From assembly GCA_020442665.1 (NCBI GenBank), contig JAGRJP010000008.1, positions 1 through 36,351 of the forward strand: a stretch of DNA of 36,351 nucleotides, given 5' to 3'. Positions 1 through 36,351 of the stretch are shown in pieces. Below the pieces are notes generated by a model. That model saw only the letters and a list, made by a program, of their open reading frames with translations, did no database searches and was not told the DNA's origin. How positions within the stretch are numbered: the first letter of the stretch is position 1; every line of letters begins with the position of its first letter. A program made the position numbers and the translations under genes. Source of the DNA: Lysobacterales bacterium. GTDB taxonomy: Bacteria > Pseudomonadota > Gammaproteobacteria > Xanthomonadales > Marinicellaceae.

Positions 1-740
1 AAGGTTCATCAAACTCAACTTACATACAGCTTTTGGCAAACACCTTATTGACAAAAAAAAATGCCTCTGTTTATAGGTTAAATCTAAGAGACCATGGAGA
101 AAGCCATCATCTGAACAAGCAAATATTTCATTCTTGCAGACTAGAAGAGGTTTTGGATGCAGTTAAAGTAATTACAGAAAAATATAATTATAAAAACTAT
201 TATTTGTGTGGTTTTTCACTAGGTGGAAACTTTTCCTTACGAGTGGCAGCAAATGTTTACGACAAACAAATAAAACTCAATAAAGTTTTTGCAATTTCAC
301 CACCAATCGACCCCAAAAAGAGCATGATAGCGATAGAAGCCAGTAAAATCTATTCACGTTATTTTATGAAAAAATGGAAACGATCATTAATTAAGAAAAG
401 AGAATTGTTCCCTGATTTGTTTGAAGAAGAGAGCTTCTACAATATCAACTCACTGAATGAACTGACACAAAAACTTATAGTGGAGCACTCAGAATACGAA
501 ACAACAGATGAGTATTTTCAGGGATACAGCATTACAAAAGAAACACTAGAAAAAATTTCAATTCCTTGTGATGTCATAACATCCTGGGATGACCCGGTGA
601 TTCCGTTTGAAGATTTCAACATTTTAGACAAACAGGAAAATGTAAAATTAGTCACCTCAAAACACGGTGGTCATTGCGGGTTTATCAACAGCTGGAAAAT
701 GACAAGCTGGATTGAACAATATATTCTGGAAAATAGTTAA
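1..740 (+). CDS. YheT-family alpha/beta hydrolase (5' end cut by window edge)
   Basis: Serine hydrolase of the alpha/beta fold, closest in feel to the YheT/EMB8 family, whose substrates are poorly known. The frame is open from base 3; the first visible residues GSSNSTYI match the end of the family's N-terminal HG..G.S.S.YI oxyanion motif, so the true start lies upstream of the window. The TTG at 33 is an internal Leu, not a start. The nucleophile elbow is GFSLGG (Ser near visible residue 72). An Asp in WDDPVIP and a His in KHGGHCGF complete a plausible triad. There are about 246 visible residues against roughly 320 for the family. No signal peptide can be judged. The stop is 2 nt before uppP, so it is very probably the upstream part of the same transcript. 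Confidence 0.85.
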   Translation, partial: GSSNSTYIQLLANTLLTKKNASVYRLNLRDHGESHHLNKQIFHSCRLEEVLDAVKVITEKYNYKNYYLCGFSLGGNFSLRVAANVYDKQIKLNKVFAISPPIDPKKSMIAIEASKIYSRYFMKKWKRSLIKKRELFPDLFEEESFYNINSLNELTQKLIVEHSEYETTDEYFQGYSITKETLEKISIPCDVITSWDDPVIPFEDFNILDKQENVKLVTSKHGGHCGFINSWKMTSWIEQYILENS

Positions 741-742
741 AA

Positions 743-1507
743 ATGCAGACAGAAGAACTTATACAATGGTTGGTATTAGCACTCGTTCAGGGCATAACTG
801 AATATTTGCCGGTCTCTTCTTCAGCACACCTGATTTTGGTTCCTGCAATTATGGATTGGAAAGATCAGGGTCTAATGATGGATATTGCCGCTCATGGAGG
901 TTCTCTGCTGGCAGTCATGTGGTATTTTAAAAAAGAAATTTTAGAGCTTTTAACCGGACAAAAAAACAAACTATTCATTCAGCTTGTTATAGCAACCATT
1001 CCTTTGGCATTGATTGGAGTGCTCACTGCAGGATTTATAGAAAACAATTTAAGGTCGCCAGCAATCATTGCTATTTCCAGTATTATTTTTGGCGTAGTTT
1101 TGTTTTTAAGTGAAAAACTGGCAAAATCAAAAAATGAAATAACTACAAAAAACGCTTTTTTAATAGGTGTTGGACAGGTTTTAGCCCTGATTCCGGGAGC
1201 GTCAAGGTCAGGAGTGACAATGACGACAGCGATGTTACAAGGTTATAGCAAAACACAAGCAGCAAAGTTTTCTTTTCTGTTGGCGATTCCGGCACTGTTG
1301 ATGACAACAGCTTATGGGGTACTAAAAGTCTATCAAAACCCGGAAGAATATAACCCAACAGGGTTTTTAATCGTTTTAGTTCTCAGTTTTATCACCTCGC
1401 TGATTTCGATTAAGCTATTTTTGAAACTAATTGAGAAAATAAAAATGTGTTACTTTATGTGGTACAGAATCTTACTCGGAGCTTTAATATTGTGGTTGTT
1501 GAGATGA
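743..1507 (+). CDS. uppP: Undecaprenyl-diphosphate phosphatase (BacA/UppP)
   Basis: Polytopic membrane phosphatase that removes a phosphate from undecaprenyl diphosphate, recycling the lipid carrier for peptidoglycan and other envelope glycans; overproduction in other bacteria gives bacitracin resistance. At 254 residues it is slightly shorter than the E. coli enzyme. Both signature motifs are present: QGITE (residues 16-20) followed by LPVSSSAHL, and PGASRSGVT (151-159). About seven to eight hydrophobic segments are visible. The start ATG lies 2 nt after the preceding stop, and the last codons overlap the next gene's ATG in an ATGA, so translational coupling is likely. No clear Shine-Dalgarno sequence precedes it. 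Confidence 0.97.
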   Translation: MQTEELIQWLVLALVQGITEYLPVSSSAHLILVPAIMDWKDQGLMMDIAAHGGSLLAVMWYFKKEILELLTGQKNKLFIQLVIATIPLALIGVLTAGFIENNLRSPAIIAISSIIFGVVLFLSEKLAKSKNEITTKNAFLIGVGQVLALIPGASRSGVTMTTAMLQGYSKTQAAKFSFLLAIPALLMTTAYGVLKVYQNPEEYNPTGFLIVLVLSFITSLISIKLFLKLIEKIKMCYFMWYRILLGALILWLLR

Positions 1508-2352
1508 GAGAGTTAACAATAAAATGCCGATACGGAAACAAAGCCGCATTATGCTGGGGCGAGGGAAATACAAAAAAAATATTGGCATTACATGGTTGGC
1601 TTGATAATGCCGCTTCGTTCTATCACTTAGCGCCATTGCTTGCTGAAAAGGGGTATGAGGTTGTCGCTGTGGATTTTGCCGGACATGGCCATTCAGATTA
1701 CAGAGCGCAGGGACACTACGCCCACTTTATAGATTATGTGTTGGATATTCAGGATGTTTTAACTCAACTGAATTGGAAAAAACCAATATTGCTGGGGCAT
1801 TCAATGGGAGCAGCAATGTCAGTAATGTATAGCGCCGCATTTCCGGAAAAAATTGATAAAAACATTATGATTGAAAATGTTGGACCGGTACCATCTTATG
1901 GAAAAGGAGAGGCTGCAAGCAACTTAAGAGAGGCATTATTGCAATGGCAAGCCCATAATGAAGAGCATACCAGCTTTCATAAAAACATTGACTCAGCACT
2001 ACAAGCAAGATTGAAGGTAACACCGATGGAGGCAAAATACCTTAAACCGATGGTCGAAAGAGGGCTTAAAAAAACCTCCGAAGGTTATCATTGGAGAACA
2101 GATAAACGTCTGAGACTTCGAAGCCTGTTTCGTTTTTCAGAAGAAATCGTACAAGATGTTCTCAGTTCACCAAAACCGGAGACTCTGCTAATTCTTGCCA
2201 AACCATTTACTTATGCGTTGAGTTATCCAACGGCTCAACAACGTATAGAAAAATTATCAGCTAAAAAGTTGGTTTTTATTGAAGGTGGTCATCATCTCCA
2301 TATAGATAAGTCCCGACAGGTTTTTTCTGAAATAGAATCTTTTCTGGAATAG
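1504..2352 (+). CDS. Alpha/beta hydrolase, SERHL-like
   Basis: Predicted cytoplasmic serine hydrolase of unknown substrate, resembling the serine hydrolase-like (SERHL) group. HGWLDNAASF (His30 onward) gives the oxyanion-hole motif, GHSMG carries the nucleophile Ser100, and the GGHHLH near residues 261-266 supplies the catalytic His. I chose the ATG at 1504, which forms an ATGA overlap with the uppP stop. A longer in-frame start at 1447 would overlap uppP by 60 nt and add residues that look like translated uppP sequence. The product is 282 residues with no signal peptide. It is the third gene of the four-gene run; nothing in it explains a functional link with UppP. Confidence 0.9.
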   Translation: MRELTIKCRYGNKAALCWGEGNTKKILALHGWLDNAASFYHLAPLLAEKGYEVVAVDFAGHGHSDYRAQGHYAHFIDYVLDIQDVLTQLNWKKPILLGHSMGAAMSVMYSAAFPEKIDKNIMIENVGPVPSYGKGEAASNLREALLQWQAHNEEHTSFHKNIDSALQARLKVTPMEAKYLKPMVERGLKKTSEGYHWRTDKRLRLRSLFRFSEEIVQDVLSSPKPETLLILAKPFTYALSYPTAQQRIEKLSAKKLVFIEGGHHLHIDKSRQVFSEIESFLE

Positions 2353-2358
2353 CTTAGA

Positions 2359-3828
2359 ATGAATATTCAAATTTCACCATCGATATTGTTGTTGGTTGTA
2401 GCTGCTTATTCAGCGCTATTATTTTTAATTGCGAAAATAACATCAAAAAACTCAACGAACCTAGATTTTTTTAATGGTTCAAGGCAATCTCCATGGCCGA
2501 TTGTTGCATTTGGAATGATTGGCGCGACTTTATCAGGTGTAACGTTTATTTCGATTCCGGGGATTGTTAAAACCACTCAGTTTTCATATTTGCAAATGGT
2601 AATTGGTTATGGGATTGGTTATGCCGTCATTGCTTATGTGCTTTTGCCTTTGTATTATCGGAAAAACCTAATTTCTATTTATGGTTATCTTCAGCAAAGA
2701 TTTGATCGTAAAACACAAATAACCGGCTCGGCATTCTTTATTCTTTCGAGATTGATTGGAGCATCCTTTCGTCTTTATCTGATGGCTATGGTTTTACAGG
2801 ATTTTATTTTAGTCCATTTTGGCATTTCATTTTGGCAAACGGTATTAATCAGCTTGGTGTTAATCTGGCTTTACACAGCAAAAGCAGGAATTAAAACCAT
2901 TGTCTGGACGGACACTTTGCAAACTTTCTTTATGATTTTGGCTGTTGTTGTTGCAATTTTTACCATTACATCAGTAATGAATCAAAGTTTGGTCGATATG
3001 TTTTCTGTTGTCAAAAACAGTGATTTGTCGAAAACTTTTTTCTTTGAGAATGGATGGCAAGATAAAAACAACTTTATTAAACAAGTTTTAGCAGGCGCTT
3101 TGATTGCAATTGTAATGACGGGGCTGGATCAGGACATGATGCAAAAAAACATCAGTTGTAAGACTCTTAAAGAGTCTCAGAAAAACATAAAGCTGTTTTA
3201 CGTTATATTGGTTTTAGTCAATATTTTATTCTTGTTTTTGGGAGCCTTGTTATATCTTTATGCGAATCAAAGCGGTGTAGCACTCCCGGAACAAACAGAC
3301 AAAGTTTTTCCTTTTCTGGCGTTTAATTCGATGCCGGCATATTTCGGGATTATTTTTTTAGTGGGATTGTTAGCAGCAGCATATTCGAGCGCAGACTCAG
3401 CCTTAACCTCTTTGACAACCTCTTATTGTTTAGATATTTTAAACAATGAAAATACTTCAAAAACAACCAGAATGTTAATCCACTTCGGTTTTTCAACATT
3501 ACTATTTTTGATAATACTGGTTTTTAGATATTTTCTGGAAAGCTCAGCGATTACGGGGCTGTTCACATTAGCCGGTTATACTTATGGGCCGTTGTTGGGG
3601 TTATTCGCTTTTGGTATCTTAAGCAAGAAACAAATAAACAACAATTATGTTCCGATACTAGCAATATTTGCCCCTGTCATTACCTTTTTTTTGAATAAAT
3701 ATTCAAAAGAATTATTTTTTGGTTATAGCTTTGGTTTTGAGCTTTTGTTGATTAATGGGATGATAATGTTTTTCGGCTTATTCTTGCTCACAAAAAAGCC
3801 GACAGATAAAACATTGCCGGCTTTTTGA
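2359..3828 (+). CDS. Sodium:solute symporter (SSS/SSF family)
   Basis: Integral membrane Na+-coupled transporter of the solute:sodium symporter family, 489 residues with about 13 hydrophobic segments. Family features include the early GATLSGVTFISIPG stretch (TM2 area), GLDQDMMQKN after the central helices, and AAAYSSADSALTSLTTSY in the region that forms part of the Na2 sodium site in characterised members. The substrate cannot be read from sequence; related bacterial and Bacteroidota proteins are annotated only as sodium:solute symporters. It starts 6 nt after the hydrolase stop, so it is probably the last gene of the operon. Its stop codon lies inside the right arm of a terminator hairpin. 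Confidence 0.92.
   Translation: MNIQISPSILLLVVAAYSALLFLIAKITSKNSTNLDFFNGSRQSPWPIVAFGMIGATLSGVTFISIPGIVKTTQFSYLQMVIGYGIGYAVIAYVLLPLYYRKNLISIYGYLQQRFDRKTQITGSAFFILSRLIGASFRLYLMAMVLQDFILVHFGISFWQTVLISLVLIWLYTAKAGIKTIVWTDTLQTFFMILAVVVAIFTITSVMNQSLVDMFSVVKNSDLSKTFFFENGWQDKNNFIKQVLAGALIAIVMTGLDQDMMQKNISCKTLKESQKNIKLFYVILVLVNILFLFLGALLYLYANQSGVALPEQTDKVFPFLAFNSMPAYFGIIFLVGLLAAAYSSADSALTSLTTSYCLDILNNENTSKTTRMLIHFGFSTLLFLIILVFRYFLESSAITGLFTLAGYTYGPLLGLFAFGILSKKQINNNYVPILAIFAPVITFFLNKYSKELFFGYSFGFELLLINGMIMFFGLFLLTKKPTDKTLPAF
3793..3826. terminator. Palindromic, probably bidirectional terminator
   Basis: A perfect 9-bp inverted repeat (AAAAAGCCG at 3793-3801, CGGCTTTTT at 3818-3826) with a 16-nt loop. 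Both strands read a GC core followed by a T run, so it can end transcription of the symporter operon (+) and of the convergent peptidase gene (-), whose stop is at 3848. The right arm contains the T of the symporter's TGA stop. Confidence 0.8.
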
Positions 3829-3847
3829 TTAGCAACAATCCTTTTAG

Positions 3848-6800
3848 TTAATTACTGACTTTCATCATTGGGTCTCCCAACAAAGTCCAGCCCAATAAAA
3901 TATCGTAATAATCCGGATGGTTCGCCGCCATAGCTTGTTTGGAATATAAGATGGACTCACCAACGGTGATTCCCGATGTGGTCATATAAGGCAGCAATAA
4001 GTTTCCAAATATTGCCTCATGACCACTCTCTGCTAATGTGCTGGAACCAAGCACAGCAACCGCTCCTTTATTCTCCAAACTCATGAATGAATGAGACATG
4101 GTATTAAAGGTCGGAAGAACAAAGTAGTTATTCCAACAACCAAACTGATTCACCAAAGTCGGCTTGCCGGTATTATTTAATGCCAAAACATCGTCGTTAT
4201 CAAACAAATGCTCAAAAGACCAAGTGCTTGGGCCGGAGTGACCAAAGTAGTTTGTAATGGAAACACCGGAGTTGATATTATTAAACAATGCTTGTTGAGC
4301 ATCAGTTAATTCAATATCTCCGATATAAGCAGAGGTAGATGACCAACTACCAGGAAGAGAAGAGAGCATTGCATTAGAGTGTTGCTCAAAGGAGGAGTCT
4401 CTGTCACTAGCGAAAATAGCTGTATTGGTATATGCTCTGGAGTTATAGCTAAACATTTTATTAATCATGTTTTGCAACTCAGAAACAGTTCTCACAGGAA
4501 GCCTGCCAATTGCCAAATCCGGAATTAAGTCAGAATCAACATCAGCAAACAGTGAGTCAACAGGAGCATAAGAAATCAGACTGTCCGTTTGATAATACAT
4601 GGTCGGAATAAAGCTAATCGAACCAAGCCCAAGGTTGTCTTTATAATCATAGCTATCTGAACCCACAAGCATGACAGCACTAATATTGGAGTTGTTATAA
4701 GCATCTTTAATAAATGATTGAATGCCACGAGCATCTTTACGGAAGTTTGAATAAAGAGCATAAACATCTTCAACATTAACGACCAGAACATTCAAACCAT
4801 TATTTTGATGGGAACTAACTAAAGGAGCAAGTCCGCTGATAAAGTCCGGGTGCGAAATAACTAAGTAGTCGTATTGTTGTGACAGATCAATAGAAGAGGC
4901 TGTACTAAGTTCAATTTCAGGAGCTGAAACATTCGAGTTGCTACCTACATAGTATTTACTGTTTTCAACATAAGGAAGTGAAAGGTTGTAACCGCCATTG
5001 TCGAAAGCAATCACAGCATTAGGGAACTCATACATCTCAGAGCCATTCGTCGAATAAGCATACAAATCATCAGCCGAGAAGCCTTTGGCAACAAATCCCA
5101 GTGATTGCCCAACCTCAAAACCATTTTGGAAAATGATATCAGCAGAAACTCCATTGGTAACGATTGGAACAAAAGCCAAACCATCATTGACCGCTACGAT
5201 TTCTGAAGGATATTTCAATCTGAAATAATCGAGCAACACAAGATCATAATCAGCTCCGGTATCAGCAGGCATGATAAAGTTCAAAGAGTTTGAACCTTGA
5301 ATTTGCGAGTGAGTTAAGCTGATTGTATCACCGAATACTTTCACACCATCAGTGTAAATGTTTGAAACAACATTATTATTAATTGATACTTGTAGATGAT
5401 GATCCGGATTAAAACTATCCCAAGCAGTTCCGCCCCATGCTGAGTATTCGAGTTCAGCATCAACACCATTATTCAGAAGGCTAGGTAAAGCCAATGGAAA
5501 ACTCCAATTGCCGGTTGTTTGATAAACAAGCATTGAAGTGTTATACCAAGGGCTGTTAGCAGGGGATGCGAAAGAGTACTTCAAATCTTCAGTTACAGAA
5601 GCCTCAGACATGTAATACGCATCCGGATCAACAGTAACTAGCGAGGTGTTATTCACAGGAGCTTTGGCAAGAGAAGAGTCCAGTTTCAAAATATACACGT
5701 TTTCATCGGTGTATAATGAATCAGCAGGCTTTCCGATAAAGTCAATGTATGAATCGGGAGCAAAAGTGCTATCAGAAACTTTACGTGCAACCGCTTTATT
5801 TTCGAAAGAAACAGAAATATCACTAGCAGCCACACCATTCCAGTCAACACCGGCAGAAAGCAGGTCTTCATAAGTAATTCTTTGTAGTCCTTCAGAGCGA
5901 ACCTTTAATTTAATAAAATCAAAAGACTGAGCTAGCAAAGTTTGTCTGCTTTGTTGCAAAGTTTCGGAATTGTTAGAAATCTGAGCCCAATTAATCGGTG
6001 TGACTTGAGGAAGCTTGCCATAAGCATGGTTGACCTGAAAAGGTCCGTATTTCGCCTTCGTTCCATCAGTTTTTAGCTCTTCAATTTGGTATTGTTCAAC
6101 ACCTTTCATGGTTGATGAAATGCTATAATGATGTGGTTTGAGCGAGTTTAAACCTTTCGCACCAACAACCGAGTTATTCAATTTTTTCCAACTGTTGTTT
6201 ACCAAACCATATAAATTAAAACCAACAACTCCGGTCTCAGTTGTTGTCGAAAAATCGATTGATGTTCCCGAAGCTGAAGACAATGCTTTGCTGTAGGACA
6301 AAGTAATTGGCGTAAGTTGATCAGCACCAAAACGATAGTCTTCGACTTCTCCGGAAGAGGCTGTACCTGTTGGGCTTTCTGTAGCAAGCACCGGTTCAGC
6401 ACTATAAAAACGGCAACGAGTTTCTAAGAAATCATCTCCATTTTGACCAAATGTCGATGTACCGGGAATAGAAACAGTGATTTCATTAATTTGAGGATCC
6501 GCATTAATGTCTTGAGCTATAGATTTTTCAGTTCCATTGTCAAATACTCCATCGTTATTCCAGTCAAACCAACACGCTACATATCCATCAGTACTTGAAA
6601 CGATGTTCATCTTTGCTGTTGCGCTACCTATTTCCCAGTTTCCACTGGCGGTAATACCATCGTCATCATTATCATCATCATCTTGAGCGAATCCGGTATC
6701 GGCTGTCCAGTTTGAACCTAAACGAGCTGTTCCACCACCTTCGTGTTTTGCAATACCGTAAGAGCTGGCTAAATCACCATAGTCTGCAGGAAGTAAAGTT

Positions 6801-9800
6801 GCTCCAGTATCATAGGTAGCAATAACACACCATTGATTCAATGTTCCTTGAATGATATTGTCGTTATCCGAAACATTCATTGTCCAGTTTCCGTTAAGGG
6901 CTTCGGAATCAAAAGCAGATAATGGGTTGTTTGGTGAAAATGGACCGGCTCCAATAGTTGGGTTGGTATTAGGACAAACACTCTCAACCGGTGTAGCAGA
7001 TTCATCATCAAGAACTGTGTCAATATTGTCTCTACTACACCCACTACCAGAACTCGGGTAACCAGGCCTGTCAATAACATCAACAGAGGTGGTTGCTGGA
7101 CTGGTAACACCAACAATAAGGTCGCCAACCCAAGTATGCGAAATATCTACGCTAATATTGATATCAGTTATAGTTCCTGTTGTAGCAATATTTAAAATAT
7201 TATCAACACCGTTAGGGTCGTTATCAGGAATAGTTAGGTTCAAGTTGGCAGCAGAACAAAATGTATCAGTAGCAACCCCTGCTCCTCCAACTGTTTCAAA
7301 CGCAGCCATAGCATAATCTGTTGAACCACAAGAGTCATTTGCTCTTACCCTCCAGTAATAAACAGTACTGTCTGATAATGAAGCACCAGGCGTGTAGCTG
7401 TTTGTACCAACATTAGCCGAAGAAACGATATTTGAGAATGCGGGATCAGTTGCAATATCAATGTCATAACTGCTGGCTCCTGATACAGCTGTCCAAGAAA
7501 AAGAAGTGTTGATTGCAATACCTGTACTGCCGTCCGTTGGAGAAGAAAGAGTCGGAGCAGATATTGGAAAAATCACATTCAAGTTGACATCAACAGATTT
7601 TGTAACTGCGCCTGTGCCGGATGCTTCAACGGTAATCGTGTTTAAACCTGCAGAAGCTGTATTGTCAACACTAAGATTTAGAATAGAGTCTGTTCCGGGA
7701 GCTGCTGCCGGTACAAAATTGTTAAGACTAAAACCACCACTAATACCTACGGGTAACGCCGGATTGAATGCCAGGTTGACATTGTTACTATAACCACCGA
7801 GAGCGGCCGTTGTTAGTGTTACCGGAGTGATTGCAGTTGGTCCGGGATTGACGCAAACATCCTGGCTTAAATTAGTGCCAGAAAAAGAAATACCAGGGTC
7901 TGTCACACAAGTAACAGTAACGTTAGTTATATTATTACCGGAGATACTGCCTGACCCGTTTGTCACAGAACACGTTTGATTTGGGGAACCTGGTTGAGTT
8001 AATACAGTTACTGAATAAGGGTCTAAATCATCAAGGTAAGTTGAGAAAGTGAATGACCCATCTGCTGCAATCGCTAAATCATCCCCTCCATTGTTTTGAA
8101 GAACCAAGCCGCTTCCCAATAGACCAGACACCGTTCCACCAACAGTAAACCCGGGAGGACAATGGTTTCCGGTATCAACAAAACTTTCAAATTCTAAACG
8201 CCAACCATTAATAGACCCCCCATCCTGGTTATAAGGATCTTTGACATTAAGTGTCCAAACACCATCGGCACTTTCGCCATCAAAAGCACTCAATGGATTT
8301 GTTGGTTGATAAGTTCCCCCGTTACCAGTTGGGCTACAAGGCCAGGCAGCTCCAGAACCTTCATCATCTAAGCTGATATCAATATTGTTGTTGCCTCCAC
8401 ATAGGTTATTATCTGCCTGACTCATTAGAATAACAGAGGTTCCTTGCGGAGACGTCAAAACAACCTCCAAATCGCCAACATAAGAGTGTGTAATATCCAG
8501 GTTTAATAAATTAATGTCGTTAATTACACCAACACCAGCAACATTGAGAGTCGACAAATGGTCGACAGGTGTAGCGGTTGTTGGAATTGTTATAGGAACA
8601 TCGGTACTTGCAATCGGAGCTAATGTTTGAACTCCTGGAGTATAAAACCTAAATGCTGTTGAAGCAGACCCCGTTCCACACAAGTTCGCTGGTTTGACCC
8701 GCCAATAATAACAAGACTCAGTAGCTAGAGTTCCTGATGTTGCAGATAATCCGCTAACAACAGTAGTAAAATCAACACTACCAAATAATGGATCGTCATC
8801 AACCTCAACAACGTAGCTTTGAGCGCCACTTAAGGAAGCCCATGATAGATTTGGTGTCCTAGAACCAGCAAAACTATCATTTGCCGGGGTTGATAGTGTT
8901 GGAGAAGACGCTAATGTATCAAATAAGTTTAATGTCAGTGTTTCGGTATCTGTTTTGCTTCCACCGTCTGTGGCAGTCACCGTCAAAATATGAGCTCCAG
9001 AACTCGCAGCAGACAAGTTTGTAAACTGTAAGGTCGTAATTGAAGGATAAGTAATAGGAGAAGCTGAAAAGTTACAATTGGCTCCAGACGGACACCCAGA
9101 TACAGACATTGTTGTTGGGGTGTTAAAGTCGTAACTAATCGCTAAATCATAATCGGTGGTGTTATCGACTTTACAAACATTAATGTCGTGTTCGGTGCTG
9201 TAATCATCAAACAACAGAATATTATGCTCTTTACAACCGGGAAGTTTGAATGAACCAATGTAAGTCTTCCAGTTATTTGATTCAATATATTCGGTTGTAA
9301 ACCAAAAAGTACAATTATCACTTGGGTCTACATCCATAGATGCATAATCGCCCCATCTTCCGGAGGAGTGCGTTTGTGCTGATAAGCCGTTAAACATTGT
9401 AGCTTCAGACTCCATTTCTCCTAAATCGTCAAGGTCATTGTCATGAACAGTATATCTGATAGATGGATATATTGAACTGGATGTAACAGAATAGCCAACC
9501 CCTATATTTTGTGATTCATCCATAGCTATACTTGGGGAAAAACGGTGTGTACTATCGGGAGCATAGGTTCCCTGTTGTCTGATATTCCAACCTGTATCGT
9601 ATGTGTGTTTTCTTAACTCAAACCATCTTGGAGCTGTGTGCTTGCCCGGAGAGGCAACAGCATTGACACCCCAGACACCAACTAATGAGCCGTAAATACC
9701 AAAGTTTCTGTATTGAAACCTTTGTTGAGGCCACCAGGAATTACTATCAATCAGAGTAGTGGAACCAAGCTGGGGAATACAGTTTCCAACGAAAAACCCA

Positions 9801-11341
9801 CAAACGGTCCAGTTAAAATCAACCAAACCTTCCGCGCTGGTAATAGCCTGTAAGGTAAAAGTAGTATTTGCAGGGGTATTCCAGTCCACATCGAAAGAAT
9901 ATATATCAAGACTATCATTTGCCGGTGATGGGTTAAAATAACCATCTTGAGCATCTCTGATAGTATAAAAATATCCAGGTTCATCTGCCGGAGGCGGAAG
10001 AGCTCCATCATTATCAGCAGGAACAAGAAGGTTTTGAAAGCTTTGAAAATATTGAGATGTACGAGCAGGATTTCCAAGCAACATGTTTTCTCTGTCCATA
10101 GCATAAACATCATACTGGTTAGCAGCACCCGAGTTTGTTCCCATAAAGTATGCATTGTTATTCGTTGCCGGCCACACACCGAGTTTGTAATAATCCGGAA
10201 ACCGCTGTGTGACCAGAGAGTATAAATAATATGAACCGGTAGGGTCATTTGTTTGAGATACAGCAAAGCATACTTGTTCAGGAGAGCCTCCGACAGCGAA
10301 CTGGGTTAAGACCCAACGATCGGCCTGTTCATCATACAAAGCAATAGCATCTCCAGAGTTGTCGGACTCACAACGACCACCAAACCCAGACCATAAAGTA
10401 TTGGTATTAAAAGGACCTGCCAGAGACGTTCCGTCTTTAGCAAAAACTTGTGTTGTAGAGTTAACTTGTTGAACATAGTGATTGGGCCCTACAGCACCCT
10501 CGGTATCAGGAGGTAAATATCCGCTTATATTAGGCATTCCCTGAAACCCTCCAGAGGGAGTGGGAGTTTGTAGTGAGCCTGCGAATACATTCTGTGATTT
10601 TATAGCCAGAATATCGTCATGTGTTGGGGCTATAGTACCGAATCTGCGACCTCTTTCGTCATAAAGGTTTTCATGACGAGGCCTGTTCACTTCCTGTGAG
10701 TCATCAAACGGTTGTATACCAGCTACAGGAAGGTGGGTTACAGGTAAACTGGATTTAGGGCCTATTAAAGGAACTTCATAAGGGTGAGAAATCACATTTT
10801 TAGCAGAAATATATATATCAGATGAAAGAGTTGCAGCTTGAAAAGAGGATACAGTAGAACGTCTTTTATAACCTTTCCAATGAGAGCCATCATCACCGGA
10901 CTTTTTGCCTTGTAAAAATGCTGAAGACTCCTGAGAGTGACCGGCAGGAAGAATACCAACTTTAGGATATAATGCCTTGCCATCAACAACAACCTGCATT
11001 TCAACAGCGGGGTTGTTTGCAAAAAAAGCCTGCAACGACTTAAATTCTGAGTCTCTATCTCTTTTCCCAGACCCCAAAGAGAGTTTTGCTGTGTTATCTT
11101 CTATCGAAACTTTTTTGAATGATTCAGAATAACTGCTACCTTGACTACCTTTTGCAAAATATTTAACTAAGACTTTGTGTTTCTTTTGACTTGAAAAATT
11201 TTGCTTTTCAGAAAAAATGGCGTTGTATTCCAGAGTTTTCGGAAAGTGTTTTAATTCATTGAGAACACCCTCATTTTGACTGCTCGCAGCAAAAGAAGTG
11301 AAGACCAAAAAAGATAAAAAAAGACGAGTGCTGTGTTTCAT
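3848..11341 (-). CDS. Giant exported multidomain protein with C-terminal C25 (gingipain-type) cysteine peptidase
   Basis: Predicted secreted protease of 2497 residues. Visible order: signal peptide (MKHSTRLFLSFLVFTSFAASS); unassigned N-terminal part; a repeat/propeller-like region about 260-700 with the motif PPDTEGAVGPNHYVQ; Ig-like segment about 700-800; fibronectin-type domain about 811-900; P/Homo-B domain about 905-1058; Ig-like spacers; second fibronectin-type domain about 1258-1350 and second P domain about 1357-1505; GEVED domain about 1517-1667, rich in Asp (DDDDNDDDG); linker; C25 peptidase about 2157-2497. The putative catalytic pair is His2368 in YFGHSG and Cys2402 in FGCWNN. I chose the ATG at 11341 because AGGGAG lies about 8 nt upstream and the signal peptide begins there; the GTG at 11359 lies within the ribosome-binding site region. 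It ends right after the peptidase, with no recognisable C-terminal sorting tail. It is a single gene, convergent with the symporter operon. Confidence 0.88.
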   Translation of the reverse strand: MKHSTRLFLSFLVFTSFAASSQNEGVLNELKHFPKTLEYNAIFSEKQNFSSQKKHKVLVKYFAKGSQGSSYSESFKKVSIEDNTAKLSLGSGKRDRDSEFKSLQAFFANNPAVEMQVVVDGKALYPKVGILPAGHSQESSAFLQGKKSGDDGSHWKGYKRRSTVSSFQAATLSSDIYISAKNVISHPYEVPLIGPKSSLPVTHLPVAGIQPFDDSQEVNRPRHENLYDERGRRFGTIAPTHDDILAIKSQNVFAGSLQTPTPSGGFQGMPNISGYLPPDTEGAVGPNHYVQQVNSTTQVFAKDGTSLAGPFNTNTLWSGFGGRCESDNSGDAIALYDEQADRWVLTQFAVGGSPEQVCFAVSQTNDPTGSYYLYSLVTQRFPDYYKLGVWPATNNNAYFMGTNSGAANQYDVYAMDRENMLLGNPARTSQYFQSFQNLLVPADNDGALPPPADEPGYFYTIRDAQDGYFNPSPANDSLDIYSFDVDWNTPANTTFTLQAITSAEGLVDFNWTVCGFFVGNCIPQLGSTTLIDSNSWWPQQRFQYRNFGIYGSLVGVWGVNAVASPGKHTAPRWFELRKHTYDTGWNIRQQGTYAPDSTHRFSPSIAMDESQNIGVGYSVTSSSIYPSIRYTVHDNDLDDLGEMESEATMFNGLSAQTHSSGRWGDYASMDVDPSDNCTFWFTTEYIESNNWKTYIGSFKLPGCKEHNILLFDDYSTEHDINVCKVDNTTDYDLAISYDFNTPTTMSVSGCPSGANCNFSASPITYPSITTLQFTNLSAASSGAHILTVTATDGGSKTDTETLTLNLFDTLASSPTLSTPANDSFAGSRTPNLSWASLSGAQSYVVEVDDDPLFGSVDFTTVVSGLSATSGTLATESCYYWRVKPANLCGTGSASTAFRFYTPGVQTLAPIASTDVPITIPTTATPVDHLSTLNVAGVGVINDINLLNLDITHSYVGDLEVVLTSPQGTSVILMSQADNNLCGGNNNIDISLDDEGSGAAWPCSPTGNGGTYQPTNPLSAFDGESADGVWTLNVKDPYNQDGGSINGWRLEFESFVDTGNHCPPGFTVGGTVSGLLGSGLVLQNNGGDDLAIAADGSFTFSTYLDDLDPYSVTVLTQPGSPNQTCSVTNGSGSISGNNITNVTVTCVTDPGISFSGTNLSQDVCVNPGPTAITPVTLTTAALGGYSNNVNLAFNPALPVGISGGFSLNNFVPAAAPGTDSILNLSVDNTASAGLNTITVEASGTGAVTKSVDVNLNVIFPISAPTLSSPTDGSTGIAINTSFSWTAVSGASSYDIDIATDPAFSNIVSSANVGTNSYTPGASLSDSTVYYWRVRANDSCGSTDYAMAAFETVGGAGVATDTFCSAANLNLTIPDNDPNGVDNILNIATTGTITDINISVDISHTWVGDLIVGVTSPATTSVDVIDRPGYPSSGSGCSRDNIDTVLDDESATPVESVCPNTNPTIGAGPFSPNNPLSAFDSEALNGNWTMNVSDNDNIIQGTLNQWCVIATYDTGATLLPADYGDLASSYGIAKHEGGGTARLGSNWTADTGFAQDDDDNDDDGITASGNWEIGSATAKMNIVSSTDGYVACWFDWNNDGVFDNGTEKSIAQDINADPQINEITVSIPGTSTFGQNGDDFLETRCRFYSAEPVLATESPTGTASSGEVEDYRFGADQLTPITLSYSKALSSASGTSIDFSTTTETGVVGFNLYGLVNNSWKKLNNSVVGAKGLNSLKPHHYSISSTMKGVEQYQIEELKTDGTKAKYGPFQVNHAYGKLPQVTPINWAQISNNSETLQQSRQTLLAQSFDFIKLKVRSEGLQRITYEDLLSAGVDWNGVAASDISVSFENKAVARKVSDSTFAPDSYIDFIGKPADSLYTDENVYILKLDSSLAKAPVNNTSLVTVDPDAYYMSEASVTEDLKYSFASPANSPWYNTSMLVYQTTGNWSFPLALPSLLNNGVDAELEYSAWGGTAWDSFNPDHHLQVSINNNVVSNIYTDGVKVFGDTISLTHSQIQGSNSLNFIMPADTGADYDLVLLDYFRLKYPSEIVAVNDGLAFVPIVTNGVSADIIFQNGFEVGQSLGFVAKGFSADDLYAYSTNGSEMYEFPNAVIAFDNGGYNLSLPYVENSKYYVGSNSNVSAPEIELSTASSIDLSQQYDYLVISHPDFISGLAPLVSSHQNNGLNVLVVNVEDVYALYSNFRKDARGIQSFIKDAYNNSNISAVMLVGSDSYDYKDNLGLGSISFIPTMYYQTDSLISYAPVDSLFADVDSDLIPDLAIGRLPVRTVSELQNMINKMFSYNSRAYTNTAIFASDRDSSFEQHSNAMLSSLPGSWSSTSAYIGDIELTDAQQALFNNINSGVSITNYFGHSGPSTWSFEHLFDNDDVLALNNTGKPTLVNQFGCWNNYFVLPTFNTMSHSFMSLENKGAVAVLGSSTLAESGHEAIFGNLLLPYMTTSGITVGESILYSKQAMAANHPDYYDILLGWTLLGDPMMKVSN

Positions 11342-11574
11342 AATAAATCTCCCTGACACCTTGTATTGCCAAGCTAAAAAAACTGTTTGTGTATTTTAGC
11401 AGTATCTAATATGCAAATGATAAAGCAATTCGGGAAAAAAAAGTGCCGATAAAAGTAAATTTTTGAAACAAAAGTAGGTTTATGGTTGTTTTTTTGCAAA
11501 AAAACTTTTTGTGACAAATAAAAGTAAGTTCGTTTCGTGGTTTATAAAGCTGGAAAGAACACAGGTTTTAATTT

Positions 11575-12987
11575 ATGCTATTGCGAAAAAACAATCAAAT
11601 GCAAGCAAAACAAAGCTCTTTACCTCATGCCATTCTCGTTTTCACCATGCTTGTGGTGATGATTTCGGTTGGCTTCTTCAAGATGCAAATATCTTTGCAT
11701 ATTGTCCTCTATTTTGTGCTGATTTGGGCAGCGTTAAATGCCAGAATGCTGGGATATAGTTTTGGCGACATTCGCCGCATGATGAAAGAAAGTATTTCTC
11801 GGTCACTTTCAGCAATCTATGTGTTTTTACTGATTGGAATGGTGATTGCTTCATTTATGAAAAGCGGAACCGTTGTTGCTTTGATTTATTACGGGCTAGA
11901 CTGGATTACTGCGCAATGGTTTTTACCTGTTGGGTTGATTTTATGTTGTTTGATGTCTCTGGCAACAGGAACATCATGGGGAACCGTCGGAACACTGGGT
12001 GTGGTGTTTATTGGTATTGGCTCGGTATTGAATATTCCGTTGCCCTTGGTTGCCGGGATGATAATTTCCGGAGCGACTTTTGGAGACAAGTTATCGCCGG
12101 TTTCTGATACTACCAATCTGGCAGCCATGAGCAGCGATACCGACTTGTATGATCACATTCACTCCATGCTTTATACAACAATTCCGACGTTTGTTTTGGT
12201 TTTTGTGATATTTGCCTACATGGGTTATAACTCCGATCAAGCGACCTCCTTTGAACAAATCAAACAAACTCAGGATGTTCTGGCGGCCAATTTCAAATTA
12301 AATCCTTTTGTGACTTTTTTACCTTTGCTGGTTTTGTTTGTTATGAGTATCAAGCGTTTTGCTCCGGAAGTGACAATGACTGCCAGCATAATAGTCGCTA
12401 CAATGATTGCCATACTTTATCAACAAAAGGACGTTGTTGAAGTCACCAATGCTTTATGGGAAAACACCAAAGGAAACACCGAGTCTGAAATGATTAATGA
12501 CTTGATTGGCAGAGGCGGTCTTTATTCGATGGCGTGGACGCTTTTATTATCAATCATGGCGATCGCCATGGGTGGAATTCTGCATGGTGCCGGGTTCTTA
12601 ACAGTGTTGTTAAAAGGAATTATAAAAACTATCAAACGAACCGGAAGTTTAATCTCTGCAACCATCGCAACCGGATTTGTAGGAAATTTGTCAATGGGCG
12701 AAACCTACATAGTGATCATTTTAAACAGCCAACTTTACAAAAAAGCCTATCAAGCGAAAAACATCAAAACTTCAGTGCTATCACGATCGGTCGAGGAAGG
12801 TTCTACTTTAACAACGGCTTTAATTCCTTGGAGCACAACCAGTATTTTTTATGCAAAAACACTGGAAGTAGCAACCATGGACTACGCACCGTATGCGCTG
12901 TTAAATTATCTCAACCCAATTCTGGCAATGGTGTTTGCCTACTTGGGAATCGCTGTCTTTAAGGAAAATAATCCGACTAGAGACTAG
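11575..12987 (+). CDS. nhaC: NhaC-type Na+/H+ antiporter
   Basis: Inner-membrane antiporter of the NhaC family (ion transporter superfamily), expected to exchange Na+ for H+ in pH and sodium homeostasis. It has 470 residues with about 11 hydrophobic segments. Recognisable family stretches include SLATGTSWGTVGTLGVVFIG and GMIISGATFGDKLSPVSDTTNLAA in the N-terminal half, the latter with Asp residues that are conserved in the family, and GGILHGAGFL and GSTLTTALIPWSTTS in the C-terminal half. The start at 11575 has a weak AGG about 10 nt upstream; an ATG at 11599 (MQAKQ) is an alternative that loses eight residues. The 233-bp gap to the divergent peptidase gene is very AT-rich and should hold both promoters. 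The 3' end overlaps the convergent ypfJ-like gene by 11 bp. Confidence 0.9.
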   Translation: MLLRKNNQMQAKQSSLPHAILVFTMLVVMISVGFFKMQISLHIVLYFVLIWAALNARMLGYSFGDIRRMMKESISRSLSAIYVFLLIGMVIASFMKSGTVVALIYYGLDWITAQWFLPVGLILCCLMSLATGTSWGTVGTLGVVFIGIGSVLNIPLPLVAGMIISGATFGDKLSPVSDTTNLAAMSSDTDLYDHIHSMLYTTIPTFVLVFVIFAYMGYNSDQATSFEQIKQTQDVLAANFKLNPFVTFLPLLVLFVMSIKRFAPEVTMTASIIVATMIAILYQQKDVVEVTNALWENTKGNTESEMINDLIGRGGLYSMAWTLLLSIMAIAMGGILHGAGFLTVLLKGIIKTIKRTGSLISATIATGFVGNLSMGETYIVIILNSQLYKKAYQAKNIKTSVLSRSVEEGSTLTTALIPWSTTSIFYAKTLEVATMDYAPYALLNYLNPILAMVFAYLGIAVFKENNPTRD

Positions 12988-13828
12988 CAAAGGTGTCGCA
13001 TTGACCAATATCGCCGGTTTGCATGCCTTTTTTCAACCAATGAACCCGTTGAGCAGAAGAACCATGCGTGAAGGACTCGACATTCACTCTTTGTCCGGCA
13101 TTTTTCTGCAAGGTATCGTCACCAATCGAAGCTGCTGCCTGCAAACCTTCTTCAACATCACCCTCTTCCAACCAGCGTTTTTGATTGTGAGAAAGAGCCG
13201 CCCAAACACCGGCATAACAATCAGCTTGTAACTCCAGTTTAACCAGATATTGATTAGCATTTCTGGGGTCTTGTTGTTGCATCTGGCGCATTTTTCGTTC
13301 CGTTCCGGTGATGTTCTGAATATGATGTCCCACCTCATGAGCAATCACATAAGCCTGAGCAAAATCACCCGGAGCGCCCATGCGTCTCAATTGTTGGAAA
13401 AAACTGAGAGCTAAATAAAGTTTATGATCTCCCGGACAATAAAAAGGCCCGGTTCTTTCAGAATTAACCCCGCAAGCAGACTGAACATTGCCATTGAACA
13501 TCACCATTGACGGTGTTTGATATTTTGATCCTCTTCTTTGAAACTCTGCATTCCAGGCATCTTCCGTGGAAGCCAATATGGTTTTGGCAAAGTCAGCTAA
13601 CTCTTTTTCCGCCGCCGACTGCTGAACAGGGCCGCTTGACGTTGAAGCGCTCTGTTGTTGAGAACCACCAACCATTTGCAATAAAGCCAAGGGATTCTTT
13701 CCGGTGATTACAGAAATGACGATAACAACCACAATCGTTAAAACGCTCATCTTGCCACCGGCACGAACCATGCCACCGCCTCTTCTGTCTTCTACATTGC
13801 TACTTTGTCTCTGACCTTTCCAACGCAT
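12977..13828 (-). CDS. ypfJ: YpfJ-like neutral zinc metallopeptidase (membrane-anchored)
   Basis: Putative zinc metallopeptidase of the YpfJ family; the physiological substrate is not established. The 283 residues begin MRWKGQRQSSNVEDRRG, the usual family opening. One transmembrane segment lies at about 27-42, then a low-complexity Ser/Gln linker (about 56-72), then the catalytic domain with the HExxH motif HEVGH at 164-168. Conserved-looking features include CGVNSERTGPFYCPGDHKLYL and LELQADCYAGVWA, the latter with the likely third zinc ligand region. I chose the ATG at 13828, with GGA about 8 nt upstream; the TTG at 13840 overlaps that ribosome-binding site. Tail-to-tail with nhaC with 11 bp overlap. 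Confidence 0.92.
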   Translation of the reverse strand: MRWKGQRQSSNVEDRRGGGMVRAGGKMSVLTIVVVIVISVITGKNPLALLQMVGGSQQQSASTSSGPVQQSAAEKELADFAKTILASTEDAWNAEFQRRGSKYQTPSMVMFNGNVQSACGVNSERTGPFYCPGDHKLYLALSFFQQLRRMGAPGDFAQAYVIAHEVGHHIQNITGTERKMRQMQQQDPRNANQYLVKLELQADCYAGVWAALSHNQKRWLEEGDVEEGLQAAASIGDDTLQKNAGQRVNVESFTHGSSAQRVHWLKKGMQTGDIGQCDTFASL

Positions 13829-14010
13829 CGTTTTTTCCAAAAAATAAATCGACGATTACTTTATCACAAATTTATAAAAACAAAAATTAACTATTGTTAA
13901 AACAGACTCACAAAGAAATTAAAAAAAGATCATACTAAGCATGACCAAAGTATCTCATCTATATAAAAACATCGTCATACTACGTTTTATTTAACATCTT
14001 CAAAACCCAC

Positions 14011-14099
14011 CGTCATGCTGAATTTATTTCAGTATCTCCTAAATTTTCATTGTTTTTATTTGAAATTCGAAATAACCTCTCCTCTTGAGAGGAGATACA
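14011..14099 (+). repeat. Mosaic intergenic repeat unit, copy 1 (modules C and B)
   Basis: Module C (14011-14040) reads CGTCATGCTGAA...TTCAG...ATCTCCT and forms a short hairpin. It is matched at 29 of 30 positions by the reverse complement of 16202-16231. Module B (14079-14099) contains CTCCTCTTGAGAGGAG (7-bp stem, 2-nt loop) plus ATACA, and is identical to 14509-14529 and to the reverse complement of 16144-16164. About 38 AT-rich bases join C to B, and this linker is also partly conserved between copies. Short open frames here have no coding character. Confidence 0.85.
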
Positions 14100-14114
14100 A
14101 AGGTCTGTTTTCAT

Positions 14115-14293
14115 GTTACTTTGTTGCCACCCAACAAAGTAACCAAAAAAGGGTGCCCCGAACTCTCAGCCGATGGCTTCCCTCCCTATTTTCTCAAATT
14201 TGGCGTTTGCAAAAACTCGCATTGCAAGCAATGCTCTGACACTTGCAAACATATTTCCAAATTTTCAAAAATATCTCGGTGAGAGTTAAGGGG
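14115..14293 (+). repeat. Hairpin element with terminal inverted repeats, copy 1
   Basis: Two parts. 14115-14143 is a perfect 12-bp stem (GTTACTTTGTTG / CAACAAAGTAAC) with a 5-nt loop. 14156-14293 is a 138-bp element whose ends are imperfect inverted repeats (CCCCGAACTCTCAGCCGA and the complement of CGGTGAGAGTTAAGGGG). Nested complementary segments inside it (ATTTTCTCAAATTTGG with CCAAATTTTCAAAAAT; GTTTGC with GCAAAC; GCATTGC with GCAATGC) would let almost the whole element fold as one long imperfect hairpin. A second copy lies inverted at 16252-16390, about 90% identical by eye. It encodes nothing convincing; MITE-like in form, with no transposase in the window. Confidence 0.85.
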
Positions 14294-14299
14294 AGTTTT

Positions 14300-14400
14300 T
14301 GTCATTCTCAACTTGATTGGGACCAAATGGCAGGACAGCCATTTTGCCACGCGAAGCGACCCGGAGGGCTCGAAGCAGGAGCGGAGAGACAATCTAAAAA
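14300..14400 (+). repeat. Intergenic repeat of the GTCAT... type with GC-rich tail
   Basis: Starts TGTCATTCTCAACTTGATTG and continues through ATGGC...GCCAT-type complementary segments to CGAAGCGACCCGGAGGGC and GAGCGGAGAGACAATC. Its base composition is clearly richer in GC than its surroundings. It resembles the short palindromic repeats scattered between genes in many proteobacterial genomes. No copy of this particular version occurs elsewhere in the window, so the call rests on form and position directly after the hairpin element. Confidence 0.5.
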
Positions 14401-14403
14401 CAT

Positions 14404-14600
14404 CGTAATGCTGGACTTAATTTCAGCATCTCCTTAGCCACCGTCTTGCCTGCGAAGGCAGGCATCTCTTCAAACCATCGTGATTTCAATTGATACTCGT
14501 AAAAACTTCTCCTCTTGAGAGGAGATACAGATGTGTGTTCTCTATATCAAAACCAACCACCGTCATCTCGACTAAGCGAAGCGCATGGAGAGATCTCGTT
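14404..14600 (+). repeat. Mosaic intergenic repeat cluster (C-like, D, B and E modules)
   Basis: Contains in order: a diverged C module (14404-14434, CGTAATGCTGG...CAGCATCTCCT); a palindromic module near 14442-14468 (GCCTGCGAAGGCAGGC core, ending ATCTC); a B unit with its left flank (14479-14529), the 21-bp core identical to the other two copies; and 14561-14596, beginning CGTCATCTCGACTAAGCGAA and ending GAGATCTC. Each module runs from a CGTCAT-like start to an ATCTC-like end around a different inverted repeat. 14600-14760 is AT-rich and unassigned except for GCGTATATT near 14707, which echoes the cassette-edge repeat at 14764. Confidence 0.75.
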
Positions 14601-14763
14601 AATATCATAAACATTTCTATAGCGTTTCTCTCAATCTCATACTAGAATAAAGAAATCCCAACCACTCTTATCAAATTTCAACTCAAAAGTCTGGTTAGGG
14701 AGCCGGGCGTATATTCTTTATAAAACTGTAATATATGTATTTTTGTAATTCTTGGTATGCGTA

Positions 14764-14794
14764 ATTGCGTATATTAAGATGTTGTGCTTAATTA
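14764..14794 (+). repeat. Left arm of inverted repeat framing the Mrr-type gene
   Basis: Reads ATTGCGTATA, then 7 variable bases, then GTTGTGCTTA and ATTA. The reverse complement of 16058-16087 gives ATTGCGTATA, 6 variable bases, GTTGTGCTTA and GTTA, so two 10-bp blocks are identical. The arm ends 9 bases before the ATG of the nuclease gene and the other arm begins in its stop codon. This is the boundary expected of a one-gene insertion, though no target-site duplication is obvious. Confidence 0.75.
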
Positions 14795-14803
14795 AAAAAG
14801 AAC

Positions 14804-16060
14804 ATGAAGAAATTGTCATTCAAGGAAGCAGCTATTAAGATATTAAAGGAAGCAGAAGAACCGCTTTCAGCAAAAGAAATTACTGAAATTGCCTTGGATG
14901 AGGAGTTAATCGAAACTTCAGGAGCAACTCCGGATGCTACAATGGCTGCTCAACTTTATACGGATATCAGTAACAATACCTCTTCTAAATTCAAAAAAGT
15001 GGGAAGAGGCATGTTCGCTTTAAAGAAGCAGACAGAATCAGCAAAATCACCACTATTGGCAATTCAGAACCAGAACGAATTGGTCAAGAAGAAATTGATT
15101 GAAAAGATTCAAGAAATGGATCCTTTTCAATTCGAATATTTAACTGCTGAATTATTACGCAAAATTGGTTACGAGAATGTAGATGTTACCAAACGTAGTG
15201 GAGACAAAGGAATTGATGTAGTCGGAAACCTGACAGTTGGAGGACTGACTAATGTTAAAACCGTCATCCAAGTCAAGCGATATAAAACAGGGAACAACAT
15301 CTCTGGCAAATACATCACTCAATTAAGAGGAAGTGCTGAAGTTGACCAAAGGGGATTGATTATCACTACATCTGATTTTACAAAAGATGCTATCAATGAA
15401 TCGAAGGCCACTAATAAAATGCCGGTTGCATTGGTGAATGGTGAGAAGTTGATTGATTTACTTTTCAAATACAAGGTTGGTGTTAAAGAAGACATTGTTA
15501 GTGTTTATTCAATAGACACCGAACTTTTTGAAAATGAATTAAGTGATTCTACATTAAAAAGTAGCGAGAACAAAAGTCGTTCTATTTGGCCGTTACCTGG
15601 AGGTGTTTACTCTTATGTTGAGACTCTTAATCAACTTTTAGATCGAATTGTAGAAAAGAAAAGTTCCAGAGTGGATTTAGTTGAATGGTTTGTTAAGTCG
15701 TTTGACAATGTTTCATCAAAGAAAACAGCCAATGGTTATCTAAATGTTCCAAAGAATATGGGGCTGATAGACTTTGAAAATGGTGTGTGTATTCTAACTC
15801 CTGCTGGAAATCAATATCGAAATGAAAAGGACCTTGAATTTCTTTTCCAAACAATTTCAGCAAACATTATGGCCTTTAAGGAAGTACATCAATTTCTGTT
15901 AAGCAGTCCAGAAGCAAAGTCTGAACAAGAGGTACTCGAATATATAGTCGAGAATTTTGATGTAGAATGGAGCACACTAGCACAGGTTAATTTCCGCATG
16001 CTTTGGCTAATTAATATTGGAAAAGTTGAAAAAACTGACAATGGATATAAAGGAAAATAA
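14804..16060 (+). CDS. Mrr-type restriction endonuclease with N-terminal HARE-HTH domain
   Basis: Predicted DNA-cleaving defence enzyme of 418 residues. Residues 1-76 (MKKLSFKEAAIKILKEAEEP...GRGMFALKK) match the HARE-HTH winged-helix module often fused to restriction enzymes. Residues about 95-225 form an Mrr_cat domain of the PD-(D/E)xK fold: PFQFEYLTAELLRKIGY, DKGID at 134-138 and QVK at 156-158 supply the acidic and lysine catalytic positions. Residues about 260-418 look like one or two further winged-helix segments, perhaps for target recognition. Mrr relatives cut modified DNA; specificity here cannot be read. No methyltransferase or partner gene is adjacent, which fits a modification-dependent enzyme. 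No clear Shine-Dalgarno; ATG preceded by AAAAAAGAAC. It is isolated between repeat clusters and framed by inverted repeats, suggesting transfer. Confidence 0.88.
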   Translation: MKKLSFKEAAIKILKEAEEPLSAKEITEIALDEELIETSGATPDATMAAQLYTDISNNTSSKFKKVGRGMFALKKQTESAKSPLLAIQNQNELVKKKLIEKIQEMDPFQFEYLTAELLRKIGYENVDVTKRSGDKGIDVVGNLTVGGLTNVKTVIQVKRYKTGNNISGKYITQLRGSAEVDQRGLIITTSDFTKDAINESKATNKMPVALVNGEKLIDLLFKYKVGVKEDIVSVYSIDTELFENELSDSTLKSSENKSRSIWPLPGGVYSYVETLNQLLDRIVEKKSSRVDLVEWFVKSFDNVSSKKTANGYLNVPKNMGLIDFENGVCILTPAGNQYRNEKDLEFLFQTISANIMAFKEVHQFLLSSPEAKSEQEVLEYIVENFDVEWSTLAQVNFRMLWLINIGKVEKTDNGYKGK

Positions 16061-16087
16061 CTAAGCACAACAACACCTATACGCAAT
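16058..16087 (-). repeat. Right arm of inverted repeat framing the Mrr-type gene
   Basis: Begins with the TAA stop of the nuclease gene, then CTAAGCACAAC, a variable AACACC segment and TATACGCAAT. On the minus strand it matches 14764-14794 in two 10-bp identical blocks. The stop codon being part of the repeat means the element edge and gene end coincide. Confidence 0.75.
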
Positions 16088-16127
16088 GCCCTTCGGGCCG
16101 CAACTACTCATAGCCGAGACCGTTAAT
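16061..16127 (+). other. Candidate folded recombination-site-like sequence after the nuclease gene
   Basis: From GCACAAC (16065-16071) to GTTAATA (16122-16128) the strand can fold: AAC with GTT at the outside, CTAT (16077-16080) with ATAG (16110-16113) in the middle, and GCCC-TTC-GGGC at 16088-16098. The layout recalls an integron attC site, where short outer AAC/GTT boxes surround a variable folded centre. The boxes here do not fit the usual RYYYAAC/GTTRRRY pattern well and no integron integrase is in the window, so this is a structural resemblance only. It could instead act simply as a transcription terminator remnant. Confidence 0.35.
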
Positions 16128-16143
16128 AAAACAAACACACCTC

Positions 16144-16231
16144 TGTATCTCCTCTCAAGAGGAGACTTTTTTCGAGTATCAAATGAAATCACGGAATATT
16201 GAGGAGATACTGAAATAAATTCAGTATGACG
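16144..16231 (-). repeat. Mosaic intergenic repeat unit, copy 3 (modules C and B, inverted)
   Basis: Read on the minus strand, 16231-16202 is module C (CGTCATACTGAA...TTCAGTATCTCCT, with a perfect 8-bp stem and 5-nt loop). It is followed by a linker (CGTGATTTCATTTGATACTC) shared with 14479-14508 and then module B (16164-16144), identical over 21 bases to the copies at 14079 and 14509. So the same C-linker-B unit lies on both sides of the nuclease gene in opposite orientation. Confidence 0.85.
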
Positions 16232-16251
16232 GAGTGTTTGTTATTTAAAAT

Positions 16252-16433
16252 CCCCTTAACTCTCACCGAGAAATTTTTGAAAAATTTGGAGTAAAGTTTG
16301 CAAGTGTTTGAGCATTGTTTGCAATGCGAGTTTTTGCAAACGCCAAACTTGAGAAAATAGGGAGGGAAGCCAACGGCTGAGAGTTCGGGGTGCACTTTCT
16401 TTTGGTTCGTTTTCTTTATGCAAGTAAAGAAAA
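16252..16433 (-). repeat. Hairpin element with terminal inverted repeats, copy 2 (inverted)
   Basis: 16252-16390 (139 bp) is the reverse-complement relative of 14156-14293, about 90% identical by eye, with the same CCCCTTAACTCTCACCG / CTGAGAGTTCGGGG ends and nested complementary segments. Adjacent at 16410-16433 is a perfect 9-bp stem (TTTTCTTTA / TAAAGAAAA, 6-nt loop) in the same relative place as the hairpin at 14115-14143 but with a different sequence. This pattern of conserved position with a changed, still complementary stem suggests the stem is selected for. Confidence 0.85.
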
Positions 16434-16439
16434 TGAACA

Positions 16440-16572
16440 CTATATCACCCGGGGTCAAGCCCGAGGATGACGGCTATTTTGTCTTGGTGGTCTCTACGAG
16501 AGGTTATTCTTGCTTAAAGGTGTAAGATTTCTCCATTCACTCCGTTCAGTCGAAATGACGAATGTGGAAAAC
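16440..16572 (-). repeat. Further GTCAT-type intergenic repeats before hemN
   Basis: Minus-strand modules: 16474-16443 (CCGTCATCCTCGGGCTTGAC then CCCGGGTGATAT, containing CCTCGGGCTTGACCCCGGG palindromic sequence) and 16561-16526 (CGTCATTTCGACTGAACGGA then GTGAATGGAGAAATC). Both follow the CGTCAT start and inverted-repeat centre seen at 14011 and 14561. No gene is supported here; the short open frames are repeat-derived. Confidence 0.6.
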
Positions 16573-17961
16573 CTAGATTACCTTAGAAAACCGTTGCTCA
16601 GACTGTTTGCGCAAATAAATATCAAACACCATACAAATATGACGAACCAAAATCCGACCGGCAGGGCTGACGGTAAAGCCGTTATTGTTAAACTGCAACA
16701 AATCATCTTTTTGCATGTCTTTTAAATCATCCAACTCTTTAGCGAAATAGCTTTCAAACTCTATATCAAATTTGTCTTCAATCTTTTTAAAATCAAGTTC
16801 AAACTGACAGGCAATATCCTGGATGACTTTTTTTCTTAAAAGATCGTCATCATTCAATAAATAACCTCGGTAAACCGGAAGTTTGTCATTATCCAGAATG
16901 GCGTAATATTGTTCCAGAGATTTGACATTCTGGCTGAAAGAGTGATTGACCGAGCTGATGGACGAAACACCGAGAGCGACCAAATCCAGTTCGGCATGGG
17001 TGGTGTAGCCCTGAAAATTTCTTTGCAGACTGCCGTTTTGCTGAGCAATAGCCAGCTCATCATCGGGTTTGGCGAAGTGATCCATTCCGATATAAACATA
17101 TCCGGCATGATTCAGTTTTTCTATGGTCATTTGCAGAATGGCCAGCTTTTCTTCTGCTGGTGGAAGATCTTCTTCATTAATGCGTTTTTGCGGCGAAAAC
17201 AGATGTGGCAAGTGAGCATAATTAAAAACGGACAAGCGGTCCGGTGACATTTCAATCACGGCATCGACTGTTTGTGCAAAGCTTTCCAGAGTTTGAAAGG
17301 GCAAACCATAAATCAAGTCCACACTGACAGAAAGCGCATTGACATCGCGGCAGGCTTGAATAATTTCGGCGGTCATTTCTGTTGGTTGAATGCGGTTTAC
17401 CGCCTTTTGCACCTTGGGATTGACGTCCTGAACCCCCAGGGAAAACCGGTTGAAGCCATAACCGGCCAGTTTTTGCATGCTTTCTCTGGTTACTGAACGA
17501 GGGTCTATTTCGATGGAATAATCCCTTTTTTCTGTGTTAATGATAGGAAAATACGTTTTAATCAGCTCCCACATTCTCTCAAACTGGGAATCTGTCAGAA
17601 AAGTCGGGGTGCCGCCACCAAAATGCATTTGTTCCACTACCCGGTCTTTGTCATATAGCGCTGAAACCATCGCCATTTCCTTTTCCAGATAATCCAGATA
17701 CAAATCGGCTTTATCCCTTTTCTTGGTGGCTATTTTGTTGCAGGCACAAAAAAAGCATAAGGTATCACAAAAAGGAATATGAAAATACAAACTGATGGGC
17801 TGTCCTTTGTTTGTTTCATTGCTCCGCCTCGCCTGTTCGATATAGTTTTCAGCAGTAAACTCTTCATTAAACACCACTGCTGTTGGATAGGATGTGTATC
17901 TTGGTCCGGCCTTGTCGTATTTTTTGATAAGATCTAAATTGAATTCAAGCTCTGTGTTCAT
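16573..17961 (-). CDS. hemN: Oxygen-independent coproporphyrinogen III oxidase
   Basis: Radical SAM enzyme of heme synthesis that decarboxylates coproporphyrinogen III to protoporphyrinogen IX without oxygen; cytoplasmic. It has 462 residues, the usual size. The radical SAM cluster motif is HIPFCDTLCFFCAC, with C65, C69, C72 and the extra C74 typical of HemN. The N-terminal KYDKAGPRYTSYPTA, GGGTPTFL, EIDPRSVT and DLIYGLP stretches also fit HemN rather than HemW. I chose the ATG at 17961; a TTG at 17967 adds two residues. No Shine-Dalgarno is near the start. A strong terminator hairpin ends only 20 nt upstream, which leaves almost no room for a private promoter. Presence of HemN implies growth under low oxygen at times. 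Confidence 0.96.
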   Translation of the reverse strand: MNTELEFNLDLIKKYDKAGPRYTSYPTAVVFNEEFTAENYIEQARRSNETNKGQPISLYFHIPFCDTLCFFCACNKIATKKRDKADLYLDYLEKEMAMVSALYDKDRVVEQMHFGGGTPTFLTDSQFERMWELIKTYFPIINTEKRDYSIEIDPRSVTRESMQKLAGYGFNRFSLGVQDVNPKVQKAVNRIQPTEMTAEIIQACRDVNALSVSVDLIYGLPFQTLESFAQTVDAVIEMSPDRLSVFNYAHLPHLFSPQKRINEEDLPPAEEKLAILQMTIEKLNHAGYVYIGMDHFAKPDDELAIAQQNGSLQRNFQGYTTHAELDLVALGVSSISSVNHSFSQNVKSLEQYYAILDNDKLPVYRGYLLNDDDLLRKKVIQDIACQFELDFKKIEDKFDIEFESYFAKELDDLKDMQKDDLLQFNNNGFTVSPAGRILVRHICMVFDIYLRKQSEQRFSKVI

Positions 17962-17980
17962 TTGCAAACGATATAAATAA

Positions 17981-18016
17981 AAAACTCCTTTGCTATTTTA
18001 AAAGCAAAGGAGTTTT
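17981..18016 (-). terminator. Strong terminator between the IPTL-CTERM-like gene and hemN
   Basis: Perfect 13-bp inverted repeat (AAAACTCCTTTGC at 17981-17993, GCAAAGGAGTTTT at 18004-18016) with a 10-nt loop. Read on the minus strand the stem is followed by TTTTTTATTTATA, as expected for Rho-independent termination of the gene ending at 18042. It also sits immediately before the hemN start, so it may act as an attenuator if hemN is transcribed from upstream. Confidence 0.85.
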
Positions 18017-18041
18017 AAAGTTTGTAAAAAAGAAAATAAGA

Positions 18042-18716
18042 TTAATTTAATTCTGATTTTCTTCTATGAACTTGATAATAAGCAACAAATAGGACCAGAA
18101 CACCAAACACCACTAAGTTCCAAAAACTTAAAACAGGGACAGAAACAACAGGGCGACTTCCTCCCCAACCGGGTCCCGGAGAGGTGTTTCCAGAGGGAGC
18201 TAAAAGGTAGGTTGCTGAATTGACACCAGTAGTTGCGGAACCAGAGCACTGTCCGTTCGGTCCGTTGTTTTCTGAACAATTAGAGTCTTGAGAGCCTATT
18301 TCCTGAAAAAGGTTGTTTCTCGTAAAAGCGGTTTCTATTAATGAAACTGTTGTTCCACTAGGAGCATTGATGTTCGTAGGAAGGGTTTGGTTTTCATAAA
18401 TTGAAACCAGCCACTCATCCGGCTGTCCACTCGAGTTTGTGCTCATGTTGAAGTAAGCCAGATAAGAGTTCGCAGGGGTCAGGGTTTGTTGGCCATCTGT
18501 AAAACTCCAGCTAGTAACAAGTCCCGAGAAGTCTCCATAGCTTGCATTTGCTGGTAAAGGAGAAGAAGTATCAAAAGAGCCGGTAATAAAATCAGAAGCT
18601 GAATAATCACCAAAAAACTCATTAAAATTTGGACCTGTATATGTATATGTTTCAGCTTGAGCTGAGGAAATAAAAAAGAAAATAAAAATAAAAGATTTCG
18701 CAAAAAGTTGTTTCAT
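18042..18716 (-). CDS. Exported protein with IPTL-CTERM-like C-terminal sorting region
   Basis: Unknown function. The 224-residue product has a signal peptide (MKQLFAKSFIFIFFFISSAQA, cleavage before ETYTY), an extracytoplasmic domain of about 160 residues beginning YTYTGPNFNEFFGDYSASDFITGSF, a cysteine-bearing stretch (DSNCSENNGPNGQCSG), and a C-terminal VSVPVLSFWNLVVFGVLVLF helix followed by HRRK. A Pro-x-Leu-Ser-x-Trp motif, hydrophobic helix and basic tail is the arrangement of the IPTL-CTERM sorting signal, here as VPVLSFW rather than IPTLSEW. Such tails are thought to be processed by an exosortase-type enzyme; none is in this window. Divergent from the AraC-type gene across 97 bp, with a strong terminator behind it. 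Confidence 0.75.
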   Translation of the reverse strand: MKQLFAKSFIFIFFFISSAQAETYTYTGPNFNEFFGDYSASDFITGSFDTSSPLPANASYGDFSGLVTSWSFTDGQQTLTPANSYLAYFNMSTNSSGQPDEWLVSIYENQTLPTNINAPSGTTVSLIETAFTRNNLFQEIGSQDSNCSENNGPNGQCSGSATTGVNSATYLLAPSGNTSPGPGWGGSRPVVSVPVLSFWNLVVFGVLVLFVAYYQVHRRKSELN

Positions 18717-18813
18717 AAGTTTAGTATTTTAAATAAATTAGGTTAACATACTAACACAACTTATTAAAAACAATAGTTTTTTATCGGTTATTGAGATTAA
18801 AAAAATTCATTCA

Positions 18814-19608
18814 ATGGAAAAAACACTTTTTGAAAATCAATTTGTAAAAATTGGCAACTTCAAGTTAAGCCCAAGTCATCCTCGCTTTACAAAAAAAGGG
18901 TTTGTAGAAAGACCGCTAATTGTTTTTCCCGGAAACAGTATTTGGATTCAACATAAAAACAAACAGGCTTTTGTCGCGGACTCCTCAATTATCAACCTAT
19001 ACAACCAGAATCAAGAGTATCATCGCTTTGCGATAGATAAAAATGGTGACGATTGTATTTGGGTTGAGGCAAAAGAGCCGCTGTGGGACGAATTAAGCCA
19101 ATCAACTCATAAGCCAAGATTCAAAGCGGAAAACATCAAATGCACAAAGCAAACTTTTTTAACTTTTCAAGAAATTCTTAAAAACATCCGATATCAACAA
19201 GAAAACGATATCACAGAATCATCCTTTGAACTTTTTCATAAAATCAGCGATTGCCTTTACAACGCTTTTGAATCAAAAAATCTAAACACAAGACATAGAA
19301 GTCTGGTTGAGAAAATAAAATACAACTTACACAATCATTTGCATGATAACTATTCATTGCAAGAAATTGCAAAAGATGTGTTTAGTTCACCATATCACCT
19401 TTGCAGAGTTTTTAAACAAATAACTGGATTGGGTATCAATCAGTACCGTAACCAAATTCGTTTGAACAAAATATATTCGATATTAGTAAAAGGAACTGAA
19501 GACCTCTCCGACTTGGCTTTTCAGTTTGGTTATTCCAGCCATAGTCACTTGAGTCATAATTTCAAACAGCATTTTGGGTTTTCTCCGTCAACAATAAACT
19601 CTCAATAA
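18814..19608 (+). CDS. AraC-family transcriptional regulator
   Basis: DNA-binding regulator of 264 residues. The C-terminal part, about 163-262, has the two helix-turn-helix units of the AraC/XylS family: NYSLQEIAKDVFSSPYHLCRVFK, then the second near DLSDLAFQFGYSSHSHLSHNFKQHFGFSP, the usual family signature. The N-terminal 150 residues form an unassigned ligand or dimerisation domain starting FVKIGNFKLSPSHPRF, with VFPGNSIWIQHKN like the cupin-type sensor of shorter AraC regulators. Targets are unknown; the adjacent exported proteins on either side (divergent IPTL-like gene and the downstream 180-residue gene) are the natural candidates. No clear Shine-Dalgarno. Confidence 0.9.
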   Translation: MEKTLFENQFVKIGNFKLSPSHPRFTKKGFVERPLIVFPGNSIWIQHKNKQAFVADSSIINLYNQNQEYHRFAIDKNGDDCIWVEAKEPLWDELSQSTHKPRFKAENIKCTKQTFLTFQEILKNIRYQQENDITESSFELFHKISDCLYNAFESKNLNTRHRSLVEKIKYNLHNHLHDNYSLQEIAKDVFSSPYHLCRVFKQITGLGINQYRNQIRLNKIYSILVKGTEDLSDLAFQFGYSSHSHLSHNFKQHFGFSPSTINSQ

Positions 19609-19691
19609 TAAAAACGAGCAATTTTTTGATAGTAAATACTTTCATTTAAAGGTATCTTTAAGCAAATACAAAAAACACCATAGAGATTGAG

Positions 19692-20234
19692 ATGAAAGCA
19701 TTTTTAGTATTAATAGTCTTAGCCTTTTCAGTTCATGCTGAAAAGAGTTATCAAATCAGCGCCAATGCTCCTGAGCAGACTAAACATTATGCTCCATTAT
19801 TGGGGGAATGGACAATTACCGACTCCAGCTTAGACAAAGAAGGAAACTGGCAACAAGGAAGAGGCGCTGATTGGAATTGGTATACGATACTGGATGGACA
19901 CGCCATTCAGGATGACTGGATTTCACCTTCTTTATCTGTTGAAGTTGAAGAAGGAAAAAGAGGGTTTGGCACCAATATCCGAATTTACAACCCAACAGAT
20001 AAACGATGGAATCAAATCTGGGTCTCTTCAAATAGCAGAAAGTTTGATAACTTCACGGCAACATTTATTGATGGAAAAATTGTAATGAGAGGGTTTTATG
20101 TCGGAAACGAAACCAGAGTTACCTTTTACGACATGAAAGAAAACACCTTTGATTGGAAAATGGAGTTTCAGGACAAAGACAATCCTGAAGTTTGGAAAGA
20201 AGTTTATCGCATACACGGAGACAGAAAAAAATAA
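19692..20234 (+). CDS. Small exported protein, lipocalin-like/DUF1579-like
   Basis: Function unknown. The 180-residue product has a signal peptide (MKAFLVLIVLAFSVHA) and a beta-rich domain beginning HYAPLLGEWTITDSSLDKEGNW, with ILDGHAIQDDW, FGTNIRIYNPTDKRWNQIW and FTATFIDGKIVMRG. The pattern of G-W near the start, a central Asp-Trp and alternating hydrophobics recalls DUF1579/THAP4-like calycin barrels, which bind small ligands, but I cannot assign a ligand. ATTGAG immediately precedes the ATG and may serve as a weak ribosome-binding site. It follows the AraC-type gene by 83 nt on the same strand and may be regulated by it. Confidence 0.72.
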   Translation: MKAFLVLIVLAFSVHAEKSYQISANAPEQTKHYAPLLGEWTITDSSLDKEGNWQQGRGADWNWYTILDGHAIQDDWISPSLSVEVEEGKRGFGTNIRIYNPTDKRWNQIWVSSNSRKFDNFTATFIDGKIVMRGFYVGNETRVTFYDMKENTFDWKMEFQDKDNPEVWKEVYRIHGDRKK

Positions 20235-20298
20235 CCGACCACCTCCCGTTGGCTGAATAAAGTGTTAAAATTGACACATCACAAACAACTCAACCACA

Positions 20299-23034
20299 AT
20301 GTCAGAAAAAACACTTTATTTGGTCGACGGATCTGCATATCTTTACCGTGCGCACTTTGTTCCTGCTCTTCAACGATTAAAAAACCATAAAGGTGAACCA
20401 ACCGGTATGATTTATGGTGTGATTAATATGATTAATCGCATGATAAAAGAATATGATCCGAAATACATGGCGGTTGTCTTTGATGCTCCTGGTAAAACCT
20501 TTCGGCATGATATGTATGACCAATACAAAGCCACCCGCCCGCCGATGCCAGATGATTTACGCAATCAAATTCAGCCAACCAAAGATATTATCAAAGCACT
20601 CGGTGTGCCACTACTTGAAATCAAAGGAGTCGAAGCCGATGATGTGATGGGAACACTGGGAGTGATGGCGAGCCAGGCTGGTTTTAAAACAGTGATTTCA
20701 TCGGGCGATAAGGATATGGCACAACTGGTTAATGATGATGTGATGCTAATAGACACCATGCGAAAAACGTCAATGAATATTGATGGAGTTAAAGAGAAGT
20801 TTGGTGTTCGCCCTGACCAAATTATCGACTATCTGACATTGATAGGAGATACATCGGACAACATCCCCGGCGTGAATAAAGTCGGACCGAAAACCGCCGT
20901 CAAGTGGCTTGAAGAGCACGAAACATTGGATAATATTATTGAAAATGCAAATCAGGTCAAAGGAAAAGTTGGTGAATATCTTCGTGAGGCGATACCGCAA
21001 ATTCCACTTTCCAAACAACTGGTAACAATAGATACAAGCGTTCCCCTTGATTGCAAGGTGCAAGACTTAACGATAAATGGTGAAGATGTCGAACAACTAA
21101 ATATTTTGGCACAAGAGTTTGGTATTCGTTCGTTACAAAGGGAAACACAAACTGACCTTTTTTCACAGGTTAGCACTGAACCTGAAACAGACACGGAAAC
21201 TCAATCTGAAAAAAACTACACAACGATTCGTGATGAAAAAACACTAGAACAATGGCTTGAAAAAATTCGCAATGAAAAAATAATCGCTTTTGATTTGGAA
21301 ACAACTTCTCTGGACTCCATGCAAGCCGAAATTGTTGGCATGTCATTTTCCTGCAAACCGGGGGAAGCGGCCTATACTCCAATCGCTCATGTGGAAAAAA
21401 CAGAAGAGCAATTGAAAATACTTGATAATCAACTGGAATTACAAAGCGTTCTTAATCAAGTCGAACCTTTATTAAACAACCCAGAGATAAAACTGATAGG
21501 TCAGCACTTTAAGTATGATATGAATGTTTTGTCTAATTATGGCATTGAAATTAACAATCTCAGTGATGATAGCTTAATGGAATCGTATGTTCTGGACACC
21601 AACGGCAGACACGACATGGATACATTGGCAATGCAGTATCTGCAAAAACAAACCATTAAGTATGAAGACATTTGTGGAAAAGGAGCGAAACAAATTTCAT
21701 TTGCTGAAGTGCCGGTTGATGTTGCAACCCAATATGCTGCGGAGGATTCAGATATTACGCTGCAATTGCATTTGGAGTTGAGTAAAAAATTGCAAGAACA
21801 TCAACAGCAACAGCAACTGAAAGTCTATCGTGAAATAGAAATGCCGTTAATCCAAGTTTTGGCTAAGATGGAACAAACCGGAGTGCTGGTCGATTCAAAA
21901 ACTTTAGAAAAACAATCTGAAGAACTTTCTATCAAAATCGCACAGTTAGAACAACAGGCTTATGAACTTGTTGGCCGTGAATTTAATCTTAACTCACCTA
22001 AACAATTACAGGAAATACTGTTTGAAGAACAAAATATTCCGGTCATAAAAAAAACGCCAACCGGACAACCCTCGACATCGGAAGATGTTTTACAAGAACT
22101 GGCTGAGGACTATGAGTTGCCTCGAATCATTATCGACAACCGCTCTTTTAGTAAACTCAAATCAACCTATACAGACAAACTTCCGCAGGAAATCAACTCA
22201 AGAACCGGGCGCATACACACCTCTTATCATCAAGCGGTTGCAACAACAGGAAGACTTTCCAGCACGAATCCAAACCTGCAAAATATTCCAATTCGTACCG
22301 AAGAGGGTCGAAAAATCAGACAGGCATTTGTTGCACCCGAAGGCTTTAAAATCATGGCAGCAGATTATTCGCAGATTGAGTTGAGAATTATGGCGCATTT
22401 ATCCAAAGATGAAAAGCTGTTAGACTCATTTGCCAAAGACCAAGATGTTCACAGTCGCACAGCGTCGCAGGTTTTTGGTGTGGAAATCGAAGAGGTGAGC
22501 AAAGATCAACGCCGTGCTGCTAAAGCAATCAACTTTGGTTTGATGTATGGAATGTCGGCATTCGGACTGGCAAAGCAACTGGGGGTTGAGCGTGGAGAGG
22601 CACAGGATTACATGAATCGTTATTTTGATCAATATCCGAAAGTAGCAGAGTTCATGAAAACGATTAAGGAACAAGCCAAAGAAAACGCTTATGTTGATAC
22701 TCTTTTTGGTCGTCGTTTGTACTTTCCGGAAATCAAAAATCGCAACGGACGCATACGCGCCGGAGCCGAACGCGCAGCAATCAATGCTCCGATGCAAGGA
22801 ACAGCCGCTGATATAATTAAACAAGCGATGCTCAAAGTTTTTGCAGAAATCAAAAACAACCCTGATATACGCATGATAATGCAAGTGCATGATGAACTGG
22901 TTTTTGAAGTCAGGGAAGAGAAACAAGACGAGTTAGCGGTATTGGTAAAAAATCTGATGGAAAAAGCAGTTCAATTATCTATACCGTTGAAGGTCGATAT
23001 TGGGATTGGCGATAATTGGGACGAGGCTCATTAG
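20299..23034 (+). CDS. polA: DNA polymerase I
   Basis: Polymerase for Okazaki-fragment processing and repair. At 911 residues it has all three activities. The N-terminal 5' nuclease shows VVFDAPGKTFRHDMYDQYKA, GVEADDVMG, SSGDKDMAQL and IGDTSDNIPGV. The 3'-5' proofreading domain looks intact: FDLETTSLD (Exo I), FKYDMNVLSNYGI (Exo II) and YAAEDSDITLQL (Exo III). Polymerase motifs are AADYSQIELRIMAHLS (A), RRAAKAINFGLMYGMSAFGL (B) and MIMQVHDELVFEV (C). Independent gene 64 nt after the exported protein; the upstream region has no obvious Shine-Dalgarno (CAACCACAATG). Confidence 0.98.
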   Translation: MSEKTLYLVDGSAYLYRAHFVPALQRLKNHKGEPTGMIYGVINMINRMIKEYDPKYMAVVFDAPGKTFRHDMYDQYKATRPPMPDDLRNQIQPTKDIIKALGVPLLEIKGVEADDVMGTLGVMASQAGFKTVISSGDKDMAQLVNDDVMLIDTMRKTSMNIDGVKEKFGVRPDQIIDYLTLIGDTSDNIPGVNKVGPKTAVKWLEEHETLDNIIENANQVKGKVGEYLREAIPQIPLSKQLVTIDTSVPLDCKVQDLTINGEDVEQLNILAQEFGIRSLQRETQTDLFSQVSTEPETDTETQSEKNYTTIRDEKTLEQWLEKIRNEKIIAFDLETTSLDSMQAEIVGMSFSCKPGEAAYTPIAHVEKTEEQLKILDNQLELQSVLNQVEPLLNNPEIKLIGQHFKYDMNVLSNYGIEINNLSDDSLMESYVLDTNGRHDMDTLAMQYLQKQTIKYEDICGKGAKQISFAEVPVDVATQYAAEDSDITLQLHLELSKKLQEHQQQQQLKVYREIEMPLIQVLAKMEQTGVLVDSKTLEKQSEELSIKIAQLEQQAYELVGREFNLNSPKQLQEILFEEQNIPVIKKTPTGQPSTSEDVLQELAEDYELPRIIIDNRSFSKLKSTYTDKLPQEINSRTGRIHTSYHQAVATTGRLSSTNPNLQNIPIRTEEGRKIRQAFVAPEGFKIMAADYSQIELRIMAHLSKDEKLLDSFAKDQDVHSRTASQVFGVEIEEVSKDQRRAAKAINFGLMYGMSAFGLAKQLGVERGEAQDYMNRYFDQYPKVAEFMKTIKEQAKENAYVDTLFGRRLYFPEIKNRNGRIRAGAERAAINAPMQGTAADIIKQAMLKVFAEIKNNPDIRMIMQVHDELVFEVREEKQDELAVLVKNLMEKAVQLSIPLKVDIGIGDNWDEAH

Positions 23035-23058
23035 CGGAAAACAGTTTAGTGAAAGAAA

Positions 23059-23517
23059 ATGATGAACGAAGATGTAAAAAAATCAATCAAAGAAAGCGTT
23101 TTGTGCTGGCTGGCAACCAGTAATGAAAATGGAGAACCAAATGTTTCCCCAAAAGAAATCTTTGATGCCTATGATGATAACTCTTTATTAATCGCAAATG
23201 TCGCTTCTCCAAACAGCGTTAACAACATAAATAAAAACAAACACGTATGTATCAGCTTTGTCGATATATTTAAACAAAAGGGTTACAAACTCAAAGGGGT
23301 TGCTGAAGTTGTTACACCGGAAGAAAAGAGTTTTGTTCATCTGCTCAAAGAACTAAAACATTTATCAGGCGATAACTATCCGATTAAAAGCATTATCAAA
23401 ATAGAGGTGAACTCAGTAGCTCCGATAATTGCTCCCAGTTATTGGCTTTTTCCGGAAAAAACAACGGAAAAAAGCATGATTGAGCAATCTTTAAGCACAT
23501 ATAGAGTAAAAAAATAA
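23059..23517 (+). CDS. Pyridoxamine 5'-phosphate oxidase-family (flavin split-barrel) protein
   Basis: Small protein of 152 residues with the FMN-binding split-barrel fold. The N-terminal half reads VLCWLATSNENGEPNVSPKEIF, then LLIANVASPNSVNNINKNKHVCISFVDIFKQKGYKLKGVAEVV, the common PPOx layout. Members include flavin or heme-degradation enzymes and uncharacterised reductases; nothing here fixes the reaction, and it is too short and too diverged to call PdxH. ATG ATG at 23059/23062 leaves the start uncertain by one codon. It follows polA by 24 nt and may be cotranscribed with it. Confidence 0.8.
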   Translation: MMNEDVKKSIKESVLCWLATSNENGEPNVSPKEIFDAYDDNSLLIANVASPNSVNNINKNKHVCISFVDIFKQKGYKLKGVAEVVTPEEKSFVHLLKELKHLSGDNYPIKSIIKIEVNSVAPIIAPSYWLFPEKTTEKSMIEQSLSTYRVKK

Positions 23518-23534
23518 GCGAAAGACTATAAAAA

Positions 23535-23722
23535 TCGACATTATTTTATTTAATCAGTATAATCAGTGTCGGCAAGAAAGTGAGTCTTGTATTTTTAAAC
23601 CTCCATCACGCTGTATTCATTGCAACACTTCGTCATGCAGCTTTTAAAGTTCTAGTTCCAATTTCAGCCTTTTTTAAAAGCCGGCAACGGCGTAGTTTTA
23701 TTAATACAACAGGATATTTACA
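23535..23722 (+). promoter_or_regulatory. Cold-shock gene promoter and structured 5' leader
   Basis: A near-consensus sigma-70 promoter: TCGACA (23535-23540), a 17-bp gap and TATAAT (23558-23563). Transcription from about 23570 gives a leader of roughly 150 nt, the length typical of cold-shock mRNAs. Within it are complementary segments GCTTTTAAA (23640-23648) and TTTAAAAGC (23673-23681), and a GCCG-GCAA-CGGC hairpin with a GNRA tetraloop (23680-23691). These two structures share one or two bases and so could be alternative. AGGATA at 23709-23714 is the ribosome-binding site, 8 nt before the ATG. Confidence 0.65.
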
Positions 23723-23932
23723 ATGTCAGATACAGTTAAGGGAACCGTGAAGTGGTTCAACGAGTCTAAAGGATTCGGTTTTATTCAACAAGAAAACGGA
23801 GCAGATGTTTTTGCTCACTTTAGCAAAATACAAGGATCAGGGTTTAAAACTCTGAAAGAAGGCCAAGCTGTTGAATTTACAGTTGCTAAAGGTGAAAAAG
23901 GACCTCAAGCGGAAAATATCGTTCGCTTATAA
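23723..23932 (+). CDS. CspA-family cold-shock protein
   Basis: Single-domain nucleic-acid chaperone, 69 residues, that binds single-stranded RNA and DNA through an OB fold. RNP1 is KGFGFI (16-21) and RNP2 is VFAHF (29-33); [10 protein letters not shown] and the GPQAENI ending are typical. Paralogues in other bacteria may be cold-induced or constitutive, so the name CspA itself is not assigned. The long structured leader favours cold regulation. Monocistronic, with a clear promoter and terminator. Confidence 0.96.
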
Positions 23933-23941
23933 ACCAAATTT

Positions 23942-23985
23942 AAGAACAGCTGAAGTACCATTCGTTTTCTCAGCTGTTCTTTTTT
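23942..23985 (+). terminator. Rho-independent terminator of the cold-shock gene
   Basis: Perfect 12-bp stem AAGAACAGCTGA (23942-23953) with TCAGCTGTTCTT (23970-23981), 16-nt loop, then a T run to 23985. It begins 10 nt after the stop codon. Confidence 0.88.
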
Positions 23986-24037
23986 CTGCTCAAGAAATCA
24001 CAACAAGAATCGCTCATCATACTACGGGTTTCTGTTT

Positions 24038-24436
24038 CTATCGTTGAACCTGTTTTATTAATAGCTTTGTGCTAATCCAATAGATTCCACCAAAAAAAAT
24101 AGAAAGCAGTATAAAAGCACTAAATTCAGAGAAACTCTTTTTTGTTTTAACTAAAGAAAGAACAGCATAAAAAGCAAAAACACATGTAGTTACAAATGAA
24201 AACATGCATGATATGTAATAAGCTAGTTTTGGAATAATTTCTGCAAGAATACTAAGAACTGCATAGATAAAAAGCAACAACAGAAAAGATGCAAAAATAC
24301 CTGAAGCGTGTTTTGGCAATAGAATAGCAAGAGGAAGCAAAATCGGAGCACCCACAAAAAAAATCCACTCTACAGCAGGCCGAATTGAGTAGTCAGAACC
24401 ACTCGATTTTATAAAGTCATAACCATAGTGTCTCAT
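24038..24436 (-). CDS. Hypothetical four-TM membrane protein
   Basis: No family recognised. It has 132 residues with four hydrophobic segments: about 23-42 (WIFFVGAPILLPLAILL), 45-68 (GIFASFLLLLFIYAVLSIL), 74-95 (YISCMFSFVTTCVFAFYAVL) and 105-126 (FSAFILLSIFFGGIYWIS), so an inner-membrane location is likely. The N-terminal 20 residues (MRHYGYDFIKSSGSDYSIRP) are polar. AGGAAA lies about 17 nt upstream, too far for a good ribosome-binding site. It follows the 80-residue gene by 46 nt with a weak hairpin between. Confidence 0.6.
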   Translation of the reverse strand: MRHYGYDFIKSSGSDYSIRPAVEWIFFVGAPILLPLAILLPKHASGIFASFLLLLFIYAVLSILAEIIPKLAYYISCMFSFVTTCVFAFYAVLSLVKTKKSFSEFSAFILLSIFFGGIYWISTKLLIKQVQR

Positions 24437-24476
24437 AAATAACGCAAATAGATTTCCTAATAATTAAACAGCAAAA

Positions 24477-24491
24477 AGAGAATTAATCTCT
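24477..24491 (-). terminator. Weak hairpin at the end of the 80-residue gene
   Basis: On the minus strand AGAGA-TTAAT-TCTCT followed by TTTTT; the 5-bp stem contains the stop codon of the 80-residue gene. The short stem makes termination partial at best. Confidence 0.35.
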
Positions 24492-24725
24492 AATCTCAAT
24501 ATCCGGCTCAAGGTTTAATCGCCCGTCTTGTTCTAAAATTCCGATAGACCTTCCATCCGGACCCACAACGACATCAACAGGCTCTTGAAACATCGGGCGA
24601 CGAATAAACTTAATACTCCAACCAAATTTTTCAATTGTACGAAGTTCATACATTTGATCTTCATTCAGATATTTGCTTAAGTTTGGAGGAATAGGCTTCA
24701 TACCTTTGCGTTTTTCATCATTCAT
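24483..24725 (-). CDS. Small conserved-looking protein of unknown function (80 aa)
   Basis: MNDEKRKGMKPIPPNLSKYL is followed by an amphipathic stretch (EDQMYELRTIEKFGWSIKFIRRP) and an acidic tail (VVGPDGRSIGILEQDGRLN...). I recall similar small proteins of about this size from marine gammaproteobacteria, annotated only as hypothetical; this is memory and not a search. It is soluble, with no signal or TM segment. The ribosome-binding site AGGAG lies 7 nt before the ATG, among the best in the window, so it is very probably translated. It lies 63 nt behind the sensor kinase gene, possibly in the same transcript. Confidence 0.75.
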   Translation of the reverse strand: MNDEKRKGMKPIPPNLSKYLNEDQMYELRTIEKFGWSIKFIRRPMFQEPVDVVVGPDGRSIGILEQDGRLNLEPDIEIRD

Positions 24726-24788
24726 CAGAACTCTCCTATTTTTAATAATTTAAGCGGAAACCCAAAAGTTCTTTATACTATAACACAA

Positions 24789-27700
24789 CTAAAGACGTTT
24801 CTTGAAGGCAAGAGAAATGGCATTTGTTAATTGCTTCTTGGTAAAAGGTTTTGTCACAATTTCATCAATACCTTGTTTGTTACAACGAATGAGGACCTCA
24901 TCGGTTAAATCCGCAGTAATCACAAGAATAGGGATCTTTTGCGGATTATCCCAAAGAGAAACTAACTCCAGCCCATCCTTACCCGGTAAGTGGTAGTCTG
25001 TTAATAATAAATCATAGCTGTTTCGCTGAAGCATGACTAAGGCTTCATCAACATTATCCACCACATCTACAAGATGATTCATTTTTTCTAACATTTCAAT
25101 GCTCACCTGCTGATTAACCAAGTCATCCTCCACCACGAGAATTTTGTAGGAAACACCAACAGGCTGAATTGAATTGTAGAATGTTTTTTCAGTAGTTTGC
25201 TGAGGTTGAAAAACAGATAATACTTTGTCATGAGTCAATGGTAAAAAAAGCAATTGGCAGCTTTTTAGTTTGTTTAATAACTCGGTATCAATATATTCGG
25301 AATTGTAACCAATCAAACAGACAGGTGTTTGTTTTTCACAAGCCTCTAACAAGCCAGCAGATTGAGAGTCAGTTAGTTTTGAAACACAGTCAACAAATAA
25401 AATATCCATCGTAGAGACTATAGTTTCACTAAATGTCACTCCACAGAACTGGAGATACTCTTGTAAGCAGAGTTTGATGTTGTTGTTATTAATTGCAAGA
25501 CAGGAGTGTTTGTTTATTTGTGGTAAAAGCGTCTCTTCCAATGCATCTACCTTATTCATCATCAACTTCACAGTAAAAACACTACCTTTATTGACGTCAC
25601 TCTCAAGGCTAATTTCCCCGTTCATTTTTTCAACAAGTTGTTTGACAATAGCAAGCCCTAAACCGGTTCCACCATATTTCCGGGTAATGCTTGAATCGGC
25701 CTGTACAAAAGGGTTGAAAAGGTTTTCGATTAACTCAGCGTTGATACCGATGCCGGTATCAACCAATCTAAAAACAATGACGTTAGGATTATCCTCATCT
25801 GATTGAACAAAAAGATTGATTTCTCCTTTCTCGGTAAATTTAAAAGCATTGCTTAAGAGATTAAAAAAGATTTGTTTAATTCTAACAAGATCACCAGATC
25901 TTTTAATGTCTAAATTGTGACTAACACAACATGTAAAAACAATGTTTTTTTGTTTCGCTTGTGATGAAAAAGCGTTTGCTATTTCATCAATTAAAGAAAG
26001 CAGGTTAAGAGGAGCTTCTTCCAGCTCTAGTTTTCCGGCCTCTATTTTTGATAAATCAAGAATGTCGTTGATAATATCAAGCAGGTGTTTACCGGATGTG
26101 ATAATGGTTTCTGCATAAATATTTTGCTCATCATTCATTTCTGTTGATAACAAAAGCTCACTCATTCCTAATACACCATTAAGAGGAGTTCTGATCTCAT
26201 GGCTTACACGAGCTAAAAACTCGCTTTTTGCTTTGCTGGCGTCGTCTGCCAATTGTTTCTGGGTTTGTTGTCGAACAATTTCATTTTCGTATAAAAGTTT
26301 TCTTCGGTATAGGTAAACCGCTGTAAATACAATACTCAACAAAGCCAACAAATAAAGCATATAGGCCCAAGTGGTTTTCCATGGAGGCGGATTAACCTTG
26401 AAAGAAAACTCTTTTGGATCAGACCAGGCTCCATAATTTCCGCGCCCGCGGACTTTGAAGTTATAATCTCCGGAAGCCAGATTCAAAAAAGAATATTTGC
26501 CGTCATTTCCTGTGCTAATCCATTGTTTGTTCAATCCTTCAAGTAAATACTGATACTCAACGGAAGAAGAGCTTGTATAAGATAATAAAGTTGCATCAAT
26601 ACTCAAGGCACCATAGTTATAGTCCAGAATCAACGCATCGTTGAGGTTGATTTGAGTTTGATTATATTTGATATCATCAATTATTAAGTTCGGCTTATTG
26701 GGAGTTTGTTTTTGAAAAGAGCTGTTATAGACAGCAATTCCTTTTTCTGTGACTATCACAGGTGTTCCATCTACAGATAATATGTCAACGATTGCGTTTG
26801 ATGGCAGCCCATTTTCAGTTGTGTAAACGCTGTAACTTTTTGTTTTGATGTCCATCTCGACAACGCCAGAGTCGAGAGTACGAATGAGCATTACATCATC
26901 TTTAATGCTTTTAATTTGGTATAAGGAAACAGTCGGCAAAATATGAGAGTAACTTTGATTTGAGGCTGATAGCTTAACTCCATCCCAAATGAGTAGCTCA
27001 AGACTACCATTTATAATAGCCCAAACATTTTTTTCATTGGACTCAATATAGAAACCGGTAATTTGATGGCCGGCAGAGTCTCGATAAACCTCTTTAATTT
27101 GAAGCGTATTAAGGTCTAAGGCCTCTATTCCATAGGTCGTTGCAAGCCATAATGTTTCGCCAATACCTTTATCAAGCTGGTTGACAATATTTCCTTTGAG
27201 TTGGTTTGTCTCTTTGTTTGGAATCAAGCGAGCTATCATTTCATCTTTGTCAAAATAGCCCAGAGTTTCTTCATCAAACAGGTTAAAATAAAAGCGATTG
27301 GACTCAGTGTCCCGGTATAAATTTCGTGCGCTGTCTAGTCGTTTACCACTCATTTCAATTACACTGAAAACTTCACTGGTTTCCAGATTAATTTTATCAA
27401 CACCACTAACAGTACTAACCCAAAGAAAACCTATTTCTTCCTTATCCGCAAAAATAGCATCTATTTTCGCAGATTCTTTGCTTCTGTCAGAATAGTACGA
27501 ATTGACAAATTTAAGTTCATTACTGAAAAACTCATATAGCTCAACTTTTTGAGGAAACTCTCCAATCCAAAGTTTTTTATCGCTTACAAAGGCTCTTTGA
27601 GTGGTAACGTAAGATTGTTCATCAGCAACTTGAGTCGGAAAATAAATATTGTATCGGTTCCAGTCAGAAGCTAACTTTACAACCCCGGAATCTTCGGTGC

Positions 27701-28769
27701 CAACCCAGATGTTGCCGTCATCACCCTCAACTAACCCATTCACCGTACCCTGAAGGCGAATCTTTTCTCCATTTTCAAAGAGTTGAACTTTATAAAGGTT
27801 GTTATTAGTGAATAAAACCAATGACGACGTCGTTCCAATCCAAATATTATTATGCCGGTCTATCATGATTCGCCGGACGGATGTCGCAGTATTATCATGA
27901 TACTTGGAGAGAGAGGCTTTTGATATCAGCACATCAAACTCTTTGGTTGTTTCATTATATTTAAACGCTCCGGGAAAGCCTCCGGCATAAATTTCTCCGG
28001 CAGGAGATTCTGTAAAACCATAGATGGGAGTTACATCTCCGAACTCTTGTCCCATATAAAAATCAAACACTTTGGAACTTCCGGTATCAATTTCGTATAG
28101 AAAGACTTTAGCATCAACCGTAGAAACCCAAAGTCTGTTTCGGCTATCAATCAAAAGCTCATAGGTTTTATTGGATGTTAGCCAAGCATTTTCATTCGAT
28201 GGCAAATGTTTAGTGAATGTCTGTTTTTGGGTATCCCACATATAAACACCTTCTCCATAAAGAGAAAACCAGACATTTCCGGATTGATCATTGTCCATGC
28301 CGAATAGATTGGAGTTAGGCAGCTTGAATAAATCTGAGTCACGATTGACATTACTGCTAAAAGTTTTGGTAAACTTATCAAAAATTGTAATACCAACGGA
28401 ACTAACAGACAGCCAGATTTTATTATCCGGCATTGACATAACTTGTTCAATATAGGGTTCAGGAAGAGAATCAGGGTCGGACTTGTCTTTAAAGTAGTTT
28501 ACAAACTTGGAGGAGTCATAACGAGAGAGCCCGTTTTTTGTTCCCACCCAGATAAAACCTTCATCATCTTGAATCAAATGCTGAACATTGTCGTTGGCGA
28601 GACCACTTTTGCTGTTATAAGATTTTGCCGGAATGTTTTTAATGGGAAGACCTTCAGCCTTTGTCTGAGAAACAAACAGCAGAACAAAAAGTACAAAAAC
28701 AATTGAAATGTTTTTAATCAAAGAATTCAAATACTGGTCACAGATATGTTTTATATCAAAAAAAAACAA
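24789..28769 (-). CDS. Propeller-type hybrid sensor histidine kinase with receiver domain
   Basis: Membrane sensor of 1326 residues. An N-terminal signal or anchor (SIVFVLFVLLFVSQTKA) leads into a periplasmic array of two-component-regulator propeller repeats (about 40-690; e.g. DNVQHLIQDDEGFIWVGTKNGLSRYD, MIDRHNNIWIGT) and a Y_Y_Y domain (about 695-790). A TM segment (about 800-822) is followed by HisKA with phospho-acceptor His857 in SHEIRTPLNG, the HATPase (NLLSNAFKFT, GTGLGLAIVK), a degenerate receiver-like segment (about 1085-1195) and a true receiver with Asp1258 in LLTDYHLPG. There is no output DNA-binding domain, unlike classical Bacteroidota hybrids. The start is uncertain: TTG codons at 28769, 28730 and 28721 are possible, the last best fitting the signal peptide. 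Divergent from hslV. Confidence 0.92.
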   Translation of the reverse strand: MFFFDIKHICDQYLNSLIKNISIVFVLFVLLFVSQTKAEGLPIKNIPAKSYNSKSGLANDNVQHLIQDDEGFIWVGTKNGLSRYDSSKFVNYFKDKSDPDSLPEPYIEQVMSMPDNKIWLSVSSVGITIFDKFTKTFSSNVNRDSDLFKLPNSNLFGMDNDQSGNVWFSLYGEGVYMWDTQKQTFTKHLPSNENAWLTSNKTYELLIDSRNRLWVSTVDAKVFLYEIDTGSSKVFDFYMGQEFGDVTPIYGFTESPAGEIYAGGFPGAFKYNETTKEFDVLISKASLSKYHDNTATSVRRIMIDRHNNIWIGTTSSLVLFTNNNLYKVQLFENGEKIRLQGTVNGLVEGDDGNIWVGTEDSGVVKLASDWNRYNIYFPTQVADEQSYVTTQRAFVSDKKLWIGEFPQKVELYEFFSNELKFVNSYYSDRSKESAKIDAIFADKEEIGFLWVSTVSGVDKINLETSEVFSVIEMSGKRLDSARNLYRDTESNRFYFNLFDEETLGYFDKDEMIARLIPNKETNQLKGNIVNQLDKGIGETLWLATTYGIEALDLNTLQIKEVYRDSAGHQITGFYIESNEKNVWAIINGSLELLIWDGVKLSASNQSYSHILPTVSLYQIKSIKDDVMLIRTLDSGVVEMDIKTKSYSVYTTENGLPSNAIVDILSVDGTPVIVTEKGIAVYNSSFQKQTPNKPNLIIDDIKYNQTQINLNDALILDYNYGALSIDATLLSYTSSSSVEYQYLLEGLNKQWISTGNDGKYSFLNLASGDYNFKVRGRGNYGAWSDPKEFSFKVNPPPWKTTWAYMLYLLALLSIVFTAVYLYRRKLLYENEIVRQQTQKQLADDASKAKSEFLARVSHEIRTPLNGVLGMSELLLSTEMNDEQNIYAETIITSGKHLLDIINDILDLSKIEAGKLELEEAPLNLLSLIDEIANAFSSQAKQKNIVFTCCVSHNLDIKRSGDLVRIKQIFFNLLSNAFKFTEKGEINLFVQSDEDNPNVIVFRLVDTGIGINAELIENLFNPFVQADSSITRKYGGTGLGLAIVKQLVEKMNGEISLESDVNKGSVFTVKLMMNKVDALEETLLPQINKHSCLAINNNNIKLCLQEYLQFCGVTFSETIVSTMDILFVDCVSKLTDSQSAGLLEACEKQTPVCLIGYNSEYIDTELLNKLKSCQLLFLPLTHDKVLSVFQPQQTTEKTFYNSIQPVGVSYKILVVEDDLVNQQVSIEMLEKMNHLVDVVDNVDEALVMLQRNSYDLLLTDYHLPGKDGLELVSLWDNPQKIPILVITADLTDEVLIRCNKQGIDEIVTKPFTKKQLTNAISLAFKKRL

Positions 28770-28794
28770 AATAATCTAGAGACAAAAACAAAAA

Positions 28795-28822
28795 CTTGAA
28801 AACCCTGACAAAAACCCAAAAT
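28795..28822 (+). promoter_or_regulatory. Sigma-32 (heat-shock) type promoter of hslVU
   Basis: CTTGAAA at 28795-28801 matches the heat-shock -35 consensus in full. After 13 bases CCCAAAAT (28815-28822) approximates the -10 CCCCATNT. It lies about 50 nt before the hslV ATG. hslVU is a heat-shock operon in E. coli, which supports the reading; the -10 match is imperfect. Confidence 0.6.
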
Positions 28823-28873
28823 TAGATTTTTACGGCGAATTGAGCCAAAACATATAAAAACCGGAAAAAGATT

Positions 28874-29425
28874 ATGTCACAAAGCATGCATGCCTATCGG
28901 GGAACCACAATAGTAGGATTTAGAAAAGGAAACCAAGTCGTTATCGGCGGAGACGGACAAGTCACACTTGGAAATACAGTAATGAAAAGTAACGCCAGAA
29001 AGGTCAGAAGACTCTATCGCAACGAAGTGATTGCCGGATTTGCCGGAGCAACCGCAGATGCGTTCACTTTATTTGAAATTTTTGAAGCTAAGCTCGAAAA
29101 ACACTCTGGCCATCTTGTTCGCTCAGCTGTTGAAATGGCAAAAGAATGGCGAACCGACAGAAGGCTCGGACGCCTGGAGGCGTTATTGGCAGTTGCCGAT
29201 AAAGAAACCTCTTTAATTATTTCCGGCAACGGTGATGTGATAGAGCCCGAGCATGGACTAATTGCTATCGGTTCCGGAGGCGCTTTTGCGCAATCCGCCG
29301 CATTGGCCCTCATGAGAAATACAGATTTATCCGCTAGAGAAATTGTTGAAAAATCACTCGAAATCGCTGCGGATATTTGTATCTATACCAACAAAAATCA
29401 CACCATTGAAGAACTAAATACATAA
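28874..29425 (+). CDS. hslV: ATP-dependent protease HslVU, peptidase subunit HslV
   Basis: Peptidase subunit (183 residues) of the HslVU/ClpQY protease, a proteasome-like double hexamer that degrades unfolded and regulatory proteins in the cytoplasm. Strong similarity to E. coli HslV is visible from TTIV onward: [77 protein letters not shown] and [15 protein letters not shown]. The nucleophile is the first Thr of TTIV, preceded by a 10-residue leader ([10 protein letters not shown]) that must be removed. GGAAAAAGATT before the ATG supports the start at 28874 over the internal ATG at 28886. It is followed 11 nt later by hslU. Confidence 0.98.
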
Positions 29426-29436
29426 GGAAAAACACA

Positions 29437-30762
29437 ATGTCAAACATGACGCCCAGAGAAATTGTACAAGAGCTCGATAAACACATCGTCGGACAAGCAT
29501 CAGCAAAAAGAGCGGTTGCTATCGCATTGAGAAATCGTTGGAGAAGAATGCAGCTTCCGGAAAAAATGCGAGCTGAAATCACCCCGAAAAACATTTTAAT
29601 GATTGGCCCGACAGGCGTTGGTAAAACCGAAATTGCTCGCCGGTTGGCAATTTTGGCAGACGCACCGTTCATTAAGGTTGAGGCAACCAAATTTACCGAA
29701 GTTGGGTATGTTGGTAAAGACGTTGAGTCGATTATCCGCGATTTAATTGAGAACTCTATCAAAATGCGTAGAGAGCAAGCGGTCACAAAGGTAAAAGCAC
29801 GAGCCGAAGCAGCCGCAGAACAAAGGGTGCTGGATTATTTAATACCAAAATCTCCGTCCCCTATTCCCGGTGAAGAGGTTGAGTCAAAAAACAATTCGAC
29901 TCGACAAAAGTTTTTAGACAAGCTCCGAAACGGCGATTTGGACGATAAAGAAATCGAAATCGAGGTTAAAACGAGTCTGGGCGTCGAAATCATGGCTCCT
30001 CCGGGAATGGAGGAAATGACAGACCAACTTCAAGGAATGTTTGAAAATATTGGGCGAAAAAAGAAACAAACCAAAAAACTCACCATCAAAAAGGCTTTGC
30101 CTATTCTTGAAAGTGAAGAAGCTGCCAAACTAATCAATGATGATGAAATCAAACAAACTGCAATTCAGAATGCGGAACAAAACGGCATCATTTTTATTGA
30201 TGAAATTGATAAAGTCGCTAAATCTTATGGAACCGGCGGAGAGGTTTCTCGCGAAGGCGTACAAAGAGACTTATTACCTCTTATCGAAGGCAGCACTGTA
30301 AACACTCGCTATGGTGCGATTAAAACAGACCACATGTTATTCATTGCTTCAGGAGCGTTTCATTTGGCGAAGCCATCAGATTTGATTCCGGAGCTGCAAG
30401 GTCGCTTACCGATTCGGGTAGAACTCAGAGCGTTGACAGCCGATGATTTTGCCAGAATTTTAACCGAGCCGGAAGCATCTTTGACGGAACAATATGTGGC
30501 TTTGATGAGTACTGAAAATGTTGAGCTTGAGTTTACCGACTCAGGTATTAAAAGAATTGCTGAGGTTTCTTTCGCAGTGAATGAAAAAACCGAAAACATT
30601 GGAGCTCGCAGACTCCACACGGTGTTGGAAAGGCTGCTCGATGAAGTGTCATTCATCAGCTCGGATAACTCCGGTGAGAAGTATGTGATTGATGCTACTC
30701 ATGTTGATAAGAACCTCGCAGAGCTTGCTCAAAACGAAGATTTATCTCGATATATTTTATAA
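29437..30762 (+). CDS. hslU: ATP-dependent protease HslVU, ATPase subunit HslU
   Basis: AAA+ unfoldase of 441 residues that feeds substrates to HslV. Walker A is GPTGVGKT (57-64); Walker B is [10 protein letters not shown]; the arginine-rich sensor region [19 protein letters not shown] follows. The family's opening [17 protein letters not shown], the [12 protein letters not shown] pore region and an intermediate I-domain (about 110-230) are present. It ends in DLSRYIL, the C-terminal tail that docks into HslV in known structures. Ribosome-binding site AAGGA before ATG. Cotranscribed with hslV. Confidence 0.98.
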
Positions 30763-30838
30763 AACATACCAAAAGTTTGAGTTAAACCAACAACATAAGA
30801 GATAATAGACGGATTGATTTGAAACATAGGAAAACAAA

Positions 30839-31648
30839 ATGAAACAAAAAATACAATTGTTTGTTGCTGTTGCATTAATCGCTTTGCTTCAGGCTTGTGG
30901 AGACAAAGACGCATCTAAAACAGAGATAAACACAAACAGCCCTGATGGAGCTTTGATGTCAATGGTTCAGTCTTTGAAAAACAATGATGTGAATGCCATT
31001 ATGAAACTGAGTCTCACAGACGAAGAATATAACAAAGCGGTTTCTGAGTTTGAGAACAAAAAAGGCAACCCGTCAGAAAGTGACAAAGCACAATTTGCTC
31101 AAACCATGCAAATGTTAACAAGTGAGGGAGCCGTTGATCAAATCATGGCAATGGTAACTCCGCAACTGGAACAAATCAAACCACAACTTTCAATGGCTTT
31201 GATGATGGGTAAAGGAATGGTTGCACAGGGCGTTCAGTCAAACTCTGAAATTCCTGAAGACCAAAAAGAAACGGTTATCAATGTTGCGAATGCAATGATT
31301 GACTTTTTGAGCAAAAATGATGTTTTGAGTGAAGAAATTACCAGAAAAGCAGTTACAGCTGCGGTTGATACGGCAAAAAGCCTGAATGTTTCGTCGCTGG
31401 ATGAACTTCAAGCAATGTCTTTTGATCAAGCAATGGGTAAAGCCGGAGTTGTTTTAGGCGGATTCAAAAACGTCATTGGTGCTTATGGAATTTCAATTGA
31501 TGACATGCTTGACTCAATCGAAGTCAGCGACGTGCAAGAAAACGGCGATTCGGCAACTATGAAAGTTGCCTATGAGTTTTTGGGTCAAACATTCAGCCAA
31601 AATGTGGAAATGGTGAAACTCAACGACAAATGGACAGCTAAAAAATAA
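30839..31648 (+). CDS. Predicted lipoprotein of unknown function
   Basis: 269 residues. The N-terminal MKQKIQLFVAVALIALLQAC has a lipobox with Cys20 (LLQA-C), so it should be a lipid-anchored periplasmic or outer-membrane protein; GDKD after the Cys carries Asp at +3 and not +2. The mature part is mostly helical and Gln/Met-rich (about 60-215), ending in a short beta-rich domain (DVQENGDSATMKVAYEFLGQTFSQNVEMVKLNDKWTAKK) like the nuclear-transport-factor-2 or DUF4878-type tails of small lipoproteins. I do not recognise a specific family. AGGAAAA is about 8 nt upstream of the ATG. Between hslU and plsB on the same strand. Confidence 0.8.
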   Translation: MKQKIQLFVAVALIALLQACGDKDASKTEINTNSPDGALMSMVQSLKNNDVNAIMKLSLTDEEYNKAVSEFENKKGNPSESDKAQFAQTMQMLTSEGAVDQIMAMVTPQLEQIKPQLSMALMMGKGMVAQGVQSNSEIPEDQKETVINVANAMIDFLSKNDVLSEEITRKAVTAAVDTAKSLNVSSLDELQAMSFDQAMGKAGVVLGGFKNVIGAYGISIDDMLDSIEVSDVQENGDSATMKVAYEFLGQTFSQNVEMVKLNDKWTAKK

Positions 31649-31670
31649 TAACACGAATTCGTTTGATATG

Positions 31671-31700
31671 AAGTGGTCGGAGTTACTTCCGGCCACTTTT
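31671..31700 (+). terminator. Hairpin between lipoprotein gene and plsB
   Basis: 11-bp stem AAGTGGTCGGA (31671-31681) with TCCGGCCACTT (31688-31698), one G-T pair, 6-nt loop, then TT. Likely terminator of the lipoprotein gene, but the T run is only four bases and the plsB ATG is only 8 nt past its end, so it may also influence plsB translation. Confidence 0.65.
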
Positions 31701-31708
31701 GTATTTAC

Positions 31709-34159
31709 ATGTCTCTTCTAGCAAAAATATTATCACTTCGAGTCAAGGTTAAAATCATCCCTGATGATTTAAAAAAACTCGGAATTGATAATGAAAAACC
31801 CATCATTTATGTCTTGGATAACAACTCTCTTGTCTCGAGAGTCGTTCTTAAAACAGAAAGCCAAAAGCAGGGCTTTGTTTATAAAAACATTCCAGCCGAT
31901 TGGAACAAAGTCAACTCTGTGATGGCTCATAAAAGACTTAAAGGTTTTTGGAATCGAGTTCCAACGTATTCCGTTTTCCAAAATAACCTTGTTAATGTTT
32001 TGAATGCTTTAAAGGAAAATCAACAAAGAGAAGTGCAACTAGTACCTGTCTCGGTTTTTTTTGGTATGGCTCCCAACAAAAACAGTGGTTTTTTCAAAAT
32101 ATTATTTTCTGAAAATTGGGCAATTGGAGGGAGACTCAGAAAGTTTTTTTCCATACTGATTCATGGGAAAAATACCAAACTGCAATTCAGCCAGCCAATA
32201 TTGCTCAATAAGGAGCTCGACAAAGAATCAAGCGTTGAAGATTTATCAAAAAAAATATCAAGAGTTTTACAAGTTCACTTTCATCGAGTCAGGACATCTG
32301 TTGTTGGTCCCGATTTGTCGCATCGAAGAACAGTTGCCAAAAACATATTAAGCCGCCCCGCTGTCAAAGAAGAGATTGAAAAATACTCTCTGAGAAAAAA
32401 AATCAGCAAAGAAAAAGCTCACAGAGAAGCTAAGAAAATCATTCGTGAAATAGCCTCAGATTATTCGTATTCAATTGTCAGCTTATTTGCCAAAATGCTG
32501 ACTCGTTTTTGGACTAAGGTGTATAACGGTGTGGTTTTCAACCACTTTGAGGAATTCAGAGCTGACGCTCAAAAATACGAGGTGATTTATACACCATGCC
32601 ATCGTAGTCACATTGATTATCTCATTATGTCGTATGCTTTGCATGAAAGAGGCGTTGTTCCGCCACACATAGCTGCCGGAATTAATTTAGATATGCCTGT
32701 GGTTGGTCCGTTTTTACGTCGAAGCGGAGCTTTTTTTATTCGCCGTTCATTTAATTCCGCTCTGTATTCAACAATTTTCTCAGAATATTTGAGCGCCTTA
32801 CTCACCCATGGAATCTCCATTGAATATTTCATCGAGGGCACTCGAAGCAGAACCGGTCGATTACTTCAACCAAAAGCCGGAATGTTGGCAATGACAATAA
32901 AAAGCTATTTGAACGAACGCAATAAACCGGTTATTTTTCAGCCGGCAAATCTGAGTTACGAAAAACTCATGGAGGGAGGCTCATACCAGAATGAACTCGG
33001 TGGAAAATCCAAAAAAAGCGAGTCCATCGGTGGATTGTTAAAGGCCAGAAAACTGTTGAAACAAGATTACGGGCGTTTAACAGTTAATTTTTCTGAACCT
33101 ATAATGCTTGACGACTTGTTGGATCAATTCAAGCCAAACTGGAAAAGTATTACCATGAAAAGTAATAAAAAACCGGAGTGGTTTAAAAACCTTGTGGATG
33201 CGTGTGGGACTGAAATCATGCAAAGAATTAACTCGGCTGCCCATGTAAATCCAATCAACTTACTAGCTGTTGCACTATTGTCAACTCCAAATCATTCGGC
33301 ATCAGCTGATAACTTATCCCAACAAATAGAGCTTTATCGTCAATTATTAACATTATTACCCTACTCCAAAAGAGTGACAGTTACAGCACTCACTATCGAT
33401 GAAATTTTTGATTTGGGTATAAAGTTAGGGTTCATCGAAGTGGTGTCTCATGATTTAGGTGATGTGATCCGGGTTAAAAAGGAGCAAGGAATTCTGATGA
33501 CGTATTATCGGAATAATATTTTGCATCTGTTTGCTTCCAGTTCATTCATTGCTATGAGTTTGGTGAATCAAAGGCAGTTGCCTCGAAAACAAATTTTACG
33601 TTTAATGGGCGTTGTTTACCCTTATATCAAAAACGAACTATTTTTACACTGGACTACTGATGAGTTTCTCGAATATGGACGACAAACTTTACAAGTTCTA
33701 AAACAATTAGAGGTTTTAAAATCAGTCGGTCGAATCGTCGAAAGACATCCCGGAGGAAGCCTGGAAGCCGGAAAACTACGCGTTTTGGCAAATGCGGTGA
33801 TGCAGACTTATGAACGATTTTTCCTTGTTATTGCTGTATTGAGTCGTCAAGGCTCGGAACAAATAACAGCACCTCAGCTTGAAACACTTTGTCATAAAAC
33901 CGCAAGCAAGTTGAATTTGTTATACGGTTTTAACTCGCCGGACTTTTTTGATAAGTCTTTATTTAAAGGTTATATAACTAACCTGAAAAACGAAAAAGTG
34001 ATAGAGACTGATGCCGAAGGAAGAATTATTTTTACCGAAAACCTCAAAACTTTCTATTTGGGAGCCAAGCAACTTCTATCCAAACGAATTCGCCATAGTG
34101 TTTTAAACTTACTGGAACCGGAAGTAGCAGTTGAAAAAGATAAAGTTGAACCGTCCTAG
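31709..34159 (+). CDS. plsB: Glycerol-3-phosphate 1-O-acyltransferase
   Basis: Inner-membrane enzyme that transfers an acyl group to the sn-1 position of glycerol-3-phosphate, the first step of phospholipid synthesis. It has 816 residues, the size of E. coli PlsB. The acyltransferase blocks are HRSHIDY (H298, D303), GAFFIRRSF, FIEGTRSRTGRL and FQPANLSYEKLMEGGSY. N-terminal features PIIYVLDNNS, QLVPVSVFFGMAP and HFHRVRTSVVGPDLSHR match the family. I chose ATG 31709 (MSLLAKILSLRVKVKIIPDDL); the GTG at 31673 would add 12 residues encoded by the hairpin. No Shine-Dalgarno is visible outside the hairpin. Its 3' end overlaps the convergent ABC gene by 4 bp. Confidence 0.97.
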   Translation: MSLLAKILSLRVKVKIIPDDLKKLGIDNEKPIIYVLDNNSLVSRVVLKTESQKQGFVYKNIPADWNKVNSVMAHKRLKGFWNRVPTYSVFQNNLVNVLNALKENQQREVQLVPVSVFFGMAPNKNSGFFKILFSENWAIGGRLRKFFSILIHGKNTKLQFSQPILLNKELDKESSVEDLSKKISRVLQVHFHRVRTSVVGPDLSHRRTVAKNILSRPAVKEEIEKYSLRKKISKEKAHREAKKIIREIASDYSYSIVSLFAKMLTRFWTKVYNGVVFNHFEEFRADAQKYEVIYTPCHRSHIDYLIMSYALHERGVVPPHIAAGINLDMPVVGPFLRRSGAFFIRRSFNSALYSTIFSEYLSALLTHGISIEYFIEGTRSRTGRLLQPKAGMLAMTIKSYLNERNKPVIFQPANLSYEKLMEGGSYQNELGGKSKKSESIGGLLKARKLLKQDYGRLTVNFSEPIMLDDLLDQFKPNWKSITMKSNKKPEWFKNLVDACGTEIMQRINSAAHVNPINLLAVALLSTPNHSASADNLSQQIELYRQLLTLLPYSKRVTVTALTIDEIFDLGIKLGFIEVVSHDLGDVIRVKKEQGILMTYYRNNILHLFASSSFIAMSLVNQRQLPRKQILRLMGVVYPYIKNELFLHWTTDEFLEYGRQTLQVLKQLEVLKSVGRIVERHPGGSLEAGKLRVLANAVMQTYERFFLVIAVLSRQGSEQITAPQLETLCHKTASKLNLLYGFNSPDFFDKSLFKGYITNLKNEKVIETDAEGRIIFTENLKTFYLGAKQLLSKRIRHSVLNLLEPEVAVEKDKVEPS

Positions 34160-35082
34160 CCAAGCCTGTCAGTGACAGACTCTTGGAGTCGCTCACCTCG
34201 AATCATTTCACGATATGGAATGTTGTTTTCTGCCAAACACTTAATGATTTCGATTTCTGCCATTTGTCCGGCATCACTTGAGTAATGAACAACCAACCTG
34301 TGCTGCCCTGGTTTCCCCAGCTTCACTTCGGTAACGATATCAAGAGCTTTTAATACACTTCTAATGGAATTATCGGCATCTTGTTCTAATCGGAATGTTA
34401 AGGCCTTGGTTCGAGCCGTTAAATCAGACACTTTTTCATCGGAATGTAGGCGGCCTTCTTTGAGAATAATGACCTGTTGGCACAAATCCTCGATGACTTC
34501 CAGATTATGGGAAGTAATTATTATTGATGTGTTTTTGCTGAGTGAGCGAATGACTGATTTGATATTATCAGTAGTTCCGGGGTCAAGTCCGGCTGTTGGT
34601 TCATCAAGCAATATCAGATCAGGAGTTCCGATAAATGCCTGTGCAATGGCAATTCGCTTGAGCATTCCATGACTTAATTGATCGGCGGTTTTATGTCTGG
34701 AAGATGACAAATTCACCATTTCCAAAACCCTCTCCGCTTCTTCAACGGCTAATCTTTTTTTGAAGCCCTGGAGTTCAGCAAACATCGTCAGCTGCTTGCC
34801 GACAGGAATTGTTTTTAATAATGAGGCATCTTGTGGCAAGATTGAGATTCGCCCACGAAGCAGCGGGTGATCAGGCTCATGATTAAGAATTTTGACAGAA
34901 CCCTTGGTTGGTTTAAGAAAACCACAAAATAATGAAAACAAAGTTGTTTTCCCGGCTCCATTTGGCCCCACCAGCCCTGTTGTAATATCTTTCTTTACAT
35001 TGACATTGATGTTATATAAAGCCCATTGGTTTCCAAAACTTTTGGCAAGTCCGTTTGTTTCGATAATATTTTCAGACATCAT
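34156..35082 (-). CDS. ABC transporter ATP-binding protein
   Basis: ATPase subunit of an ABC-2 type exporter, 308 residues. Walker A is GPNGAGKT (39-46), the signature is LSHGM near 135-139 in place of LSGGQ, Walker B is LILLDEPTAGLD and the H-loop is ITSHN. The C-terminal ~80 residues (ALTFRLEQDADNSIRSVLKAL...) form the extra domain common in drug/lipid-type ATPases of this group. The Q-loop PQDASLL is present. Start ATG 35082 overlaps the permease stop as ATGA; a second ATG follows at once. Substrate not predictable. Confidence 0.93.
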   Translation of the reverse strand: MMSENIIETNGLAKSFGNQWALYNINVNVKKDITTGLVGPNGAGKTTLFSLFCGFLKPTKGSVKILNHEPDHPLLRGRISILPQDASLLKTIPVGKQLTMFAELQGFKKRLAVEEAERVLEMVNLSSSRHKTADQLSHGMLKRIAIAQAFIGTPDLILLDEPTAGLDPGTTDNIKSVIRSLSKNTSIIITSHNLEVIEDLCQQVIILKEGRLHSDEKVSDLTARTKALTFRLEQDADNSIRSVLKALDIVTEVKLGKPGQHRLVVHYSSDAGQMAEIEIIKCLAENNIPYREMIRGERLQESVTDRLG

Positions 35083-35903
35083 ATATCTCTTTTGGAAAAA
35101 ATCATCCAGCCCAATAAGCCGTATGCCACCACATAAATCGGAACAAGCAGTGAAGCGCCCATCATTTTCACCCAGCTCAATTGCAAATACTGAAACTTGG
35201 TAGAGTTTGGAATGATGTATGAAATGACTTCTGCAAAATCTTTTGATTTGATTCCTATCACGCTAATGATGACAAGCATCACAACATAAACACTCACTCC
35301 CATAAGAGCCGACAAGCCGGCAGAACCAACAATGACAGAGCATAAAGACATAAAGGCAACAAAAGGAATTAAATAGAGAACCAAAGAAACCAAAACCAAC
35401 GGCAAATCTGCAAGCACGAGTGAAACTCCATTGTTATCAACAGCCATAGAAATCAATGCCGCAATAATTGTCACCAAAATGTATGCAAACGATATCAGAA
35501 TGGTTGCTCCAAAAAATCGTCCAACAAAAATCTCAAGTCGGTTACACCTTGGTGTTAAGAACCTTAAATATTTACTTCCGATATCATTAGCAGTTTGATC
35601 ACTAGCTGCTAGAAGCACAAACATTGGAACAGAAGACATTGCCAGATAAAAATAAGCAGAAAACGTCGGAGCTCTGCCAACAAATAAAGACTGAATCACT
35701 TTCGGATCAATGAATAAGGAAAGAATAAATCCGGTCTCAGCATTGGAAAGCATTTTGGCGTTTCCGCTACTGAGTTTCCATAAAACCCACAACCAAAACA
35801 CAGAAAAAAACACCAGAAACAATAAGCCTCTGGCGCTTTTCAATGAATAATATATGTCCTGACGAACTAAAGTGTTAAATACGCCCGGACGAAATGAACT
35901 CAC
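35079..35903 (-). CDS. ABC-2 type transporter permease
   Basis: Membrane subunit of the same transporter, 274 residues with six or so hydrophobic segments (about 28-45, 88-108, 135-160, 170-198, 205-225 and 245-265). The N-terminal TLVRQDIYYSLKSARGLLFL and later NDIGSKYLRFLTPRCNRLEIFVGRF are the cytoplasmic entry features of ABC-2 permeases. Overlaps the ATPase start by 4 bp, so the two are translationally coupled, and begins 2 nt after the preceding membrane-protein gene. Confidence 0.88.
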   Translation of the reverse strand: MSSFRPGVFNTLVRQDIYYSLKSARGLLFLVFFSVFWLWVLWKLSSGNAKMLSNAETGFILSLFIDPKVIQSLFVGRAPTFSAYFYLAMSSVPMFVLLAASDQTANDIGSKYLRFLTPRCNRLEIFVGRFFGATILISFAYILVTIIAALISMAVDNNGVSLVLADLPLVLVSLVLYLIPFVAFMSLCSVIVGSAGLSALMGVSVYVVMLVIISVIGIKSKDFAEVISYIIPNSTKFQYLQLSWVKMMGASLLVPIYVVAYGLLGWMIFSKRDI

Positions 35904-35905
35904 AA

Positions 35906-36351
35906 TTACTCTGCTGGTTCAGGAGCCGGACCTGTTCCCATGGACTTTGCAGCCAGAATCGCCATAACCCCACCAACAAGACCAATTATATTAGTAACCC
36001 CGAAGCTAGACATTAAGCTACCCAACACCTCGGCTAGCACAGCAATTCCTCCAGCAATCATAATAAACTGTGCTTTTTTGTTTTGGAACAAGAAAACAGC
36101 ACCGGCAATTAAAATACCAACACTAACTAGCAAAAACACGCCAAAAGCCATAAAGCCGATACCAGATCCACCAACCTCATCCTGGAATTTTTCCATTTGA
36201 GCTTTTTGCTCCGCTGTCATTTGTGACCCGGATTCTTTTTCCATTTGTGTAGCCACTTGACTCATGCCAGTAGAAACACCTTGGGTTAAAGCACCACCAC
36301 CAAGCCAAGTCAGGCCAGCAACCAAATTGAAAACAGCCGCAATAATTAAAA
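35906..36351 (-). CDS. Membrane protein with coiled coil, first gene of the ABC operon (5' end cut by window edge)
   Basis: Unknown function. The frame stays open to the window edge: upstream of VAGLTWLGGG it reads LIIAAVFNL, a hydrophobic segment, so the TTG at 36325 is internal and the true start lies beyond. Visible order: TM, a loop with a helical, coiled-coil-like stretch (MSQVATQMEKESGSQMTAEQKAQMEKFQ residues in that region), three further hydrophobic segments (FMAFGVFLLVSVGILIAGAVF; QFIMIAGGIAVLAEVLG; NIIGLVGGVMAILAAK) and a short acidic Pro-rich tail. The stop is 2 nt before the permease ATG, which suggests it is an accessory subunit or partner of the transporter. Confidence 0.75.
   Translation of the reverse strand, partial: LIIAAVFNLVAGLTWLGGGALTQGVSTGMSQVATQMEKESGSQMTAEQKAQMEKFQDEVGGSGIGFMAFGVFLLVSVGILIAGAVFLFQNKKAQFIMIAGGIAVLAEVLGSLMSSFGVTNIIGLVGGVMAILAAKSMGTGPAPEPAE

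What the first reader, a model, noticed from the sequence alone, without database searches (positions are those of the whole stretch)
14764..16087. Mrr-type nuclease gene framed exactly by a ~30-bp inverted repeat: a one-gene mobile cassette?
Seen: ATTGCGTATA and GTTGTGCTTA blocks at 14764-14794 recur, inverted, at 16058-16087. One arm ends 9 nt before the ATG and the other includes the stop codon, so the unit is essentially one gene plus its edges. Known: Mrr-type enzymes are defence genes that move often. Inference: the pair marks a mobilised unit that lacks its own recombinase and would depend on one supplied in trans. A degenerate GCGTATATT at about 14707 suggests an earlier or partial site.
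Basis: partly seen in the sequence, partly recalled or inferred. Interest (0 to 1): 0.72.

Follow-up and report, generated by a model that had tools for sequence, protein, structure and literature searches.

The report
Nuclease gene as integron-type cassette
A DNA-cutting defence gene here sits in a dedicated gene-capture site of the integron kind, where a sister species carries a different gene; the enzyme that probably does the swapping looks simpler than the known integron integrase, which would matter for how bacteria trade defence and antibiotic-resistance genes.

Summary
The Mrr gene is an integron-type gene cassette (14782-16122, 1341 bp; crossovers G|TT). The "inverted repeat" is the first arm of the cassette's own attC (GCACAAC, 16065-16071), complementary to its 5' edge (GTTGTGC, 14781-14787), plus a shared recombinase-binding box.

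The upstream arm ends a ~175-bp attI-like module found in several copies per genome in this gammaproteobacterial genus (Marinicella family), with different genes behind the copies. At three pairs of corresponding sites in close relatives the captured gene differs; in G004 a DUF3644 gene replaces Mrr.

In five related genomes the same attI lies beside a divergent 280-aa XerA-like recombinase lacking the integron-integrase-specific insertion (91 versus 133 residues between boxes I and II). This genome lacks it but has two canonical IntI genes, at least one with a different attI. Related recombinases sit beside a cassette array on a Rufibacter plasmid and beside tet(X3) in Acinetobacter.

Not shown: recombination, and which integrase acts. 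The window's attC folds weakly and may be immobile. New variant of a known kind.

The parts
14605..14783 (+). Orphan attI-like module of about 175-180 bp, ending at the crossover; no integrase gene beside it
   Evidence: Recurs at G000:C132 and C197, G004:C52 and C244, and in shorter form in other genomes of the genus, with different genes behind it
14707..14715 (+).
   Evidence: Present at the same place in the G000 and G004 copies
14755..14783 (+). attI core: near-palindrome TATGCGTAATTGCGTATA followed by TTAAGAT and the crossover GTT
   Evidence: Consensus TATAnGCAATTGCGTATATTACGAYGTT over 23 sites; hairpin
14781..14787 (+). R' box GTTGTGC; crossover between G14781 and T14782; 5' edge of the cassette
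   Evidence: Homology to other platform copies ends here
14782..16122 (+). Gene cassette, 1341 bp
   Evidence: Edges from comparison with G004:C52 and from R'/R'' pairing
14804..16060 (+). Mrr-type nuclease, 418 aa, HARE-HTH plus Mrr catalytic domain
   Evidence: Pfam PF04471 2.1e-27 and PF05066 9.9e-19; PADLOC PDC-S02 1.1e-47
16065..16071 (+). R'' box GCACAAC of the cassette's own attC, exact complement of GTTGTGC at 14781-14787
16065..16128 (+). attC-like site; last base of the cassette is G16122. Weak hairpin with a 6-nt bulge, possibly chimeric
   Evidence: 16099-16125 identical to attC ends in Persicobacter and Flagellimonas plasmids; fold weak, z 0.36 with DNA energies

Best explanation
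The Mrr gene is a gene cassette of an integron-like system, inserted at an orphan attI-like platform (attI without an integrase gene beside it). Proposed working: a circular cassette carrying the gene and its attC recombines, through its folded attC, with the attI-like site between G and TT. This puts the start codon about 20 nt behind the platform, and the cassette can later be exchanged for another. The observed inverted repeat follows from this: the cassette's R'' box pairs with its own 5' edge, because in the free circle the two are arms of one attC. The most likely integrase is the 280-aa XerA-like tyrosine recombinase found beside the same attI in related genomes, supplied in trans or since lost here. 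Shown by sequence: cassette edges, repeated platform, different genes at corresponding sites, recombinase next to the site in relatives. Inferred: the reaction itself, which integrase acts, and expression from the platform.
For: Platform copies in the same and related genomes all end at G|TT, with different genes behind them. At the orthologous locus G004:C52 (hemN flank 86% identical) a different cassette with a near-perfect attC stands in place of Mrr. Two more pairs of related loci (G000:C132/G004:C244 and G009:C73/G003:C46) also differ in the gene. 14 of 24 sites have an exact 8-nt complement of their own 5' edge within 3.5 kb; re-paired controls give a mean of 1.7 and a maximum of 9 in 5000. 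The 3' end of the window's attC is identical to attC ends of a Persicobacter plasmid array and a Flagellimonas cassette. The attI lies beside the XerA-like recombinase in G002, G008, G009, G010 and Marinicella pacifica, and in a Melioribacteraceae MAG. G003 has the recombinase and several platforms but no canonical IntI over the profile cut-off.
Against: The XerA-like gene is absent from this genome (94% complete). Canonical IntI genes are present here and in most relatives, so co-occurrence cannot separate the two. The window's attC folds weakly. GTTGTGC departs from the consensus GTTRRRY. No recombination was measured.
Confidence: 0.75

Rival explanations
1. The cassette is genuine, but canonical IntI (two copies in this genome) inserted it, using the attI-like module as a target; the XerA-like gene is only a neighbour of such sites.
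For: Two IntI genes pass the TIGR02249 cut-off in this genome, one with a cassette and attC beside it. IntI is known to use alternative sites such as attG (mentioned in PMC12901181).
Against: The attI of the IntI on C7 does not contain the TATACGCAATTGCGTATA core, and no such core lies near the IntI loci scanned. Its attC is of another type. The XerA-like gene lies about 80 bp from the crossover in all five genomes where the contig covers it. G003 has platforms and the XerA-like gene without a full IntI.
Confidence: 0.17
2. A relic: once a mobile cassette, now fixed, since the attC is damaged or chimeric and no cognate integrase is present.
For: Weak attC fold. Its 5' half resembles the site before, and its 3' half the site after, the dfr-like gene of Flagellimonas. 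The XerA-like gene is absent. Not exclusive with the best explanation, which concerns how the gene arrived.
Against: With RNA energies 19 outer pairs form, and natural attCs vary widely in stability. An integrase could come from other cells or plasmids.
Confidence: 0.35
3. A pdif module: a gene between two inverted XerC/XerD sites of about 28 bp, moved by the host XerCD.
For: Arms with two blocks of about 10 nt and a 6-7 nt centre, inverted, around one gene; CGTATA resembles the XerC half of pdif sites (recalled from general knowledge). Such modules are described in Acinetobacter (PMC12907356, listed).
Against: Breakpoints lie at G|TT and after the whole attC, not in the centre of two equal sites. 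The ATTGCGTATA block is not mirrored behind other cassettes of the set. The sequence beyond the downstream arm travels with cassettes in other phyla. A dedicated recombinase lies beside the site.
Confidence: 0.04
4. Terminal inverted repeats of a transposon or MITE-like element carrying the gene.
For: Inverted arms around one gene; dispersed intergenic repeats nearby.
Against: No target-site duplication outside the arms. Only the 5' arm recurs, always followed by a different gene. The nearby dispersed repeats (14501-14550 / 16123-16172) are a separate family.
Confidence: 0.01

Closest known systems
Integrons with IntI, attI and attC (mobile and sedentary chromosomal)
   Same: Single genes bordered by attC, insertion at attI between G and TT, R''/R' complementarity, exchangeable genes, arrays in one orientation
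   Different: Likely integrase is XerA-like and lacks the IntI-specific insertion; attI copies without integrase are dispersed over the genome; core is GTT with variable bases after it rather than strict GTTRRRY
CALIN: cassettes without a neighbouring integrase (PMC9668308)
   Same: attC-bearing cassette without an integrase in cis
   Different: Here the insertion platform (attI-like) itself is present and repeated; a CALIN is defined by clusters of attC, this is a single cassette
attG insertions by IntI (secondary genomic sites)
   Same: Cassette outside an integrase-bearing integron
   Different: The target is a conserved ~175-bp module shared by many sites, not an arbitrary sequence
attC-like tails of aph(3')-IVb in Riemerella anatipestifer (PMC13148043)
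   Same: Gene taken up without homology together with a short 5' leader and a 140-bp 3' tail that folds like attC
   Different: No attI or recombinase was named there; a link to this family is my inference
pdif modules of Acinetobacter
   Same: Gene bordered by inverted Xer-type boxes
   Different: Breakpoints, long 3' site and dedicated recombinase do not fit

Membership tests
Integron gene cassette | Cassette edge at G|TT of a recombination site | tested here: met
   Homology among platform copies ends at G|TT; G004 comparison
Integron gene cassette | R'' of the attC complementary to the cassette's own 5' edge | tested here: met
   GTTGTGC / GCACAAC in the window; 14 of 24 sites against a control mean of 1.7
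Integron gene cassette | attC folds into a hairpin with extrahelical bases | tested here: inconclusive
   Window weak (-5.1 kcal/mol, z 0.36); G004 cassette strong (-14.4, z -3.8)
Integron gene cassette | Core sites of the form GTTRRRY / RYYYAAC | tested here: not met
   GTT is constant but the next bases vary (GTTGTGC here; GTTACCC, GTTGCGG, GTTTCCT elsewhere); hence 'integron-type', not classical
Integron gene cassette | Same site holds different genes in relatives | tested here: met
   Three pairs of corresponding loci
Complete integron (IntI + attI + attC) | Integrase gene beside attI at this locus | tested here: not met
   Neighbours are a zinc peptidase and a HemN-like gene
IntI integron integrase (for the XerA-like protein of relatives) | IntI-specific insertion and profile match | tested here: not met
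   TIGR02249 below cut-off, NF040815 XerA above; 91 versus 133 residues between boxes I and II
IntI integron integrase (for the XerA-like protein of relatives) | Recombines folded single-stranded attC | not testable with these tools
   Needs an assay
pdif module | Two equal inverted sites with exchange in their centre | tested here: not met
   Breakpoints differ
Mrr-type restriction endonuclease | Mrr_cat domain | tested here: met
   PF04471 2.1e-27 over the full profile
Mrr-type restriction endonuclease | Cuts methylated DNA | not testable with these tools
   Needs an assay

The most novel reading that the evidence does not exclude
A second kind of integron exists: a XerA-like integrase without the IntI-specific insertion serves attC cassettes, an attI beside it, and several dispersed stand-alone attI platforms that hold single genes, often of defence type. 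Relatives of it on Bacteroidota and Acinetobacter plasmids move tet(X) and other resistance cassettes.
Probability: 0.6. Interest if true: 0.85.

Novelty: new variant of a known kind. Interest (0 to 1): 0.68.

Why it matters
Published work holds that integrases gained the ability to recombine folded attC sites by acquiring the I2 helix (PMC7790495). A recombinase family without the IntI-specific insertion that lies beside attI and cassettes makes that claim directly testable. Such systems would escape detection that requires the IntI-specific profile (method described in PMC9668308). The same cassette logic fits tet(X) genes and the unexplained homology-free gene uptake in Riemerella (PMC13148043). 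Dispersed integrase-free attI platforms would be a new way to spread cassettes over a chromosome.

Tried and rejected
Transposon ends: no duplication, and only the 5' arm recurs. pdif module: see rivals. A first pattern search with a 9-nt gap instead of 7 found only chance-level matches and was replaced by alignment-based searches. Rfam: no match in the window. Promoter scan of the module: none found; TTGCCC-N17-TACAAT is visible by eye in G003/G009 copies, not convincingly in the window. The AlphaFold model of the XerA-like protein was poor (pLDDT 59.8, pTM 0.39) and was not used. My first guess that the host is a Bacteroidota was wrong: it is in the Marinicella family. A defence bias of orphan platforms (6 of 16 first genes, against 0 of 5 beside the integrase) is too small a sample to claim. 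G010:C122 looked like an empty site, but the contig ends too soon. No plasmid carries a close relative of the whole Mrr protein (best 36-40% over the catalytic part), so the donor is unknown.

Full report
What is there. Between them lies a 418-aa gene with a HARE-HTH and an Mrr catalytic domain (PADLOC PDC-S02). It has no ortholog in the other 32 genomes searched of the family. Taken alone, the inverted repeat is only about 1-2% likely by chance, so related loci had to decide.

The upstream arm is the end of a repeated platform. The last 175-180 bp before the crossover recur at G000:C132 and C197 in the same genome and at G004:C52 and C244 in a sister species; shorter matching ends occur in other genomes of the genus. 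Homology ends at ...GTATATTAnGAT G|TT, and a different gene starts there. Genes behind such copies include an AAA ATPase, a DUF3644 protein, a TIR-TM protein, an SRA/PvuRts1I-like enzyme, a PD-Lambda-5-like protein, a C5 DNA methylase, a HAD hydrolase and several unknowns.

The downstream arm is the first half of an attC-like site. Window 16099-16125 is identical to the 3' end of recombination sites that lie between same-strand genes on a Persicobacter plasmid, and to the site behind a dihydrofolate-reductase-like gene in Flagellimonas. In integron cassettes the R'' box of the attC pairs with the cassette's own 5' edge, since the two are arms of one attC in the free circle (established knowledge). 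Here GCACAAC pairs with GTTGTGC. The second mirrored block (ATTGCGTATA) I read as the outer binding box shared by this attC and the attI-like site (inference).

Test on other copies. Of 24 sites of this type, 14 have an exact 8-nt complement of their own 5' edge within 3.5 kb downstream. Re-pairing edges and loci gives a mean of 1.7 and a maximum of 9 in 5000. Several sites without a match are cut by a locus end. Many of the matched ones are followed by long hairpins on the bottom strand.

Corresponding loci. G004:C52 is the same locus: hemN at 86% on one side, the upstream flank at 75% on the other. Instead of Mrr it has a 1203-bp cassette starting G|TTGGCATT, with a DUF3644-type gene whose reading frame is interrupted. 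It ends AATGCCAACACGGTTTATATGCC...GGCATATAAATGAGACCG|TTCAGCG, a strong attC hairpin (z -3.8). The flank behind it starts about 95 bp further in than in the window, where a copy of a dispersed repeat lies in between. G000:C132 / G004:C244 and G009:C73 / G003:C46 are two more pairs of related loci with different genes. All three pairs compared differ in the captured gene.

The integrase. In G002, G008, G009, G010 and Marinicella pacifica the same attI lies with its crossover about 80 bp from the start of a divergent 280-aa tyrosine recombinase. On the far side of the attI, G008, G009, G010 and M. pacifica have a gene and an attC-like site. In M. pacifica that site is of the window's 3' type and its R'' has one mismatch. 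The recombinase passes the NCBIfam XerA profile and fails the integron-integrase profile. It has 91 residues between boxes I and II, where canonical IntI of the same genus has 133. It forms a clade (100/99) with proteins from Calditrichota and Melioribacteraceae/Ignavibacteriales MAGs, separate from IntI (100/100) and from two Xer-type proteins of this genome. A Melioribacteraceae MAG has the same attI beside it. This genome, G004 and G005 have platforms but no such gene; G004 is only 74% complete. This genome does have two canonical IntI genes, one beside a cassette with another attI and attC.

Wider occurrence. On a Rufibacter plasmid a related recombinase is followed by a cassette array with clear attCs. 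In Acinetobacter the 'xerD' next to tet(X3) is of the same short type, and the sequence between them, TATACGCCATTTGGCGTATAGCCACTT|GTTATG, has the attI layout. tet(X) genes in Empedobacter, Riemerella, Myroides, Bacteroides and Acinetobacter share a 5' edge at GTTATG(T/G)GCC with different sequence before it, and those of one Riemerella, the Myroides and the Bacteroides plasmid carry the complementary GGCACATAAC behind the gene.

Limits. No recombination was measured. Which integrase acts is inferred. The window's attC is weak and may be chimeric. How attI platforms multiply within a genome is unexplained. The held open-access literature gave no account of a XerA-type integron, but most subscription papers and all preprints are outside it. 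The nearest statement is the attC-like tail of aph(3')-IVb in Riemerella (PMC13148043).

Verdict. Observation confirmed; interpretation right in spirit, wrong in kind. An integron-type cassette in an orphan attI, most likely served by an integrase without the IntI-specific insertion: a new variant of a known kind.

Noticed in passing
L174:5700-7130; L181-L185: tet(X) genes in Acinetobacter and Bacteroidota plasmids start at the same G|TTATG edge with different upstream sequence; several have a complementary attC arm behind the gene, and in Acinetobacter an attI-like sequence lies between 'xerD' and tet(X3).
   Followed up: partly
L182:750-900; L185:1640-1780: aadS and a class D beta-lactamase gene on Riemerella plasmids are followed by attC-like palindromes.
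   Followed up: no
G000:C7 (L067:5927-9600) and G000:C150 (L068:25-1131): The genome holds two canonical integron integrase genes; the C7 copy has a cassette with a different attI and attC type.
   Followed up: partly
window 14501-14550 and 16123-16172, 14141-14298 and 16247-16407: Inverted copies of dispersed intergenic repeats flank the cassette; dozens of copies occur in this genome and in G004.
   Followed up: no
window 3848-11359, minus strand: A 2503-aa open reading frame, not examined.
   Followed up: no
L051:9150-10030: Flagellimonas plasmid: a dfr-like gene between two attC-like sites whose halves resemble the two halves of the window's attC, next to a XerA-like recombinase and erm(F).
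   Followed up: partly
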